Part shown: piece by piece, positions 1-64,000 of the stretch | Numbering within the stretch: the first letter of the stretch is position 1 | Layout: each line of letters begins with the position of its first letter | NCBI RefSeq assembly: GCF_013282805.1 | Contig: NZ_CP054038.1 | Location: 1,178,001 to 1,242,000 of the forward strand | Length of the DNA: 64,000 nt | Origin: Microbacterium hominis | Lineage (GTDB): Bacteria > Actinomycetota > Actinomycetes > Actinomycetales > Microbacteriaceae | Direction: 5' to 3' | The notes under the pieces: generated by a model | What the model was told of the DNA's origin: nothing | The model's input: the letters and a program-made list of their open reading frames with translations, nothing else | The model's database searches: none | Made by a program: the position numbers and the translations under genes

Positions 1-39
1 GAGGGCCGCTTCCTGCGTCGCGCGCCCCGCGGCGCCGGA

Positions 40-642
40 CTACTTCTTCTTGCTCTTCTTGCTCTTCTTGGACTTCTTGCCCTGCTTCGCGGCGGCGGAG
101 CCGTGGGCGCCCGGCATGCGCGAGAGGTGGCGGGCGGCATCCACCGGCTTTCGGCGGCCAGGGCGGCCCGATGGCTTGCCGCCGACGTACAGCCAGCCCA
201 GCAGTTCCTCGTCCGCACCGAGCCCGTGGGCCTTGGCGACCGCCTTGGAGCGCGTGTAGTGGCCGGTGCGCCACAGCACGCCCCACCCCGCCTCGTCGAG
301 CAGGAGGCTGAGCGCGTGGGCGACGCCGGAGGCGACGGCCTCCTGCTCCCAGCGCGGCACCTTGCCGCTCTTGCGGTAGCTGGCGACGACAGCGATGAGC
401 AGAGGTGCCCGCTGCGGCTTGGACGACACGCCCTTCTCGCCCTCGGCCTTCGCGATCGCGCGACCGAGCGTCTCCCGGTCGCTGCCGCGCAGTTCGATCA
501 GGCGCCACGGTCGCAGCGAGGAGTGGTCGGCGACCCGCCCCGCGGCGGCGACGAGCTCGAGCAGCTCCGCGTGCGTGGGGGCGGCCTCGGTCACCTTCGA
601 CCACGAGCGGCGGGACCGCATCGCCTCGAGGGCGCTGCTCAC
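40..642 (-). CDS. Nitroreductase-family protein with Lys-rich tail
   Basis: Predicted FMN-dependent nitroreductase-like protein of 200 residues, probably a cytoplasmic NAD(P)H oxidoreductase of unknown substrate. The N-terminus (ALEAMRSRRSW, HSSLRPWRLIEL) follows the family pattern of an Arg-Arg-Ser FMN-binding segment and an RPW motif. The tail ends in a repeated Lys-Lys-Ser run of about 15 residues, probably disordered and possibly nucleic-acid binding. I chose the GTG start at 642 because it overlaps the msrB stop codon by four bases (GTGA), which suggests translational coupling. A longer reading would begin inside msrB. Pairing with msrB fits a redox-repair role, but that is inference. 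Confidence 0.78.
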   Translation of the reverse strand: MSSALEAMRSRRSWSKVTEAAPTHAELLELVAAAGRVADHSSLRPWRLIELRGSDRETLGRAIAKAEGEKGVSSKPQRAPLLIAVVASYRKSGKVPRWEQEAVASGVAHALSLLLDEAGWGVLWRTGHYTRSKAVAKAHGLGADEELLGWLYVGGKPSGRPGRRKPVDAARHLSRMPGAHGSAAAKQGKKSKKSKKSKKK

Positions 643-1046
643 TCGCCGGACTCCGGCGTGAAGTCGAGGGAGAGCGAGTTCATGCAGTAGCGGTCGCCGG
701 TGGGCGTGCCGAAGCCGTCGGGGAAGACGTGTCCGAGGTGCGACCCGCAGTTCGCGCAGCGCACCTCGGTGCGCACCATGCCGTGGCTGCGGTCCTCGAT
801 GAGCTCCACGGCCTCGGGACGGATCGACTCGTAGAAGCTCGGCCACCCGCAGTGCGAATCGAACTTCGTGCCGCTCTGGAACAGCTCGGTCCCGCACGCC
901 GCGCACGTGTAGAGGCCGGCGCGGTTCTCGTCGAGCAGTTCACCGGTCCAGGGGCGCTCGGTGCCCGCCTCGCGAAGCACGGCGAACTGCGCCGGAGTCA
1001 GCTCCTCGCGCCACTGCTCGTCGCTCTTGTCCACGGCATATGTCAT
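639..1046 (-). CDS. msrB: Peptide-methionine (R)-S-oxide reductase
   Basis: Reduces the R epimer of methionine sulfoxide in proteins, using thioredoxin or a similar donor. The 135-residue length is typical. Two CxxC pairs that bind structural zinc are seen at residues 48/51 and 97/100, GWPSF at about 67-71, and the catalytic Cys at 121 in RYCMNS. Cys66 just before GWPSF is a candidate recycling cysteine. The gene is divergent from the DUF2332 gene over an 86-base gap and overlaps the following nitroreductase-like gene by four bases. All catalytic residues are intact, so it should be active. Confidence 0.95.
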   Translation of the reverse strand: MTYAVDKSDEQWREELTPAQFAVLREAGTERPWTGELLDENRAGLYTCAACGTELFQSGTKFDSHCGWPSFYESIRPEAVELIEDRSHGMVRTEVRCANCGSHLGHVFPDGFGTPTGDRYCMNSLSLDFTPESGE

Positions 1047-1132
1047 GACTTCTCCTTACGACCACTCCATTCAACCTCAGCCGCACCCGCTGCGGGCCCG
1101 CCAGGCTGGGCAACGCCCGCGAGAATGGGCGG

Positions 1133-2137
1133 GTGGACGTGGATGCCGAGACCGCAGCCGTCATCGAGCGCTACGCGCGCTTCGCCCGGGAGGAGGCGCC
1201 CGGGCGCTCCGCGCTGTACGGCGAGTGGGCGGCAGGCGTCGCCGACGACGACGCGACCGCGCGGATCCTCGCCCGCATCCCCGCGACCCGCCGCCAGCCG
1301 CCGCTGGTGTTCGCGATCACGCGGATGCTCGGCGCGCCCGAGGACGGATTCGGCGCCTGGGCAGCCTGGCTCGACCGGCACGCCGACGCCGTCGTGGCCG
1401 AGGCTGCGCGGCGAGGACTGCAGACCAACGAGCCGCAGCGGTGCGCGGCGCTGCTGCCGGCGCTGGCGACGATCCCCGGGCCGATCGCGCTCATCGAGAT
1501 CGGCGCGAGCGCGGGTCTGTGCCTGTATCCCGACCGTTATTCGTATCGCTATCGGGACGATCGCGACGTCGTCGACCTCGATCCGGCCGACGGGCCCTCG
1601 CGCGTGCGACTGGAATGCCGGGTGACCGGCGCGCCGCCCCTGCGGATGCCCGAGATCGTGTGGCGCGCCGGGATCGACCTGCAGCCCCTGGATGCGGCCT
1701 CGCCCGAGGACCGTGCGTTCCTTCGCGCCCTGGTCTGGCCGGGGGAGGAGGGACGGGCCGAGCGGGTGGAGGCCGCCCTCGACATCGTGGCCGCGGACCT
1801 GCCCCGCATCGTGGCCGGCGATGCCGCGGAGCCGGAGACGCTGCGGGCGCTCATCGCGTCGGCGCCCGCCGGTATCCCGACCGTGGTGACCACGCCCGGC
1901 GTGCTGCCGCACGTGCCGCGCGCCGGGCGCGAGCGCATCCGCGCGACCCTTCGCGGCGCCGACGTCACGTGGGTGACGATCGATCCCCCCGCGCTCGACG
2001 CGGCGTGGCATCCACCCCTCCCGATCGATGCGTGGGGCGGCTTCGTGCTCGCCCGCGACGCCGCGCCACTGGCTTCGGTCGACCCGCTCGGCGCGTTCGT
2101 GGAGTGGCGCGCGGGTGTGGAGGCGGCACGCCGCTAG
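1133..2137 (+). CDS. DUF2332 family protein
   Basis: A 334-residue cytoplasmic protein matching the actinobacterial DUF2332 family, whose function is not known. The family signature is visible in the middle: a TNEPQR segment, then LIEIGASAGLCLYPDRYSY, which resembles a glycine-rich SAM or nucleotide-binding loop. A methyltransferase-like fold is therefore possible but not shown. The start is a GTG at 1133. The next gene begins two bases after the stop, so the two are probably co-transcribed. Confidence 0.85.
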   Translation: MDVDAETAAVIERYARFAREEAPGRSALYGEWAAGVADDDATARILARIPATRRQPPLVFAITRMLGAPEDGFGAWAAWLDRHADAVVAEAARRGLQTNEPQRCAALLPALATIPGPIALIEIGASAGLCLYPDRYSYRYRDDRDVVDLDPADGPSRVRLECRVTGAPPLRMPEIVWRAGIDLQPLDAASPEDRAFLRALVWPGEEGRAERVEAALDIVAADLPRIVAGDAAEPETLRALIASAPAGIPTVVTTPGVLPHVPRAGRERIRATLRGADVTWVTIDPPALDAAWHPPLPIDAWGGFVLARDAAPLASVDPLGAFVEWRAGVEAARR

Positions 2138-2138
2138 C

Positions 2139-2375
2139 GTGGAGCACGTGCCCCTCACCGACCGCGACCGCGCCGTTCTGGACTTCGAAGCCGAGTGGCG
2201 TCGGCACGCGGGCGACAAGGAAGACGCGATCAGATCGGAGCTGGGGCTCGCCCCCGCGCGGTACTACCAGCTGCTCGGGCGCCTGCTGGACACCGTCGAG
2301 GCGCAGCGGCACGATCCGATGCTGGTCAAGCGGCTGCGCCGCCTCCGCGACGAGGGAGACCGCTCGGCGGGGTAG
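2139..2375 (+). CDS. DUF3263 small helix-turn-helix protein
   Basis: A 78-residue protein with the DUF3263 pattern: an acidic start (LTDRDRAVLDFE), a central helix-turn-helix-like segment (KEDAIRSELGLAPARYYQLL) and a basic end. Proteins of this family are small predicted DNA-binding proteins of actinobacteria, often next to a LytR_C gene as here. GTG at 2139 follows the upstream stop by one base; a second GTG at 2148 is an alternative. The target is unknown. Confidence 0.82.
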   Translation: MEHVPLTDRDRAVLDFEAEWRRHAGDKEDAIRSELGLAPARYYQLLGRLLDTVEAQRHDPMLVKRLRRLRDEGDRSAG

Positions 2376-2447
2376 GTCCGGCGCTCGGAGGGGCGGCCGG
2401 TCGGCGGGTTCGCAGAGCTCCCGGGCGGCTCCCGATAGCATCGGGGG

Positions 2448-3029
2448 GTGCCGCACCCGTCGTACCCGAAGGATCGTTTCGACGACCTCCCCTCCGACAC
2501 CGGTCGCGTCGGCGCCCACCGCGCCGAGAACCCCCACATCCACCGCTGGGTGGTGCTCATGTGGGCGGTCGGGGCGACGATCGTGCTCATCGCGCTCGGC
2601 GTGTTCGCGACGCTGCTGGCCTCCGGCCGCGTGACGCTGTTCCCGACGAGCGCGCCCGTCGTGGAGGCGAGTCCGACCGCGACGGTCGTCCCGGTGCTCG
2701 ACACCACCTACGAGGTGCTCGTCCTCAACGCGACGCCGCAGAGCGGTCTGGCCACCCAGACGAAGGACGCCGTCGTGAACGCCGGCTGGCCGGCCGACGA
2801 TGTGCTGGCCAGCGAGGCCGGCACCGACGACTTCCCCGAGACGACGGTGTACTACGCGACCGAGGCCGATCAGGCCGCGGCAGCCGGCCTCGCCGAGGCG
2901 ATCGGCGGCGCCCGCATCGAGCAGAGCAGCGTCTACCAGCCCGCCGACGACCCCGAGGCGCGGCAGCTGACGGTGGTGGTCGGTCTGGATCGCACCGACG
3001 CTCCGGCCGCGCAGACGCCCGAATCCTGA
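2448..3029 (+). CDS. LytR C-terminal domain membrane protein
   Basis: A 193-residue bitopic membrane protein. A cytoplasmic N-terminus of about 33 residues is followed by one transmembrane helix (about 34-58, WVVLMWAVGATIVLIALGVF) and an extracytoplasmic LytR_C domain (about 85-185, beginning YEVLVLNATPQSGLA). LytR_C domains occur at the ends of LytR-CpsA-Psr wall-polymer ligases, but here the catalytic domain is absent, so a role at the cell wall is only inferred. GTG start at 2448. It lies 72 bases after the DUF3263 gene and before the cold-shock gene. Confidence 0.85.
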   Translation: MPHPSYPKDRFDDLPSDTGRVGAHRAENPHIHRWVVLMWAVGATIVLIALGVFATLLASGRVTLFPTSAPVVEASPTATVVPVLDTTYEVLVLNATPQSGLATQTKDAVVNAGWPADDVLASEAGTDDFPETTVYYATEADQAAAAGLAEAIGGARIEQSSVYQPADDPEARQLTVVVGLDRTDAPAAQTPES

Positions 3030-3161
3030 GGCATCGATCCGCGTGTGTTTCGCCGCGGTAAAAACTTCGATGCATGCGTGTCAACAGTTCGCCTGCGGGC
3101 CCGTACGGGGCAGAACGGGTGCATACGATGGCCGCAGTCCCACCAGCAACAGGAGAACAGC

Positions 3162-3362
3162 ATGACCCAGGGCACCGTCAAGTGGTTCAACGCCGAGAAG
3201 GGCTACGGCTTCATCACGGTGACGGATGGACAGGACGTCTTCGTGCACTACTCGAACATCGACATGACCGGCTTCCGCGTCCTCGAAGAGGGCCAGACCG
3301 TCGAGTTCACCGTCGGCTCGGGTCAGAAGGGCCCGCAGGCGGAATCGGTCCGCATCGTCTAG
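3162..3362 (+). CDS. cspA: Cold-shock protein, CspA type
   Basis: A 66-residue single cold-shock domain with both RNA-binding motifs: KGYGFI (RNP1) and DVFVHYSNI (RNP2). Such proteins bind single-stranded RNA or DNA and act as RNA chaperones. The ATG at 3162 is preceded by an AGGAG ribosome binding site at 3151-3155; an upstream in-frame extension has no family match. A strong intrinsic terminator follows, so transcription ends before groEL. Confidence 0.95.
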
Positions 3363-3379
3363 ATCCCCCACCCTTCCTG

Positions 3380-3413
3380 CGCGCGCGCCCGTCGACCGGG
3401 CGCGCGCGTTTTC
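3380..3413 (+). terminator. Intrinsic terminator after cspA
   Basis: Perfect 11-base inverted repeat (CGCGCGCGCCC at 3380-3390, its complement at 3398-3408) with a 7-base loop, followed by TTTT. It separates cspA from the groEL promoter. Confidence 0.85.
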
Positions 3414-3434
3414 GCTTCCCCCGGATGCACGTGG

Positions 3435-5151
<1,717 letters not shown>

Positions 5152-5200
5152 CGCGAGACGGATCGAATGCCGCGCAGCGGCGTTGATGCGGCTCGGGTGA

Positions 5201-5236
5201 AGGTCGAGTAGCCCGCGAAGCGAGCGTATCGAGACC
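5201..5236. repeat. Imperfect palindromic intergenic repeat
   Basis: GGTCGAGTAGC reads toward GTATCGAGACC, giving an imperfect inverted repeat with a GC-rich centre just after groEL. From memory it resembles short palindromic repeats scattered between genes in Microbacteriaceae. Only one copy was noticed here, so family membership is unproven. Confidence 0.4.
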
Positions 5237-5250
5237 CAGCCGCCGCACAC

Positions 5251-5281
5251 GAAGGCCCCTCCGCGAGGAGGGGCCTTCGTC
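5251..5281. terminator. Bidirectional terminator, groEL / WXG100
   Basis: Perfect 12-base stem (GAAGGCCCCTCC at 5251-5262, complement at 5267-5278) with a GCGA tetraloop. It sits between two convergent genes and can serve both strands. The T-tract is weak on the plus strand. Confidence 0.8.
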
Positions 5282-5293
5282 GTTCCCGACCGT

Positions 5294-5581
5294 TCAGCGG
5301 AAGAGGCTCATCGTCGCCGTCTCGGCCTCGGAGTACTGGCGCGCGGCCACCCCCAGGGCGGAGTTGATGCCCGCGAGGCTCTCTTCGACATGCCGCTGTG
5401 TGGCGCGCCACTCCTCGACGACGGAGTGGAAGGCGACCGAGGCCGAACCGGTCCACGACGACTGGAGCTGCGTGAGCTGCGACATCATCGCCTGCGTCTC
5501 GGCCTGCAGGCGATCGATGGTGCCGCGCACGGAGGCGGTCGCGGCGAGGACGGCGTCGCTGTCGACGGAGAAGACGGCCAT
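5294..5581 (-). CDS. WXG100 (ESAT-6-like) protein
   Basis: A 95-residue helical-hairpin protein with the WXG turn as WTG at residues 43-45. Family members are usually exported by type VII secretion as dimers. No partner WXG gene and no EccC-type ATPase is nearby, so it is an orphan here. The ATG at 5581 is preceded by a GAGAGGGA ribosome binding site; an upstream extension to 5698 is not supported. It ends at the bidirectional terminator shared with groEL. Confidence 0.85.
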   Translation of the reverse strand: MAVFSVDSDAVLAATASVRGTIDRLQAETQAMMSQLTQLQSSWTGSASVAFHSVVEEWRATQRHVEESLAGINSALGVAARQYSEAETATMSLFR

Positions 5582-5719
5582 GGTGTTCCCTCTCGGATCC
5601 GGCGGGCGACCCGATGCCGCGCCCGCATGCGTTAAGGCTAGGGATGCCGCGCCGCACGCCATCGACGAGAACGCCCGACGTGGACGGTGCCCTCGCATGC
5701 GTGGTCTGGGGAGGAGAGG

Positions 5720-7486
5720 TCAGGCGTCGTCGGCGGTGGGCCGGCGGATCGGCTGGGTCTGGATGAATCTCTGATCGGCCGCCTCCCGCTCCTTCTGCAG
5801 GGGGAACCCGACCCGGAAGGTCGCCCCTCCGCCCGGAGTGTCGACGACGCCGACGCTCCCGTGCAGCGCCTCGACGATCGCCGAGACGATCGACAGGCCG
5901 AGACCGGTGCCCCCGGTCTCGCGCGTGCGCGAGGTGTCTGCTCGCCAGAACCGCTGGAAGATCTTCTCCTTGATCTGGTCGGGCACCCCCTCGCCGTGGT
6001 CGACGATCTCGATCCAGCCCAGCGCGGCCTCGGGGTCGACGCCCACGCGCAGCTCGATGGGGGAGTCCTCGGCGGTGAACCGCTGAGCGTTCCCCAGCAG
6101 GTTCGTCACCACCTGACGGACGCGGTTCTCGTCGCCGAGCACGATGGGCGCGATCGGGGCGGCGGGCGCCGGGACGGGATTCGAGGGACGGGGCGGTCCG
6201 CCGGCCGGTGCATCGCCGGAGGGCCGGGCGGTCTGGATCGAGCCCGTGCGCGGACGACGGCGAAGCAGCGACAGCGTGGCGCCCGCCCGCGAGATCGCGG
6301 ACGTGTTCGGCGCGGGCCGACGTCGGCCAGAGGGTGAAACGGGTGCCGGAGAGACCTCGCCGGTGGTCGCAGGCGGCTCCTGCGCCGTGGTGTCGATCAC
6401 CGTCACTGGCCGACGCGGTGCGGCAGCGCGCACGTCGAGCGCGGCATCCCGGGCGATGGGACGCAGGTCGACGGGCGCGATCACGACATCGCGGCGCTCG
6501 TCGAGGCGGGCGAGGTTCAGCAGGTCCTCGACGAGCACGCCCATGCGGATCGCCTCCTTCTCGATGCGATCCATCGACTGGGTGACATCGTCCTCGGTGG
6601 AGATCGCGCCCATGCGGTACAGCTCGGCGTACCCGCGCACGGTCACGAGCGGGGTGCGCAGCTCGTGGCTCGCGTCGCCGATGAACCGGCGCATCTGCTG
6701 CACCGTCGCATCGCGCTGGCCGATGGCGACGTCGACTTCGCCGAGCATGGTGTTGATCGCGGCCTTCAGGCGCCCGACCTCGGTGCCGGGCGCGATGTCG
6801 GTCATGCGGATGCTGAAATCGCCCTCGGCGATGGCCGTGGCGGTGGTCTCGACCTGCCGGAGGCTGCGGAACGCGAGGGTCACCAGCAGCCGCGTCAGCA
6901 GTGCGCCGGCCACGATGGTGATGACGGCGATCACGCTGTAGATGCCGAGATAGGTGGCGATCGTGCGGTTGACCGAGGCGAGGGGCACGGCGACCAGCTG
7001 CGTGTACAGCACTCCGGTGCTGCGCACCTCTTCGACGGTCACCGTCGCGCGGTACTCGGCTTCGCCGTCGACCGAGGTCAGATTGAAAGGGGCGAGGGTG
7101 GAGGCGATGGCGCGGTCGAGCGGAAAGCTCTCGGGGAAGTCGGGGGCCGGGGCTCCGCGGCCGCCGGCCGTGCCGACGAGCTCGCCCTCGGTCGGCTCGT
7201 ACACGGCGACGAAGAAGTCGGTCTGCGCCGCGTTCTCGGTCGGCTCGGTCTCCAGCACTCCGTCGACGGTCTCCAGATCCAGCAGAGGCGAGGTCACATC
7301 CGTCTGGGCGAGCTGGCGGAGGTTGGTGTCCACATTGCCGACCAGAGCCGTGCGGAGGAAGGTGGTCGTGCCGATGCCCGCGCCGAACAGGCCCGCCGCG
7401 AGCACGGCGACGCACACGCCCGTCACCTTGGCGCGCAGGCTGATGCCCCGCCACCACCGGGTGACCGCGTCGGACGTTCGTGCCAC
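5720..7486 (-). CDS. Two-component sensor histidine kinase
   Basis: A 588-residue membrane kinase. Order: short cytoplasmic N-terminus, TM1 about 20-45, extracytoplasmic sensor about 46-172, TM2 about 178-205, HAMP, dimerisation domain with phospho-His274 in SHELRTP, and a catalytic domain with N-box Asn462 (TNLLGN), VDHGEGVP (G1), RFWRAD (F) and GGTGLGLSI (G2). Between the dimerisation helices and the N-box is an unusually long Pro/Ala/Arg-rich insertion (about 366-445), probably disordered. The partner regulator gene is 20 bases upstream in the same operon. The stimulus is unknown. Confidence 0.93.
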   Translation of the reverse strand: MARTSDAVTRWWRGISLRAKVTGVCVAVLAAGLFGAGIGTTTFLRTALVGNVDTNLRQLAQTDVTSPLLDLETVDGVLETEPTENAAQTDFFVAVYEPTEGELVGTAGGRGAPAPDFPESFPLDRAIASTLAPFNLTSVDGEAEYRATVTVEEVRSTGVLYTQLVAVPLASVNRTIATYLGIYSVIAVITIVAGALLTRLLVTLAFRSLRQVETTATAIAEGDFSIRMTDIAPGTEVGRLKAAINTMLGEVDVAIGQRDATVQQMRRFIGDASHELRTPLVTVRGYAELYRMGAISTEDDVTQSMDRIEKEAIRMGVLVEDLLNLARLDERRDVVIAPVDLRPIARDAALDVRAAAPRRPVTVIDTTAQEPPATTGEVSPAPVSPSGRRRPAPNTSAISRAGATLSLLRRRPRTGSIQTARPSGDAPAGGPPRPSNPVPAPAAPIAPIVLGDENRVRQVVTNLLGNAQRFTAEDSPIELRVGVDPEAALGWIEIVDHGEGVPDQIKEKIFQRFWRADTSRTRETGGTGLGLSIVSAIVEALHGSVGVVDTPGGGATFRVGFPLQKEREAADQRFIQTQPIRRPTADDA

Positions 7487-7506
7487 GACGTCCCCTCTCG
7501 ACGGGC

Positions 7507-8199
7507 TCAGGCCGACTTGCCCGCCTTGAGCATGTAGCCGAAGCCGCGCTTGGTCTGGATGAGCGGCTCGGTCGAGTGGGGGTCGATCTTGCGGCGGAGG
7601 TAGGAGATGTAGCTCTCGACGATGCCCGCGTCGCCGTTGAAGTCGTACTCCCAGACGTGGTCGAGGATCTGCGCCTTCGACAGCACCCGGTTGGGGTTGA
7701 GCATGAGATAGCGCAGCAGCTTGAACTCGGTGGGGCTGAGGTCGATCGAGACGTCGCCGACCTGCACGTCGTGGGTGTCCTGATCCATCGTGAGCTCGCC
7801 GGCGCGGATGATGGACTCCTCGTCGGCCTGCATCGTGCGGCGGAGGATCGCCTGGATGCGCGCGACGATCTCGTCGAGGCTGAACGGCTTGGTCACGTAG
7901 TCGTCACCGCCGGCGTTGAGGCCGGTGATCTTGTCCTCGGTCTCGTCCTTGGCGGTGAGGAAGAGGATCGGTGCGGTGTAGCCGGCACCGCGCAGGCGCT
8001 TGGTGACGCTGAAGCCGTTCATGTCGGGGAGCATGACGTCGAGCACGATCAGATCGGGTTCTTCTTCGAGGACGGCCGAGATGGTCTGCGCGCCGTTGGC
8101 GACGGCGCGGACCTGGAAGCCCGCGAACCGGAGACTCGTGATGAGCAGGTCGCGGATGTTCGGCTCGTCGTCCACGACGAGGATGCGCGGTGCGGTCAT
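7507..8199 (-). CDS. OmpR-family response regulator
   Basis: A 230-residue DNA-binding response regulator. The receiver domain has acidic pair Asp10/Asp11, phospho-acceptor Asp54 (IVLDVMLP), Thr at LTAKD and Lys104 (VTKPF). The C-terminal winged helix ends with the family pattern (RVLSKAQILDHVW, ESYISYLRRKID, KRGFGYML). ATG at 8199 is chosen because the receiver fold starts there; the region upstream has no homology. It is first in an operon with the sensor kinase. No binding site was recognised near it, but OmpR-type direct repeats occur near 52.1 and 54.2 kb. Confidence 0.95.
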   Translation of the reverse strand: MTAPRILVVDDEPNIRDLLITSLRFAGFQVRAVANGAQTISAVLEEEPDLIVLDVMLPDMNGFSVTKRLRGAGYTAPILFLTAKDETEDKITGLNAGGDDYVTKPFSLDEIVARIQAILRRTMQADEESIIRAGELTMDQDTHDVQVGDVSIDLSPTEFKLLRYLMLNPNRVLSKAQILDHVWEYDFNGDAGIVESYISYLRRKIDPHSTEPLIQTKRGFGYMLKAGKSA

Positions 8200-8354
8200 G
8201 GGCCCATTATGGCCACGGATCCGATGCGCTGTCTGGATATCGGCCGGTGCGGCCGGTTTCGGTCCCGGCCGGGCGAGCCCCTTGAACCGGAGCCGACGGG
8301 CGGGAACGATGGCCACAGGACGGCGCCGCGCCGCCGCCGGACGAGGAGCTTCGC

Positions 8355-9575
8355 ATGTCGCAGATCGTGATCGTCGGAGGCGGCCAGGCCGCCGGAGCCG
8401 CCGCCGAGACCCTCCGCGAGGAGGGCTTCGACGGCGATGTCGTTCTGGTGGCCGCGGAGGCGCATCCGCCCTATCAGCGCCCGCCGCTGTCCAAGGGCTA
8501 CCTCGCGGGCGACGACGGGGTGGATGCCGCGGTGCTGCACCCCGCCTCGTGGTACGCCGACCACGCGATCGATCTGCGCACCGGCATCCGCGCGACCGCC
8601 CTCGATGTCGCCGCCCGCACCCTCGACCTCGCGGACGGCACGCAGCTCGCCTACGACGCCCTGCTGCTGGCGACCGGAGCGACCTCGCGGCGCCTGCCGC
8701 TGCCGGGCGCCGACCGGGACGGCGTGCACTACCTGCGCAGCCTCGACCAGTCCGACGCCCTGGCTGCCGCCCTGCGGGACGGTGGGCAGCGCCTCGTCGT
8801 CATCGGGGCGGGCTGGATCGGCATGGAGGTGGCCGCGACCGCCCGCGGACTCGGCAACGAGGTGACCGTGCTCGATCGGGATCCGGTGCCGCTGGCGGCG
8901 GCCCTCGGCACGCGGATGGGGGAGGTCTTCCGCGCACTCCACGAGGAGCACGGCGTCGTGGTGCGCACCTCGGTCTCGGTGGAGGGCATCGTCGGGTCGG
9001 AACGCGCGGAGGGCGTCGTGGTCGACGGCGAGACCCTGCCGGCCGACCTCGTGCTCATCGGCGTCGGTGCCGTGCCAGACACGGCCCTCGCCGAGGAGGC
9101 GGGTCTGGAGGTGCAGGGCGGCATCCTCGTCGACGGCGCGCTGCGCACCAGCGCCCCGGGCGTCTGGGCCGCAGGTGACGTCGCGAACGCGTTCCATCCG
9201 GTGCTCCAGCGCCATCTGCGCAGCGAGCACTGGGCCAACGCGCTGGAGGGCGGCAAGGTCGCGGCGCGCTCGATGCTCGGACGCGACGTCGCGCACGACG
9301 GCATCCCGTACTTCTACACCGACCAGTTCGACCTCGGCATGGAGCTCTCCGGCTACGCGCCCCTCATGGCCGACGCGGAGGTTCTGGTGCGCGGCGACCT
9401 CGACGCCCGCGAGTTCATCGCCTTCTGGGTGGATGATGGGCGTGTGGTGGCGGGGATGAATGTCAACGTGTGGGACGTGAACGAGCAGGTCCAGGCGCTC
9501 ATCCGCTCGGGAGCGCGCGTCGATCCCGCCGCGCTGCGCGACCCGGACGTCGCGCTCGAGAGCCTCATCGCATGA
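8355..9575 (+). CDS. FAD-dependent NAD(P)H:ferredoxin-type oxidoreductase
   Basis: A 406-residue pyridine-nucleotide-disulfide-fold flavoprotein resembling the ferredoxin reductases that feed Rieske oxygenases and P450s. It has an FAD-binding GGGQAAGAAAE at the N-terminus, PPYQRPPLSK, ATGA, an NAD(P)-binding GAGWIGMEVA at about 150, and the second FAD motif VWAAGDVAN at about 273-281. No ferredoxin or oxygenase gene is adjacent. Its stop overlaps the next start as ATGA, so it is translationally coupled to the FolP2-like gene. Confidence 0.88.
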   Translation: MSQIVIVGGGQAAGAAAETLREEGFDGDVVLVAAEAHPPYQRPPLSKGYLAGDDGVDAAVLHPASWYADHAIDLRTGIRATALDVAARTLDLADGTQLAYDALLLATGATSRRLPLPGADRDGVHYLRSLDQSDALAAALRDGGQRLVVIGAGWIGMEVAATARGLGNEVTVLDRDPVPLAAALGTRMGEVFRALHEEHGVVVRTSVSVEGIVGSERAEGVVVDGETLPADLVLIGVGAVPDTALAEEAGLEVQGGILVDGALRTSAPGVWAAGDVANAFHPVLQRHLRSEHWANALEGGKVAARSMLGRDVAHDGIPYFYTDQFDLGMELSGYAPLMADAEVLVRGDLDAREFIAFWVDDGRVVAGMNVNVWDVNEQVQALIRSGARVDPAALRDPDVALESLIA

Positions 9576-10462
9576 GGGCCGTGCCCGATACCCCGCGCGT
9601 ACGTGCGGGGGCGCACGAACTCGAACTCGCGCGCCACATCGCCGTCATGGCCATCGTCAACCGCACGCCCGATTCGTTCTACGACCGCGGGGCGACCTTC
9701 GCGCTCGACGCTGCGGTGACGGCGGGACACGCCGCGCGCGCCGCCGGCGCGGAGATCATCGACGTGGGCGGAGTGAAATTCGCCCCGGGGCCACCCGTGC
9801 CGATCGACGAGGAGATCGCCCGTGTCGTGCCCGTCGTGGCCGCGCTCGCCGCCGACGTCGCCGTGAGCGTCGACACCTTCCAGCCCGAGGTGGCCCGCGC
9901 GGCGATCGCGGCGGGAGCGGCCGTCATCAACGACACGACGGGGCTGCGCGACCCGGAGATGGTGCGGGTGATCGCCGATTCGGAGGCAGCCGTGGTGATC
10001 GCCCACAGTCGCGCGCAGCCGCGCACGCAGCTGCCGATGCCGCGGTACGCCGATGTGGTCGCCGAGGTCGGCGGCTTCCTCGCCGAGCGCCGCGACCGGG
10101 CGCTGGCGGGCGGCATCCCCGCGGAGCGCATCGTGCTCGATCCCGGGCACGACCTCAACAAGAACACCCGCCACTCGCTCGAGCTGACCCGTCGCCTCGA
10201 CGAGCTCGCCGCGCTGGGCTCGCCGCTGCTGGTGGCGCTGTCGAACAAGGACTTCATCGGCGAGACGCTCGACCGCGACCGGGGCGACCGGCTGCCGGGG
10301 TCGCTGGCGGCGGCGGTGTTCTGCGCGCTCCACGGTGCACGGATCGTGCGCGCGCACAACGTCGCCGAGACCGTTGACGCGATGCGGATGGTGGAGGCGA
10401 TCCTGGGGTGGCGAGAGCCCGCGTATCTGCGCCACAACATGCGCCCGGAGGGGAACGACTGA
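9572..10462 (+). CDS. folP2: Dihydropteroate synthase homologue, FolP2 type
   Basis: A 296-residue TIM-barrel protein of the DHPS family. It keeps NRTPDSFYD, IIDVGGVKF and NDTTGL, but in place of the usual DPGxGFxK loop has DPGHDLNKNT, and it carries ALSNKDFIGETL near the end. These features match mycobacterial FolP2, which has been reported not to act as a normal dihydropteroate synthase. Pterin binding is likely; the reaction is uncertain. The ATG at 9572 overlaps the upstream stop. It is followed by a RibD-like gene through a TGATG junction. Confidence 0.85.
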   Translation: MRAVPDTPRVRAGAHELELARHIAVMAIVNRTPDSFYDRGATFALDAAVTAGHAARAAGAEIIDVGGVKFAPGPPVPIDEEIARVVPVVAALAADVAVSVDTFQPEVARAAIAAGAAVINDTTGLRDPEMVRVIADSEAAVVIAHSRAQPRTQLPMPRYADVVAEVGGFLAERRDRALAGGIPAERIVLDPGHDLNKNTRHSLELTRRLDELAALGSPLLVALSNKDFIGETLDRDRGDRLPGSLAAAVFCALHGARIVRAHNVAETVDAMRMVEAILGWREPAYLRHNMRPEGND

Positions 10463-11163
10463 TGCTGCCGCATGAGGCGCTCGTCGAGGCCTACGCGCTC
10501 GAGGACCGCACGACCCCTCGCATCCGCATGAACTTCGTGTCCTCGATCGACGGGGCCGCCACCGTCGCGGGCCGGAGCGCCGACCTCGGGGGTGAGACGG
10601 ATCGCGCCGTGATGCAGGTGCTGCGCGCGATGTGCGACGTGATCCTCGTGGGTGCGGGCACCGTGCGGGCGGAGGGGTACGGGGGGACCCGCGTCGAAGG
10701 GGAGGATGCCGCGTGGCGGCGTGCCGCGGGGCTGACAGGTCAGCCCCGGCTCGCCGTGGTCTCGCGCGCGCTCGATCTGGATGCGGCGCATCCGTTCTTC
10801 ACGGAGGCGGTGGTCCGACCGCTGGTGGTGACCTGCGCCACAGCTCCGGCCGACCGACGTGCGGCCCTGGGGGCCGTCGCCGACGTGCTCGTCTGCGGGG
10901 AGGCATCCGTCGATCTCGCCGCGGCACGCGAGCGACTGGAGGGCCTGGGGATGCCGCAGATCCTGTGCGAGGGCGGGCCGCACCTGTTCGGCGCGCTGCA
11001 TGCCGCAGACCTCGTCGACGAGCTGTGCCTGACACTGTCGCCGCGACTGGCCGGGGGAGAGGCGGGGCGCATCCTGCGCGGCGGGGCGGAGCGGGTCACC
11101 GACATGGGGCTTGCCGGGCTGCTGCGCGAGGGGGACTGGCTGTTCCTGCGCTACGCGCGGTGA
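10462..11163 (+). CDS. RibD C-terminal-domain reductase
   Basis: A 233-residue protein with only the RibD C-terminal, dihydrofolate-reductase-like fold. The deaminase domain of riboflavin RibD is absent. Conserved pieces are RIRMNFVSSIDGAAT, DVILVGAGTVRAEGY and ILCEGGPHLFGAL (NADPH-binding loop). Close relatives are called pyrimidine reductases, and the mycobacterial Rv2671 homologue has been reported to have dihydrofolate-reductase-like activity. ATG overlaps the FolP2-like stop (TGATG). With a DHPS-like partner, a folate or pterin role is at least as likely as riboflavin synthesis. Confidence 0.85.
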   Translation: MLPHEALVEAYALEDRTTPRIRMNFVSSIDGAATVAGRSADLGGETDRAVMQVLRAMCDVILVGAGTVRAEGYGGTRVEGEDAAWRRAAGLTGQPRLAVVSRALDLDAAHPFFTEAVVRPLVVTCATAPADRRAALGAVADVLVCGEASVDLAAARERLEGLGMPQILCEGGPHLFGALHAADLVDELCLTLSPRLAGGEAGRILRGGAERVTDMGLAGLLREGDWLFLRYAR

Positions 11164-11172
11164 GTGCCGCGC

Positions 11173-11721
11173 TCAGTCCATGCACGCGCGCACGGCGCGG
11201 GCGATGACGGGCCGGATCTCGGCGTCGGGATCCACCGTGACGCGGTGGAGCGTGAGGCCGTCGCCGGCTGCCATCACGGTGCGCACGGCGGCGGCGGGGT
11301 CGGGGGCGCCGACCCGGGCGAGCAGATCGGTCGTCCACGCGACGAACACCGCCCGCTGCGCGATCAGCGGCGCGAGCAGCTCGGGATCGCCCGCGCCCTC
11401 GAGGAAGAGCGCATAGCGAGCACGGGTGCGTGCCGCCAGCGGCCCGGTGTACAGGGCCACGGCCTGTGTGAGCGCCTCGACGAGGTCGTCGGGCGTGTCG
11501 ATCACGAGGGCAGGGGCGTTCTCGAAGTCGGCGCGCTCCTGCTCGGACAGCCACGTCACCACCCCCGCCACCAAGGCGTCGCGGGTGCGGAACCAGTTCG
11601 ACGTCGAGCCGCGGGGGAGCCCTGCCCGCTCGTCGACGCGCGCGTGGGTGAGGGCGCGGATCCCTTCCTCGCCGACGAGGGCGAGGGCGGCGTCGAGGGC
11701 GCGGGTGCGGGTGGATGCCAC
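11173..11721 (-). CDS. TetR-family repressor
   Basis: A 182-residue regulator with an N-terminal helix-turn-helix (about 24-48, THARVDERAGLPRGSTSNWF) and a helical ligand domain. It is divergent from the alpha/beta hydrolase gene over a 73-base gap holding two similar near-palindromic sites, so it probably represses the hydrolase and itself. It is convergent with the RibD-like gene, nine bases apart. The ligand is unknown. Confidence 0.88.
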   Translation of the reverse strand: MASTRTRALDAALALVGEEGIRALTHARVDERAGLPRGSTSNWFRTRDALVAGVVTWLSEQERADFENAPALVIDTPDDLVEALTQAVALYTGPLAARTRARYALFLEGAGDPELLAPLIAQRAVFVAWTTDLLARVGAPDPAAAVRTVMAAGDGLTLHRVTVDPDAEIRPVIARAVRACMD

Positions 11722-11747
11722 ACCCTCACCCTACGGAGGATCGAGCT

Positions 11748-11783
11748 ACTACAGAAGTAGTGACACGACACTATGAAAGTAGT
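11748..11783. promoter_or_regulatory. Two putative TetR operators
   Basis: Two related 14-base inverted repeats: ACTACAGAAGTAGT at 11748-11761 and ACTATGAAAGTAGT at 11770-11783, with centres 22 bases apart (about two helical turns). They lie in the intergenic gap and end 11 bases before the hydrolase start. This is the layout expected for cooperative binding of two TetR dimers. Confidence 0.72.
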
Positions 11784-11794
11784 AATCTCGCGTC

Positions 11795-12682
11795 ATGGAC
11801 GAGAAGACGGTTCCCGCCTCGGATGCGGCACCGCCGCTTCCGGAGGTCGCGGGGTTCACGCACCGGTTCGTCGATACCCGCGGCCTGCGCACGCACGTGG
11901 CCGAGGTCGGCGAAGGCGAGCCGGTCGTCATGCTGCACGGGTTTCCGCAGCACTGGTGGCAATGGCGCATCATCGGCCCGGCTCTGGCCGCCCGGTACCG
12001 GGTGATCTGCCCCGACCTGCGCGGGTCCGGCTGGACGCGCGCGGCGACCACGCGGATCGAGCGGCTGTCGATGAGGGATGACCTGCTCGGGCTCATGGAT
12101 GTGATGGGGCTCGACCGCGTGCGCATCGTCGCGCACGACATGGGAGGCCTTCCTGCCGCGCAGATGGCGTACGCGGCGCCGGATCGGGTGCGCGCGATGA
12201 TCGTCCTGTCGGTGCCTCCGCCGTTCATGAGGCTCACACCGGCGATGCTTCCCGCGATGCGGCACGTTCCGAAGCTCCGCTTCCACCGCGCCGGTCGATC
12301 GCTCGCGTATCTGTTCCGTCCGCCGTACATCGCCGTGCCGATGTCGGCGGCCACGGTCGAGACCTACCTCGCGCCGCACCGGGACCCGGCGATCGACGCG
12401 GCGGTGCGCGAGGTGTACCGGGGGCTCATCGGGGGCGAGGCGCCGCGCCTGGTGACCGGTGCGTATCGCAAGGAGCGACTGCGTGTGCCGAGCCTCTACG
12501 CGTTCAGCGTCGAGGACCACCCGCTCACGGCGCCGTTCGTCCGTCGGCACTGCGCAGACGTCTCCCGCTACGCCGACCACCTGGAGATCGCGTCGGTCGA
12601 GGGCGCGGCCCATTTCATGACCGACGACAATCCGCGTGCGGTCGAGGAGCTCGCGCTCGACTTCTTCGCGCGCGTCGGCTGA
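11795..12682 (+). CDS. Alpha/beta hydrolase, epoxide hydrolase / dehalogenase type
   Basis: A 295-residue hydrolase. The oxyanion segment is HGFPQHWWQW (about 49-58) and the nucleophile is Asp115 in AHDMGG, which points to epoxide hydrolases and haloalkane dehalogenases rather than Ser esterases. The catalytic His is in GAAHFM near the end. No signal peptide is seen, so it is cytoplasmic. It is probably induced through the divergent TetR repressor, suggesting response to a xenobiotic or plant metabolite. Stops two bases from the convergent XPB gene. Confidence 0.88.
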   Translation: MDEKTVPASDAAPPLPEVAGFTHRFVDTRGLRTHVAEVGEGEPVVMLHGFPQHWWQWRIIGPALAARYRVICPDLRGSGWTRAATTRIERLSMRDDLLGLMDVMGLDRVRIVAHDMGGLPAAQMAYAAPDRVRAMIVLSVPPPFMRLTPAMLPAMRHVPKLRFHRAGRSLAYLFRPPYIAVPMSAATVETYLAPHRDPAIDAAVREVYRGLIGGEAPRLVTGAYRKERLRVPSLYAFSVEDHPLTAPFVRRHCADVSRYADHLEIASVEGAAHFMTDDNPRAVEELALDFFARVG

Positions 12683-12684
12683 GT

Positions 12685-14349
12685 TCAGGCTGCGACGTCG
12701 ATGGAGTGGGCGTCCAAGATCGTGTACGCGTAGCCCTGCTCGGCGAGGAAGCGCTGGCGGTTCTGCGCGAAGTCCTGATCGACGGTGTCGCGGGCGATGA
12801 GCGTGTAGAAGCTCGCCGTGTGGGCCGACTGCTTGGGCCGGAGCAGGCGGCCGAGGCGCTGGGCCTCCTCCTGCCGCGAGCCGAACGAGCCGGAGACCTG
12901 GATGGCGACGGATGCCTCGGGCAGGTCGATCGAGAAGTTCGCGACCTTCGAGACGACGAGCACCGAGATCTCGCCCTCGCGGAACGCCTGGTACAGCTCC
13001 GACCGCTCGTCGACGGGCGTCTGACCGGTGATCTTCGGCGCGCCGAGGGCCTCGGAGAGCACGTCGATCTGGTCGAGGTACTGGCCGATGATGAGGATGC
13101 GCTCGCCCTCGTGGCGCTCGACGAGCCGGCGCACGACGCCGATCTTCGCCGGCGCGGTGGCGGCGAGGCGGTAGCGCTCGTCGTCGGCCGCCGCGGCGTA
13201 CTCGAGCCGGTCGCCCGCCGGCAGGTCGACGCGCACCTCGTAGCAGACGGCAGGGGAGATGAAGCCCTGGGCCTCGATCTCCTTCCAGGGGGCGTCGAAC
13301 CGCTTGGGGCCGATGAGGCTGAACACATCGCCCTCGCGGCCGTCCTCGCGCACGAGGGTGGCGGTCAGGCCCAGGCGGCGTCGGGCCTGGAGGTCGGCGG
13401 TGAGCTTGAACACCGGAGCCGGCAGCAGGTGCACCTCGTCGTAGACGATCAGACCCCAGTCGAGCGCGTCGAGCAGGGCCAGGTGCGCGTACTGCCCCTT
13501 CCGCTTGGCCGTGAGGATCTGGTAGGTCGCGATCGTGACCGGCTTGATCTCCTTCGACTGCCCGGAGTACTCGCCGATCTCCTCGGCGGTCAGCGAGGTG
13601 CGCTTGAGGAGCTCGTCGCGCCACTGCCGGGCGCTGACGGTGTTGGTGACCAGGATCAGCGTCGTCGTCTTCGTCGCCGCCATCGCCCCGGCGCCCACGA
13701 GCGTCTTGCCGGCGCCGCAGGGGAGCACCACCACGCCCGAGCCGCCGTCGGAGAAGATGTCGACGGCGTGGCGCTGGTACGGGCGCAGCGTCCATCCGTC
13801 CTCGGCGAGGTCGATCGGGTGGGGCGTGCCGGGCGTGTAGCCGGCAAGGTCTTCGGCGGGCCAGCCGATCTTGAGGAGCTCCTGCTTGATGTGACCGCGG
13901 GCCCAGGCATCCACCACAAAGGTGTCGGGGGAGGGATGGCCGATCAGCAGGGGCTGGATGCGCTTGTTCTTCGACACTTCGGCGAGCACGGCGGCGTCGG
14001 TCGAGCGCAGCACCAGCTCGCCGCCGGTGCCGTCCTCGGCGACGGGGGTGCGCTCGATCACGAGCCGGCCGTAGCGGCCCACCGTCTCGGAGATGTCGAT
14101 CGAGACGGACGGGGGCACCGGAAAGCGCGACCAGCGGTCGAGCGTCGCGAGCATGTCGGCGGCGTCGTGCCCGGCGGCGCGGGCGTTCCACAGGCCGAGC
14201 CGGGTGATGCGGTACGTGTGGATGTGCTCGGGCGCCCGCTCCAGCTCGGCGAAGATCGCGAGCTCGTGGCGGGCGCTCTCGGCGTCGGGATGCGCCACCT
14301 CGAGCAGCACGGTGCGGTCGCTTTGCACGATGAGGGGTCCGTCAGCCAT
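12685..14349 (-). CDS. DNA repair helicase XPB
   Basis: A 554-residue SF2 helicase of the XPB/Rad25 type. An N-terminal domain (about 1-190) is followed by RecA-like domain 1 with LPCGAGKTL (motif I), IVYDEVHLL (DEVH box) and LTATLVREDG, then domain 2 with ERILIIGQYLDQ, SKVANFSIDLPEA and QRLGRLLRPK (motif VI). Motifs look intact, so it should unwind DNA. Bacterial XPB occurs without TFIIH. The gene 52 bases upstream encodes a protein related to the XPB-associated N-terminal region, and both are probably in one operon. Confidence 0.95.
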   Translation of the reverse strand: MADGPLIVQSDRTVLLEVAHPDAESARHELAIFAELERAPEHIHTYRITRLGLWNARAAGHDAADMLATLDRWSRFPVPPSVSIDISETVGRYGRLVIERTPVAEDGTGGELVLRSTDAAVLAEVSKNKRIQPLLIGHPSPDTFVVDAWARGHIKQELLKIGWPAEDLAGYTPGTPHPIDLAEDGWTLRPYQRHAVDIFSDGGSGVVVLPCGAGKTLVGAGAMAATKTTTLILVTNTVSARQWRDELLKRTSLTAEEIGEYSGQSKEIKPVTIATYQILTAKRKGQYAHLALLDALDWGLIVYDEVHLLPAPVFKLTADLQARRRLGLTATLVREDGREGDVFSLIGPKRFDAPWKEIEAQGFISPAVCYEVRVDLPAGDRLEYAAAADDERYRLAATAPAKIGVVRRLVERHEGERILIIGQYLDQIDVLSEALGAPKITGQTPVDERSELYQAFREGEISVLVVSKVANFSIDLPEASVAIQVSGSFGSRQEEAQRLGRLLRPKQSAHTASFYTLIARDTVDQDFAQNRQRFLAEQGYAYTILDAHSIDVAA

Positions 14350-14401
14350 AACAGGCCATTCTACCGGCGGCGCATCGATGGCGGCGCGGGGCGACGCCGA
14401 T

Positions 14402-16120
14402 TCACGCGGGGCGCACGCTCACGATGCTCGAAACGGGCAGCGTGCGTTCGATGTCGGCGGTGCGATCGCGTCCGCGCAGGCGCCCTCCGCCGAGACCCGC
14501 CGCCTCCACGGTCAGCGAGCGCTCGCTGCCGTCGGGCATGCGCACGACCACCACGATCTCGCTGCGGGCGCGCACCGCCTGCTCGAGTTCGCGGGCCAGC
14601 CACGCGGCATCGCCGTCGGCGCCGTGGCCCTCGCGCAGCCGCAGGATGAGGTCGCGATAGGTCTCGAGCGGGGTCGTGAGGCGCGCGGAGGACACGCCTG
14701 CCGCCCGCCGGTGCAGCTCCTCGGGTTCGCCGCCTCCGTCGAGCGCGACCACCGGATAGCGGGCGTCCACCAGCGACCAGTACACGGCGTCGCGGGCGAC
14801 CCGCGACAGCAGGGCGCCGCCCGATTCCACCAGCCCCAGCGGGCGGAGGACCTGATCGACCGACAGGGCAGCGAGCAGCCCCGGGTCGGGGCTGTCGACG
14901 CGGGTGCGGCCGGTCGCGGCATCCTCTACGACCTTCACGAGGCCGTGCCGGGAGGCCGTGCTCTCGATGAGATAGTCCAGGGGCTGCGGGATGCCCGTGA
15001 GCGACAGCTCGCGCAGGAACGCGCGCATCGACTCGGCGGTCTCACCGGCGATGATGCCGCCGCTGACCGAGCCGGCGGTGAAGCGGTAGGTCGAGGCCTG
15101 AGCGCGGGACTCGCGCACCGCCATGCGGCGCAGGCGCAGATCGAGCGCGGGGGCGAGCGGCCCGGGGGCGATCGCCGTGAGATCTGCCTGAAGGTACACG
15201 CGGTCGATCTCCGCCGGCAGGAGCCGGGCGAGCTGCTCGGGGTCGGGCTCGCCGCCCCCGCGCAGCCCCGCCGCCCACGCCGGCGTGCGTCCGGCCGGGT
15301 CGAGGATGCCCCACCGGCCGGCCGTGCGCCGGTGCCTGTCGGCGACCGCCGGCCACTCGGGATCGAGCGGGTACGCAGCCGGCCACGAGGTGGGGTCGCG
15401 GAATCCGCCTTCCGCGGTGAGCATCCCTTCGGGGAGGGCGGCCCGCCAGCCGCGCGCGATCCTCGCCCAGCGGTGCGGGGTGGACGAAGCCAGCCATGCC
15501 TCGCCGGCGTCGGTGAGGGTCCACACGCGTTCGCCGGCGTGCAGGAGCCCGCACGCGGTCGCGACGGCGAGATGGTCGTCGAGCTCCTCGCCGGTGTGCA
15601 CGGCGCCGGCCTCGATGAGCCGTTTGCGATCGACGGCGCTGATCGCGCCCGAGCCGGTGCGGGTGAGCGGGGTCGTCGCGCACGCGAGGAGCACATCGGC
15701 GAGGGAGCCGGCAGCGGCGAACACGTGCTCGGCCGCGGCGGCGGCGCCCCGGTCGTCGGGCGGGCTCGCCGGCACCTCCGGAAGAGAGGCGGTGAAGGCA
15801 TCGGGGTGCTGCGCGGCCAGGAGGGCCACGCGCGCGCCGACCGGCGCATACGGGGCACCGGCATCGTCGACCAGCGCGAGGGCGGCCAGTCGACGGGTCA
15901 CGGACGCGGACGCGGATGCGCCGGCCAGTGCGTGCAGGGCGTCGCGGTCGAGGGCGACGAGGGCGCGGTCGATCGAGCTCGCATCGAGGAGGCCTTCGGC
16001 GACGTCGAAGAAGTCATCCCAGCCCGTGGAGGCGGGAACGCCGCGTGCCGCCAGGAGTGCCGCGAGCGTGGCGTCGTCGCGCGTGACCAGCCACGACGCG
16101 AGACCCCGCCCGTCGGACAC
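14402..16120 (-). CDS. Helicase-associated (XPB/Ssl2 N-terminal-like) protein
   Basis: A 572-residue protein of the actinobacterial helicase-associated family, related to the N-terminal part of XPB/Ssl2 but without helicase motifs. It is largely helical and winged-helix-like, with SDGRGLASWLVTRDDATLAALLAARG at the N-terminus (first 20 or so residues) and an SSIVSVRPA tail. It lies just upstream of XPB on the same strand and may be a physical partner or loader. The small membrane protein gene is two bases upstream. Biochemical function is unproven. Confidence 0.82.
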   Translation of the reverse strand: MSDGRGLASWLVTRDDATLAALLAARGVPASTGWDDFFDVAEGLLDASSIDRALVALDRDALHALAGASASASVTRRLAALALVDDAGAPYAPVGARVALLAAQHPDAFTASLPEVPASPPDDRGAAAAAEHVFAAAGSLADVLLACATTPLTRTGSGAISAVDRKRLIEAGAVHTGEELDDHLAVATACGLLHAGERVWTLTDAGEAWLASSTPHRWARIARGWRAALPEGMLTAEGGFRDPTSWPAAYPLDPEWPAVADRHRRTAGRWGILDPAGRTPAWAAGLRGGGEPDPEQLARLLPAEIDRVYLQADLTAIAPGPLAPALDLRLRRMAVRESRAQASTYRFTAGSVSGGIIAGETAESMRAFLRELSLTGIPQPLDYLIESTASRHGLVKVVEDAATGRTRVDSPDPGLLAALSVDQVLRPLGLVESGGALLSRVARDAVYWSLVDARYPVVALDGGGEPEELHRRAAGVSSARLTTPLETYRDLILRLREGHGADGDAAWLARELEQAVRARSEIVVVVRMPDGSERSLTVEAAGLGGGRLRGRDRTADIERTLPVSSIVSVRPA

Positions 16121-16122
16121 CC

Positions 16123-16389
16123 TCAGTCTCCCCGGTTGGCCCGGGACCTCCGCACGAAGCTCATGATCAGAACCGTCAGCAGCAGTGCGAAGGCGATGAT
16201 CGGCGCGATGTAGACGAGAACCCCCACCGCGGGCCAGACGCCGCTGGACATGTCCGCTCCCGAAGAGGAGCCGATCATGATCGCGAAGAAGCTGATGATC
16301 GACAGCAGCAGCAGGCCCAGCGACATGAACGCCAGGATCCGGTCGATCGGGCGGATCGGGACATCTTCGCCCGGAGTGCGATTGCTCAT
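16123..16389 (-). CDS. Small two-helix membrane protein
   Basis: An 88-residue protein with two predicted transmembrane helices (about 18-40, and about 53-78 ending at the basic FVRRSRANR). I do not recognise a functional family; similar short genes occur in actinobacteria before the XPB-associated gene. It is probably the first gene of the XPB operon. It is divergent from the second cold-shock gene. Confidence 0.72.
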   Translation of the reverse strand: MSNRTPGEDVPIRPIDRILAFMSLGLLLLSIISFFAIMIGSSSGADMSSGVWPAVGVLVYIAPIIAFALLLTVLIMSFVRRSRANRGD

Positions 16390-16501
16390 CCGCCTCAGCC
16401 TACCCGCTGTCCCTGGTGCCGTAGGCTTGTCGCCGGGGATCTGCTGATCCCTGTTCCGTCATGCCCGCGTTCTCGGGCGCCGTCAGCAGCGAGGTTGTGA
16501 A

Positions 16502-16885
16502 ATGCCCACCGGCAAGGTCAGGTTCTACGACGAGGAGAAGGGGTTCGGCTTCATCACCACCGATGAGGGCCAGGACGTCTTCCTGCACGCCACCAACCTG
16601 CCCTCCGGCGCGCCCGCGCCGAAGGCGGGGACGCGGCTCGAGTTCGGCGTCGCCGACGGCAAGCGCGGCTTGCAGGCGCTCTCGGTGCGCGTGCTCGACG
16701 CGCCGGTGAGCCTGTCCAAGCGCTCGCGCAAGCCCGCCGACGACATGGCGATCATCGTCGAGGACCTCGTGAAGCTCCTCGATGGGATCGGCGCCGACCT
16801 GCGTCGCGGGCGCTACCCCGGCGGCCCGCAGGCCAAGAAGATCGCGGCCGTGCTGCGCAAGGTCGCAGATGACTTCGACGCCTGA
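16502..16885 (+). CDS. Cold-shock domain protein with C-terminal extension
   Basis: A 127-residue protein: a cold-shock domain (about 1-65, with KGFGFI and DVFLHATNL) and a helical C-terminal extension (about 70-127). The extension distinguishes it from plain CspA. The leader holds a short hairpin (GGGATC-TGCT-GATCCC at 16436-16451), which might matter for expression in the cold. It overlaps the DUF3027 gene by 17 bases, a pairing known in actinobacteria. Confidence 0.9.
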   Translation: MPTGKVRFYDEEKGFGFITTDEGQDVFLHATNLPSGAPAPKAGTRLEFGVADGKRGLQALSVRVLDAPVSLSKRSRKPADDMAIIVEDLVKLLDGIGADLRRGRYPGGPQAKKIAAVLRKVADDFDA

Positions 16886-17708
16886 GTCCGATGCCGCGCC
16901 CGAGACCGAGGCGACCGACGCGCTGTCCGTGAGCGCGCAGACCGCCGCGCCCGCCGGGGCCGAAACGCCCGTGGAGGCCGAAGCGCCCGTGGAGGCTGAA
17001 ACGCCCGTGGAGGCTGAAGCGCCCGTGGAGGCCGCCGCAGACGCCGAGACGGAGACGCCCGCGGAGACCGACGTGTCCGTCGGAGAGATCGCGGAAGCGC
17101 CGGAGGTGCTCGCGGAGCCCGATGCGGCGCTTCTCGAGGCGCACGACCTCGCCCTCGCCGCGCTGCGCGAGATCACGCCCGACACGACCATCGGTGCGCC
17201 TGCCGGCCACCGGGCAGAGGCCGACGGCGTCGTCTCGCTGCGATTCCACAACCGCCTCGGCGGGTATCCGGGCTGGTACTGGACGGTGAGCCTCGCCCGC
17301 GTCGACGGTGCCGAGCCCACTGTGCTCGAGGTGGAGCTGCTCCCGGGCGACGGCGCGCTGCTGGCGCCGGATTGGGTGCCGTGGGCCGTGCGCCTGGCCG
17401 ACTACCAGGCCGCGCAGGCCGCACTGGCAGAAGCCGCCCTCGACGAGGAAGACGTCGAGATCGACGATGCCGACGACGACGCGGAGGAGTCCGAGGCCGA
17501 CCTCGATGACGTCGACGACCTCGACGCGGCCGATTTCGACGACGACGGCTCGCCGATCCTGCACGCCGGCGATGTCGACGGCGTCGACATCGACGAGCTC
17601 GACGACTCCGCCGACGAGGCGGATGCGGTCGAAGTGGACGACGAAGAAGACGCCGACGAAGAAGACGCCGACGAGGACGACGAAGAAGACGCCGACGAGG
17701 ACGAATAG
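16869..17708 (+). CDS. DUF3027 protein with acidic low-complexity tails
   Basis: A 279-residue protein. A low-complexity N-terminus (about 15-80) contains repeated ETPVEAEAPVEA units, encoded by nearly identical DNA repeats around 16965-17035. A DUF3027 core (about 85-190) holds RFHNRLGGYPGWYWTVS and LLPGDGALLAPDWVPWA. The C-terminal 90 residues are almost all Asp, Glu and Ala. ATG at 16869 lies inside the cold-shock gene. The function is unknown. The last codons form half of a terminator stem. Confidence 0.85.
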   Translation: MTSTPESDAAPETEATDALSVSAQTAAPAGAETPVEAEAPVEAETPVEAEAPVEAAADAETETPAETDVSVGEIAEAPEVLAEPDAALLEAHDLALAALREITPDTTIGAPAGHRAEADGVVSLRFHNRLGGYPGWYWTVSLARVDGAEPTVLEVELLPGDGALLAPDWVPWAVRLADYQAAQAALAEAALDEEDVEIDDADDDAEESEADLDDVDDLDAADFDDDGSPILHAGDVDGVDIDELDDSADEADAVEVDDEEDADEEDADEDDEEDADEDE

Positions 17709-17722
17709 TCCTCGTCGGCGTC
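17688..17722. terminator. Convergent terminator overlapping a stop codon
   Basis: Perfect 14-base stem (GACGCCGACGAGGA at 17688-17701, complement at 17709-17722) with a 7-base loop containing the DUF3027 stop codon. The left arm encodes the last residues of that protein. It lies between convergent genes; neither side has a clear T-tract. Confidence 0.7.
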
Positions 17723-17731
17723 AGCCGTCGC

Positions 17732-20008
17732 TCACACCGGTGCGACGGCGGGCGTCGCGGCGCGCACCCGGAAGATGACCGACCGGAGTGCCTCATCGCG
17801 CGAGGACGGACCCACGAGCAGTTCGAACTCGCCGGGCTCCACGACGCGTGCGCCCGCGGCATCCACGATCGAGCAGTCCGCCACGGCGAGTTCCAGCTCG
17901 ACCGTGCGCGATTCGCCGGGCGCGAGGTCGACCAGGCGGTAGCCCTTGAGCTCTTTGTCGGCCCAGCTGACAGAGGTGACGCTGTCGCGCACGTACAGCT
18001 GCACCACTTCGCGCGCGGGGCGCGCGCCCGAGTTGGTCAGCCGCACACGTGCGCGTACGACGTCGTCGACGGCGCACTCGTCGTCGATCAGCTCGAGTCC
18101 GTCGTAGTCGACCGTCGTGTACGAGAGGCCCTCGCCGAAGGCGAACGCGGGGCTCTGGGTGAGGTCGGCGTAGCGGGAGCCGTGCTGGCCGCGGATCTGG
18201 TTGTAGTAGGTGGGCTGCTGGCCCGAGTGGCGGGCGAACGAGATCGGCAGGCGGCCCGTCGGCTCGATGCGGCCGAGGAGCAGATCGGCGATCGCCTCGC
18301 CGCCCTTCATGCCGGGGCTGGCGGCCCAGATCAGGGCCGCGGCCGCGTCCGCCGAGGGCGGCAGCACGAGAGGCTTGGAGGCCAGCAGCACGACGACGAA
18401 CGGGGTGCCGGCGGCCGCGATCGCGTCGAGGAGCGCGACCTGGCCGCCTATGAGCTCGAGCGTCGCCGTGGAGCGGCCTTCGCCGACCAGCTCGATGACA
18501 TCGCCCACGACCACCACGGCGAGGTCGCTGCCCTGGGCGGCGGCGACGGCCTCGGCGATCTGAGCCGGATCGGGGTCGCAGGGCACCACGATCTGCGGAC
18601 GGGGCTGCCCGTCGGGGAACAGTGCGCCCTCCGGGTCGTCCTCGAGGGTGAGGATGTCGGCTCCGCGCGCGAAGGAGACCGCGTCGGGGCCCACCGCGGC
18701 GCGCAGGCCGTCGAGCACCGTCGTGATCATCGCGCGCGGATGCCCGTCGGGGAGCCAGTCGGCCTGCCCCGACGAGCCGGCCCAATCGCCGAGCTGCGTC
18801 TGCGCATCGTCGGCGAGGGGGCCGAGCACTGCGATGCGCCGCGGCGTCGGGGCCAGCGGCAGCAGGCCGTCGTTGCGCAGCAGCACGAGCGAGCGATGCG
18901 CCGCCTCGAGATTGAGGTCGGCGTGGACGTCGCCGCCGACGACGGTGGCGACGCGAGCCGGGTCGGGGCGCCGCGGGTCTTCGAAAAGCCCGAACTCGAA
19001 CTTCAGGAGCAGGATGCGGGCGACGGCGCGGTCGAGGTCGGCCTCGCTCAGCATGCCGCGGTCGATGGCTTCCAGAGCGCCTTCGAAGAAGCCCGGTGTC
19101 GTCATGATCATGTCGTTGCCGGCCTTGACGGCGGCGGCCGCCGCGTGGGCGTAGTCGGGCTGGACCTTCTGCTCCCACACCATGCGGCCGACGTTGTCCC
19201 AGTCGGTGATGAGCGTGCCGGTATAGCCCCACTCCGCGCGCAGAACGTCGTTCAGCAGCCAGTCGTTGACCGTGATCGGCACACCGTCGGTGGTCTGGTA
19301 GCCGAGCATGAAGGTGCGGCAACCCTCCTTCGCGACGCGCTCGAACGGCGGCAGGAACCAGGAGCGGAGCTTGCGGCGCGAAAGGTCGGCCTCGCTGGCG
19401 TCGCGCCCTCCCTGGGTCTCGGAGTACCCGGCGAAGTGCTTCGCGGTCGCCAGGATCGCCGTCTGATCATCCAGTCCGCCGCCCTGGTAGCCGCGCACCA
19501 TCGCCGACGCCAGCTCGCCGATGAGGAACGGGTCCTCGCCGAACGTCTCGTCGATGCGGCCCCAGCGAAGATCGCGCGCGATGCACAGCACGGGGGAGAA
19601 GGTCCAGTGAACGCCCGTGGCGGAGACCTCGACCGCCGTCGCGCGGGCGACCCGCTCGAGCAGATCGGCATCCCACGAGGCGGCCATGCCGAGCTGGGTG
19701 GGGAAGATCGTCGAGCCCTCGAAGAACGAGTGGCCGTGGATGCAGTCCTCGCCGACCAGCAGCGGGATGCGCAGCCGCGTGCGGCCGACGAGCTCATGCG
19801 CGCGCATGAGCCGCTCGGGCGACGCGTGCAGGATCGAGCCGACGTGCTGGCGCAGCACCTGGTCCTCGAGGTCCTCCCGCGCGTCGAGCTGCATCATCTG
19901 CCCGACCTTCTCCTCGATCGTCATGCGAGTGAGCAGGTCGGCGATGCGGTCGGCGACGGGGAGGGCGGCGTCGAGGTAGGCCGCTGCGGCGATGTCGGGG
20001 GTGGTCAC
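17732..20008 (-). CDS. GH3 beta-glucosidase
   Basis: A 758-residue glycoside hydrolase family 3 enzyme, cytoplasmic because it lacks a signal peptide. The N-terminal barrel carries ATAKHFAGY and the nucleophile Asp in GTLITDWDNVG; the second alpha/beta domain follows (RRIAVLGPLADD, VVVVGD), then a fibronectin-III-like C-terminal domain. It probably removes terminal beta-linked glucose or xylose from imported oligosaccharides. It is the last gene of the ABC importer operon and overlaps the permease stop by four bases. Confidence 0.95.
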   Translation of the reverse strand: MTTPDIAAAAYLDAALPVADRIADLLTRMTIEEKVGQMMQLDAREDLEDQVLRQHVGSILHASPERLMRAHELVGRTRLRIPLLVGEDCIHGHSFFEGSTIFPTQLGMAASWDADLLERVARATAVEVSATGVHWTFSPVLCIARDLRWGRIDETFGEDPFLIGELASAMVRGYQGGGLDDQTAILATAKHFAGYSETQGGRDASEADLSRRKLRSWFLPPFERVAKEGCRTFMLGYQTTDGVPITVNDWLLNDVLRAEWGYTGTLITDWDNVGRMVWEQKVQPDYAHAAAAAVKAGNDMIMTTPGFFEGALEAIDRGMLSEADLDRAVARILLLKFEFGLFEDPRRPDPARVATVVGGDVHADLNLEAAHRSLVLLRNDGLLPLAPTPRRIAVLGPLADDAQTQLGDWAGSSGQADWLPDGHPRAMITTVLDGLRAAVGPDAVSFARGADILTLEDDPEGALFPDGQPRPQIVVPCDPDPAQIAEAVAAAQGSDLAVVVVGDVIELVGEGRSTATLELIGGQVALLDAIAAAGTPFVVVLLASKPLVLPPSADAAAALIWAASPGMKGGEAIADLLLGRIEPTGRLPISFARHSGQQPTYYNQIRGQHGSRYADLTQSPAFAFGEGLSYTTVDYDGLELIDDECAVDDVVRARVRLTNSGARPAREVVQLYVRDSVTSVSWADKELKGYRLVDLAPGESRTVELELAVADCSIVDAAGARVVEPGEFELLVGPSSRDEALRSVIFRVRAATPAVAPV

Positions 20009-21051
20009 GAAGTCTCCTGTGTGGTCGTTGCGGGCCGGACGGCGGTGACGGTGTCGTTCACGTCGAGGCCCTTCTTCTTCATCGCGCGGGCGCGCTCACC
20101 GGCGGAGCGCAGGCGAGGATTGACGTACTCGTCGATGCCGAAGTTGATCAGCGACAGCGCCACGCCGATCGCGGCGATGCACAGCCCCGGCGGCAGATAC
20201 CACCACCACTGGCCGAGACGGAATGCGCCCTGGGCGCTGGCCCAGTTGAGGATCGTGCCCCAGTTGTACGTGGTGACGGGGATGATGCCGATGTAGGACA
20301 GCGTGGTGAGACCGATGATGGCCGCCGTCACCGTGCCCACGAAGCTCGCCGCGATCAGGGCCATGAGATTGGGCAGCATCTCGACGGTGATGATTCGGCG
20401 CAGAGGCTCGCCGTTCGCCCGCGCGGCCAGCACGAAGTCCCTGCCGCGCAGCGACATGGTCTGCGCGCGGAGCACCCGCGCACCCCACGCCCAGCCGATG
20501 AGGCCGAGCACTGCCGCGATGACCCACAGCGGCGGGTCCTCGAACATCGTCGCCACGATGATGATGAGCGGGATGCCCGGGATCACGAGGAACACGTTGG
20601 TGACGGCCGACAGCGCTTCGCTGCGCCATCCGCGAAGGTAGCCCGAGGTCACGCCGACGACGATCGCGATGAGCGTGGCGATGACGGCCGCGAGGAACCC
20701 CACCACGATGACGCCGCGCGTGCCGTGGATGACCTGGCTCAGCACGTCTTCGCCGATGTGGGTGGTGCCCAGCCAGTGGGCGGCCGACGGTGGCTGGAAG
20801 CGCGCGGTGTTGTCCACCTTGGTGGGCGAGTACGGGGCGAGCAGATCGGCGAAGATCGCGACGAGCACGAAGAACCCGAGAATGGAGAGCCCCGCGATCG
20901 ACTTGCCATTGCCGAACATGGCGAACGCCGATCCGAGCTTGGACCAGAACGTCGGGCGCTTCGGCGCGCGCTCTGCCGGGGGTCTGCGCACGGTGGCCGT
21001 CGCGGGGGTGTGCGCCTGCCGCGCGGCGCCGGCCTCGGTGATGGTGTCCAT
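20005..21051 (-). CDS. ABC permease, DppC/OppC type
   Basis: A 348-residue inner-membrane subunit of an oligopeptide/cellobiose-type importer. It has an N-terminal cytoplasmic tail of about 45 residues, a first helix (SIAGLSILGFFVLVAIFADL), and the permease domain with the ATPase-contact loop near RGRDFVLAARANGEP. The ATG at 21051 starts two bases after the upstream permease stop. Longer reading frames through this region mix frames and are artefacts. It pairs with the DppB-type gene. Confidence 0.92.
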   Translation of the reverse strand: MDTITEAGAARQAHTPATATVRRPPAERAPKRPTFWSKLGSAFAMFGNGKSIAGLSILGFFVLVAIFADLLAPYSPTKVDNTARFQPPSAAHWLGTTHIGEDVLSQVIHGTRGVIVVGFLAAVIATLIAIVVGVTSGYLRGWRSEALSAVTNVFLVIPGIPLIIIVATMFEDPPLWVIAAVLGLIGWAWGARVLRAQTMSLRGRDFVLAARANGEPLRRIITVEMLPNLMALIAASFVGTVTAAIIGLTTLSYIGIIPVTTYNWGTILNWASAQGAFRLGQWWWYLPPGLCIAAIGVALSLINFGIDEYVNPRLRSAGERARAMKKKGLDVNDTVTAVRPATTTQETS

Positions 21052-21053
21052 GT

Positions 21054-22133
21054 TCAGGCCTCCGTCTGGCGCGTGCGCGGGTCGAGGAATGCGTAGGCGA
21101 CGTCTGCGAGCAGGTTCGCCAGCAGCACCGAGATGGTGATCACGAGGAAGACGCCCTGCATGAGCGCGTAATCCTTCGCGTTCGTGGCATCCAGCAGCAG
21201 CTTGCCCACCCCGGGGTAGCTGAAGACAACCTCCATGACGATGGTCCCGCCGACGATGAAGCCGAGCGCGAGCGCGAAGCTCTGGATCTGCGGAAGCACC
21301 GCGTTGCGGGCGGCGTAGCGCCACAGCACGCGCTGATTCGGCAGACCCTTGGCCTGGGCCACCGTGACGTAGTCCTCGTCGAGGACCGTCAGCATCATGT
21401 TGCGCATGCCGAGCATCCAGCCGCCGAGGGAGGCGACGATGATCGTCGCGGCGGGGAGGAAGCCGTGGTGCACGACGTCGCCGATGAATTCCGCCGACCA
21501 CTCCGGCCTCACGCCCACACCGTACGCCTTGCCGATCGGGAACCAGCCGAGGGCGACCGAGAACACCGAGATGGCGACCAGGCCCAGCCAGAAGTAGGGG
21601 ATGGTGCTCAGGAACGTCGTGATCGGGATGAGCGCGTCGAGGCGGCTGCCCCGCCGCCAGCCGACGATCGCGCCGCCGATGGTGCCGATCGCGAATGCGA
21701 CGAGGGTGGCGAAGCCGACGAGCCCGACCGTCCAGATGAGGGACTGGCCGACCACCTCCGTCACCGGTCGCATTCCGTGCAGCAGTGAGATGCCGAGATC
21801 GCCGCGCAGAAGCAGTCCCCAGTAGTCGAGATACTGCTGCCACAGCGAGGTGTCGGTGTCGAGCCCCAGGAGCGCTCGCAGCGCCTCGGCCGCCTCGGGC
21901 GACACATTGCGGTTGCGCGCGAGATACGCCGTCACCGCGTCGCCTTTCATCAGGCGGGGGAGGAAGAAGTTGATGGTGATGGCCGCCCACAGGGTGAACA
22001 GGTAGAACAGGGCTCGTCCCCCGAGGAAGCGCCAGGGGATCCGGGTTCGGCCGGCGACGGCGCTGGTGGCCGTCGTGCCCGCCTCGATCGCGTCGAAGTC
22101 CGGTGCGGGGATCTGGGGGGCGACCGCGCTCAC
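21054..22133 (-). CDS. ABC permease, DppB/OppB type
   Basis: A 359-residue integral membrane permease with six predicted helices. The family pattern is visible: FYLFTLWAAITINFFLPRL at the start, then LGLDTDTSLWQQYLDYW, LRGDLGIS and the ATPase-contact loop (DEDYVTVAQAKGLP). The start is GTG at 22133, overlapping the upstream ATPase stop as GTGA. It forms a heterodimer with the downstream permease. Confidence 0.93.
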   Translation of the reverse strand: MSAVAPQIPAPDFDAIEAGTTATSAVAGRTRIPWRFLGGRALFYLFTLWAAITINFFLPRLMKGDAVTAYLARNRNVSPEAAEALRALLGLDTDTSLWQQYLDYWGLLLRGDLGISLLHGMRPVTEVVGQSLIWTVGLVGFATLVAFAIGTIGGAIVGWRRGSRLDALIPITTFLSTIPYFWLGLVAISVFSVALGWFPIGKAYGVGVRPEWSAEFIGDVVHHGFLPAATIIVASLGGWMLGMRNMMLTVLDEDYVTVAQAKGLPNQRVLWRYAARNAVLPQIQSFALALGFIVGGTIVMEVVFSYPGVGKLLLDATNAKDYALMQGVFLVITISVLLANLLADVAYAFLDPRTRQTEA

Positions 22134-22939
22134 TTCTCACCTCCGAGGATTCCTGAGGCATGCGCGAAGTAGGTCTCGGGATCGGGGGATGCCGCGCGCA
22201 GCTGCTGGGTGTACGGGTTCTGAGGGCGGAGGATCACGTCGTCCGCGGGGCCGCGCTCCACGACGCGCCCCTGATTGAGGACGAGGATCTCGTCACTGAA
22301 GTGGCGGGCGGTCGCGAGGTCGTGCGTGATGTAGAGCACGCCGAGCCCTTCCTCGCGCTGCAGGTCGGCGAGCAGATTGAGCACGCCGAGACGGATCGAC
22401 ACGTCGAGCATCGAGACGGGTTCGTCTGCCACGAGCAGTCGCGGCCGCGACGCCAGGGCGCGGGCGATGGCGACACGCTGACGCTGGCCGCCCGAGAGCT
22501 CGTGGGGCCGCCGGTCGATGACACGAGCGGCATCGAGGCGCACACGATCGAGCAGACGTCGCACCTCGTCGTCGAGCTGGTCTTTCGGCACGACGTGGTC
22601 CAGCTCGAGGGGGCGCTGGATGGTGTAGCGGATCGAGTGGTAAGGGTTCAGCGAGGCGAAGGGATCCTGGAACACCATGCGAAGCTGCTGGCGATAGGCG
22701 CGCAGGCCGGCCCCGCGGCGGGGGATCGGGCGGCCGTCGAGACGCACCTCGCCGCTTGTGGGCGTCTCGAGCTGGGTGAGGATCTTCGCGATCGTCGACT
22801 TGCCGCTGCCGGACTGTCCGACGAGTCCGATCGTCTGTCCCGAGTGCAGCGTGAAGCTGACATCGTCGAGGGCCTTGATCTGGCCGGCGCCGCGCACGCT
22901 GTACGCCTTGGTCACGGCGTCGAACTCGAGCATGGTCAT
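22130..22939 (-). CDS. ABC ATPase, DppF/OppF type
   Basis: A 269-residue ATPase with Walker A GQSGSGKST, Q-loop MVFQDPFASLNP, signature LSGGQRQR, Walker B LLVADEP and switch ITHD. The C-terminal NPYTQQLRAA is typical of the oligopeptide/dipeptide family. The ATG at 22939 overlaps the previous ATPase stop (ATGA); another ATG two codons later is possible. It works with the partner ATPase to drive import. Confidence 0.94.
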   Translation of the reverse strand: MTMLEFDAVTKAYSVRGAGQIKALDDVSFTLHSGQTIGLVGQSGSGKSTIAKILTQLETPTSGEVRLDGRPIPRRGAGLRAYRQQLRMVFQDPFASLNPYHSIRYTIQRPLELDHVVPKDQLDDEVRRLLDRVRLDAARVIDRRPHELSGGQRQRVAIARALASRPRLLVADEPVSMLDVSIRLGVLNLLADLQREEGLGVLYITHDLATARHFSDEILVLNQGRVVERGPADDVILRPQNPYTQQLRAASPDPETYFAHASGILGGEK

Positions 22940-23760
22940 CGGAGCACCACCCCCCGCTCGCCGGTGAGCCGGGGGAAGGAGGCGAGGAGCGTGCGGGTGT
23001 ACTCGTCCTGGGGATCGGTCCAGATCCGCTCTGCGGTGTCGAGCTCGACGACCTCGCCGTCGCGCATGATCGCGATGCGGTCGCTGATCTCCAGCAGCAG
23101 CGGAAGGTCGTGGGTGATGAAGATCACGGAAAATCCGAACTCGTGGCGCAGCTGCGAGATCTGCCGCAGGATCTCCCGCTGCACCAGGACGTCGAGCGCC
23201 GTCGTCGGCTCGTCCATCACCATCAGCTGAGGTCGCAGGGCCAGCGCCATGGCGATCATGATCCGCTGGCGCATGCCGCCCGACAGCTCGTGGGGGTATG
23301 ACCGCGAACGCTGGGCGCCGACCTTGACGATCTCGAGCAGCTCGGCGACGGCCGCGCGTCGCTCGGCGCGGGAGTATTCGGGACGGTGCACCTCGAAGAC
23401 GTCTTCCAGCTGCGACCCGACCGTGGTGACCGGGTTCAGCGAGTTCATCGCGCCCTGGAACACCATGGAGATCTTGTCCCAGCGGAAGCGGCGCATCTGC
23501 TCGGAATCCAGCGCGTTGATGTCGATGTCGTCGCCGTCGGCGTCGTGGAAGACCACCGATCCGCTCGTGATGACCGCCGGCGGCTTGAGCAGCCGCTGGA
23601 GCCCGTAGGCGAGCGTGGTCTTGCCGCACCCGCTCTCGCCGGCGAGACCGAGGATCTCGCCGCGCCGCAGCTCCAGGGTGACTCCTCGCACCGCGCGGAC
23701 AGGGGGATCGACGTCGTACACGACCGAGAAGTCGTCGACCGAGAGCAGGGCGTCCCTCAT
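22936..23760 (-). CDS. ABC ATPase, DppD/OppD type
   Basis: A 274-residue ATPase with Walker A GESGCGKTT, Q-loop MVFQGAMNSLNP, signature LSGGMRQR, Walker B LMVMDEP and switch ITHD. The ATG at 23760 is chosen because the family N-terminus (LLSVDDFSVVY) begins there. It follows the binding-protein gene after 70 bases that form a strong hairpin, and overlaps the next ATPase gene by four bases. Confidence 0.94.
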   Translation of the reverse strand: MRDALLSVDDFSVVYDVDPPVRAVRGVTLELRRGEILGLAGESGCGKTTLAYGLQRLLKPPAVITSGSVVFHDADGDDIDINALDSEQMRRFRWDKISMVFQGAMNSLNPVTTVGSQLEDVFEVHRPEYSRAERRAAVAELLEIVKVGAQRSRSYPHELSGGMRQRIMIAMALALRPQLMVMDEPTTALDVLVQREILRQISQLRHEFGFSVIFITHDLPLLLEISDRIAIMRDGEVVELDTAERIWTDPQDEYTRTLLASFPRLTGERGVVLR

Positions 23761-23787
23761 GGGTTTCTCGCTTTCGTGGAGTGTGGG

Positions 23788-23824
23788 GCGGGCGGGGTGG
23801 ATGCCGCCGCACCACCCCGCCCGC
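23788..23824 (-). terminator. Hairpin between binding protein and ATPase genes
   Basis: Perfect 13-base stem (23788-23800 with 23812-23824; arms GCGGGCGGGGTGG and its complement) and an 11-base loop. It lies between the solute-binding gene and the transport genes. No T-tract is present, so it may be an mRNA-stabilising or attenuating hairpin that gives more binding protein than permease. Confidence 0.6.
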
Positions 23825-23830
23825 AGCTGG

Positions 23831-25495
23831 TCACTCGGCGGGCTGCAGCTCGGTGAGGATCTGCACCACAGCCGGCTGGGTCGGGTCGGCGGAGGCGTAG
23901 GGGTTCTCCTCCGACGGCCAGCCGACGTAGTTGCGGGTGTTGAACTCACCCAGCAGAGGGTGGGCGCCGAGCGGGATGACGGGCACGTTCTCGACGAACG
24001 CCTTCTGCATCACCGCGAGGGCCGCTTCGCGGTCGGCTTCCGACGAGGCGTTCGCGTACGTGTTCAGCGCCTCGGTGACGGCCGGGTCGTCGAAGCGTCC
24101 GAAGTTGAACTGCGCCTTGTCGTCGACGATCCACTTGGGGTCCATCGCCGAGGTGTAGAGGCCGTAGGCGTTGCCGGTGTCTTCGAGCCAATGGATGATC
24201 GCCTGGAACGTGCCTTCCTGGCGCGCGGCATCCCAGCCGCCCCAGTCGGGCTGGTCGACCTTGACCTCGATGCCGAGGCCCTCCTTGAGCTCTTCCGCGA
24301 TGAGCGCCTGCTCGGTGTTCCAGTCGCTCCAGCCGGCCGGCACCGAGATCGAGAACGTCACGGCCTCGCCGTCGGGGTCGATGAGCTTCTCGTCGTCCCA
24401 GGTGTAGCCGGCGTCGGTGAGCACCTCGCGGGCCGTCTCGACGTCGACCGAGTAGTTCTGGTCGGCGTACTCGGGCAGGATCTCGTCCTCGAGCAGGGTG
24501 CCGAGCCCGGTGACGCTCCAGACCGCCTCGCTCGCGCCCTCACGGGCGATGTCGACGTACGCCTGCCGGTCGATGGTCCAGGCCACCGCCTGGCGCAGCG
24601 CCGGGTCGTTGAAGGGTTTCGTCTGCAGGTTCATGAACAGCGTGCCCGCGCCGGCGGTGGGGGAGGCGAGGAACTTGTTGTCAGGGTCGGCCGACAGATA
24701 GCTGTCCTGGATCTGCGGGATGAAGGCCTGCGCCCAGTCGGCTTCACCGGTCGCCAGTGCCGTGGTGAGCGCCGCGTTGTCGCCGTACGACACGTAGTGC
24801 AGCTCGGGAACGGCCAGGTCTCCGCCCCAGTAGTCGGGGTTCGCCGCGAGCGTGACCGACTCGGTCGTCCACGAGTCGAGCACGTACGGGCCGGTTCCGA
24901 CGGCCTGACCCTCGCCGGTGAGCGGGTCGGTGTTCGGGTCGGCGATGTCTGCCCAGACGTGCTCGGGCACGATCGGGTAGTGCAGCACGCGCGCCTGCTG
25001 GGTGTACTTCGAGCTGTTGAAGTCGATCGTCACGGTGTCGCCGTCGACCGTCACGCCCTTGAGGTCGAACGCGTTCGTGTCGTTGATCTTGCCGTCGAGC
25101 ACCTGCGTGAACGAGAACGCGATGTCGTCGGCGGTGAAGTCCTCGCCGTCGCTCCACTTCACGCCGCTGCGCGCGACGGCCGTCAGCTGGGTGTAGTCGT
25201 CGTTCCACGTGACCGACTCGGCCAGCCATGGAGTGGTGCCGAGGTCGCCGGTGGGGTTCACGAGGGCGAGGGACTCGAAGATCACCTTGCCGTAGGCGTA
25301 CTTCGAGGCCGAGGAGTCGCCGAGGTAGGGGTTGTTCGACTCGGTGGTGATGGCGCCGTCGGGCTTGGCGATGGTGAGCGCGGCCGTTCCGGTGGTCTCG
25401 CTGCTGCTGTCGTCTTCGCCGCTTCCGGCGGCGCACCCGGTGAGCACGAGTGCCGTGGCGATGCCCGCGGCGACGACGGATGTTCTGAGCCTCAT
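23831..25495 (-). CDS. ABC solute-binding lipoprotein (oligosaccharide/peptide type)
   Basis: A 554-residue lipoprotein: signal peptide with lipobox LTGC at about 18-21, a Ser/Asp/Glu linker, then the SBP_bac_5 fold. Visible parts include ESLALVNPTGDLGTTPWLAE, SGVKWSDGEDFTADDIAFSF and AWTIDRQAYVDIARE. The family binds peptides, nickel or cello- and xylo-oligosaccharides; the downstream GH3 gene favours a beta-linked oligosaccharide. It is the first gene of the six-gene operon and is divergent from a TetR regulator. Confidence 0.92.
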   Translation of the reverse strand: MRLRTSVVAAGIATALVLTGCAAGSGEDDSSSETTGTAALTIAKPDGAITTESNNPYLGDSSASKYAYGKVIFESLALVNPTGDLGTTPWLAESVTWNDDYTQLTAVARSGVKWSDGEDFTADDIAFSFTQVLDGKINDTNAFDLKGVTVDGDTVTIDFNSSKYTQQARVLHYPIVPEHVWADIADPNTDPLTGEGQAVGTGPYVLDSWTTESVTLAANPDYWGGDLAVPELHYVSYGDNAALTTALATGEADWAQAFIPQIQDSYLSADPDNKFLASPTAGAGTLFMNLQTKPFNDPALRQAVAWTIDRQAYVDIAREGASEAVWSVTGLGTLLEDEILPEYADQNYSVDVETAREVLTDAGYTWDDEKLIDPDGEAVTFSISVPAGWSDWNTEQALIAEELKEGLGIEVKVDQPDWGGWDAARQEGTFQAIIHWLEDTGNAYGLYTSAMDPKWIVDDKAQFNFGRFDDPAVTEALNTYANASSEADREAALAVMQKAFVENVPVIPLGAHPLLGEFNTRNYVGWPSEENPYASADPTQPAVVQILTELQPAE

Positions 25496-25574
25496 TGCTT
25501 CTCCTTGTCTGTGGACGCACGACGGCGCCCTGCCTCGGAGAGGACGACGCTGTCGTGCAGTGATTGCGGAGTTA

Positions 25575-25592
25575 ACTTACAACCAAGTAAGT
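25575..25592. promoter_or_regulatory. Putative TetR operator for the importer
   Basis: Inverted repeat ACTTAC-AACCAA-GTAAGT, in an AT-richer patch between the binding-protein gene and the divergent TetR gene. Partial symmetry extends outward. The position fits repression of both promoters. Confidence 0.7.
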
Positions 25593-25675
25593 AACTATTG
25601 CAAGCGAGGCGCTGACGGCCCCGCGGGCAGCGCCTCAGTAGACTCACAGGCGCGACGACGAAAGGGGTACCGACC

Positions 25676-26308
25676 ATGGCAGGTCAGCGTCGTCAGGCGC
25701 GTTCGCGCCCGGAGACCATCGCTCGCCGCAAGGAGATCGTGAAGATCGCCACCGAGGTGTTCGGCGCCAAGGGCTACAACGCGGGAACGCTCGTGGACAT
25801 CGCCGACCAGGCGGGCATGACGCACGCCGGCATCCTCCACCACTTCGGGTCGAAGGACCAGCTCCTCCTCGAGGTGCTGACATACCGCGACGAGACCGAC
25901 GTCGAAGACCTCGAGGAGCGGCACATCCCCGGCGGGGAGGAGCTGTTCCGCCACCTCGTGCGCACCGCGATCAAGAACGCGGAGCGCGCGGGCATCGTGC
26001 AGTCCTTCGTCGTCCTCTCCGCCGAGTCGGTGACCGACGACCATCCCGCGCGCGACTTCTTCGTGTCGCGCTACGCGACGCTGCGCGGCGAGATCTCCCT
26101 CGCGTTCGCCGCGATGTGCGAGGAGCGGGGCATCGATCAGCCCGCCGTCGTCGCCGATGCCGCCGCGTCGATCCTCGCGGTGATGGACGGTCTGCAGGTG
26201 CAGTGGCTGCTCGAGCGCTCTGCGGTCGACCTCGGGCGCGCCACCGAGTTCGCCATCGAGGCCATCGTCGCCTCCGTGCTGAGCCCGCAGCCGTCTCCGT
26301 TCGCCTGA
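25676..26308 (+). CDS. TetR-family regulator of the importer
   Basis: A 210-residue regulator with a basic N-terminus, the TetR helix-turn-helix (about 34-65: GTLVDIADQAGMTHAGILHH then FGSKDQLLLEVL) and a BetI-like C-terminal domain. It is divergent from the ABC importer operon over 180 bases that contain a clear inverted repeat, so it probably represses the importer until a sugar or its product binds. This is inference from position. Confidence 0.9.
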   Translation: MAGQRRQARSRPETIARRKEIVKIATEVFGAKGYNAGTLVDIADQAGMTHAGILHHFGSKDQLLLEVLTYRDETDVEDLEERHIPGGEELFRHLVRTAIKNAERAGIVQSFVVLSAESVTDDHPARDFFVSRYATLRGEISLAFAAMCEERGIDQPAVVADAAASILAVMDGLQVQWLLERSAVDLGRATEFAIEAIVASVLSPQPSPFA

Positions 26309-26349
26309 GCTCACGCGCGGGCCGACGCGTTCCCGGTCGCCGCGTGAGC
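26309..26349. terminator. Convergent hairpin, TetR / serC
   Basis: Nine-base inverted repeat GCTCACGCG (26309-26317) with CGCGTGAGC (26341-26349) around a GC-rich loop, between convergent genes. No T-tract. Confidence 0.5.
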
Positions 26350-26372
26350 CCGATGACCGGGTCGGCGAGCGT

Positions 26373-27494
<1,122 letters not shown>

Positions 27495-27587
27495 CTATGG
27501 ATGCCGGTCCCCGGCCGCCGCGCCGTGTGACGGGCCGTGACGGATAGGCTGTCCTTGCCTTACTCAACAGCTCGAGGACGCCCCACG

Positions 27588-28289
27588 ATGACCGATCTGA
27601 TCGACACCACCGAGATGTACCTGCGCACCATCCTCGAGCTCGAGGAGGAGAACATCATCCCGCTGCGCGCACGCATCTCGGAGCGTCTCGGGCACTCGGG
27701 CCCGACGGTGTCGCAGACGGTGGGCCGCATGGAGCGCGACGGCCTCGTCGTCGTCTCGGAGGACCGCCGGCTCGAGCTCACCGACGCCGGCCGCCAGAAG
27801 GCCGTCGACGTGATGCGCAAGCACCGGCTCGCCGAGCGGCTGCTCTCGGATGTCATCGGCCTCGATTGGGCCTATGTGCACGAAGAGGCCTGCCGCTGGG
27901 AGCACGTGATGAGCGAGCAGGTCGAGCGACGCCTCGTCGAACTGCTGGGGCACCCGACCGAGTCGCCGTACGGCAACCCGATCCCCGGGCTGGATCAGCT
28001 CGGCGACATCCCGGCGACCCAGTTCGAGCAGGGCGTGGTGGGGCTCGTGCGGCGCCTCAACGACGCCGGCGCGCCCATCTCGGGCACCGTCCGGCGCCTC
28101 GCCGAGCCCGCGCAGGTCGATCCCGAGCTGCTGCAGCAGCTCAAGGGGGCGGGCGTCGTGCCCGGCGCGACCGGTGACTACCGGTACAGCGAGGGCTACG
28201 TGCTCGTGCAGATGAACGGCGCGGGCGAGGCCCTCGAGCTGCCCGTCGAGGTCGCGTCGCACATCTTCCTCGTCGACGACCGGGTCTGA
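27588..28289 (+). CDS. ideR: DtxR-family metal-dependent repressor, IdeR-like
   Basis: A 233-residue iron-dependent regulator. Residues fall at the same numbers as the metal ligands of IdeR/DtxR: Met10, His79, Glu83, His98, Cys102, Glu105 and His106. Cys102 favours the iron-type DtxR/IdeR over manganese MntR. The helix-turn-helix is about 27-50 (ARISERLGHSGPTVSQTVGR), and a C-terminal SH3-like domain is present. ATG at 27588 gives this exact register and has a GAGGACG site upstream. It should repress iron-uptake genes elsewhere when iron is plentiful. Confidence 0.92.
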   Translation: MTDLIDTTEMYLRTILELEEENIIPLRARISERLGHSGPTVSQTVGRMERDGLVVVSEDRRLELTDAGRQKAVDVMRKHRLAERLLSDVIGLDWAYVHEEACRWEHVMSEQVERRLVELLGHPTESPYGNPIPGLDQLGDIPATQFEQGVVGLVRRLNDAGAPISGTVRRLAEPAQVDPELLQQLKGAGVVPGATGDYRYSEGYVLVQMNGAGEALELPVEVASHIFLVDDRV

Positions 28290-28394
28290 CCGCTCTCCTC
28301 TCCTCCCCAGCTCGGACCGGGGGCACGCCCAGCACACTGCCAGGGCGTGAGCGTGACTTATTCGTTACCTTCGGGTAGCCTCGAAAAGTCCACA

Positions 28395-28526
28395 GGCGAG
28401 AAGCCCGCCGTCGGACCCCCTGCGGATTGCCTCGCCGGCTCGTCGTTCGCAAGGGGAAACCCGCACAACGTGCCCCGACATCGAGTGCCGACGAGTCAGC
28501 GCCCCGGCGCAGAGGCGCCGGAGGAA
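28395..28526 (+). promoter_or_regulatory. Structured 5' leader, candidate riboswitch
   Basis: The untranslated stretch before the M23 peptidase gene can form consecutive helices: GGCGAG (28395-28400) with CTCGCC (28431-28436); GGCTCGTCG (28437-28445) with CGACGAGTC (28489-28497, one G-T pair) enclosing a GGGGAAACCC-rich region; and CCGGCGC-AGAG-GCGCCGG (28504-28521), which overlaps the GGAGGAA ribosome binding site. Wall-hydrolase genes in actinobacteria often carry c-di-AMP (ydaO-type) riboswitches. The match to that consensus here is weak, so the class is open. Confidence 0.4.
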
Positions 28527-28529
28527 CTA

Positions 28530-29420
28530 TTGGCTGAAACGATCGAATCGAACGCGCAGAGCAACGAGGGCGACGCCCTCGGAGTCACGCGGCGTTCCCG
28601 CTCTCAGCGCGCGGTATCGAGCCGCGCCACGTCCGTCGCGACGAAGGCGCCCGCCCGCCCCCGCTCCGCTCGCAGCGCGGTCAAGCCGCTGAAGAGCCTC
28701 GCGATCCTGACCATGGTCGGCGGTCTCATCGCCACCGTGGCCCTGCCCGCCTACGGAGCTTTCCGCCCCACCGTGACGGAGGAGCCCGTCACGCTGCAGC
28801 AGGTCGCCGCCGACGACGCGCAGTCGCTCGTCGTCGGATCGGATGCGACCGGATCCGAGCTCACGCGCGACAGCTACTCGGCCACCACGCAGGCCGAGAT
28901 CGACGAGAAGAAGGCGAAGGAGGCCGCTGCCGCGGCCGCCGCCGCCCGGGCGCGCGCCGCCGCTGCTGCCGCTGCCGCCGCCGCGACCTCGACCCCGGTC
29001 GACATCACCCTCGTCTCCCCGGGCAGCGGTGCGGTGCGCTGGCCCATCACCAACTTCACCAAGGGCCGCGGGCTCTGGGACTCCGGCTATCACCAGGGCG
29101 TCGACCTCCTCGCCTCGTGCGGCACGCCGCTGTACGCGGCCGCCGGGGGCGTCGTCCGCGTGTCGCAGGAGAGCTTCGGCGGCTACGGCGTCGCGGTCAC
29201 CATCGACCACGTCATCAACGGCCAGCGCGTGTCGACCCTCTACGGTCACATGACCTACGGCAGCCGGATGGTGTCCTCCGGGCAGACCGTCTCGGCCGGT
29301 CAGCAGATCGGCGTCGTGGGCTCCACCGGCAGCTCCACGGCGTGCCACCTGCACTTCGAGGTCCACATCAACGACTCCGTCGTCGATCCGTGGGCGTGGC
29401 TGGTCAACAACGCCGGCTGA
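28530..29420 (+). CDS. M23-family peptidase, secreted or membrane-anchored
   Basis: A 296-residue peptidoglycan endopeptidase candidate. A basic N-terminus of about 55 residues is followed by a hydrophobic helix (LAILTMVGGLIATVALPAYG), an Ala/Lys/Glu-rich helical linker (over 20 Ala near 125-150) and a LytM/M23 domain with the zinc ligands in HQGVD (His188, Asp192) and HLHFE (His273, His275). The TTG start at 28530 is chosen because a strong GGAGGAA site precedes it by three bases; no better start exists nearby. The leader is highly structured. Confidence 0.88.
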   Translation: MAETIESNAQSNEGDALGVTRRSRSQRAVSSRATSVATKAPARPRSARSAVKPLKSLAILTMVGGLIATVALPAYGAFRPTVTEEPVTLQQVAADDAQSLVVGSDATGSELTRDSYSATTQAEIDEKKAKEAAAAAAAARARAAAAAAAAAATSTPVDITLVSPGSGAVRWPITNFTKGRGLWDSGYHQGVDLLASCGTPLYAAAGGVVRVSQESFGGYGVAVTIDHVINGQRVSTLYGHMTYGSRMVSSGQTVSAGQQIGVVGSTGSSTACHLHFEVHINDSVVDPWAWLVNNAG

Positions 29421-29443
29421 GCGGGCTGAGCGAAACGGCGGCC

Positions 29444-29476
29444 ACGGATGCCGCGCACCGGCTGCGCGGCATCCGT
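29444..29476. terminator. Long hairpin after the M23 gene
   Basis: Perfect 13-base stem (29444-29456 with 29464-29476; ACGGATGCCGCGC and its complement) and a 7-base loop, 23 bases after the M23 stop. No T-tract. Both arms contain the GGATGCCG octamer that is frequent in this window. Confidence 0.6.
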
Positions 29477-29575
29477 AACCAACACGCCACCAGGCGTTTA
29501 CATGCCAACGACCCTTCATGGGGTGAGTGTGGGCTAGCCTGAAACCCGACGCTGGAACGAAGCGGAGGGGAGCTG

Positions 29576-29686
29576 ATGGGCGACACACCTCGCATCCGAA
29601 CCATGGATGCGCTCGGACGACTCGTCCTTCGGCATTGCACGAGCGGATGCCGCGGCCATGCCGTGGCGCCATGGCGCTGTCAGTAG
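29576..29686 (+). CDS. Possible 36-residue leader peptide
   Basis: A short ORF starting ATG at 29576 with a strong GGAGGGGAG ribosome binding site at 29564-29572. It encodes 36 residues, including a Cys/Arg-rich end (RHCTSGCRGH). Its TAG stop lies in the loop and right arm of a classic intrinsic terminator. A well-placed ribosome binding site plus overlap with a terminator is the layout of a transcription attenuator. Coding is not proven. The region 29421-29776 holds nothing else recognisable besides the two hairpins. Confidence 0.35.
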   Translation: MGDTPRIRTMDALGRLVLRHCTSGCRGHAVAPWRCQ

Positions 29687-29701
29687 ACAGCGCCTTTTTT
29701 T
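29673..29701 (+). terminator. Intrinsic terminator upstream of the HNH gene
   Basis: Perfect 9-base stem GGCGCTGTC / GACAGCGCC with an AGTA loop, followed by seven T residues. It is the strongest terminator in the window and lies 75 bases before the HNH gene start, so it ends a short transcript starting inside the preceding gap. Confidence 0.92.
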
Positions 29702-29776
29702 CATGCCTCTGCGCGGGAGTCCTGCGCCGACGTCGAATCACCGGGAAGCCGTCCCGGCCGTTCGAGAGGATGAGGA

Positions 29777-30274
29777 ATGCGCACTCTGGTGCTCAACGCG
29801 GGCTACGAGCCCCTGGCCGTCGTGTCCTTCAAGCGAGCCCTCGTGCTCGTGATGAATGAGAAGGCCACCGTCGTCGAACACATCGTGGACGACCCGGTCT
29901 GGGGGACCAGACGCACCTACGATCGGCCGGCGGTCATCATCCTCACCCGCTATGTGCGGGTGCCCGGCGCTCGCCACATCCCGGTGACCAGACGCGGGGT
30001 GCTCCGCCGTGACGCGCACCGGTGCGCGTACTGCGCGAAGTCCGCCGCGACGATCGATCACGTGCTGCCCCGCTCCCGCGGCGGCGCCGACTCGTGGGAG
30101 AACCTCGTGGCGTGCTGCCTTCGCTGCAACAACGTGAAGGGCGACAAGACCCCGCAGGAGATGGGCTGGTCGCTGCGGATCGTTCCGCGCGCCCCGCACG
30201 GCGCCCAGTGGACCGTGCGCGGCACCGACCGCGCCGACCCGACCTGGGAGCCCTACCTCGCACTGGCGGCCTAG
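29777..30274 (+). CDS. HNH endonuclease family protein
   Basis: A 165-residue protein common in actinobacteria. An N-terminal region (MRTLVLNAGYEPLAVVSFKR) is followed by an HNH domain with zinc-knuckle cysteines (CAYC at about 86-89, CCLRCN at about 115-120), the catalytic His in TIDHVLPRSRGG and the Asn in WENLV. It is probably a DNA nuclease; the stand-alone, conserved setting suggests a housekeeping rather than a restriction role. Start ATG at 29777. Confidence 0.88.
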   Translation: MRTLVLNAGYEPLAVVSFKRALVLVMNEKATVVEHIVDDPVWGTRRTYDRPAVIILTRYVRVPGARHIPVTRRGVLRRDAHRCAYCAKSAATIDHVLPRSRGGADSWENLVACCLRCNNVKGDKTPQEMGWSLRIVPRAPHGAQWTVRGTDRADPTWEPYLALAA

Positions 30275-30380
30275 CGGGCTGGAGGTCTCGGGGCCGGTCT
30301 GCTCGGAGGGCGGCAGTGCGGCGATGCCGCCTGTCGGTTTCGCGAGCGCGCGGCGCCGGGGATCGTGGTCTGATGGGGGC

Positions 30381-30947
30381 ATGACCCGTGCCCTTCTCGT
30401 CATCGACATGCAGCGCGGCTTCGACGATCTCGACTTCTGGGGTCCGACGGCCAACCTTCCGGCGTGCGAGCGCAACGTCGCGGCGCTCGTGAGCGCGTGG
30501 GAGCGTCGCGACGAGCCCATCGTGGTGGTGCGCCACGATTCCCTCTCACCGGCGTCGCCGCTGCATCCGTCCCACCCGGGCAACGCACTCGTCGATGCCG
30601 TCGCGGAGGTGGATGCCGCGCTCAGCGTGTCGAAGAACGTGAACTCCGCCTTCTACGGCACCCCCGATCTGCACGCGTGGCTGCGCGAGCGCGGGATCGA
30701 GGAGGTCGTCGTGTGCGGCATCCAGACGAACATGTGCGTGGAGACGACCGCCCGCATGGCGGGAAACCTCGGCTACGAGGTCACGGTGGCGCTCGACGCG
30801 ACGCGCACCTTCGATCTGCGTGCCGAGATCCCCGGTCTGGGCGAGGTGACCCGCGCCGCGGCCGATCTCATGGCGTCGGCCGCGCTGGAGCTGCAGGCAG
30901 GTGGATTCGCGCGCATCGTGACGACGGCGGAGCTCGCGGGGGACTGA
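30381..30947 (+). CDS. Isochorismatase-like cysteine hydrolase
   Basis: A 188-residue hydrolase of the isochorismatase/nicotinamidase superfamily. The catalytic triad is visible: Asp9 (VIDMQ), Lys85 (SKNVNSAF) and Cys119 (CGIQTNMCVET). Substrates in the family include amides and isochorismate; which applies cannot be told. No siderophore genes are near, which argues against true isochorismatase. ATG at 30381 fits the conserved N-terminus. Confidence 0.9.
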   Translation: MTRALLVIDMQRGFDDLDFWGPTANLPACERNVAALVSAWERRDEPIVVVRHDSLSPASPLHPSHPGNALVDAVAEVDAALSVSKNVNSAFYGTPDLHAWLRERGIEEVVVCGIQTNMCVETTARMAGNLGYEVTVALDATRTFDLRAEIPGLGEVTRAAADLMASAALELQAGGFARIVTTAELAGD

Positions 30948-31017
30948 GCTCGGTCTGCGCGATCGCCCCCGACGATGTCGAAGGGTGAGCGTATCTTCGA
31001 TCCCGACGGTGGAAGTA

Positions 31018-31038
31018 CTAGAACATACGTTCTAGAAT
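31018..31038 (+). promoter_or_regulatory. SOS (LexA) box overlapping the imuA' -10 element
   Basis: CTAGAAC-ATAC-GTTCTAG (31018-31035) is a perfect seven-base inverted repeat with the GAAC-N4-GTTC core of actinobacterial LexA sites. A -10-like TAGAAT (31033-31038) begins inside its right arm, and the imuA' ATG follows after six bases, so the transcript may be leaderless. LexA binding would block the promoter directly. Confidence 0.9.
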
Positions 31039-31044
31039 GTCGGA

Positions 31045-31788
31045 ATGAGGGCGATCGTGCAGAGCACTGCTTCGGCGCCGAGCGCACGTGAGGAGATCGC
31101 GCGCCTGCGTGCGCAACTGGAGCGCGTTCAGGGCCGGCGCCTGGACGCGCCGGTCCTGCCGGTGCATCCCGCCCTCGCCTCTCTCCTTCCCGGCGGCGGG
31201 CTGCGGCAGGGCAGCGCCTACTCCGTCGCCGGGTCGATGTCGTTGCTGCTCGCCCTCATGGCCCAGCCGTCGCAGGCCGGCGCCTGGTGCGGTGCGGTGG
31301 GCATGCCGCAGCTGGGCGCGGAGGCCGCCGGGGCGCTCGGGGTCGACCTCTCCCGGCTGGTGCTCGTGCCCGAGCCGGGCCCGCGCTGGCTCGCGGTGAC
31401 CGCCACCGTCGCCGAGGTGCTGCGGGTGGTCGCGGTGCGACCGCGCGGTCGCGCCGCCGACGGCGACGTCTCCCGGCTGGCGGCACGCCTGCGCGATCGC
31501 GGTGCCGTGCTGCTGGTCGACGGGCCGTGGCCGCAGGCGGAGGCGGTGCTCGAGATCGAGTCGTCGTCGTGGGTCGGGCTCGGTCGCGGGCGGGGCATCC
31601 TCGAGGGGCGTGAGATCGCGGTGACCTCCTCGAGCCGGCGATGGCCGCGCGCCCGTCGTGCCCGCGTGATGCTGCCTGACGCGCACGGTGAGATCGCCGT
31701 GGCGCCGGCGCTGCCCTTCCCCGAGCACGAGCCGGTGCCTGTGTCGGTGTCGGTGCCGGGGCCGACGCCGATCCGGGCGGCGGGGTGA
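31045..31788 (+). CDS. imuA: Mutasome protein ImuA'
   Basis: A 247-residue RecA-like-fold protein of the ImuA' type, which supports damage-induced mutagenesis with ImuB and DnaE2. The N-terminus is helical (EEIARLRAQLERVQGRR), followed by VHPALASLLPGGGLRQGSAY, LLLALMAQPSQAG and DRGAVLLVDGPWP. No complete Walker A lysine is seen, as expected for this group. It is the first gene of the SOS-controlled operon and overlaps imuB by four bases (GTGA). Confidence 0.88.
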   Translation: MRAIVQSTASAPSAREEIARLRAQLERVQGRRLDAPVLPVHPALASLLPGGGLRQGSAYSVAGSMSLLLALMAQPSQAGAWCGAVGMPQLGAEAAGALGVDLSRLVLVPEPGPRWLAVTATVAEVLRVVAVRPRGRAADGDVSRLAARLRDRGAVLLVDGPWPQAEAVLEIESSSWVGLGRGRGILEGREIAVTSSSRRWPRARRARVMLPDAHGEIAVAPALPFPEHEPVPVSVSVPGPTPIRAAG

Positions 31789-33386
31789 CGACGGTGCCGG
31801 CTCCCCTGCGCAGCCTGGTGCTGTGGTTCCCCGACTGGCCGGTCACCGCGCTCCTGCGGGAAGAAGGGGCGACCGCCGACGCCGCGCGGCCGGTCGCGGT
31901 GATGGAGCGCAATCTCGTGCGGGCCTGCAACGCGGCCGCGCGGGCGGAGGGGGTGCGCGGGGGTCTTCGTCGCCGTGACGCGCAGGCGCGGTGTCCGCGG
32001 CTGAGGGTGGTGACCGCCGACGATGCGCGGGATCACCGGGCCTTCGCCCCGCTGGTGGCCCGCCTCGAGGAGCACGCCCCCGGTGTGCAGGTGGTGCGTG
32101 CCGGACTGTGCGCGCTGCGGGCGCGGGGGCCGGCGCGCTACTACGGCGGTGAGCCGGAGTCGGCGCGCGTGCTGGTCGACGCGCTGCGGGCGGAGGGCGT
32201 CGCCGATGTGCGCATCGGCGTGGCCGACGGCCCGTTCACCGCCGAGCAGGCGGCGAAGGCCGCCACCGCCGCCGCGGATCCGGTCTTCGTCGTGCCGGCG
32301 GGAGCCGCCGCCGGATTCCTGGCACCCCTGTCGGTCGCCGTGCTCGACGCCTCGTCGCTCGGAGGGGGGTCGGCTACGGCATCCGACGACCTGGTCGGGC
32401 TCCTCGCCCGACTGGGCGTGCAGACCCTCGGGCAGTTCGCCGCGATGGACCTCGAGCGGGTGCGCGAGCGGTTCGGACCGCGCGGCATCCGTCTCCATGC
32501 CCTCGCCGCCGGACTCGACTCGCAGCAGGTGGCCCCGCGCACACCCCCACCCGAGCTGCATCGGGAGGTGGCCTTCGAGCCTCCCCTGGAGCTGGCCGAG
32601 CAGGTGGCGTTCGGCATGCGCATGGCCGCCGACGAGTTCGTCGCGCGGCTGGGGGCGCACGATCTCGTGTGCACCGAGCTGCGGGTGGAGATCACCGGCG
32701 ACCGGGGCGAACACAGCGAACGGGTGTGGCTGCATCCCGGTTCGTTCGACGCGGCGGCCGTGGTCGACCGGGTGCGCTGGCAGCTGGCGGAGCGGCAGGA
32801 GACGCTGCGCAGCGCCGTCGCCCGGGTGCGCATCAGCCCCGAGGCCGTCGACGAGGCTGCCCACCACGCCCCGGCGATCTTCGGGGGAGGGCCCGATGAG
32901 CGCGTGCACCACGCCCTCTCCCGGGTGCAGGCGATGCTCGGCCACCGCGGGGTGCTCACCCCGGCGATCGGCGGGGGCAGGTGGCTGGCCGAGCGGCAGG
33001 TGCTCGTGCCGTGGGGGGACCGTCACGAGAAGGGGAGCGCGGGGCTGGCGTCGGAGAGGGCGCAGCCCTGGCCGGGAAGCCTTCCCGACCCGCTGCCGAC
33101 CACGGTGTTCGCCCCGCCGCGGCCGGTCGAGGTCATCGCCCTCGGTGGAGGGGTGATCGACGTCGACGAGCGCGGGGCCGCCTCGGCCGCCCCGGCGGTG
33201 CTCGTGGAGGGCGGGCGTGCGCGGGCGGTGGCCGCCTGGGCAGGGCCGTGGCCCGTGGTCGAGCGGGGGTGGGATGCCGCGCGACGGCGTCGCGCCTACC
33301 GGTTCCAGATCGTCGACGACGAGGGGGCGGCCTGGCTGCTGGTGTGCGAGGGGGGCGTCTGGAGCGCGGAGGCCGCGTATGACTGA
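31785..33386 (+). CDS. imuB: Mutasome Y-family polymerase homologue ImuB
   Basis: A 533-residue Y-family polymerase homologue. The N-terminal strand LVLWFPDWPVTAL replaces the DxDxFF catalytic segment of active Y polymerases, so it is predicted to be inactive and to act as a hub that brings DnaE2 to the beta clamp. A helix-hairpin-helix region (LLARLGVQTLGQFAAM) and a little-finger domain (RVEITGDRG) are visible. GTG start at 31785. DnaE2 follows after 33 bases. Confidence 0.92.
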   Translation: MTTVPAPLRSLVLWFPDWPVTALLREEGATADAARPVAVMERNLVRACNAAARAEGVRGGLRRRDAQARCPRLRVVTADDARDHRAFAPLVARLEEHAPGVQVVRAGLCALRARGPARYYGGEPESARVLVDALRAEGVADVRIGVADGPFTAEQAAKAATAAADPVFVVPAGAAAGFLAPLSVAVLDASSLGGGSATASDDLVGLLARLGVQTLGQFAAMDLERVRERFGPRGIRLHALAAGLDSQQVAPRTPPPELHREVAFEPPLELAEQVAFGMRMAADEFVARLGAHDLVCTELRVEITGDRGEHSERVWLHPGSFDAAAVVDRVRWQLAERQETLRSAVARVRISPEAVDEAAHHAPAIFGGGPDERVHHALSRVQAMLGHRGVLTPAIGGGRWLAERQVLVPWGDRHEKGSAGLASERAQPWPGSLPDPLPTTVFAPPRPVEVIALGGGVIDVDERGAASAAPAVLVEGGRARAVAAWAGPWPVVERGWDAARRRRAYRFQIVDDEGAAWLLVCEGGVWSAEAAYD

Positions 33387-33419
33387 GCGGCTGCGCGCCG
33401 CGCGCGGGGCGGGGGACTG

Positions 33420-36400
33420 ATGGGCTTCAACAACCCCTCGGTGCCGTGGTCGGAGATGGAGCGGCTGCTCAGCGACCGCCGCCGGCCCGGCGGACCGCCG
33501 GCCGGAGCAGACGGGGGCGACAGCCCGGCGTGGTCGCGCAAGCGCGGACCCTATGCAGGGCCGGCCATCGACCGCCCCGCGGAGGCGGTGCCGTACGCCG
33601 AGCTGCACGCGCACTCGTCGTTCTCGTTCCTCGACGGGGCCTCCTCACCCGAGGAGATGGCCGAAGAGGCGGAGCGGCTGGGTCTGCACGCGCTGGCCAT
33701 CACCGATCACGACGGGTTCTACGGCATCGTGCGCTTCGCCGAGGCGGCCGAGGCGCTGCAGGTGAAGACGGTGTTCGGCGCCGAGCTGTCGCTGGAGCTG
33801 CCCGCACCGCAGAACGGCGAGGCCGACCCGGTCGGCTCGCACCTGCTCGTGCTCGCGCGCGGCGAAGAGGGCTATCACCGGCTGGCCAAGGCGATCACCC
33901 ATGGGCAGCTGCAGGGCGCCGAGAAGGGGCGACCGGTCTACGACCTCGACGAGCTCGCCGCGCAGGGCGCCGACCACTGGGCGGTGCTGACCGGCTGCCG
34001 CAAGGGCGCCGTGCGCCAGGGCCTGGCCCGCGGCGGGGCGGCGGAAGCGGCGGTCGAACTCGACCGGCTCGTCGCCCGCTTCGGAGTGGATGCCGTGCAC
34101 GTCGAGCTCATCGACCACGGCAATCCGCTCGACAGCCGCGACAACGAGATCCTCGCCGGGCTCGCCCGCGAGCGCGGGCTGCCGCTGCTGGCGACCAACA
34201 ACGTGCACTACGCCGTGCCGCAGCGACAGCTGCTGGCCGCCGCGGTGGCGGCGGTGCGCGCGAACCGCGGCCTCGACGAGCTCGACGGGTGGCTGCCCGC
34301 CCACGCCGGCGCGCACCTGCGTTCGGGGGCCGAGATGGCGGAGCGGTTCGTGCGGCATCCCGACGCCGTCGCCCGCACGGTCGCGCTCGCCGACGAGCTG
34401 GCCTTCCCGCTGCGGCGCGCCAAGCCGGCGCTGCCGAAGCAGGAGGCGCCCCCGGGGCACACCCCGATGTCGTGGCTGCGGCATCTGGTGTGGGAGGCGG
34501 TGCCGCGCAAGTACCCCGATCTCACCGAGGCGGACCGGGCGCGCATCGAGAAGGAGCTCGGCGTCATCGAGATGAAGGACTTCCCGGGGTACTTCCTCAT
34601 CGTGCACGGCATCGTGCAGGAGGCGCGGCGGCGCGGCATCCTGTGCCAGGGGCGGGGATCGGCGGCCAACAGCGCCATCTGCTACCTGCTCGACATCACC
34701 GCCGTCGACGCGATCGCCTACGACCTGCCGTTCGAGCGGTTCCTCTCGAGCCTGCGCGACGAGGAGCCCGACATCGACGTCGACTTCGACTCGGACCGGC
34801 GCGAGGAGATCATCCAGTGGGTGTACGCGACCTATGGCCGGGAGCGGGCCGCGCAGGTGGCGAACGTCATCCAGTACCGACCGAAGAACGCGATCCGCGA
34901 CATGGCGAAGGCACTCGGCCATTCGCCCGGCCAGCAGGACGCCTGGTCGAAGCAGGTGGAGGGCTGGGGGGTCGGTCTCGAGACGCCGGCAGACCACGAC
35001 ATCCCGGATCAGGTGCTCTCGTTCGCGACGGCGCTGCTGAAGGCGCCGCGCCATCTCGGCATCCACTCCGGCGGCATGGTGCTCACCGACCGGCCCGTCG
35101 GCGAGGTCGTGCCCATCGAGCACGCCCGCATGGAGAACCGCACCATCATCCAGTGGGACAAGGATGACGCGGCCTGGATGGGGCTCGTCAAGTTCGACCT
35201 GCTCGGGCTCGGGATGCTGGCCGCGCTTCAGTACTGCTTCGACATGATCCGCGCCGCGACCGGGGAGGAGTGGGAGCTGTCGACGCTGCCGAAGGAGGAG
35301 AAGGCGGTCTACGACATGCTGTGCCGCGCCGATTCGATCGGTGTGTTCCAGGTCGAGTCGCGCGCGCAGATGGGGCTCTTGCCGCGCCTCCAGCCGCGCC
35401 GGTTCTACGACCTCGTGATCGAGATCGCGCTCATCCGTCCCGGCCCGATCCAAGGCGGGGCGGTGCACCCGTTCGTGCGGCGCAAGCTCGGCGACGAGGA
35501 GGTCACCTATCCGCACCCGAAGCTGAAGCCGGTGCTGGAGCGCACGCTCGGCATCCCCGTGTTCCAGGAGCAGCTCATGCAGATGGGCATGGCGGTGGGT
35601 GGGCTCAGCGGTGAGGATGCCGACCTGCTGCGCCGTGCGATGGGGTCCAAGCGCGGGGTCGAGCGCATCGAGTCCCTGCGCGAGAAGCTGTACGACGGGA
35701 TGGCCGCGAACGGGCTCGTCGGGGACGACGCCGATGCGATCTACGCGAAGATCCAGGCCTTCGCGAACTTCGGATTCGCAGAGTCCCACTCGCTGTCGTT
35801 CGCGCTGCTGGTCTACGCCTCGTCGTGGATCAAGCTGCACTACCCGAGTGCCTTCCTCGCGGGACTGCTGCGCGCCCAGCCGATGGGCTTCTACTCGCCC
35901 GCGACCCTCGTCGCCGACGCCCGGAGGCACGGAGTCGAGGTGCGCCGCCCCGATCTCCACCTGTCGGGCGTGGAGGCGGTGCTCGAGCCGGCGGCCGGGG
36001 GAACCGGCACCTCCGCGACCCAGGGCGGGCCGGGTGCGGCATCCACTCGCCGAGATCAGGAGATCCGCTCGGAACAGGGCGGGCCTGGTGCGGCATCCAC
36101 TCGCCGGGATCAGGTGATCCGCTCGGAACAGGACGATGGGGGGCAGGATCCTCCTGTTCTCGGCGGATCACCTGTTCCGAGCAACGGGATGCCGGACCCG
36201 ACAGGCCTCGACACCTGCACGCATCGGAGGCAGCCGCCGGTGGGGGTCTTCGACCGTGACGCGCCCGATGAGTCGGCGGCGCACCGGCGCGACGGCGGGT
36301 TCGCGGTGCGACTGGGGCTCGCGGGGGTGAAGGGGATCGGCGCCAAGGTCGCCGAGCGCATCGTGGCCGCCCGCGAGGCGGAGGGGGAGTTCCGCGACCT

Positions 36401-37004
36401 TCGCGACCTCGTGCGGCGCACCGGGCTCGTGGCCGCGCAGCTGGAGGCGCTGGCCACGGCGGGGGCCTTCGAATGCCTGGGGCTCACCCGGCGGGAGGCG
36501 ATCTGGCTCGCGGGTTCGGCGGCGCAGGACCGGGCGGAGTTCCTGCCCGACTCGCTGATGGCGGTGCAGCCGCCGCTGTTCACCGACCCGACCTCGTACG
36601 AGGTGCTCGCCGCCGATCTGTGGGCGACGGGCATCTCGACCGACGACCACCCCATGACGCACTACCGCTCCGGTCTCGACGCGCGAGGGGTGCTCACCTC
36701 GACGGGGCTGCGCGTCCACGAGACGGGCCGTCGCGTCGAGGTGGCGGGGCTCGTCACCCACCGGCAGCGACCGGCGACGGCATCCGGGGTCACGTTCCTC
36801 AACCTCGAGGACGAACACGGGGTGGTGAACGTGATCTGCTCGGTCGGGGTGTGGAACAGATACCGGCGGGTGGTCCGCGATGCGCCGGCCCTCATCGTGC
36901 GGGGCATGCTGGAGCGCTCCGTCGAGGGGGTGACGAACCTCCTCGCCGACCGGTTCGAGGACCTGCGGGTCGGCATCGACCACCGTTCGCGGGACTTCCG
37001 ATGA
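33420..37004 (+). CDS. dnaE2: Error-prone DNA polymerase III alpha, DnaE2
   Basis: A 1194-residue C-family polymerase that does translesion synthesis with ImuA' and ImuB. Order: basic N-terminus; PHP domain from about residue 58 (YAELHAHSSFSFLDG, ITDHDGFYG); palm with CQGRGSAAN and the catalytic DIDVDFDSDRR; fingers; helix-hairpin-helix (LAGVKGIGAKVAERIV); OB fold (VEVAGLVTHRQRP). Between fingers and HhH, about residues 860-955 form a low-complexity insertion with an 18-residue tandem repeat, absent from typical members. The frame stays open through it. Confidence 0.95.
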   Translation: MGFNNPSVPWSEMERLLSDRRRPGGPPAGADGGDSPAWSRKRGPYAGPAIDRPAEAVPYAELHAHSSFSFLDGASSPEEMAEEAERLGLHALAITDHDGFYGIVRFAEAAEALQVKTVFGAELSLELPAPQNGEADPVGSHLLVLARGEEGYHRLAKAITHGQLQGAEKGRPVYDLDELAAQGADHWAVLTGCRKGAVRQGLARGGAAEAAVELDRLVARFGVDAVHVELIDHGNPLDSRDNEILAGLARERGLPLLATNNVHYAVPQRQLLAAAVAAVRANRGLDELDGWLPAHAGAHLRSGAEMAERFVRHPDAVARTVALADELAFPLRRAKPALPKQEAPPGHTPMSWLRHLVWEAVPRKYPDLTEADRARIEKELGVIEMKDFPGYFLIVHGIVQEARRRGILCQGRGSAANSAICYLLDITAVDAIAYDLPFERFLSSLRDEEPDIDVDFDSDRREEIIQWVYATYGRERAAQVANVIQYRPKNAIRDMAKALGHSPGQQDAWSKQVEGWGVGLETPADHDIPDQVLSFATALLKAPRHLGIHSGGMVLTDRPVGEVVPIEHARMENRTIIQWDKDDAAWMGLVKFDLLGLGMLAALQYCFDMIRAATGEEWELSTLPKEEKAVYDMLCRADSIGVFQVESRAQMGLLPRLQPRRFYDLVIEIALIRPGPIQGGAVHPFVRRKLGDEEVTYPHPKLKPVLERTLGIPVFQEQLMQMGMAVGGLSGEDADLLRRAMGSKRGVERIESLREKLYDGMAANGLVGDDADAIYAKIQAFANFGFAESHSLSFALLVYASSWIKLHYPSAFLAGLLRAQPMGFYSPATLVADARRHGVEVRRPDLHLSGVEAVLEPAAGGTGTSATQGGPGAASTRRDQEIRSEQGGPGAASTRRDQVIRSEQDDGGQDPPVLGGSPVPSNGMPDPTGLDTCTHRRQPPVGVFDRDAPDESAAHRRDGGFAVRLGLAGVKGIGAKVAERIVAAREAEGEFRDLRDLVRRTGLVAAQLEALATAGAFECLGLTRREAIWLAGSAAQDRAEFLPDSLMAVQPPLFTDPTSYEVLAADLWATGISTDDHPMTHYRSGLDARGVLTSTGLRVHETGRRVEVAGLVTHRQRPATASGVTFLNLEDEHGVVNVICSVGVWNRYRRVVRDAPALIVRGMLERSVEGVTNLLADRFEDLRVGIDHRSRDFR
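36021..36176. repeat. 54-base tandem repeat with inverted copy inside dnaE2
   Basis: Two tandem 54-base copies (36021-36074 and 36075-36128) differ at three positions. The end of copy 2 (36109-36132) is nearly repeated in inverted orientation at 36153-36176 (about 20 of 24 bases complementary), so the segment can fold into a long hairpin with a 20-base loop. It is in frame with dnaE2 and adds an 18-residue repeat to the protein. Confidence 0.88.
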
Positions 37005-37096
37005 GTGGATGCCGCGTGCTCGGACGAGACGTGCACCTGGCCGATGTCGTACGCCGTTCGTATCGTGAACGGAAGACGGCGACGAGAGGAGCCGAC

Positions 37097-37525
37097 ATGG
37101 CGACGAAGCTGGGCAACATCGTGTTCTACGCCGATGATCCGCCGGCGCTGGCGAGGTTCTGGGCAGAGGTGTTCGGCTATCCGGCGGCCGAGTGGGAAGA
37201 GCCGCTGCGCAGCGAGCTGCTGGCCTCGGGGGTGACCGAGGAGGACCTCGCCAAACGTGGACTGGTCGAAGACCCCGCGGGGGTCGGGCCGCGGTTGTTC
37301 TTCCACCACGCGTCGGGCGCGAAGGCCGGGCGCAACCGTCTCCATCTCGACATCAGCGCCACACCAGGACGTGCTCCCACGCACGAGGAGCTCGAGGCCG
37401 AGAAGGATCGCCTCGTGGCCCTCGGTGCCGAGGTGGTGCGCCTCGTCGACCAGACCTGGGGGCCGTGGCCCGAGCACTACTACCAGCTCCGCGATCCCGA
37501 GGGCAACGAGTTCTGCCTGCAATGA
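37097..37525 (+). CDS. VOC / glyoxalase-like protein
   Basis: A 142-residue protein with paired beta-alpha-beta-beta-beta modules of the vicinal oxygen chelate fold (LGNIVFYADDPPALARFWAEVFG; HLDIS near the middle; LRDPEGNEFCLQ at the end). Such proteins may be dioxygenases, glyoxalases or antibiotic-binding proteins; no substrate can be assigned. Candidate metal ligands are the His in HLDIS and Glu in GNEF. ATG at 37097 has GAGGAG upstream. Confidence 0.85.
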   Translation: MATKLGNIVFYADDPPALARFWAEVFGYPAAEWEEPLRSELLASGVTEEDLAKRGLVEDPAGVGPRLFFHHASGAKAGRNRLHLDISATPGRAPTHEELEAEKDRLVALGAEVVRLVDQTWGPWPEHYYQLRDPEGNEFCLQ

Positions 37526-37538
37526 GGGTGCCGCATCG

Positions 37539-38075
37539 ATGGTGGGGGGCGCCGTGGATGAGGTGACGATCCGCCGCGCGAGCAGCGCCGACGCGCGCGC
37601 CCTCGCGGTGCTCAAGCGCGCGTGGTCCGCGATTTCGTCCAGCGCCGCCGACTCCAGCGCCGCCGACTCCAGCGCCGCCGACCCGCCCGGCGCCGGGGCA
37701 GCGGGCGACGTTGCGGACGAGTTCGCAGAAGACCTCGCGGCCTGGATGCATGACCGCGCAGGCGACGTCGTGGCCGTCATCGCCGAGCGCGGCACCCGGC
37801 CGGTCGGCATGGGATGGCTCGTCGCCTTCGAGCGCGTACCCGACGTGCACGCCCGCGCGCGTCGTGTCGGCGATCTGCAGAGCGTGTTCGTCGTCGCCGA
37901 GGAGCGCGGCAGGGGCGTCGGCACCGCGATCGTGTCGGCGCTGTGCGCGGCCGCCGACGAACGCGGGATCCCTCGCCTCACGGTGAGCTCGAGCGTCCGT
38001 GCGGTCACGCTCTACGAGCGGGCGGGGTTCCAGCGGCGCGACGATGTGCTGGAGAGACGGATGCCGGGGCCGTGA
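37539..38075 (+). CDS. GNAT-family N-acetyltransferase
   Basis: A 178-residue acetyltransferase. The acetyl-CoA loop is visible in LQSVFVVAEERGRGVGTAIV (motif A, RGRGVG), followed by LTVSSSVRAVTLYERAGFQRR (motif B). Near residues 34-48 there is a Ser-Ala-Ala-Asp-Ser repeat encoded by three perfect 15-base DNA repeats. ATG at 37539 is used; GTG at 37554 is an alternative. The substrate is unknown. Confidence 0.85.
   Translation: MVGGAVDEVTIRRASSADARALAVLKRAWSAISSSAADSSAADSSAADPPGAGAAGDVADEFAEDLAAWMHDRAGDVVAVIAERGTRPVGMGWLVAFERVPDVHARARRVGDLQSVFVVAEERGRGVGTAIVSALCAAADERGIPRLTVSSSVRAVTLYERAGFQRRDDVLERRMPGP
37638..37682 (+). repeat. Three perfect 15-base tandem repeats
   Basis: TCCAGCGCCGCCGAC occurs three times in a row inside the acetyltransferase gene. 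The period is a multiple of three, so length changes would keep the frame. Confidence 0.92.
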
Positions 38076-38184
38076 GGTCTCCACGACGAGACCGCGCCGT
38101 CCTCCCGCCCCCACGCGACCACCGTCGGATTCCGCGATCCGGCGAACCTGTGAGGCGCACATCTTGGGGGCGTAACGTTCGATC

Positions 38185-38709
38185 ATGGAGACACAGACAC
38201 GAACGAGCGGCGTCGATGCCGCCACGCTGGGCCTGGGATCAGTGCTGGTGGGTTCGTTGCCTGCTGCGCTGCTGACCGACCACGCCCCCGAGCGGTACAC
38301 GGTGGAGGCCGTGTTCACCCGCCGACCGGAGCGAGACGAGGTGACGGCGATCCTGGGGAGCGAGACGCGCGAGCGTCTCACGACGGCGGGATATCCGACG
38401 GTGGAGGTGACGGTCTCGGATCGACGACTGGAGATCGCGAACACCAGCTTGGAGGAACTCGGCGACGGGCTCGCGACGGTGCTCGCGGATCGGCTGGCCG
38501 AGATCAGTGGAGACGTCCGGGCGCGACGGGATGCTGCCGCAGTGAAGTACCACGATGCGGCGGAGATCGAGCACGTCCGCGCGACCGCGGTGGCGGCGCT
38601 CGCGTCATCGGTCGCCTTTCGCGTCTCTGCGCCGGATCGGGCGCCCGGCGCCGTGACGGACCGGGAGCAGACCGACCGTTGGCGCGGCGAGGGCGGTCAC
38701 GGCCGCTGA
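38185..38709 (+). CDS. Conserved-looking hypothetical protein
   Basis: A 174-residue soluble protein I do not recognise. It begins with a TLGLGSVLVGSLPAALLTD segment, then has an alternating hydrophobic domain (RYTVEAVFTRRPERDEV, TVEVTVSDRRLEIAN) and a charged helical region, ending in a basic tail. Strong third-position GC and a good ATG support coding. Its end overlaps the start of the diacylglycerol-kinase-like gene by 31 bases. Confidence 0.7.
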   Translation: METQTRTSGVDAATLGLGSVLVGSLPAALLTDHAPERYTVEAVFTRRPERDEVTAILGSETRERLTTAGYPTVEVTVSDRRLEIANTSLEELGDGLATVLADRLAEISGDVRARRDAAAVKYHDAAEIEHVRATAVAALASSVAFRVSAPDRAPGAVTDREQTDRWRGEGGHGR

Positions 38710-39704
38710 GCGCGACAGGAACGGCGGAGACGCCGAGCGGAAGTCGGCAACCGCACGCGGCGGTGGTCTACAACCCGACCAAGGCACCCTTGCAGCGCCT
38801 TCGCACGGCGGTCGCCGAGCATGAGCGTCGCCGGGGGTGGAGACCGACGCGCTGGTACGAGACCGCAGGCGATGATGCCGGACGAGCAGCCGCGCGCCGC
38901 GCCGCAGACGGCGATCCGGAGGTCGTGATCGTCGCCGGCGGAGACGGCACCGTGCGCGCCGTCGCCGACGTTCTGCGCGAGACCGGCATGCCGATCGCAT
39001 TGGTTCCCTCCGGCACGGGGAACCTGCTCGCCCGGTTCCTCGGCACGCCCCTCAACGACGTCTCCGCCAGCGTGTCGGCGGCCTTCACAGGCGTCGATCG
39101 CGCGGTCGACGTCGGTGTCGCGGAGATCGAGGACGAGGAGGGTGTCCGACGTACGCACGTGTTCATGGTGATGGCGGGAATCGGCCTCGATGCCCAGATG
39201 GCCCATGACACCAGCGCGATCGCGAAGAAGCACCTCGGATGGCTCGCCTACGTCACACCGATCGCACGATCGATCATCGCGAATCGGCTCTTCCACCTCG
39301 TCTACCGTGTCGACGGCGGACGCACGAGGTCGACCCGCGCGCACACGGTCATCGTCGGCAACTGCGGAACGCTCACGGGGAACATGCTCCTGATCCCCGC
39401 AGCGGTGATCGACGACGGGCTCCTCGACGTCGTCCTCATGCGCCCGGCCGGCCCCTTCGGGTGGGCGAAGATCGGAACGCGGTTCACGCTGCAGAGCGCC
39501 GCCCGCCGCTCGAGGATCACCCGGCGATGGCTCTCGCGCTCCCCGGACCTCCATTCGCTCGCCTACGTCCAGGGCAGACGCTTCGACGCCCGCTTCGACA
39601 CGCCGCACGCCGTGGAACTGGACGGCGACCCGTTCGGGCACATCGTCCGGGCGCGCATCAGCGTGAGGCCGGGAGCCCTGCGTATACGCGGCGCGGCGAC
39701 GTGA
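38679..39704 (+). CDS. Diacylglycerol/lipid kinase-family protein
   Basis: A 341-residue protein of the DAGK catalytic family, which phosphorylates diacylglycerol, sphingoid bases or related lipids at the membrane. Nucleotide-binding motifs are VVYNPTK (about 29), VIVAGGDGTVRAVADVL (about 83) and VPSGTGNLLARFL (about 108). The second domain is also present (VMAGIGLDAQM, VELDGDP). The TTG start at 38679 lies inside the upstream gene; no in-frame ATG precedes the first conserved motif. Confidence 0.87.
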   Translation: MARRGRSRPLSATGTAETPSGSRQPHAAVVYNPTKAPLQRLRTAVAEHERRRGWRPTRWYETAGDDAGRAAARRAADGDPEVVIVAGGDGTVRAVADVLRETGMPIALVPSGTGNLLARFLGTPLNDVSASVSAAFTGVDRAVDVGVAEIEDEEGVRRTHVFMVMAGIGLDAQMAHDTSAIAKKHLGWLAYVTPIARSIIANRLFHLVYRVDGGRTRSTRAHTVIVGNCGTLTGNMLLIPAAVIDDGLLDVVLMRPAGPFGWAKIGTRFTLQSAARRSRITRRWLSRSPDLHSLAYVQGRRFDARFDTPHAVELDGDPFGHIVRARISVRPGALRIRGAAT

Positions 39705-39824
39705 TCGACCCCGGCTGCGGCTGACGCTGAGACCCGCCACCGCCCCCACGGCGCGGTGTACGATCGCGTCAAGGGCACCAAGACCCAGCGCCTGGCCATT
39801 TCGACCCGAACGGCGGCGCACGCG

Positions 39825-40529
39825 ATGCCCACGACAGCCGGTCAAGATTCCTCCGGCGATCCCTTCGCACTCGTGGCGGCTGCACTCGCTGACGGAGAGA
39901 ACGGCGACCTGTGCTCGCCGTTGCGGGCCGCCGTCTCGATGCCCGGTGCGGTGGTCTCCACCCTCGGCGCGCCGATGGGTTCGCAGACGCTGTGCGCCAG
40001 CACCAGGCTCGGCGCACAGATCGACGAGATCCAGATCGACCTCGGCGAGGGTCCGTCGTGGGAGGCGCTGCGCACGCGGCATCCCGTCACCGCCTCCGAC
40101 CTCCAGGTCGACGGCGGGGCGCGATGGCCGGGCGCGTGGGCGGCGCTTCGCGAACTCGACGTGGGGGCGCTGTTCGCCTTCCCCCTGTTCGTCAGCACGC
40201 TGGGGATCGGGTCGATCGCCCTGTACTCCGTGACAGCTCGCGACCTGTCCGCGGCGGACATCGAACGGATGCGGAGCCTCGCCGTCGTCGTCTCGGCCAT
40301 GCTGCTGAGGCGCGCGCTGAGCCGCCTCGAGGAGACCGACGACGCCGCGGAGGAGCGGCGGTACTCGCGTCGCGAGGTGCACCAGGCGACCGGAATGGTC
40401 GCGGCCAGGAACGGGATCGGGGTGGACGATGCCCTCCTGCTGCTGCGCGGTCATGCATACGGAGAAGGTCGTTCCGTGCGCGAGGTCGCGGCCGACGTGA
40501 TCTCCCGCCGGCTCGACCTGGGTCTATGA
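39825..40529 (+). CDS. GAF-ANTAR regulator 1
   Basis: A 234-residue sensor with an N-terminal GAF domain and a C-terminal ANTAR RNA-binding domain (RREVHQATGMVAARNGIGVDDALLLLRG). ANTAR proteins act as antiterminators by binding two-hairpin RNA motifs. GAF domains bind small molecules. ATG at 39825 is preferred; a GTG at 39756 would add 23 residues. A second GAF-ANTAR gene follows after 24 bases, probably in one operon. No ANTAR target hairpins were recognised nearby. Confidence 0.88.
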   Translation: MPTTAGQDSSGDPFALVAAALADGENGDLCSPLRAAVSMPGAVVSTLGAPMGSQTLCASTRLGAQIDEIQIDLGEGPSWEALRTRHPVTASDLQVDGGARWPGAWAALRELDVGALFAFPLFVSTLGIGSIALYSVTARDLSAADIERMRSLAVVVSAMLLRRALSRLEETDDAAEERRYSRREVHQATGMVAARNGIGVDDALLLLRGHAYGEGRSVREVAADVISRRLDLGL

Positions 40530-40553
40530 GATGTCACGGCTTAGGATGACGAC

Positions 40554-41267
40554 ATGACGGCGCTCACCCGCGAGCATCAGCTGCTGGGAACCTTCGTCAC
40601 CCTGGCGGATTCCCTGGTCGACGACTTCGACGTCGTCGATGTGCTCCAGCGCCTCGTCGATGACTGCATCTCGCTCTTCGACGCGTCGGCGGCCGGCATC
40701 CTCCTTCTGAGTCCGTCCAACGAGCTCGAGGTGATCGTCTCCACCAGCGAGCGGAGCGAACTCGTCGAGCTGATGCAGCTGCGCGTCGGCGCTGGCCCGT
40801 GCGTGGAGGCGGCAACCACCGGTGAGGTCGTCTCAGTGGAGGACATCGACCAGATCGCCCACCGCTGGCCCACGTTCGCCGCCGATGCGCGAGCGTCGGG
40901 ATTCTCCGCGATCCACGCGATTCCGCTGCGACTGCGCGACTCGACTCTGGGCTCGTTGAACCTCTTCCGCGAGGAGTCCGGTGCGCTGGATGCCGCCGAC
41001 GCGGCCTCCGCGCGGGCGCTGGCCGACATCGCGACCATCAGCATCCTGCAGCAGCGACGTGTCGAGGAGTCCGAGCTCGCGCAGGCGCAGCTCCAGCGCG
41101 CGCTGGACAGCCGGGTGATCATCGAGCAGGCCAAGGGGTACCTCGCTCAGCGTCAGGACATCGATATGGATGAGGCGTTCAGTCGGATCCGCAACCACGC
41201 GCGGTCCACCCAGACGCGGATCAGCGTGGTCGCCGCCGACGTCGTCGCCGGGCGTCTCGCACTCTGA
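40554..41267 (+). CDS. GAF-ANTAR regulator 2
   Basis: A 237-residue protein with a GAF domain (about 20-165: LVDDCISLFDASAAGILLL, GPCVEAATTGEVV, AIPLRLRDSTLGSLNLF) and an ANTAR domain (SRVIIEQAKGYLAQRQDIDM). The ANTAR residues are closer to the family consensus than in the first copy. The close pairing suggests joint sensing or heterodimers. It is convergent with the desaturase gene, 19 bases away. Confidence 0.9.
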   Translation: MTALTREHQLLGTFVTLADSLVDDFDVVDVLQRLVDDCISLFDASAAGILLLSPSNELEVIVSTSERSELVELMQLRVGAGPCVEAATTGEVVSVEDIDQIAHRWPTFAADARASGFSAIHAIPLRLRDSTLGSLNLFREESGALDAADAASARALADIATISILQQRRVEESELAQAQLQRALDSRVIIEQAKGYLAQRQDIDMDEAFSRIRNHARSTQTRISVVAADVVAGRLAL

Positions 41268-41286
41268 CCCGAGAAACCCGACGCGG

Positions 41287-42387
41287 CTACACGGCCTGCC
41301 GCTGCTGGAGCAGCGGGCACTCGAAGGGGTCCCGCTCGCCGAGTCCCACTCGGTTGATGTAGCGGACGACGATCGCATACGACTGCCAGAGGCCGGTCTG
41401 CGTATACGGCACCCCGTGTTCCTGACAGTAGGCGCGGATCATGCCCGACGCCTGCCGCAGGTGCGGGCGAGGCATCGACGGGAAGAGGTGGTGCTCGATC
41501 TGGTAGTTGAGCCCGCCCATCACGGTGTCCAGCACCCGGCTGCCGCGGATGTTGCGGCTCATGAGCACCTGGCGGCGCAGGAAGTCGACCTTCACGTCGG
41601 CGGGGACCAGCGGCATCCCCTTGTGGTTCGGCGCGAAGGACATCCCCATGTAGACGCCGAACAGGCCGAGCTGGATGCCGAGGAAGGCGAAAGCGATCCC
41701 CGGCGAGAGCACCAGGAACACGAGCACGAGGAACCCGATGAGCCGCACCGCGAGGAAGGCGATCTCGATCGGACGCCGGCGCAGCTGCTCACGGGCGAAG
41801 ACGCGACGCACGCTCGAGGCGTGGAGGGAGAGCCCTTCGAGCAGCAGGATCGGGAAGAACAGCACGCCCTGGTGGGCGATCAGCCAGCGCAGCGGCCCGC
41901 TGCGGCTGGCACGTCGACGATCGGCCTGGTCCGGGGTGAAGGCGATGACGGGGAGTTCGATGTCGGGGTCGCTGCCGATCTTGTTGGGATTGGCGTGGTG
42001 CCGCGTGTGTTTGTGCTGCCACCAGCCGTAGCTCATCCCGACGAGGAGATTGCCGATGACGAGGGTGGTCCAGTCGTTCCACCGGCCCGAGCGGAAGATC
42101 TGTCGGTGGGCGGCATCGTGGCCGAGCATCGCGACCTGGGTGAGCACGACGGCGAGGGCGGCGGCCGTCACCAGCTGCCACCAGGTGTCGCCGAGAAGCA
42201 CGAAGACGGTGAGCACGACCGCGATGACGATCGGCGCCGCGATGAGCTTGGTCCAGTAGTAGCCGTAGCGGCGCCGCATCAGGCCGCTCCCGGTCACCAT
42301 CCGCGAAAGCTCGGTGTAGTGGTTGGGTGCCTTCGACGTCGTGGATCGCACGGGCGACGCGGCGGGCCCGGAACTGGTGACGGCCAT
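41287..42387 (-). CDS. Membrane fatty acid desaturase
   Basis: A 366-residue di-iron desaturase that inserts double bonds into membrane fatty acids. The three His boxes are HDAAH, HKHTRHH and QIEHHLFP (the Q-type third box common in acyl-lipid front-end and omega desaturases). Four predicted transmembrane helices surround them. ATG at 42387 with GGGAG upstream is preferred over an in-frame start nine codons earlier. It may adjust membrane fluidity. Confidence 0.93.
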   Translation of the reverse strand: MAVTSSGPAASPVRSTTSKAPNHYTELSRMVTGSGLMRRRYGYYWTKLIAAPIVIAVVLTVFVLLGDTWWQLVTAAALAVVLTQVAMLGHDAAHRQIFRSGRWNDWTTLVIGNLLVGMSYGWWQHKHTRHHANPNKIGSDPDIELPVIAFTPDQADRRRASRSGPLRWLIAHQGVLFFPILLLEGLSLHASSVRRVFAREQLRRRPIEIAFLAVRLIGFLVLVFLVLSPGIAFAFLGIQLGLFGVYMGMSFAPNHKGMPLVPADVKVDFLRRQVLMSRNIRGSRVLDTVMGGLNYQIEHHLFPSMPRPHLRQASGMIRAYCQEHGVPYTQTGLWQSYAIVVRYINRVGLGERDPFECPLLQQRQAV

Positions 42388-42542
42388 CGTCGGCTCCCTG
42401 CACTCGATGCACACAGAGTGTGTGCGCCGATGACGGGGTCCGGGCCATCTCCCTTCAGGCTACGCCTGATTCCGGTCGTGCGCGTGGGTGTGCAGGAGAT
42501 GTCCAGGCGATGGGTTCGTCCTCGCGGACCGTTGCGCCCTCC

Positions 42543-42593
42543 GTGCGGTGAGACGGGCCGCGCGGTGAGACGGGCCGTGCGGTGAGACGAGCG
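42543..42593. repeat. Three 17-base tandem repeats
   Basis: Three adjacent copies of G(T/C)GCGGTGAGACGGGCC, the last with two changes, in the gap between the desaturase and GH130 genes. Most of 42388-42644 has no other recognisable feature apart from a 7-base hairpin at 42409-42425. Confidence 0.85.
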
Positions 42594-42644
42594 CCGACCG
42601 GCCCGCCTGTGAGCGCGTACATGTGCGGCGCGTAGGGTCCGAGC

Positions 42645-42887
42645 ATGAGCAGACAACCTCCCGAGGACCAGACGCCCGATGAGCAGCGCACAGCGCGGGA
42701 CGCACGGTGGGCGAGGACGACGAGCATGCACTGGCGCACGCGCGTGCCCACGGCGCCGACCTCGGCCCGGGCCGACGAGTACTACGAGTTCCGGGCGACG
42801 AAGCCGACCGAGATTCCGTCGCAGTCTCCGCGTGGACCGGAGCGTCCGACCTCGCCGACGTGGACGGGGTCCGCGAGCGGCGCGTGA
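42645..42887 (+). CDS. Small hypothetical protein
   Basis: An 80-residue reading frame starting MSRQPPEDQTPDEQRTARDA, rich in Pro, Arg and Thr. The third-position GC is high, but another frame across the second half is also open and has a more protein-like composition, so this could be a frameshifted gene or no gene at all. No family is recognised. It is convergent with the GH130 gene. Confidence 0.33.
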   Translation: MSRQPPEDQTPDEQRTARDARWARTTSMHWRTRVPTAPTSARADEYYEFRATKPTEIPSQSPRGPERPTSPTWTGSASGA

Positions 42888-42925
42888 CGGCCGTCCCACC
42901 CCGGCATTCGCAGCCGCGCGCAGGC

Positions 42926-44383
42926 CTATGGCGCCAGCTGCGCCAGCAGGTCGTCGACGCCGATGGAGCATACCCCGATCCGCGAGTCCCCGATGCCGAT
43001 CGGGATCCAGATCACGTCGTCCACGATGAGCCCGCCGCACGAGTACACGACGTTCGGGACGTAGCCGTCGCGACGATCGTCGACCGGCTGCAGGATCGGC
43101 GTGGCCGTCCGCCCGCGCACGATCGTGGGGTCGTGGAGATCGAGGAGCAGCGCTCCGAGGGAGTAACGGCGCATCGGGCCTACGCCATGGACGAGGACGA
43201 TCCAGCCGTGCGGCGTCTCCAGCGGCGGGCCGCAGTTGCCGGTCTGGACGATCTCCCAGGGTTCCACGGGGGCATGGATGATCCCGGCCTGGTGCCAGAT
43301 CACGCCGTCCTGCGACTCGGCCAGCGAGATGCTCTCACCGCCGGTCCGGCTCAGCGCGAGGTACCTGCCGTCCACGGGCCGCGGAAAGAGTGCCATCCCC
43401 TTGTCCTGAGCGGCATCGCCGGTCAGTCGATGGATGTCGAACCCGCGCAGATCCGGGGTGACGATCAGCCGCGGCGCGATGTCGCGCCCGTCATACGCGG
43501 TGTAGGTCCCGCGGTAGTGGACCGCGCCGGCGAGGTCGGTGAATCGCACGAATCGCGCATCCTCCATCCCGTGCCGCTCCTCGGCAGCCACCGGCGTGAG
43601 CACCCGCTGGCTGAGGGCGGTCTCGGGGGCGAACACGGCGCGATAGGCGGAGTTCGCCAGCTGGCGCAGCTCCTCGATATGACCGAAGCTGTCGGCCCGC
43701 CGCGCCAGCGCACTCGGCAAGGCGGCCACCGACGTCTCGATATCCGACGCGGTGAACCGCTCCGGGAGGTCACGCAGCACGCTGTGCGAGATCTCGTTGA
43801 CGATGCCCTCGTCCTCCAGCGCGGCACGGAAGTGCACGGCGCTCCAGTCGCCTTCCTCGATGGTCGCTCGCCAGAGCGGCAGGGTCCGCTCCGCGAAGGT
43901 CCAGCACCGTCCCGGACCGATGGTCGCCTCGGCGAACTCGATCGAGGAGCGGTGGCCCTCTCCGATGGCGCGGAGGGCGATCGCGACGCGCACCTGCCCG
44001 GGCAGAAGTCCCGACTGGTCGGGGTGCTCGACCGCACTCGGGTTGCACAGAGCCGCCCCCTCGACGGCGTATTCCGACGTGAAGCCGGCGCCGAGCACCC
44101 GTCGTCGCTCGAGGCTGACATCGACCGGGTCGGCCAGACGTGAGCTCACGACATCGGCGTTGTCGAGGAACAGCTCGTCGACGCGCGGATGCCGCGCGCC
44201 GAAGTCGCGCGTCAACTCCGCTGCGAGCACAGCGACTCGGTCGGCGGGGATCGCCAGCACGCGCGCGACGATCTCGGCGGCGCGCGAGTGGTGCGCGGAC
44301 CACTCCTCGCCGGGAAGGAACAGCTGCGCGATCACCCGATCCGGCTGCGCTGTCAGCTCCGCCGCGTGCAATCGGGCGGTCAT
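42926..44383 (-). CDS. GH130-family mannoside phosphorylase-like enzyme
   Basis: A 485-residue protein: an N-terminal helical region (about 1-240) and a five-bladed propeller of the GH130 type (about 250-485), with the hallmark RHGMEDARFVRF, then VDGRYLALSRTGGESI, GNCGPPLETPHGWIVLVHG and VVYSCGGL. GH130 enzymes phosphorolyse or hydrolyse beta-mannosides. It overlaps the upstream toroid-protein gene by four bases and ends a glycosyltransferase operon. The N-terminal extension is longer than in minimal GH130 enzymes. Substrate is not known. Confidence 0.87.
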   Translation of the reverse strand: MTARLHAAELTAQPDRVIAQLFLPGEEWSAHHSRAAEIVARVLAIPADRVAVLAAELTRDFGARHPRVDELFLDNADVVSSRLADPVDVSLERRRVLGAGFTSEYAVEGAALCNPSAVEHPDQSGLLPGQVRVAIALRAIGEGHRSSIEFAEATIGPGRCWTFAERTLPLWRATIEEGDWSAVHFRAALEDEGIVNEISHSVLRDLPERFTASDIETSVAALPSALARRADSFGHIEELRQLANSAYRAVFAPETALSQRVLTPVAAEERHGMEDARFVRFTDLAGAVHYRGTYTAYDGRDIAPRLIVTPDLRGFDIHRLTGDAAQDKGMALFPRPVDGRYLALSRTGGESISLAESQDGVIWHQAGIIHAPVEPWEIVQTGNCGPPLETPHGWIVLVHGVGPMRRYSLGALLLDLHDPTIVRGRTATPILQPVDDRRDGYVPNVVYSCGGLIVDDVIWIPIGIGDSRIGVCSIGVDDLLAQLAP

Positions 44384-45414
44384 GGCCGGCTCGACTCACC
44401 GTGCCGGGCCGCCTGCTGGTACGTGCTCAGTGCCGCCAGCGTCGACTCGGCCCCGCGGTTCTCGTTCCGGCCGGCCCGTTCGAGCCCGTCGAAGCCGGCG
44501 CCGGTGCGATCATCGAACATGACCGTGTCGCTGTCGTTGAGCCCGGTGAACCAACGCCAGGCGAGGCCGATCGGGGGGAGCCAGGCGGGATCGTCGGTCA
44601 ACGCGTAGGCGGTGGCGCACGCGTCGGCGAGCGCGGCGAGTTCGATGGGCTGCTGATCGAACGAGGGTCCGCTCTCGCCCGGCCCCCGCCCTCCCGTTCC
44701 CGTCACGGAGAACATGCCGTCCGACATCTCGACCGAGAGCAGGAAGCGCAGCATGCTCACACCCCGCTGCGTGGCATCGGCATCACCGAGGGCATGCCCC
44801 GCGGCGATCAGGGCTTCCGCGATGGAGGCGTTCCCGTAGGCGAGACGGCGCTCGGGCCAGAACCAGGTCGGATCCGCGGGCACGGGCACCGCGGCCACGA
44901 ACTCGCGGAGCAGAGTGCGGGCGATGTGGTCGTCTGCTCTTACGCGCACGACCTGAGCGGCGCCGAGTGCTGCGAAGGCCAGAGTGCGCAGGCTCGTCGA
45001 CCGCGCGCGGGCGGCGATCCGGAACGAGCGCAGCGCGCGAGCGCGGGTCCAGGGATCGCCCCGCTGCGCGGCGATGGTGCCGAGCGCCCACAGCAGCCGT
45101 CCCCACCAGTCGCCCATCGCGGGCGCGTCGGACCAGTCGCCGGCGGCGCTCATGCGATTGTGCGCGAGCCCGTCGGGTCGCACGGCCGATTCGAGGAAGC
45201 GCAGATAGATGACGGCGAGCTCTCGGAGCCCGACGGTCTGCTGCGGTTCACGCGCCACCACGATCAGCGCCCGGGCGACGTCATCGACGCAGTAGCCGTG
45301 CTCGCGGCGCGGTGCGTCGAGGTGAGCGTGCTCGAAGATGCCGTTGTGGTCGGTCAGTGCGCTGAGGTGCCCATACGACGGTGACGGATTCTGCGGACCG
45401 GCTGTGCCCTTCAT
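44380..45414 (-). CDS. Alpha/alpha-toroid protein of a glycan cluster
   Basis: A 344-residue helical-repeat protein resembling the six-hairpin toroid modules that accompany bacterial group 1 glycosyltransferases. The N-terminus has LTDHNGIFEHAHLDAPRREH (residues about 20-39) then GYCVDDVARALIV, and later WFWPERRLAYGNASIAEALI. It may bind or cleave a glycan. No catalytic pair is assigned. ATG at 45414 overlaps the glycosyltransferase stop (ATGA); the longer frame upstream is not supported. Confidence 0.7.
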   Translation of the reverse strand: MKGTAGPQNPSPSYGHLSALTDHNGIFEHAHLDAPRREHGYCVDDVARALIVVAREPQQTVGLRELAVIYLRFLESAVRPDGLAHNRMSAAGDWSDAPAMGDWWGRLLWALGTIAAQRGDPWTRARALRSFRIAARARSTSLRTLAFAALGAAQVVRVRADDHIARTLLREFVAAVPVPADPTWFWPERRLAYGNASIAEALIAAGHALGDADATQRGVSMLRFLLSVEMSDGMFSVTGTGGRGPGESGPSFDQQPIELAALADACATAYALTDDPAWLPPIGLAWRWFTGLNDSDTVMFDDRTGAGFDGLERAGRNENRGAESTLAALSTYQQAARHGESSRP

Positions 45415-46544
45415 GCTGCCTGCGCCGCGACGAGCTCGGCGGTGAGCACGCGGTAGCGGTCGGCGACTGCGGACCATGTCGTCCCGTTCGTCTCGCGCAG
45501 CGCTGCCTCACGCATGCGATCGGCCACTGAGGAGCCGTCGAAGATCTCGCGAAGCGCCCCGGCGATGCTGTCGGGGTCGTGGTGCGGGACGACCGTTCCG
45601 GCTCCGGTCGACAGCAGCTCGACGGCGTGGGGGAATGCCGTGGCGACCACGGGAACGCCGGCCGCGACCGCCTCGGCGAGGACGCCCGAGGTCGCCTGGT
45701 CGACCGAGTCGTACGGCAGCAGCACGGCATCCGCGGAGGCGATGAGAGCGGCCAGCTGCGGCGCGTCGAGGTAGCGCCCGTCGATGCGAAGGGCCGAGCC
45801 GACGTCCAACTCGTCGGCGAGATCGGTGAGCATGGTGCGGTAGCCCTCGCCCGCGTGCGCGAGCACCTTGGGATGTGTCTGCCCGGCGACGACGTACTCG
45901 ACGCGAGGCGTCATGTCCGCGAGCTGCGCGACAGCGCGAATGCCCCATTCGATGCCCTTGCCCGGCGAGAGAAGCCCCCACGTCACGACGCGGCGGCCGC
46001 TGTGGGGCTGCGATTCGCGCAGCCCCACATGGTTCACACCATGCGGGATGACGCGGACGCGAGTGAGATCGACCGCGTAGACCGCGGCGAGGTTGTCGCG
46101 GGCGTGCGTCGTCATGACGACGACGAGGGAGGCCAGTCGACACACGTCTTCGAGCACTTCCCGCTGGTGACGCGTGGGTGTCACGAGCACGGTGTGGAGC
46201 ACGACGATGGTGGGGGTGTCCACCGCGGAGAGCACCTCGAGCACCTGATCTCCGTCGTGTCCGCCGTAGATCCCGTACTCGTGCTGAACGATCGCGACGT
46301 CGCACGCGTTGAGCGCCATGATCGCCCGCATCGTGCTCAGCCGGTCGCCCGCGATGAGGTCGGTGCGCACCGTCGACCGCGCGCGGGTGTCGTGCGGGCT
46401 GCGGTCGGCGGGCTCATCGAGCACCCGCACGATCGTGCCGTGCTCGTCGTCGCCGCGCACGAGGGCGTCGGCGAGGGACTGCGTGAAGGTCGCCAGGCCG
46501 CAGCGGGTCGGCGGAAAGGTACTGAGGAATCCGTAGTGGGTCAC
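45411..46544 (-). CDS. GT4-type glycosyltransferase
   Basis: A 377-residue GT-B glycosyltransferase. The N-terminus YGFLSTFPPTRCGLATFTQS matches a group 1 subfamily linked with toroid and GH130 partners. The nucleotide-sugar side shows WGLLSPGKGIEWGIRAVA and, near the end, the donor-binding LLPYDSVDQATSGVLAEAVA. GTG at 46544 fits the conserved start. It is coupled to the toroid gene by a four-base overlap. Confidence 0.87.
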   Translation of the reverse strand: MTHYGFLSTFPPTRCGLATFTQSLADALVRGDDEHGTIVRVLDEPADRSPHDTRARSTVRTDLIAGDRLSTMRAIMALNACDVAIVQHEYGIYGGHDGDQVLEVLSAVDTPTIVVLHTVLVTPTRHQREVLEDVCRLASLVVVMTTHARDNLAAVYAVDLTRVRVIPHGVNHVGLRESQPHSGRRVVTWGLLSPGKGIEWGIRAVAQLADMTPRVEYVVAGQTHPKVLAHAGEGYRTMLTDLADELDVGSALRIDGRYLDAPQLAALIASADAVLLPYDSVDQATSGVLAEAVAAGVPVVATAFPHAVELLSTGAGTVVPHHDPDSIAGALREIFDGSSVADRMREAALRETNGTTWSAVADRYRVLTAELVAAQAA

Positions 46545-46720
46545 GGTGACGTCTCTCTGGTGATGCCCGCAGCGGATTCGCGGCGGACCATGGCGAGACG
46601 TCTGCCGGCGGCATCCCTCGTGGAACCGCGCCTCCATCGCCACGGTCCGGTCCACGCCCGGGTCTCTGCCCGGACGCTGTGGTCGCACGCTACACCTGCC
46701 ACCTGTGCGTCGGCCCGGGA

Positions 46721-47725
46721 TCAGCGCGCCAGCACGGTCTCGTAGACGGCCAGGTACTGATCGACCATGCGCTCCACGCCGAATCGTGCGACGGCGCGAT
46801 CGTGGACGTCGCCCCGGTCCAGCCCGGTGACGGCGGGGAGGGCCGACACGGCCTCGTCGATCGAGGTCACCGTGCGGCCGGTCACGCCCTCGTCGATGAC
46901 CTCCGCCATCGACCCCCGGCGGTATGCGAGAGCCGGGGTGCCGCACATCATCGATTCCACGACCGAGAGCCCGAACGGCTCGTCGAACTCGATCGGGTGG
47001 AGCAGAGCGGCGGCGTGGCCGAGCACGCGGGCTCGCTCTTCGGCCCCGACGGCGCCGAGGAAGACGACGCGGTCCCCGTCGATGTGGGGCTCCACCTGGT
47101 CGCGGAAGTAGTCCTCGTCCTGGACGAGTCCGCAGATCACGAGGCGGCGCCCCGCGCGCCGCGCGATCGTGATGGCCGCCGCGGTGCCCTTGTCGGGATG
47201 GATGCGGCCGAACGACACGAGGTGGTCGTCGGGCTCGGGCACGTACGGCAGCTCGCCCGGGTCGATCCCGTGGTGGATCGTCGCGAGGTACTCGAGGCCG
47301 GGGGAGCGATCAGCGTCGGAGATGGAGACGAACGCCGAGGCCGAGGCGAGGTACGCGGGAAGGATCGCGGGGCCGGAGAATCCATGGATGGTCGTCACCA
47401 TCGGCGCGTCGCAGTGGGCCCCGAACGCGAGCGGCAGCCAGTCCAGCTGGTTGTGCACGATGTCGAATTCGCCCGAGCGCGCTAGGGCGCGCGCGACGTG
47501 CAGCGCCTCCCACACCCGGCCATCCATCGACGGATCCTCCGCGTAGCCGTGCGGAGCCACCGCATCGAGGTCGCCGTCGGTGATGGAGTCGGCGGTCGCG
47601 AACAGGGTCACATCCACTCCACGGTGCACCAGCCCCTCAGTGAGCAGGCTTGTGACGCGCTCCCACGGCCCGTAGGCCTTCGGAGGTGTCCGCCAGGCGA
47701 TGGGCCCGAGCATCGCGACCCTCAC
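46721..47725 (-). CDS. GT4-family glycosyltransferase
   Basis: A 334-residue GT-B enzyme with the family N-terminus (VRVAMLGPIAWRTPPKAYGP), a Gly-rich acceptor site and the donor-site EX7E region in HPIEFDEPFGLSVVESMMCG. Related proteins synthesise oligosaccharide or glycolipid heads. GTG at 47725 is chosen because homology starts at MLGPIAWRTPP. A 28-codon reading frame upstream stops at this GTG (GTGA), perhaps by chance. It lies 176 bases upstream of the next glycosyltransferase. Confidence 0.88.
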   Translation of the reverse strand: MRVAMLGPIAWRTPPKAYGPWERVTSLLTEGLVHRGVDVTLFATADSITDGDLDAVAPHGYAEDPSMDGRVWEALHVARALARSGEFDIVHNQLDWLPLAFGAHCDAPMVTTIHGFSGPAILPAYLASASAFVSISDADRSPGLEYLATIHHGIDPGELPYVPEPDDHLVSFGRIHPDKGTAAAITIARRAGRRLVICGLVQDEDYFRDQVEPHIDGDRVVFLGAVGAEERARVLGHAAALLHPIEFDEPFGLSVVESMMCGTPALAYRRGSMAEVIDEGVTGRTVTSIDEAVSALPAVTGLDRGDVHDRAVARFGVERMVDQYLAVYETVLAR

Positions 47726-47917
47726 CCGACCGCTCCCGGCCCGATCGCCGCTCGTACTGCGGCGGGGTGCGCCGGTGGGACGACGATCGCCTGTCTCCGT
47801 GTGTCCATGGTCGGACGGTACGCCCTCGACGGCCCCGTCGGCGACCGGCGACCGGCGTGCAGCTCGCGTCGAGACGGAGCCCGCCCGAGGGATTCCGGGC
47901 GGGAGCAGAAGATGACG

Positions 47918-47989
47918 TGCCCCTGGAGGGACTCGAACCCCCAACCGTTTGCTTAGGACGCAACTGCTCTTCCATTGAGCTACAGAGGC
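47918..47989 (-). tRNA. tRNA-Arg (anticodon CCT)
   Basis: A 72-base cloverleaf on the minus strand: acceptor GCCTCTG/CAGGGGC with one G-U pair, D stem GCTC/GAGC, anticodon loop GTCCTAA (anticodon CCT, reading AGG) and T arm GGGGG-TTCGAGT-CCCTC. The first pair of the anticodon stem (27-43) is a G-A mismatch. CCA is not encoded. AGG is rare in such a GC-rich genome, which fits a minor tRNA. Confidence 0.92.
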
Positions 47990-48087
47990 TGGCTGTCCGA
48001 GTCTACCCAGCCGTCGACATCGCGCCGAAACCGATCCGGGCCCCCGTCGGAGTCGACGGGGACCCGGAGATCTCGGTGCGGGGGCGC

Positions 48088-48369
48088 TCAGCCCTTGCCG
48101 GTGAGCGCGAACTTCACCGAGCCGTCCTGAGCGAGTTCGGCGTCGAGCACGCGGTCGTCGAGCGCCGCGGCGGCCGGGACGTCGAGGAAGACGCGCGCAC
48201 CGTCGGTGACGACCACCGTGTCCTCGGGCTCGGGCGTCGGGGCGACGCTGAGTTCGAAGCCGCTCGACGGTCCGGTGTCGCGGATGCGCACGCCACCGTC
48301 CTCGGCCTGCGGGACGCGGGCCACGATGTTCTTGACGGCCTCTGCCGCGGTCTGGGTCAGGGTGAGCAT
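48088..48369 (-). CDS. HesB/IscA-like protein lacking all cysteines
   Basis: A 93-residue protein with the A-type Fe-S carrier fold (MLTLTQTAAEAVKNIVAR, GVRIRDTG, LDVPAAAALDDRVLDAEL), but none of the three conserved Cys residues, and no Cys at all. It therefore cannot bind an Fe-S cluster in the usual way. Homologues of this form occur in actinobacteria and are often annotated as HesB. Role unknown. ATG at 48369 has GGAGAAAG upstream. Confidence 0.82.
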   Translation of the reverse strand: MLTLTQTAAEAVKNIVARVPQAEDGGVRIRDTGPSSGFELSVAPTPEPEDTVVVTDGARVFLDVPAAAALDDRVLDAELAQDGSVKFALTGKG

Positions 48370-48511
48370 TGCTTTCTCCTTCGGTTGCGGACTGCGGACG
48401 GGCCACGATTCCGAGAACCGCGCCGACATGCAACCGGAGTGCGGCATTTCATCCCCATTCCCACCGAATTCGGAGGTTCCGTCGAATCGCCGAATTTCGA
48501 AGGGGGAGAGG

Positions 48512-48865
48512 TCAGTGCGCCGCTTCGTATGCCTCGATGACGGATGCCGGAACCCGGCCGCGGTCGGAGACCTTGTAGCCGTTCTCCTTCGCCCAATCCC
48601 GGATGCCGGAGTAGTCCTGCTGGCCGGGGCGGCGGCGCTTGCGACCGGAGGATGCCGCGGCCGCGGCAGCGCGCGATGACGAGACGGTCCGCGCGGCGGC
48701 GGTCCACCGCGCGAAGGAATCACGCAGCTCCGCGGCATTCGCGTCACTGAGGTCGATCTCATAGGCGACGCCGTCGAGGGAGAAGAGCACACTCTCCCCC
48801 TCTCCGACTTCGAGGACGGAACCGTCGATATCGTCGACGAGCTGATGCACGATTCTGCGAGCCAT
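48512..48865 (-). CDS. lsr2: Nucleoid-associated protein Lsr2
   Basis: A 117-residue H-NS-like DNA-bridging protein. The N-terminal dimerisation domain (about 1-60, ARRIVHQLVDDIDGS then VAYEIDLSDANAAELRD) is joined by a flexible Ala/Ser linker to a C-terminal DNA-binding domain (DYSGIRDWAKENGYKVSDRG) with the RGR AT-hook-like motif. It silences AT-rich, often foreign, DNA. ATG at 48865 fits the family. The gene contains three copies of the GGATGCCG octamer (or reverse) within about 110 bases. Confidence 0.94.
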   Translation of the reverse strand: MARRIVHQLVDDIDGSVLEVGEGESVLFSLDGVAYEIDLSDANAAELRDSFARWTAAARTVSSSRAAAAAASSGRKRRRPGQQDYSGIRDWAKENGYKVSDRGRVPASVIEAYEAAH

Positions 48866-48883
48866 GTTCGTCACAATACGCGG

Positions 48884-48920
48884 AAAAGTCGCGGGAGATC
48901 GATATTGGATCTCCCGCGAC
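48884..48920 (-). terminator. Intrinsic terminator of the VTC/DUF4956 operon
   Basis: Perfect 13-base stem (48888-48900 with 48908-48920; GTCGCGGGAGATC on the plus strand) and a 7-base loop. On the minus strand it is followed by TTTT. It lies 43 bases after the last gene of the five-gene operon and before lsr2 on the same strand. Confidence 0.88.
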
Positions 48921-48963
48921 AATTCGCGTCGATATTCTGTTCGCTGCGGGCTGCTTGCGAGGC

Positions 48964-50667
48964 TCAGGGGCGCCGGCCGCCGGGGCCCCCGCCCATTCCT
49001 CCGCCGGGTCCTCCCATGGCGCTCTGCACGGTGGTCGACGCGGTGGCGCTGACCGCGCTGCCGCCGTCGACGGTCACGGTGTAGGTCTCGCCCTCGGTGA
49101 CGTCGGCGCCGCCGTACACGACGCCGCTGAACGATGAGCCCGCCTCGATCGAGGCGACCACGTCGCCCGCCGCGTTCGTGATGACCACGGTCGAGCCGGC
49201 CGATCCGCTCGCGCTCACGGTCGCGACCGCCACGCCGTCGACGGCGATCGTGCCGTTCGCGTCGACGGTGTTCTCACCGCCGTTGGCCGGACCCACCAGG
49301 GCGAACGTGCCGCCGCTGAGGGTGATCGATCCGTTCGAATCGAGGCCGTCCCCTCCCGCGGTCACCGTCACGGTGCCGCCGGCGATGACGAGCGTTTCGC
49401 CGCTGTCGGCCTCGCCGCCCGCGGCGGCGCCCGCGGCGTTGATGCCGTCATCGCTCGCGATGACGCTGACGGTGCCGCCCGAGATCGCGACATCGGTCGC
49501 CTCGAGGCCCTCATACGACTGTGCGATCTCGACGGTGCCGCCGCGGATCTCGAGCACCTGCTCGGCGTGCACGCCGTCGTCTCCGGTCGAGATGGCAAGG
49601 GTGGCACCGCCGATGCCGACCGAGCCGTCGGAGTGGACCGCGTCGTCGGACGACGAGATGGTGACCTCGCCTCCGTCGAGGGCGATGACCGCTCCCGCGG
49701 CGATGCCCTTGGCGCCGGCATCCGAGGACTGGCCCTCACCGGCGACGATCGAGATCGTGCCGCCGGTGACGACGGCGTCGGTGGCTGCGGCGATGGCGTC
49801 GTCACCGCTGGTCAGCGAGATCTCGCCGCCCTCGATGGCGACGAAGCCCTGGGTCGCGTCAGAATCCTGGTCGCTCTTGAGCGCGTCGCCGCCGGCATCC
49901 ACCGTCACGGTTCCCCCCTCGATGACGAGCGAGTCCTTGCCGCGCAGACCGTCGTCGACGGCGTCCACGGTGATCTCGCCGGAGAGGATCACGAGGTCGT
50001 CGGTGCTCGTGATGCCGTCGTTGCCGTTTCCGCTCACCTCGAGCGCGCCGGAGCCGGAGATCGTGAGGTCGGTGTCGGCGTAGATGGCGGCGTTGGCGTC
50101 GGCGTCGTCGGCGTAGGCGTCGGCGTCGGCGACGCTGTTGGCGGTGCCGGCGGCGAGCACGATCGCGACGTCGTCGGCCGTCTGCACGTCGATGGCGGAG
50201 CCGCCCGATGCCGAGATCGACGCGTCGTCGAGGATCAGCACCACCTGGGCGTTGTCGGGGGCGGCGACCACCACCGAGCCGTCGAGATCCCCATTGAGGC
50301 GGAAGACGCCGGCCTCGGTGATCGTCACGGTCGTGCCGTCGATGCTCACCGCGTCGGAATCGCTCGAGGCCGAGTCGCCATCGAGGACGATGTCGACGGC
50401 GTCGGACTCCGACCATTCGTCATCGCGGACGACCGTCGTGTCGGCGTTCGCGGCGAGCACGGCCTCGGCTGCGAGATCGGAGTCCACGGCGACCGCGGTC
50501 TCGGTCGTCGCCTCGGTCGAGGTGTCGGTCTGGGTCTGGGTGGTCGAGGTGCCGGCCGACGAGGTGTCGGCCGCGACCGCGCAGCCGGCCAGTACGACGC
50601 CGGTGAGGGCGAGGGGCACGGCGGCCAGGGCGATGCGGCGGGGCAGGGTCAGGCGGCGACGGGACAT
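48964..50667 (-). CDS. Carbohydrate-binding-type (DUF4353) repeat lipoprotein
   Basis: A 567-residue exported lipoprotein: signal peptide with lipobox LAGC at about 25-28, a Thr/Ser linker, then many short beta-strand repeats of the form GGxVTVxAGGDGLxSxG, as in right-handed beta-helix proteins annotated as carbohydrate-binding (DUF4353). The C-terminus is Gly-rich (GGPGGGMGGGPGGRRP). It should sit on the outer face of the membrane or wall and may bind a polymer. It is the last gene of the operon and overlaps the VTC gene by 19 bases. Confidence 0.88.
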   Translation of the reverse strand: MSRRRLTLPRRIALAAVPLALTGVVLAGCAVAADTSSAGTSTTQTQTDTSTEATTETAVAVDSDLAAEAVLAANADTTVVRDDEWSESDAVDIVLDGDSASSDSDAVSIDGTTVTITEAGVFRLNGDLDGSVVVAAPDNAQVVLILDDASISASGGSAIDVQTADDVAIVLAAGTANSVADADAYADDADANAAIYADTDLTISGSGALEVSGNGNDGITSTDDLVILSGEITVDAVDDGLRGKDSLVIEGGTVTVDAGGDALKSDQDSDATQGFVAIEGGEISLTSGDDAIAAATDAVVTGGTISIVAGEGQSSDAGAKGIAAGAVIALDGGEVTISSSDDAVHSDGSVGIGGATLAISTGDDGVHAEQVLEIRGGTVEIAQSYEGLEATDVAISGGTVSVIASDDGINAAGAAAGGEADSGETLVIAGGTVTVTAGGDGLDSNGSITLSGGTFALVGPANGGENTVDANGTIAVDGVAVATVSASGSAGSTVVITNAAGDVVASIEAGSSFSGVVYGGADVTEGETYTVTVDGGSAVSATASTTVQSAMGGPGGGMGGGPGGRRP

Positions 50668-51440
50668 GATGCCTCCAGGGTTCGATGGGTCGGGGCGAAG
50701 GGGCCGCGCAGCAGGCGCGCCCAGCGGTTGCGGGGAAGGTCGGGGTTCATGGCGGCCATGCCGGTCGCGTACTTGCTGACGGTGGCCGGCCGGTGGCCGC
50801 GTCGCCAGAGCGCGCGGTCGACCACGGAAGCGGCGGCGCCGGACTTGGTCTCGACGATGGCCATGCCGGGAATCGAGAAGCCGTCGCCGGCGGGGGACAG
50901 CCACGCCAGGTCCGTGTCGACAGTCGCCCGGCCCACGCCGTCGGGGGCGAGCAGGGTCGCGCGGCGGTAGCGGGTGACCAGCGACGGTTCCAGCTCCTCT
51001 GCCCGGTCCGGGGTGACGCCGATCGCGGCGAGGGCCCCGGAGACCTCGCGCCGCGCCTCGGCGGTGAGATCCGCGGTCAGCGCCGGGTCGTAGGGGTCGC
51101 GCTCCTTCACGGTGACCCCGCGGGCGCCGCGGGTCTTGATCTCCAGGAACGCCGACCCCGAGTCGAGGTAGCTCCGGGTGCGCAGCTTGAAGCGGCGCCG
51201 CCGTGGCTGGGCCGCCATGCGGAAGCTCAGCAGATCGGGGGTGTCGAAGTACACGGACTCGTAGGCGAACGTGCGCGCCCCGTCGATCTCGAGCACGCGG
51301 GTCGCGTCGTCGAGATCGCCGAGCAGATCGCCGAGCTCGGCACGCGGCACCACGTACTTGCGGTCGACGCGCGTCAGCAGCGCCGCCTCCGTGACGAGTT
51401 CGTCGAGCGAGACGGGGGCGAACCGGTCGAGGGCGGTCAT
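50649..51440 (-). CDS. VTC-domain polymerase
   Basis: A 263-residue stand-alone VTC domain, the tunnel-shaped fold of eukaryotic polyphosphate polymerase Vtc4. The basic and acidic tunnel residues are retained: TRVDRKYVVPR, ESVYFDTPDL, RRRRFKLRTRSYLDS, FLEIKTR, VTVKERDPY, SLVTRYRRA and MAIVETKSG. It probably polymerises phosphate or a phospho-compound in the cytoplasm. In bacteria such proteins usually lie next to DUF4956 and surface proteins, as here. ATG at 51440 overlaps the DUF4956 stop. Confidence 0.9.
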   Translation of the reverse strand: MTALDRFAPVSLDELVTEAALLTRVDRKYVVPRAELGDLLGDLDDATRVLEIDGARTFAYESVYFDTPDLLSFRMAAQPRRRRFKLRTRSYLDSGSAFLEIKTRGARGVTVKERDPYDPALTADLTAEARREVSGALAAIGVTPDRAEELEPSLVTRYRRATLLAPDGVGRATVDTDLAWLSPAGDGFSIPGMAIVETKSGAAASVVDRALWRRGHRPATVSKYATGMAAMNPDLPRNRWARLLRGPFAPTHRTLEASCPVAA

Positions 51441-52027
51441 CGCGCGCTCCGGACGGGGGTGGATGCCGCCACCGGCGCGCGCTCGGCGCGGAAGCGCACG
51501 TCGACCAGCGTCGTGTCGTTGACGAGGTCGAGGTCCTGCACGGTGAGCGAGGTGACGGTGGCGCCCAGCCGCTCCTCGAGCTCGGCGCGCAGCTCGTTCT
51601 CGTCGGTGATGGCGCGATCGAGGCGCACGTTCTGATGCCGGCTGCGCGAGAGGAAGCGCGGGTGGTCGGCGGCCCACATCACGACGAGCACGAGGGCGAT
51701 GAGTCCGGCGACCGGCCACGGGTCGGTGTGGGGGAGGCCCGCCATGAGTCCGATCGCGAGCGCGGCGAAGTAATAGGCCACCTCTCGCTGGGAGATCTCC
51801 GACGAGCGCAGCCGGATGATCGAGAGCACACCGAACAGACCCAGGCCCAGACCCAGTGCGACCTCGGCCGTGCCGAGCACGGCGGCGACGGCCATCACGC
51901 CGACGTTGACGCCCAGGAAGGCGACGACGAGGTCGCGGCGGTGGTGGCGGCGGTAGTAGAGGCCGAGGCTCAGAATGAGGGCCGCGATCAGGTCGATCGC
52001 GATGAGCGCGAGGGCGCTGACGGTCAT
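51437..52027 (-). CDS. DUF4956 membrane protein
   Basis: A 196-residue membrane protein with about four transmembrane helices (about 3-25, 31-50, 53-72, 95-115) and a cytoplasmic C-terminal domain of about 75 residues (LRAELEERLGATVTSLTV). The loop SIIRLRSSEISQREVAYYF is typical of DUF4956. Function unknown; constant association with VTC-domain proteins suggests it is the membrane partner or channel for the VTC product. ATG at 52027 overlaps the GT2-GtrA stop. Confidence 0.9.
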   Translation of the reverse strand: MTVSALALIAIDLIAALILSLGLYYRRHHRRDLVVAFLGVNVGVMAVAAVLGTAEVALGLGLGLFGVLSIIRLRSSEISQREVAYYFAALAIGLMAGLPHTDPWPVAGLIALVLVVMWAADHPRFLSRSRHQNVRLDRAITDENELRAELEERLGATVTSLTVQDLDLVNDTTLVDVRFRAERAPVAASTPVRSAR

Positions 52028-53169
52028 GGGGTCCTCCCGGTCGTGATGGGGTGTGATTCCATTCGAGTCGGGCTCCCTATGCGGTTCCTATGACGCGCGT
52101 CTGCCTGGTCTCCGAATTCCGAAGGCCGTTCGGAAGCGCTGGCGCCGGCACGGAACACGAAGGTGCGCTGCACCCCGTAGCTCGTCACGAACAGCACGAG
52201 CTCGGTCGCGATCTTCGCGACCACGAGGGGAACGCCGACCTCGGTGAGGGCCTGCATCCATACGATGTTCGACGCCAGCAGAGCCACCGCCAGCAGGCCG
52301 TAGCGCACCGCCTGTCCGGCGGCGCCCCGGCCGTGCCGGCGGAAGACCACGCGCCGGTTGACGGCGAAGTTCGCCGAGGCGCTCACGAGGCGTGCCACCA
52401 CGATCGACCAGACCAGGGAGCCGGTCAGCGCGGTGAGGGCCAGCAGCACGAGCGTGTCGATGAGGAAGGCGAGCATCGACGAGCCGGCGAACAGCACGAC
52501 CGGCAGCACCACGCGCGCCGAGTCGATGAGCGGGCGGAAGTGGCTGGACGCATTGTCCTCGAGGTACACCGTCTCGATCGGCACCTCGCGTGTCCGGATC
52601 CCGGCGCCTCGGCAGCGCAGCAGCATGTTCTGCTCGTACTCGAACCGGTCGCCGGGAACCTGCAGCATCCACGCCAGGTGAGGGGAGGGGATGCCGCGCA
52701 GCCCCGTCTGCGTGTCGCTCAGCGTCCACCCCGCGGCAACCCGGAACAGACCGCGCGAGACGGCGTTGCCGGCGCGGCTGCGCAGCGGCACGGTGCCGGT
52801 GAACCCCCGGCATCCGAGGATCAGCGTCGGCGCACCCGTCGCGGCATCCTCGCGCAGCTCGTCGGCAACCCGGAGGATGTCGGCCGCGGTGTGCTGGCCG
52901 TCCGCGTCGGCGGTGACGACACCTTCACCCGGGTGCGCGGCGAGCGCGTAGGCGAAGCCGATTTTCAGGGCCGCGCCCTTGCCGCCGTTGGCGTCATGGC
53001 GCAGCACGACGGCGCCCGCGCCGGCGGCGGCATCGAACACCGACGCGAAGGCGGATCCGCTGCCGTCGTCGACCACGACGATCTCCACGTCGGGGTCGGC
53101 CGCCGTCAGCGCGGCGACGAGCGCCACCAGGCGCGCGCCGGGCTCGTAGGCGGGGATGAGCACGATCAC
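52024..53169 (-). CDS. GT2 glycosyltransferase-GtrA fusion
   Basis: A 381-residue fusion. Residues 1-210 are a GT-A family 2 glycosyltransferase with VVVDDGS, the DAD motif in VVTADADGQHT, and GLRGIPSPHLAWML. Residues about 215-345 are a four-helix GtrA domain (AFLIDTLVLLALTALTG onward), which flips lipid-linked sugars. The polyprenyl-sugar synthase and the flippase are therefore one polypeptide. GTG at 53169 is six bases after the upstream stop. Confidence 0.9.
   Translation of the reverse strand: MIVLIPAYEPGARLVALVAALTAADPDVEIVVVDDGSGSAFASVFDAAAGAGAVVLRHDANGGKGAALKIGFAYALAAHPGEGVVTADADGQHTAADILRVADELREDAATGAPTLILGCRGFTGTVPLRSRAGNAVSRGLFRVAAGWTLSDTQTGLRGIPSPHLAWMLQVPGDRFEYEQNMLLRCRGAGIRTREVPIETVYLEDNASSHFRPLIDSARVVLPVVLFAGSSMLAFLIDTLVLLALTALTGSLVWSIVVARLVSASANFAVNRRVVFRRHGRGAAGQAVRYGLLAVALLASNIVWMQALTEVGVPLVVAKIATELVLFVTSYGVQRTFVFRAGASASERPSEFGDQADARHRNRIGSPTRMESHPITTGRTP
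52076..52092 (-). promoter_or_regulatory. CATAGG direct repeat upstream of DUF4956
   Basis: On the minus strand two CATAGG hexamers are separated by five bases (period 11), ending 48 bases before the DUF4956 start. The same arrangement, with a shared CGC before one copy, occurs at 54203-54219. Tandem hexamers with 11-base period are typical of OmpR/PhoB-type regulators. Confidence 0.6.
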
Positions 53170-53175
53170 GGTCGG

Positions 53176-54159
53176 TCACCCCGCGATGTAGAGGATGTCG
53201 CTGGTGCCGCGCTCGCCGCCGTTGGAGGGGCTGTTGACCACCTCGCCGTCGAAGTACATCGTCGAGGAGCCTCCGCCGTCGAGGTTGTAGGCGGTCGTGG
53301 CCCCGAGGTCGATCATGATGTCGGCGAGCTCGGTGAGGGTCACGCCCTCGCTGTAGCCGGTCTGGCGGCCGTCGACGACGACGAAGACCAGGTGGTTCTC
53401 GTCGATCACGCCGACGGCGGTGCGCGGCTGGTCGCCCTGGATGGAGTGATTCCCGAAGTTGGTGTCGATCTCGACGTCTTCGATGCCGTCGACGGCCGTG
53501 CCCTCCTCGACGATCGCCGGTCCGAAGCTCAGCGTGTTCCACGCGCCGTCGGCGAGCAGCTCGTCGGCGCTCGTCTGCGTCTCGTCGTACACCGCGACGG
53601 TGCCGTCGGCGTAGAAGACCAGCCCGTCACGTGCGCCGTCGTCACGGTAGACGACGCCGTTGCGGATCACGATGCCGGTGTCGCGGAAGCCGTAGTAGTC
53701 GCCGTTGATCGCGAACACCGCGCCGTTGTCGGCGGCGATCTGGCTGGTGAGCTCGGTGATGTTCTCCCCGAACTGATCCTTCGCGAAGGCGCTGCGAAGG
53801 TCGGTGGCATCGCCGAGGACCACGTCGGCGACGTAGTACGTCACCGTCTCCGATCCGCTGCCGGTGGTGACCGTCGACAGCTCGATCGAGGTCTCGCCCT
53901 CGGTGTAGCCGGTGTCGGTCGTGACGGCGGCGCTCGCGGAGGCGGAGTCGCCCTGATCGGCCGCGGTGGCGCCCGAATCGGCCTCGGCGCTCGACGCGTC
54001 GGAGGCGGAGATCTCCGCCTCGTACGCGGAGACGTCGGAGATCTCGACGTGCTCCACGAGGTAGCGGTCGGCCGCCCAGGCCGCGGCGCCGCCGGCGGAG
54101 AGGGCGACGACGAGGCCGGAGACGATGAGCGTGTTGCGTGTGCGATGACGAAGCGGCAT
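53176..54159 (-). CDS. Phosphodiester glycosidase-family (NAGPA-like) exported protein
   Basis: A 327-residue exported protein. A basic N-terminus with one hydrophobic helix (about 11-30) is followed by an Ala/Ser/Asp/Glu linker and the phosphodiester glycosidase (DUF2233) domain (AINGDYYGFRDTGIVIRNG, RTAVGVIDENHLVFVVVDGR, YNLDGGGSSTMYFDG). The human relative removes GlcNAc from a phosphodiester-linked sugar. An extracellular role on a sugar-phosphate polymer is plausible. It is the first gene of the five-gene operon. Confidence 0.88.
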   Translation of the reverse strand: MPLRHRTRNTLIVSGLVVALSAGGAAAWAADRYLVEHVEISDVSAYEAEISASDASSAEADSGATAADQGDSASASAAVTTDTGYTEGETSIELSTVTTGSGSETVTYYVADVVLGDATDLRSAFAKDQFGENITELTSQIAADNGAVFAINGDYYGFRDTGIVIRNGVVYRDDGARDGLVFYADGTVAVYDETQTSADELLADGAWNTLSFGPAIVEEGTAVDGIEDVEIDTNFGNHSIQGDQPRTAVGVIDENHLVFVVVDGRQTGYSEGVTLTELADIMIDLGATTAYNLDGGGSSTMYFDGEVVNSPSNGGERGTSDILYIAG

Positions 54160-54202
54160 GCTCCATGACTACGCACCGCAGTTAGTACCGCGGTCGCCGG
54201 AG

Positions 54203-54219
54203 CCTATGCGCCCCCTATG
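54203..54219 (-). promoter_or_regulatory. CATAGG direct repeat upstream of the NAGPA-like gene
   Basis: Two CATAGG hexamers with 11-base period on the minus strand, 43 bases before the start codon. A -10-like TACTAA follows after about 15 bases, so the repeat could take the place of a -35 element for an activator. It is related to the site at 52076-52092. Confidence 0.6.
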
Positions 54220-54231
54220 GATCGTCGCCGG

Positions 54232-55089
54232 TCAGGGGAGGATGCCGGCGCGGCGCGCCTTCGCCACCGCGGCGTGCCGGGTCGAAGCGTCGAGCTTGGC
54301 CATCGCGGCCTGCAGATAGGACTTGACCGTGCCCTCGCGCAGCGCCAGCGTCTGCGCGATCTCCGCGTTGGTCGCCCCCAGCGCCGCGCACGCGAGCACG
54401 TCGGTCTCTCGCGGCGAGAGCTTCACGTCGGCGGCGACCGGCTCCTCGGTGTCGCTGCGCGAGAGCGCCGCGAGCTTCTGCTCGAGGCTGGCGAGCCGCG
54501 CCTTCACGTCGTCGTCGGCGATGGCCGCGCCGATGCGCCGCAGCTCGGCGTAGCTCTCGCGCAGCTCTTCGCGCACCGAGGGTGCCATGGCCGGCGCATC
54601 GACCGGCACCGGCATCCGCGCCAGACGCCGCTGCACCTCGTCGCGCACGCGCAGTTCAGTGGCCAGCTCCTCGGCCACCGCGAACGCCGGGCGGGCGACG
54701 ACGTCGCCGACGGGGGTCTGCGCCCACGAGCCGCAGTAGAGCATTCCGCGCGCTCGGCCCGAGACCATCACCGGCACGGCGAACAGCGTGGCGATGCCTT
54801 CGCCGAGCACCGCCCGGTCGTAGTCGTGCGTGATGCTGCGCGACGAGCGGTAGTCCAGTGCGAGGCGCGGGCGGTTCTCGACGAGGGCGCGCCCGCCCAG
54901 TCCCCGCTGGGCGTGCACCACGAGCCCCTCGAGGTTGCGCGTGCGTGCGCCGGCGACCGAGGTCACGTGGATCGCGGCATCCTTCTCGAGCCCGCCGAAG
55001 GCGAGGGGGAAGCGGGTGCGTCGTACGAGATCGGCGACCGCCTGGGCGACGATGCGCGCGTCGGAATCGATGCCCGCCGCTGCGTCCAC
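54232..55089 (-). CDS. RamA-like LuxR regulator with GAF domain
   Basis: A 285-residue transcription regulator: GAF-like N-terminal domain (about 15-150) and a C-terminal LuxR helix-turn-helix (about 220-275: LSPRETDVLACAALGATNAE onward). Length and layout match RamA of Corynebacterium, a regulator of acetate metabolism. It is divergent from the DUF485/acetate-symporter genes, which RamA controls in Corynebacterium. GTG start at 55089. The five-gene VTC operon lies 72 bases downstream on the same strand. Confidence 0.85.
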   Translation of the reverse strand: MDAAAGIDSDARIVAQAVADLVRRTRFPLAFGGLEKDAAIHVTSVAGARTRNLEGLVVHAQRGLGGRALVENRPRLALDYRSSRSITHDYDRAVLGEGIATLFAVPVMVSGRARGMLYCGSWAQTPVGDVVARPAFAVAEELATELRVRDEVQRRLARMPVPVDAPAMAPSVREELRESYAELRRIGAAIADDDVKARLASLEQKLAALSRSDTEEPVAADVKLSPRETDVLACAALGATNAEIAQTLALREGTVKSYLQAAMAKLDASTRHAAVAKARRAGILP

Positions 55090-55103
55090 GCACTACCTAC
55101 TTC

Positions 55104-55189
55104 CGGGGGTGACGGCCACATCGCCGCTTTTCGTAGCGTCGACCCTACCACTCGGGGTGGGCCGACCGGCCGCCCGGAGTGCACCCCCG
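55104..55189. promoter_or_regulatory. RamA-type G-run and C-run boxes
   Basis: The gap between the divergent regulator and symporter genes contains CGGGGGT (55104-55110), CGGGGT (55153-55158) and ACCCCCG (55183-55189). These match the short G4-6 or C4-5 stretches reported for RamA. In GC-rich DNA such runs also arise by chance. Confidence 0.45.
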
Positions 55190-55228
55190 GCGCAACGCTG
55201 CGCCCCACCCATGTCGCAAGGAGGCCAC

Positions 55229-55582
55229 ATGTCCCAAGCCCGTGAAGATGCCGTCCCACGGGACGGCATCGACTACGTCGAGGTCGAGGAGTCGCCTCGG
55301 TTCCGAGAGCTCAAGCGGCGCCAGCGGGGATTCGTCTTCCCGATGGCGATCGCGTTCCTCGTCTGGTATTTCGCGTACGTGCTGCTCTCGTCGTTCGCGC
55401 CGGAGTTCATGGCCCAGCGCGTGTGGGGTGACATCACGATCGGCCTGCTGCTGGGGCTCGGCCAGTTCGTCACCACCTTCGCGATCACGATGACCTATGT
55501 CTGGTTCGCGAACCGCACCCTCGACCCGATCGCCGAGGAGATCCGCACCGACCTCGAGCAGAAGGCGGAGGTGGCCGCATGA
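55229..55582 (+). CDS. DUF485 membrane protein
   Basis: A 117-residue protein with two transmembrane helices (about 35-57 and 70-92) and the DUF485 pattern (SPRFRELKRRQRGFVFPM, then TYVWFANRTLDPI). DUF485 proteins are small partners of acetate/monocarboxylate symporters. ATG at 55229 follows an AAGGAGG site at 55219-55225; an ATG at 55211 would lie before that site. It overlaps the symporter gene by four bases. Confidence 0.92.
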   Translation: MSQAREDAVPRDGIDYVEVEESPRFRELKRRQRGFVFPMAIAFLVWYFAYVLLSSFAPEFMAQRVWGDITIGLLLGLGQFVTTFAITMTYVWFANRTLDPIAEEIRTDLEQKAEVAA

Positions 55583-57192
55583 GCGACATCTTCGCAACGG
55601 TGGAGGCCGCCGTGCAGACGGTGGAGAACAACCCCGTGCTGAACATCTCGATCTTCGGCGCGTTCGTGGCGGTGACCCTGTTCATCGTCATCCGCGCGAG
55701 CCGCAACAACAAGACCGCCGCCGACTACTACGCGGCCGGCCGCTCGTTCACGGGGCCGCAGAACGGCTTCGCGATCTCGGGCGACTATCTGTCCGCCGCA
55801 TCGTTCCTCGGCATCTGCGGGGCGATCGCGATCAACGGCTACGACGGCTTCCTGTACTCGATCGGGTTCCTCGTCGCCTGGCTGGTCGCCCTCCTGCTGG
55901 TGGCGGAGCTGATGCGCAACACCGGCAAGTTCACGATGGCCGATGTGCTCTCGTTCCGGCTCAAGCAGGGGCCTGTCCGCATGGCGGCCGCCATCACCAC
56001 CCTCGCCGTGTGCTTCTTCTACCTGCTCGCGCAGATGGCGGGCGCCGGCGGCCTGGTCTCGCTGCTGCTGGGGATCACCGAGCAGCTCGGGCAGTCGATC
56101 GTGGTGGCCGTCGTCGGCGTGCTGATGATCGTGTACGTGCTCATCGGCGGCATGAAGGGCACCACCTGGGTGCAGATCGTGAAGGCGTTCCTGCTCATCG
56201 GCGGCGCGCTCGTCATGACGGTGTGGGTGCTCGCGCTCAACGGGTTCAGCCTCAACGCGCTGCTGGAGAGCGCCGTCGAGACCGCCGGCACCAGCGACAT
56301 CCTCGGGCCGGGCATGCAGTACGGCGCCAACCCGTGGGACTTCATCTCGCTGGCGATCGCGCTCGTGCTGGGAACGGCGGGTCTTCCCCACGTGCTCATG
56401 CGCTTCTACACGGTGCCCACGGCCAAGGAGGCCCGCCGTTCGGTCGTGTGGGCGATCTGGCTCATCGGCCTGTTCTACCTGCTCACCCTTGTGCTCGGCT
56501 ACGGCGCGGGTGCGCTCGTGGGGGCGGAGGCCATCAAGGCCGCGCCCGGCGGGGTCAACTCGGCCGCGCCGCTGCTCGCACTCCACCTGGGCGGGCCGCT
56601 GCTGCTCGGGTTCATCTCGGCGGTGGCGTTCGCGACGATCCTCGCGGTCGTGGCCGGTCTCACCATCACCGCGGCGGCGTCGTTCGCCCACGACATCTAC
56701 GCGAACGTCGTGAGGAAGGGGGACGTGCCGCCGGACGGCGAGGTCAAGGTCGCCCGCCGCACGGTGATCGTGATCGGCATCCTCGCCATCATCGGCGGTA
56801 TCGGGGTGCAGGGGCAGAATGTGGCGTTCCTCGTGGCTCTCGCGTTCGCGGTGGCCGCCTCGGCCAACCTGCCGACGATCCTGTACTCGCTGTTCTGGCG
56901 CGGCTTCACCACGCGCGGAGCGGTGTGGAGCATGTACGGCGGCCTCGCCGCGGCGATCATCCTGATCGTGCTCTCGCCGGTATTCTGGGGCACGCCCACG
57001 AGCGTGTTCAAGGACGTCGGCACCGCGATCTGGCCGCTGAACAACCCGGGCATCGTCTCGATCCCGCTCGGCTTCTTCCTCGGCTGGCTGGGGTCGGTGA
57101 CCTCCCGCACGAAGGAGGACCCCGAGAAGGCGGCCGAGATGGAGGTGCGCTCCCTCACCGGATTCGGTGCGGAGAAGGCATCCAGCCACTGA
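55579..57192 (+). CDS. actP: Monocarboxylate (acetate/pyruvate) symporter, ActP/MctC type
   Basis: A 537-residue sodium:solute symporter with about 13 transmembrane helices. It shows the family features DYYAAGRSFTGPQNGFAISG, DYLSAASFLGICG and GTAGLPHVLMRFYTVPTAKE. Relatives import acetate, propionate and pyruvate using a cation gradient. It is translationally coupled to DUF485 and divergent from the RamA-like regulator. It ends before a long convergent hairpin. Confidence 0.92.
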   Translation: MSDIFATVEAAVQTVENNPVLNISIFGAFVAVTLFIVIRASRNNKTAADYYAAGRSFTGPQNGFAISGDYLSAASFLGICGAIAINGYDGFLYSIGFLVAWLVALLLVAELMRNTGKFTMADVLSFRLKQGPVRMAAAITTLAVCFFYLLAQMAGAGGLVSLLLGITEQLGQSIVVAVVGVLMIVYVLIGGMKGTTWVQIVKAFLLIGGALVMTVWVLALNGFSLNALLESAVETAGTSDILGPGMQYGANPWDFISLAIALVLGTAGLPHVLMRFYTVPTAKEARRSVVWAIWLIGLFYLLTLVLGYGAGALVGAEAIKAAPGGVNSAAPLLALHLGGPLLLGFISAVAFATILAVVAGLTITAAASFAHDIYANVVRKGDVPPDGEVKVARRTVIVIGILAIIGGIGVQGQNVAFLVALAFAVAASANLPTILYSLFWRGFTTRGAVWSMYGGLAAAIILIVLSPVFWGTPTSVFKDVGTAIWPLNNPGIVSIPLGFFLGWLGSVTSRTKEDPEKAAEMEVRSLTGFGAEKASSH

Positions 57193-57207
57193 GGCGGCCG
57201 ATCGATC

Positions 57208-57246
57208 GCGCGCGGCCCGGGACGGGGGGAGTCCCGGGCCGCGCGC
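57208..57246. terminator. Convergent terminator, symporter / Ogt-like gene
   Basis: Perfect 16-base stem (57208-57223 with 57231-57246) and a 7-base G-rich loop, between two convergent genes. No T-tract. Confidence 0.8.
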
Positions 57247-57259
57247 TCGCGCGGGCGGC

Positions 57260-57784
57260 CTACTCGCCCGCGCCCTGCTCGAGGTCGATGAGGAAGCGCT
57301 TGACCTCGGGTCTGCCGCCGTACTCGCCGAGAGATCCGTCGGCGCGCACGACGCGATGGACGGGCACGACCACCGAGAACGGGGTGGTCGCGCACGCGGT
57401 GCCGACCGCCCGTGCGGCACGCGGGCTGCCGGCGGCGATCGCGACCTCGCCGTAGCCGGCCGTCTCGCCGTACGGGATCTCGCACACGGCCGCGAGGGCG
57501 GCGCCGGCGAACCCGCCGCGCACGAGGGACCAGTCCAACTCGAGGTCGAACTCCCGCCGACGGCCCTCGAAGTACTCGTCGAGCTGCGTCGCCGCCTCCG
57601 CCGCCGCCGGGGATTCCTCCGGCACGGGCGCGGCGTGCAGCAGCCGCGCAAGCAGCGCGAGTTCACCCTCGAGGTCGCCGTGCACCGGCTGGAGCCAGAC
57701 GATGCCGGCGTCGCCGGTGACGATCACGATCTCCCCGATGGGCGAGGGGTGGACGGTGAAGCGAGGGGCGTCGACGGTGGTCAT
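57260..57784 (-). CDS. Alkyltransferase-like protein, Ogt/MGMT homologue with PVHR
   Basis: A 174-residue full-length homologue of O6-alkylguanine-DNA alkyltransferase. The DNA-binding part is conserved (IPYGETAGYGEVA, Arg finger in PRAARAVGTACA, GSLGEYGG), but the active-site PCHR is PVHR: residue 142 is Val (codon GTC) instead of the acceptor Cys. It cannot transfer alkyl groups in the usual way. It may bind damaged bases like the alkyltransferase-like proteins, which have Trp here and are usually shorter. An in-frame ATG at 57793 is a possible alternative start. Confidence 0.85.
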   Translation of the reverse strand: MTTVDAPRFTVHPSPIGEIVIVTGDAGIVWLQPVHGDLEGELALLARLLHAAPVPEESPAAAEAATQLDEYFEGRRREFDLELDWSLVRGGFAGAALAAVCEIPYGETAGYGEVAIAAGSPRAARAVGTACATTPFSVVVPVHRVVRADGSLGEYGGRPEVKRFLIDLEQGAGE

Positions 57785-57959
57785 GTCGACCATCCTGGTG
57801 CCCGCTGCCGACGCCGTGCGCCGCGTGCGTCGAATGTGGATGGATGCCGCCGGCCCCGCTCCTGGGGAGGAACGGCCGATCGCCCGGCGTGTCGCTCAAT
57901 CCCGCGAAACCGGCCCTGCCTGACGGCCCGCGGGCCGGCTCGCGCTTAGGGTTTGTGCT

Positions 57960-60900
57960 GTGTGGCGAGCAGAGCGAAGCGTCTGGACGGGCGCGGAGAG
58001 CGCGGATCCGGTGACTCCGGGCGTGCTCGGCATCGCCGAGACGGACGCGGTGGTGGTCCACATCGCCGAGCCCGAGCGCGACCGCATGCGCACCCAGGCC
58101 GCCGCGCTGGGCGGCCGTTCGACCTTGCGCCACTTCTCCGATCGCGACCCCGCCATCGAGATCACGCAGGCCCACCCCGGCAGCCTGCCGCAGTTCATCA
58201 CCGGTCGTTCGACGCTGCTGTCGAATCTGTTCCGCGACGAGGTCGCCCTGCGCAACGCCCGGCTCGCCGCGGAGGCGGTCACCGCGAAGAACACCGAACT
58301 GGTCACCGCGCGAGGCCTGGAGGCGGTGCATCTGGCTGTGGGCCTGGCCTCGTGGCGCCTCGAGGGGATCGCCTGCACGGCGCCCGTGCTGCTGCGGCCC
58401 CTCGCCATCCGGCGCCACCACGCCGACTTCGAACTCAAGCTCCACGGGTCGTTCGTCGTGAACCCCGAGCTGATCCGGTCGCTGCGCGCGCATTTCGGCA
58501 TCCGGATCGGCGCCCCGGCGGCCCTGGCCGCCCTCGCCTACGACGGAGGCGTGTTCAAGCCGCAGCGCGTGCTCGATCGGCTGCGCGCCCTCACCGGCGG
58601 GGTGGACACCCTCTCCGTCCAGCCGCGGCTCCTCGTGTCGAGCTTCGCGGACGTCGGCGCGGCGATGGCACGCGACTGCGCCACGCTGGACCACCCCGTG
58701 CTCAACGCTCTCGCCGGACATCACGACGACCGCGAGGAGCTCGCCCTGCGCCGACCGCTGCCGGTGCGCACCTCGCCCGACGAGCGCCCGCCCGCCGCCG
58801 ACACCCTCCTCCTCGATGCCGACGCCGAACAGGAGGGCGTGCTCGCCCGCATCCTGTCGGGACAGTCGCTGGCCGTGCACACCCTGCCGGGCACGGGCGG
58901 AACGCAGACGGTCATCAACGCGCTGGGCGCGCTGGTCCGAGACGGCAAGCGGGTGCTCGTCGTCAGTGCGCGCCGTTCGACGCTCGAGGGCGTTCGGCAC
59001 CGGCTCGCGGGCGTCGGCCTCGACGGCCTCGCCGTCTCCCCGCGGCACCTGCGGCGAGACCTCATCCGTGCGATCGGGCGCAACGAGAAGGCGGAGCAGC
59101 CCAAGGTCGCCGACATCGACGACGCCCTCGTGCGCCTGCGGTCCGTGCTGCGCGACTACCGCGGGGCGGTCACCGTGCGCCATCCCGATCTGGGGGTCTC
59201 GGCCCTCGAGATCCTGCAGGCCCTCGTGCGCGTGACCGGCGACGGCGCCGCACCGGCGACGGCGGCGCGATTCGATGCGCGCACCCTGGGCGCACTGGCC
59301 TCGCGGCGCGAGGAGGCGGCCGACAAGCTGCGGGCGGCCGCACGGCTGGGCGAGTTCCGCTTCGGTCCCGACGACTCGCCCTGGTACGGCGTGTCGTTCG
59401 CCACGACCGAGGATGCCCGGCACGCGCACGCGCTGGCCGGCAAGCTCCATCGCTCCGACGTGCCCACGCTGCTCGAGCGCGGCTACGAGCTGATCGGGCA
59501 GACCCGCATGCGACCGTTCACCACGGTCGCCGAGATGGGGGAGTACCTGCGCCTCCTGCAGGGCCTGCGCGACTCGCTCGACAGGTTCAGCCGCACCGTC
59601 TTCGAGCGCCCGCTGGGCGAGTTCATCCAGGCGCACGGGCCGCGACGCGACGCGCCCGAGCAGAGCGGGGCGAACCGCCGACGACTCAAGCGCCTGTCGC
59701 GCGAGTACGTGCGCCCCGGGGTGCACATCGCCGACATGCATGAGGCGCTGACGCGTGTGCAGCAGCAGCGCACCGAGTGGCAGCGGTACGTGGAGGCGGG
59801 CGTCGTGCCCGAGATCCCGCTGGGCCTGGCCGACACGGCCGTGGCCTGGCAGCGGGTGGCGGCCGAGCTCTCCGAGCTCGACGGCGTGCTCGGGCGCACC
59901 GGCGCCCACAAGCTGGCCGCGCTGCCGGTGGCCGAGCTCGTGCGCACGCTCGCGGGCCTCGCCGCGGAATCCACGGTCTTCGACAACCTGCGCGAGCGGG
60001 CGCAGCTGCGCACCGAGCTGGCGGAGCTGGGGCTGGAGCCGCTGCTGACCGAGCTGTCGGTGCGCCACGTGCCCGAGGAGCAGGTGGGAGTCGAGCTCGA
60101 GTTCGCGTGGTGGCAGTCGGCGCTGGAGCACCTGCTGCGCACCGACCGGGCGCTGCTGGGCGCCAACACGAGTGTCGTCGACCGCCTCGAGCGCGACTTC
60201 CGCCTCGTCGACGAGGCGCACGCCGCGGCATCCGGCCCCCTCCTCGCCGCGCGTCTGGCGACGCAGTGGCGCATCGGCATCGTCGATGAGGCCGATGAGG
60301 CGGCTGCCCTCCGGCAGGCGCTCAAAGAAGGTGCGACCTCGCCCGCGCAGCTGCACGTCGCCGCGCCCACCCTGCTGCGTTCGCTGGCTCCGATCTGGCT
60401 GGCGTCCCCGTACGACGTACCGGCGATCCCCGACCAGCTCGACTTCGACGTGGTGATCATCGCCGACGCGGGTGCGCTGTGCCTGGCCGAGGCGGCGCCG
60501 GCCCTCCGTCGCGCGCGCCAGGTGGTCGTCTTCGGCGACCCCGTCACGCAGAAGCCGACGCCGTTCCACGTCGCCGCCGGTCCCGCGCCGCGACCGGACC
60601 CGGAAGAGGACGAGCAGCCGTACGACGCCGTGAGCGTGTTCGAGCGCCTCGCCGAGATCGTCCCCGTCGAGACCCTGACCCGCAGCTACCGGGCGGGCGG
60701 CGAGGACCTGGCGGAGCTCGTCAACGACGCCTTCTACGGCGGCGAACTGGTCTCCCTCCCGTGGGCCGGCTCGTACCTGGGGCGCGGCAGCCTCAGCGTC
60801 GACTACGTCGAGGGCGGCATGGGGGTGCCCGACCCCGTCACGGGGGCGGTCGAGAGCCCCGACGCCGAGGTCGCGCGGGTCGTGACCCTGGTCGTGGAGC

Positions 60901-61682
60901 ACGCCGTCAACCGCGGCTCGGAGTCGCTCATGGTGGTGACCGCCAGCGCGCGGCACGTCCGCCGCATCCGCGCGGCGGTGGAGGCCGCCTTCGCCGGGCG
61001 CACCGACGTGGCCGACTTCCTCTCGCGCGACACGTCGGAGCCGCTCGCGGTGCTGACGCTGGAGGAATCCGTCGCCGAGAGCCGAGACCGCGTCATCTTC
61101 TCACTCGGGTTCGGACTCACCCGCCACGGCCGCGTGCTCAGCGACTTCGGCGATCTGTCCACGCCCGACGGCGAGCGCCTGCTCACCGTCGGGATGACAC
61201 GCGCCCGGCGGTCGATGGTGATCGTGTCCTCGATCCGTCCCTCGGCGTTCGACGACGGTCGTCTCGAGCACGGGGCGGCGACCCTCATGAGCATCCTGGG
61301 CGGACTGGCCGCCCGGGCCCGCGACGCGCGCCTCGAAGACCTGGCCGACCCGCTCACCCGGGCCCTCGCCCGGGAGCTGCGGCGCCTGGGCGTCTCGGTC
61401 GACGTGCATTACCGGGGGCTGCTGCCCCTGGTCGCCCAGTACGGCGGCAAGGCCGTCGTCGTCGAGAGCGATCCCGAGACGATCGGCGAGTCGCTGCGGG
61501 AATCGCTGCGGCTGCGGCCGCAGATCCTGCGACGCCTGGGCTGGCACTACGTGCGCGTGCACGCGTTCGATCTCTACAGCGACCCGGCGGCGGTGGCGCT
61601 GCGGATCGCCCTCATGCTCGGCGTGCCGCCCGAGGCGGCCACCGCAGACCACGACACGCAGCCCATCGATGTCACCGAGTGA
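57960..61682 (+). CDS. DUF4011 / SF1 helicase-like / MTES_1575 nuclease-like protein
   Basis: A 1240-residue protein. Residues 1-200 resemble DUF4011 (VHLAVGLASWRLEG, APVLLRPLAIRR, VVNPELIRSLR). The central part follows SF1 (COG1112-like) helicases: motif I is PGTGGTQT at 310-317, with Gly314 in place of the ATP-binding Lys; motif II is FDVVIIADAGA, lacking DEA; motif III VVFGDPVTQKPTPF, TLTRSYRAGG and VGMTRARRS look conserved. The last 90 residues resemble the MTES_1575 REase fold, but the metal ligands are degraded. It is probably catalytically dead, perhaps structural or regulatory. Confidence 0.82.
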   Translation: MWRAERSVWTGAESADPVTPGVLGIAETDAVVVHIAEPERDRMRTQAAALGGRSTLRHFSDRDPAIEITQAHPGSLPQFITGRSTLLSNLFRDEVALRNARLAAEAVTAKNTELVTARGLEAVHLAVGLASWRLEGIACTAPVLLRPLAIRRHHADFELKLHGSFVVNPELIRSLRAHFGIRIGAPAALAALAYDGGVFKPQRVLDRLRALTGGVDTLSVQPRLLVSSFADVGAAMARDCATLDHPVLNALAGHHDDREELALRRPLPVRTSPDERPPAADTLLLDADAEQEGVLARILSGQSLAVHTLPGTGGTQTVINALGALVRDGKRVLVVSARRSTLEGVRHRLAGVGLDGLAVSPRHLRRDLIRAIGRNEKAEQPKVADIDDALVRLRSVLRDYRGAVTVRHPDLGVSALEILQALVRVTGDGAAPATAARFDARTLGALASRREEAADKLRAAARLGEFRFGPDDSPWYGVSFATTEDARHAHALAGKLHRSDVPTLLERGYELIGQTRMRPFTTVAEMGEYLRLLQGLRDSLDRFSRTVFERPLGEFIQAHGPRRDAPEQSGANRRRLKRLSREYVRPGVHIADMHEALTRVQQQRTEWQRYVEAGVVPEIPLGLADTAVAWQRVAAELSELDGVLGRTGAHKLAALPVAELVRTLAGLAAESTVFDNLRERAQLRTELAELGLEPLLTELSVRHVPEEQVGVELEFAWWQSALEHLLRTDRALLGANTSVVDRLERDFRLVDEAHAAASGPLLAARLATQWRIGIVDEADEAAALRQALKEGATSPAQLHVAAPTLLRSLAPIWLASPYDVPAIPDQLDFDVVIIADAGALCLAEAAPALRRARQVVVFGDPVTQKPTPFHVAAGPAPRPDPEEDEQPYDAVSVFERLAEIVPVETLTRSYRAGGEDLAELVNDAFYGGELVSLPWAGSYLGRGSLSVDYVEGGMGVPDPVTGAVESPDAEVARVVTLVVEHAVNRGSESLMVVTASARHVRRIRAAVEAAFAGRTDVADFLSRDTSEPLAVLTLEESVAESRDRVIFSLGFGLTRHGRVLSDFGDLSTPDGERLLTVGMTRARRSMVIVSSIRPSAFDDGRLEHGAATLMSILGGLAARARDARLEDLADPLTRALARELRRLGVSVDVHYRGLLPLVAQYGGKAVVVESDPETIGESLRESLRLRPQILRRLGWHYVRVHAFDLYSDPAAVALRIALMLGVPPEAATADHDTQPIDVTE

Positions 61683-61881
61683 CGAGCCGGGCGCCCGGCA
61701 GCGGATTCAGCGCGTCCCCGGGTCACGGCGGGTCAAGCTGACTCCGGCGCCGGGAACCGCGGCCGAGCCGGTGCCCGGCGATGAGACGGTGGATGCCGCG
61801 CCCGGCCCGGACGCGGCATCCACCGCTTCACGTGGTCCCAATGACGAGCGGCTGCGGCGCGACGTGCCGCCCCACTACTGA
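61669..61881 (+). CDS. Small conserved-looking protein, DVPPHY end
   Basis: A 70-residue low-complexity protein rich in Pro, Ala and Gly, beginning MSPSDEPGARQRIQRVPGSR and ending NDERLRRDVPPHY. Short actinobacterial proteins with a terminal NDxRLxxDxPPH motif are known to me, without function. ATG at 61669 overlaps the upstream gene by 14 bases, suggesting coupling. It ends 12 bases from the convergent mscL gene. Confidence 0.68.
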   Translation: MSPSDEPGARQRIQRVPGSRRVKLTPAPGTAAEPVPGDETVDAAPGPDAASTASRGPNDERLRRDVPPHY

Positions 61882-61893
61882 GAGCGGCCGGGC

Positions 61894-62316
61894 TCAGCGC
61901 GACGGGGTCTGCGTCTGCAGCAGGTCCCGGATCTGGATGAGCAGCTCCTGCTCGGTCGGCAGCGGCTCGGCCTCGGGCTCGGCGCCCACCCCGGCCTTGG
62001 CCGCCGCGCGCTCCTTCATCTTGTTCATCGGCATCACGAACACGAAATAGACCACGACCGCGACCGCCAGGAACGCGATGACCGCATTGATGAGGTCGCT
62101 GATCGGGAAGGTGACGGGGCCGTGCAGACCCTCCACCGTGTAGCCGATCACGCCCTCCGCATCGGGCTTCCACACCAGCGCGATGAGCGGATCGATGATG
62201 CTCGACACGATCGCGGTCACGACGGCCGTGAACGCGGCGCCGATGACGACCGCGACGGCCAGATCGATCACATTGCCCCTGAGGATGAAATCCTTGAAGC
62301 CCTTCAGCATTTCCAT
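61894..62316 (-). CDS. mscL: Large-conductance mechanosensitive channel
   Basis: A 140-residue membrane protein that opens under high membrane tension to release solutes in osmotic downshock. TM1 and pore-gate segment is GNVIDLAVAVVIGAAFTAVV (about 14-33), TM2 is about 75-97 (INAVIAFLAVAVVVYFVFV), and the C-terminal helix is PTEQELLIQIRDLL. ATG at 62316 follows a GGGGGAG-like site. Ordinary member of the family. Confidence 0.96.
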   Translation of the reverse strand: MEMLKGFKDFILRGNVIDLAVAVVIGAAFTAVVTAIVSSIIDPLIALVWKPDAEGVIGYTVEGLHGPVTFPISDLINAVIAFLAVAVVVYFVFVMPMNKMKERAAAKAGVGAEPEAEPLPTEQELLIQIRDLLQTQTPSR

Positions 62317-62350
62317 CTCCCCCTGTCTCCGACCGCAGGGGGTCGGAGGA

Positions 62351-62626
62351 TCAGCCCGCCGAGGCGGGTGAGGCCTTCGCCTCGGATTTCGATGATGGCG
62401 AAGATGACCCGTCGCCGCCAGCCGAGGAGCCCGAGTCGCCCTTCGCGCCGCTGCGGGAGTCGGTGCGGTAGAAGCCCGACCCGTTGAAGGTCACGCCGAT
62501 CGAGCCGTACTCCTTGCGCAGCGGCCCGGAGCATTCGGGGCACTCGGTGAGGGTCGGGTCGGCGAAGGACTGCACGGCGTCGAAGCGGTGGCCGCACTCC
62601 TTGCAGGCGTAGGCGTAGGTGGGCAT
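62351..62626 (-). CDS. FmdB-family zinc-ribbon protein
   Basis: A 91-residue protein with an N-terminal FmdB/CxxC zinc ribbon (Cys8, Cys11, Cys29, Cys32) and a Ser/Gly/Lys-rich C-terminal tail that looks disordered. Function is unknown; regulatory roles are suggested by name only. It lies between mscL and the cyclo-ligase gene on the same strand, 14 bases after the latter. Confidence 0.9.
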   Translation of the reverse strand: MPTYAYACKECGHRFDAVQSFADPTLTECPECSGPLRKEYGSIGVTFNGSGFYRTDSRSGAKGDSGSSAGGDGSSSPSSKSEAKASPASAG

Positions 62627-62640
62627 GGGGCTCTTCCTGG

Positions 62641-63237
62641 TCAGTGTGCGGCGGGTGCCAGCAGGAGGGTCTGCGTCGGGGTGACCACGCCCGTGACGGG
62701 CTGGTCGTGCAGGTCGCGGGGGACGTCGTCGAGGATCTCGGTATCGAACACGACGGCGTACACAGGTGGGCAGTGCTCCATCGAGCCGAGCGTCTTGTCG
62801 TAATAGCCGCGCCCCCAGCCCAGGCGCATGCCGTCCCGGCCGACGGCGGCGGCCGGGACGATGAGAAGGTCGACATCGTTGACGGCGATGGGGCTGAGCA
62901 CCTCGCCGACCGGCTCGGGCAGGCCGAACATGCCCTCGACGACGTCGCCGTCGGAGGTGGCCACGACCCAGTCGAGCAGGCCGTCGGCGCGGGTCACCGG
63001 CAGCAGCACCCGGATGCCGCGGGCAAGGGCCTCCGTCAGAAAGGGGCGCGTGCCGGGTTCGGTCGACGTGGAGAGGAAGCAGGAGATCGAGGTCGCGCCG
63101 TGATTCTCGATGAGCGCGTCGAGCTGCTGCCGGATGCCGTCGGCGGCGGTCTCGCGCGCCCGGTCCGAGAGCAGGTTGCGACGCTCACGCAGCTCGGCGC
63201 GCAGGGCGCGCTTCGCGTCGGCGATCGCATCGGACAT
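62641..63237 (-). CDS. 5-formyltetrahydrofolate cyclo-ligase
   Basis: A 198-residue enzyme that converts 5-formyl-THF to 5,10-methenyl-THF using ATP. The conserved N-terminus (AKRALRAELRERRNLLS) and the C-terminal LGWGRGYYDKTLG are present. ATG at 63237 is preferred over a start 12 codons upstream. It is divergent from galU over 80 bases, a common actinobacterial arrangement. Confidence 0.94.
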   Translation of the reverse strand: MSDAIADAKRALRAELRERRNLLSDRARETAADGIRQQLDALIENHGATSISCFLSTSTEPGTRPFLTEALARGIRVLLPVTRADGLLDWVVATSDGDVVEGMFGLPEPVGEVLSPIAVNDVDLLIVPAAAVGRDGMRLGWGRGYYDKTLGSMEHCPPVYAVVFDTEILDDVPRDLHDQPVTGVVTPTQTLLLAPAAH

Positions 63238-63305
63238 GACCTCGATTGTAGGCGGCGTGGCGGGGGTGGCCATGCGGCCGTCATCGCGACGTCACACGTC
63301 CTCGT

Positions 63306-63318
63306 TAGACTCGGGGAA
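63306..63318 (+). promoter_or_regulatory. Candidate -10 element for leaderless galU
   Basis: TAGACT (63306-63311) lies six bases before the galU ATG, so transcription may begin at or next to the A of the start codon. No well-spaced ribosome binding site is present. Confidence 0.45.
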
Positions 63319-64000
63319 TGCCTCAGAAGCCCTTCAAGGCCGTGATCCCCGCCGCAGGCCTCGGCACGCGATTCCTTCCCGCCACCAAGGCGATGCCGAA
63401 GGAGATGCTCCCGGTCGTCGACAAGCCCGCCATTCAGTACGTGGTGGAAGAGGCGACGAACGCCGGCATCCGCGACGTGCTCATCATCATCGGGCGCAAC
63501 AAGAACAACCTGTCGAACCACTTCGACTCGGTTCCCGAGCTCGAGCACAACCTGCGCAACAAGGGCGATGAGGCCAAGCTCGCCAAGGTGCAGCAGTCCA
63601 GCGACATGGCCGACATCCACTTCGTCCGCCAGGGCGAGCCGAAGGGGCTCGGTCACGCCGTGCTGCGGGCGCGCGCCCACGTCGGTGATTCGGCGTTCGC
63701 CGTGATGCTCGGCGACGATCTCATCGATGAGCGCGACGAGTTGCTGACGACCATGCTCGCCGAGCAGGAATCCCGCGGTGCGACCGTGATCGCCCTCATG
63801 GAGGTCGACCCCGACTCGATCCACCTCTACGGCGCGGCCGCGGTGGAGCCCACCGACACCGACGGCATCGTCAAGGTGACCGGACTGGTCGAGAAGCCGA
63901 AGAAGGAGGAGGCGCCCTCCAACCTCGCCATCATCGGCCGCTACGTGCTCACCCCCGACGTCTTCGACATCCTCGAGCGCACCGAGCCCGGCAAGGGCGG
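63318..64000 (+). CDS. galU: UTP-glucose-1-phosphate uridylyltransferase (3' part outside window)
   Basis: The first 227 residues of an enzyme that makes UDP-glucose for cell-wall and glycan synthesis. The substrate-binding N-terminus is IPAAGLGTRFLPATKAMPKE followed by MLPVVDKP; further on, QGEPKGLGHAVL, VMLGDDL and GLVEKPKKEEAPSN match the family. The gene runs off the end of the window. It could supply sugar donors for the glycosyltransferases between 42.9 and 53.2 kb, but it is housekeeping. Confidence 0.95.
   Translation, partial: MPQKPFKAVIPAAGLGTRFLPATKAMPKEMLPVVDKPAIQYVVEEATNAGIRDVLIIIGRNKNNLSNHFDSVPELEHNLRNKGDEAKLAKVQQSSDMADIHFVRQGEPKGLGHAVLRARAHVGDSAFAVMLGDDLIDERDELLTTMLAEQESRGATVIALMEVDPDSIHLYGAAAVEPTDTDGIVKVTGLVEKPKKEEAPSNLAIIGRYVLTPDVFDILERTEPGKG

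Follow-up and report, generated by a model that had tools for sequence, protein, structure and literature searches.

We analyzed a 64,000-nucleotide stretch of the Microbacterium hominis genome (the window), in which a minus-strand block at 48964..54159 contains five genes with a terminator after them. The features, in the order in which the strand is read, are as follows.

53176..54159, minus strand: NAGPA-family protein resembling phosphodiester glycosidases, 327 aa, hydrophobic segment at the N-terminus (by eye); PF09992, 4.9e-40
52024..53169, minus strand: fusion of a GT2 glycosyltransferase and a GtrA membrane domain, 381 aa; PF00535, 1.3e-13, and PF04138, 4.4e-14
51437..52027, minus strand: DUF4956 membrane protein, 196 aa; PF16316, 2.2e-65, AlphaFold2 model, conservation over 98 rows
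50649..51440, minus strand: VTC-domain (TTM tunnel) protein, 263 aa, putative catalytic core; PF09359, 5.8e-24, VTC4 match, AlphaFold2, Foldseek
48964..50667, minus strand: Cthe_2159-family beta-helix lipoprotein, 567 aa, predicted exported partner; PF14262, 3.4e-80, 4peu/4phb
48888..48920, minus strand: intrinsic terminator hairpin, 13-bp stem and 7-nt loop, then UUUU; -34.6 kcal/mol, z -8.7

A preliminary description of this DNA had claimed tight packing of five minus-strand genes, and the coordinates, strand, and junctions (+6, -4, -4, and -19 nt) all agreed with it. NAGPA and GT2-GtrA are separated by a 6-nt gap, 4-nt overlaps join GT2-GtrA to DUF4956 and DUF4956 to VTC, and the VTC and lipoprotein genes overlap by 19 nt. 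Its five family assignments were likewise confirmed by Pfam profiles, and the terminator that it placed after the block corresponds to the strong hairpin listed above. None of 200 shuffles was equally stable; the hairpin was missed by a consensus scan and was detected through its folding energy relative to the shuffles. An upstream LuxR gene was considered as an operon member and dropped; in seven Microbacterium loci its homologue is some 4 kb upstream and separated by other genes.

The DUF4956-VTC pair

The VTC domain scored 85.4 bits in the Pfam scan against a curated cut-off of 23, and its AlphaFold2 model is an eight-stranded tunnel (mean pLDDT 92.5). When the model was compared with the PDB using Foldseek, the top 13 matches were VTC subunits (E 2e-11 to 1.3e-9), placed before the TTM hydrolases (ygiF, 5a60, E 1.3e-8). 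The preliminary reading depended on conservation of the tunnel residues among homologues, and 12 positions were kept in 96 or 97 of 97 alignment rows. Numbered by yeast VTC4, whose tunnel residues, K458 excepted, we take to be those listed here, K200, R264, R266, E279, K281, K294, R361, and R373 were matched in every row and E426, K428, S457, and K458 in 96, with a gap in the remaining row. K455 is R in 85 of the 97 rows, and no sequence counterpart of R253 was found in the alignment. This alignment and the VTC tree hold 96 of the 99 related VTC loci, L110, L112, and L115 being omitted for short or split VTC hits.

K458 of VTC4 has been called catalytic, and an acidic patch is a feature of the hydrolases, according to the accessible text of one study (PMC4641920). 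Two of the three ygiF-type acidic-patch positions are basic in the window protein (K199; R24 or K28) and one is D/E, in either of the two registers considered, both inferred from motif spacing. D26 sits where VTC4 has T198 and is D in 83, E in 13, and T in 1 of the 97 rows. Two recent papers, in the portions available, assign bacterial polyphosphate synthesis to PPK enzymes and describe VTC as eukaryotic (PMC13318637, PMC10657179), and the available portions of the literature examined yielded no enzymatic evidence for any bacterial VTC protein.

DUF4956 scored 219.9 bits against a cut-off of 30.6. Its model has five helices and a beta-alpha-beta-beta C-terminal domain (AlphaFold2 mean pLDDT 85, pTM 0.66), and an R72-x-R74 motif at the end of helix 3 is nearly invariant across 98 rows. 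Assignment to a known fold was rejected, with no Foldseek match at E 0.001 or better (best E 0.07); weak ACT-like structural matches were seen for the tail. The fold thus resembles no solved structure, and the channel role considered below is a proposal only.

The core of the block is the coupled DUF4956-VTC pair. Among 246 genomes of the phylum, the sets carrying DUF4956 and VTC were identical (25 genomes; Fisher 9e-35, relatedness of genomes ignored). Among 14 control genomes, both members of the pair were found in the same three, those of Bacteroides ihuae, Corynebacterium glutamicum, and Methanosarcina acetivorans, so its co-occurrence extends beyond close relatives, as the earlier reading required. 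Of the 99 related VTC loci, 96 had DUF4956 no more than 4 kb away. Same-strand junctions were 25 nt or shorter in 65 of 67 cases (76 loci, L020-L095, plus the window), and all 60 listed junctions were -4. Within the family, DUF4956 was found in 18 of 120 genomes at E 0.001, or in 16 as strong matches once G100 (47 bits, above cut-off) and G091 (21 bits, below), both lacking VTC, were set aside. Departures from the pattern were a genome with DUF4956 and Cthe_2159 and no VTC (G107), a VTC-CotH locus with no adjoining DUF4956 (L098, from G323), and a VTC locus with no DUF4956 alongside (L091). Carriage on plasmids was considered and set aside; a single one of 72,556 plasmid records matched DUF4956, with an incomplete match to a record of 11.9 Mb.

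Exported partners and the sugar module

The Cthe_2159 lipoprotein has a lipobox (LAGC, read by eye) and matched its solved relative (4peu/4phb) at 6.1e-32. CotH or Cthe_2159 was present in 24 of the 25 VTC genomes of the phylum and in 2 of the 221 others, and all three control genomes bearing the pair also have one or the other. The B. subtilis control genome gave a CotH match and no match to the VTC and DUF4956 profiles; B. subtilis CotH works in the mother cell. The gene beside the pair alternates between Cthe_2159 and CotH, with at least six changes on a quick VTC tree. The preliminary description had noted that no CotH kinase accompanies the block. This holds for the whole window genome, in which PF08757 had no match, but not for related loci: in six that were examined (L055, L058, L072, L098, L103, and L105), CotH lies directly downstream of VTC, in the position of the window's beta-helix lipoprotein. 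In 13 of 23 CotH loci, the gene immediately followed the pair on its strand; it was divergent upstream in eight, upstream on the same strand in one, and convergent in one. Exceptions to the partnership included a DUF4956-VTC pair in a genome with neither CotH nor Cthe_2159 (G085), a locus with no partner gene within 4 kb (L089), Cthe_2159 without VTC (G131), and CotH without VTC (G276, and G067 and G097, where CotH has a signal-like N-terminus). The Cthe_2159 protein of Clostridium thermocellum is reported to bind cellulose or acid sugars (PMC6712302, available in part), and no paper linking VTC or DUF4956 with Cthe_2159 was found among the open-licence papers searched.

A second module consists of NAGPA and GT2-GtrA. 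Close homologues of each were found in eight of the 120 family genomes, the same eight in both cases, and every one of these has DUF4956 and Cthe_2159. The two genes adjoin in seven; in the remaining genome (G018) they lie at contig ends. The NAGPA count omits weak matches in four genomes (E 3e-13 to 4e-10) and the GT2-GtrA count omits 107 with weaker GT2 matches. NAGPA has distant sequence matches to the NAGPA crystal structures 6pki and 6pkg and also to 6ozd, and its glycosidase activity is a prediction from family only. GT2-GtrA is weakly similar to polyprenyl-phosphate sugar synthases, far below the NCBIfam cut-offs, and had no match among PDB sequences at E 0.001. The five families occur together in 22 of 59 named loci (17 Microbacterium, four Cellulomonas, and one Rothia). 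The scan that gave these loci favors near relatives because it was seeded with exact patterns of peptides from the window VTC; it confirmed 59 of 181 candidate stretches, including two same-assembly pairs (L038/L040 and L085/L094).

A possible envelope phosphate system

Our preferred reading, which we put forward tentatively, is an envelope phosphate system with an added sugar module, in which VTC would make polyphosphate, DUF4956 would pass the chain out, and the exported partner would bind or use the product. The tunnel enzyme would work in the cytosol, converting ATP phosphate to polyphosphate in the manner of yeast VTC4. DUF4956, with its five membrane helices and soluble C-terminal domain, may hold VTC at the membrane and either pass the chain or control its passage. 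Outside the cell, the chain would be bound or used by the Cthe_2159 lipoprotein here and by an exported CotH kinase elsewhere. In the window clade, GT2-GtrA may synthesize a lipid-linked sugar and flip it across the membrane, and NAGPA may cleave sugar phosphodiesters, by which surface glycan and phosphate would be processed jointly. The alternation of exported partners hints at phosphate use outside the cell by a little-noticed bacterial route. The reading opens three questions to experiment: does a second type of polyphosphate polymerase exist in bacteria, what is the role of DUF4956, and where do CotH kinases outside the cell obtain phosphate? It also offers a guilt-by-association handle for the Cthe_2159 'biomass-binding' domain and for accessory genes of Pel loci.

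The system shares with the yeast VTC complex the conserved tunnel residues, VTC subunits as best fold matches, a partner membrane protein, and, as proposed here, synthesis on the cytosolic side. However, the window VTC protein of 263 aa has no SPX domain (the Pfam scan found VTC only), a separate five-helix DUF4956 without a fold match replaces the Vtc membrane domains, and across the membrane lies the outside of the cell rather than a vacuole, with an exported partner in addition. Because the SPX and Vtc-type membrane domains are absent and the partner is DUF4956, the system may work like the VTC complex but is not one.

The combination of CotH, VTC, and DUF4956 is already in print, in the available parts of two papers, as a Gram-positive Pel accessory set (cotH, a poly-phosphate polymerase, DUF4956, and DUF4832; SIR_1591-1594 in Streptococcus intermedius) that holds the same DUF4956-VTC pair (PMC7112168, PMC12345266); the window differs in having Cthe_2159 as the partner. 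The pair with CotH adjoins pel in streptococci, clostridia, and bifidobacteria (PMC7112168, in part). Whereas the authors of the other study, in its accessible text, did not find the three-gene synteny outside Pel (PMC12345266), genomes examined here carry it without PelG. Dependence of the module on Pel was not supported: PelG (PF16933) was above cut-off in none of 46 genomes, the window genome included, of which 39 have DUF4956 or VTC, and the module is thus independent of Pel in this set, which does not extend to the named genomes of L037-L095. One sub-threshold PelG match came from a genome without VTC (G001). The same study reports deletion effects for SIR_1592 and for SIR_1594 (CotH) and, in the text available, none for SIR_1593, the gene of the polyphosphate polymerase (PMC12345266). 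The earlier statement that DUF4956 has no known function needs qualifying, since SIR_1592, with its deletion phenotype, is a presumed homologue (PMC12345266, in part). A further likeness is the NELoc-2 locus of Clostridium perfringens (CP4_0460-0468), where each of two VTC genes precedes a membrane protein with a tubulin/FtsZ annotation, perhaps DUF4956, after which come CotH and a putative glycosyl transferase. It differs in its duplicated core, is known as an annotated locus only, and has no named Cthe_2159 or NAGPA in the part of the report available (PMC2879425).

A less probable explanation, though one to be taken seriously, is that VTC acts as a tunnel hydrolase or as a sensor of triphosphate and, with the ACT-like DUF4956 tail, sets surface polysaccharide output in response to nucleotide or phosphate status, no polyphosphate being exported. 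The TTM tripolyphosphatases (AtTTM3 and E. coli ygiF) share the tunnel fold and central basic residues, and residue 26, acidic in 96 of 97 rows, recalls their acidic patch (PMC4641920, in part). The weak ACT-like matches agree with a published ACT assignment for SIR_1592, whose mutant makes more Pel while the CotH mutant makes less, as a regulator might (PMC12345266, in part). However, the two other ygiF-type glutamate positions are basic here, VTC subunits are nearest in both sequence and fold, and regular pairing with an exported protein would be left unexplained.

The preliminary description had proposed that the block produces and trims a polymer of phosphate and perhaps sugar. In such a sugar-phosphate scheme VTC would give activated phosphate or a primer and GT2-GtrA the sugar, NAGPA would edit phosphodiester-linked sugar, and the beta-helix protein would hold the product at the surface. 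We consider this improbable. The co-inheritance of NAGPA and GT2-GtrA in DUF4956 genomes, their position within 6 kb of VTC in 22 of the 59 named loci, and, at a locus of a distant family (L115), a NAGPA gene near VTC, DUF4956, CotH, and Cthe_2159 speak for it. The core, however, lacks both sugar genes nearby in the other 37 named loci, and sugar transfer is therefore unlikely as its basic function; in four genomes the sugar module lies elsewhere (G058, G082, G093, and G107), and the Pfam scan of the block revealed no recognised polymerase or ligase of sugar-phosphate chains.

Returning to exported polyphosphate, we give little credence to the extension that it serves as phosphoryl donor or ligand for envelope proteins that lack ATP, with CotH phosphorylating glycans or proteins and Cthe_2159 binding the anionic product. 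If true, the bacterial envelope would sustain a phosphorylation economy of its own with exported polyphosphate, and bacteria would have, in addition to PPK, a polyphosphate route of the VTC type. B. subtilis, with CotH and neither VTC nor DUF4956, is in line with this extension; against it stand the two genomes in which CotH has a signal-like N-terminus and VTC is absent (G067 and G097) and the VTC deletion in S. intermedius, for which the accessible text reports no phenotype (PMC12345266).

It is also very doubtful that the families merely co-travel as a surface-glycan island without a joint process: their spread is patchy (25 of 246 genomes from the phylum and 18 of 120 from the family have DUF4956) and a second Glycomyces locus (L087) pairs the core with GT2 and a sulfotransferase, but detached partners are retained in the same genome (G082 and G019), NAGPA and GT2-GtrA stay tied to DUF4956 genomes even when distant, and the 4-nt DUF4956-VTC overlap is common to several families.

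The five-gene block and its surroundings

Re-reading the coordinates placed the five genes where the preliminary description had put them; the successive junctions measure +6, -4, -4 and -19 nt. Pfam assigned the genes to NAGPA, GT2 plus GtrA, DUF4956, VTC and Cthe_2159 (the beta-helix lipoprotein). The terminator said to close the block was also recovered, as a 13-bp hairpin followed by UUUU at 48920-48888, and was missed by a consensus scan. The source genome is a single 3.9-Mb contig. In a scan with one genome per species, the closest relatives of the window VTC protein were from Microbacterium (68-76% identity). The block and its neighbours are as follows.

42926-47713, minus strand: glycan cluster near the block (GH130-family protein, 344-aa protein, two GT1/GT4-type glycosyltransferases)
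48512-48865, minus strand: Lsr2 gene, downstream neighbour, directly past the terminator
48964-54159, minus strand: five-gene block
54232-55089, minus strand: GAF-LuxR regulator, RamA-like, upstream neighbour

The 344-aa protein of the glycan cluster had no Pfam match. Locus L022 also has, by visual inspection only, an Lsr2-like protein next to DUF4956-VTC. In seven other Microbacterium loci the LuxR homologue is some 4 kb upstream of NAGPA; because other genes intervene there, the window may have lost genes between the regulator and NAGPA.

The DUF4956-VTC pair and its alternating exported partner

DUF4956 and VTC were each found in 25 of 246 phylum genomes (E 0.001), and these were the identical 25, counting G343, whose DUF4956 match is under the curated cut-off. 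In the family sample (n=120), all 15 genomes with VTC were among the 18 with DUF4956; DUF4956 occurred without VTC in G107 (strong match) and in G091 and G100 (weak matches). The same three of the 14 control genomes, by name from three phyla, one archaeal, were positive for both. We examined 102 loci (59 named, 17 family, 26 phylum), 99 of which contain VTC. DUF4956 lay within 4 kb of VTC in 96 of the 99, the exceptions being L091, L098 and L121, the last a 5.9-kb contig on which a weak DUF4956 is visible to Pfam. In loci L020-L095 and the window, 65 of 67 same-strand DUF4956-VTC junctions fell within 25 nt; all 60 of those printed were -4. Because they are co-inherited and coupled, DUF4956 and VTC very likely work as one unit.

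No VTC match was found anywhere in the G107 genome, where Cthe_2159 directly follows DUF4956 (L034) with VTC missing; this break in the pair could reveal which part functions alone. The DUF4956 match of Cellulomonas edaphi (L080) is in two pieces (7403-7944), and a stop falls inside both the DUF4956 and VTC matches of G218 (L112); the split and the stops may be sequencing error or decay.

The commonest gene beside the pair is Cthe_2159, and elsewhere it is a CotH kinase. Within 4 kb of VTC, 59 of the 99 loci had Cthe_2159, 23 CotH, one both and 16 neither. In every printed row but L096, where it was upstream, Cthe_2159 lay downstream in the same orientation. CotH came directly downstream of the pair, in the same orientation, in 13 of its 23 loci (six directly after VTC), divergent upstream in eight, upstream on the same strand in one and convergent in one. 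Among the phylum genomes, CotH occurred in 18/246 (17 with VTC) and Cthe_2159 in 12/246 (11 with VTC), so that one or both were present in 24 of the 25 VTC genomes vs two of the 221 others (G131, G276); the Fisher values for the co-occurrence counts take no account of relatedness. In the family sample, every one of the 14/120 genomes with Cthe_2159 had a strong DUF4956, and CotH was found in 6/120, two of them (G067, G097) without VTC. This co-inheritance and coupling make it likely that the exported partner depends on the DUF4956-VTC unit. At least six changes between the Cthe_2159 and CotH labels were counted on a quickly built tree with 96 VTC proteins; this tree has 38 uncertain inner branches out of 93, and four long end branches. 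The point of interest is a bacterial VTC system whose exported partner alternates.

By simple hydropathy rather than a signal-peptide predictor, 31 of 33 CotH frames, including those of G067 and G097, carry a hydrophobic N-terminal segment; of the other two, one starts too near the domain (L112) and one ends at a contig edge (L124). Ten proteins were scanned, five of them CotH: four of the five carried CBM2, a cellulose-binding module, which in three was joined by Fn3-like modules; the fifth had neither. One locus of a distant family (L115, G305) holds CotH, two Cthe_2159, DUF4956, NAGPA and a VTC that is split or unusual, within about 8 kb.

Seven of the 16 partnerless loci, in the range L087-L095, are from Glycomyces and lack CotH and Cthe_2159; Glycomyces tenuis holds both a partnerless (L094) and a CotH-bearing locus (L085). 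The one Glycomyces locus scanned (L087) has a sulfotransferase and a GT2 gene upstream. Four others (L056, L104, L118, L121) sit on short contigs (5.9 to 23 kb); in G227 and G266, which have such loci, CotH is present on another short contig. The partner is elsewhere in the genome in G019 and G082, and neither family is present in G085 (L030). The last two are L089 and L091.

The putative polymerase and its membrane protein

A profile of 43 VTC proteins matched yeast VTC4 in the PDB (4e-7). In a 97-row alignment mapped to VTC4 numbering, K200, R264, R266, E279, K281, K294, R361 and R373 were matched in every row, and E426, K428, S457 and K458 in 96, the remaining row being gapped. K455 was replaced by R in 85 rows, and R253 had no counterpart in this alignment. 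The window VTC model has eight tunnel strands (mean pLDDT 92.5), and VTC subunits made up its 13 best PDB matches, ahead of ygiF and other TTM hydrolases. Yeast Vtc2 and Vtc3 are non-catalytic. Because both are among those 13, the fold by itself is no proof of a polymerase.

Hydrolases have a glutamate patch where Vtc4 has basic residues, according to PMC4641920. Of the three patch positions in the VTC proteins, with the register taken from spacing, two are basic and the third is D or E. Since this is an intermediate state, the enzyme could still be a hydrolase. Going by VTC homology, the DUF4956-VTC output would be polyphosphate.

The DUF4956 model (mean pLDDT 85) comprises five helices plus a tail of beta-alpha-beta-beta topology. 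It matched no solved structure at E 0.001; ACT proteins were among the weak matches to the tail. Helix 3 ends in an R-x-R motif that ranks with the most constant features: R72 and R74 occur in 99% of the main group and throughout the deep group. The analogy to the VTC complex suggests that DUF4956 could act as a channel, and the location of the partner suggests that the product crosses the membrane.

The sugar module and comparison with Pel loci

The same 8 of 120 family genomes carry close homologues of both NAGPA (E under 1e-90) and GT2-GtrA (over 200 bits) from the window; the two genes adjoin in seven and lie at contig ends in G018. All eight have strong DUF4956 and Cthe_2159, including G107, which lacks VTC. 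The module lies apart from DUF4956 in G058, G082, G093 and G107, with CotH as a neighbour in G058 and a second Cthe_2159 in G107. Both genes were within 6 kb of VTC in 22 of the 59 named loci (17 Microbacterium, four Cellulomonas, one Rothia). The module is an addition of the window's clade.

According to PMC7112168, the Pel loci of Gram-positive bacteria (streptococci, clostridia and bifidobacteria) have CotH, a poly-phosphate polymerase and DUF4956 among their accessory genes. In Streptococcus intermedius, PMC12345266 reports reduced aggregation and altered Pel on deletion of SIR_1592 or SIR_1594 (CotH); it describes no change for SIR_1593, the polyphosphate polymerase homologue. SIR_1592, which that paper presents as a membrane protein containing MgtC-like and ACT parts, is taken here as the DUF4956 homologue from its position and description. 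The authors of PMC12345266 state that they did not find the three-gene arrangement outside Pel. Genomes studied here carry the arrangement, and none of the 46 searched had a PelG match over cut-off; DUF4956 or VTC is present in 39 of the 46. In anaerobic gut fungi, Cthe_2159 and CotH are both among 40 Pfam domains not detected in their chytrid relatives (PMC6712302), an independent pairing of the two families.
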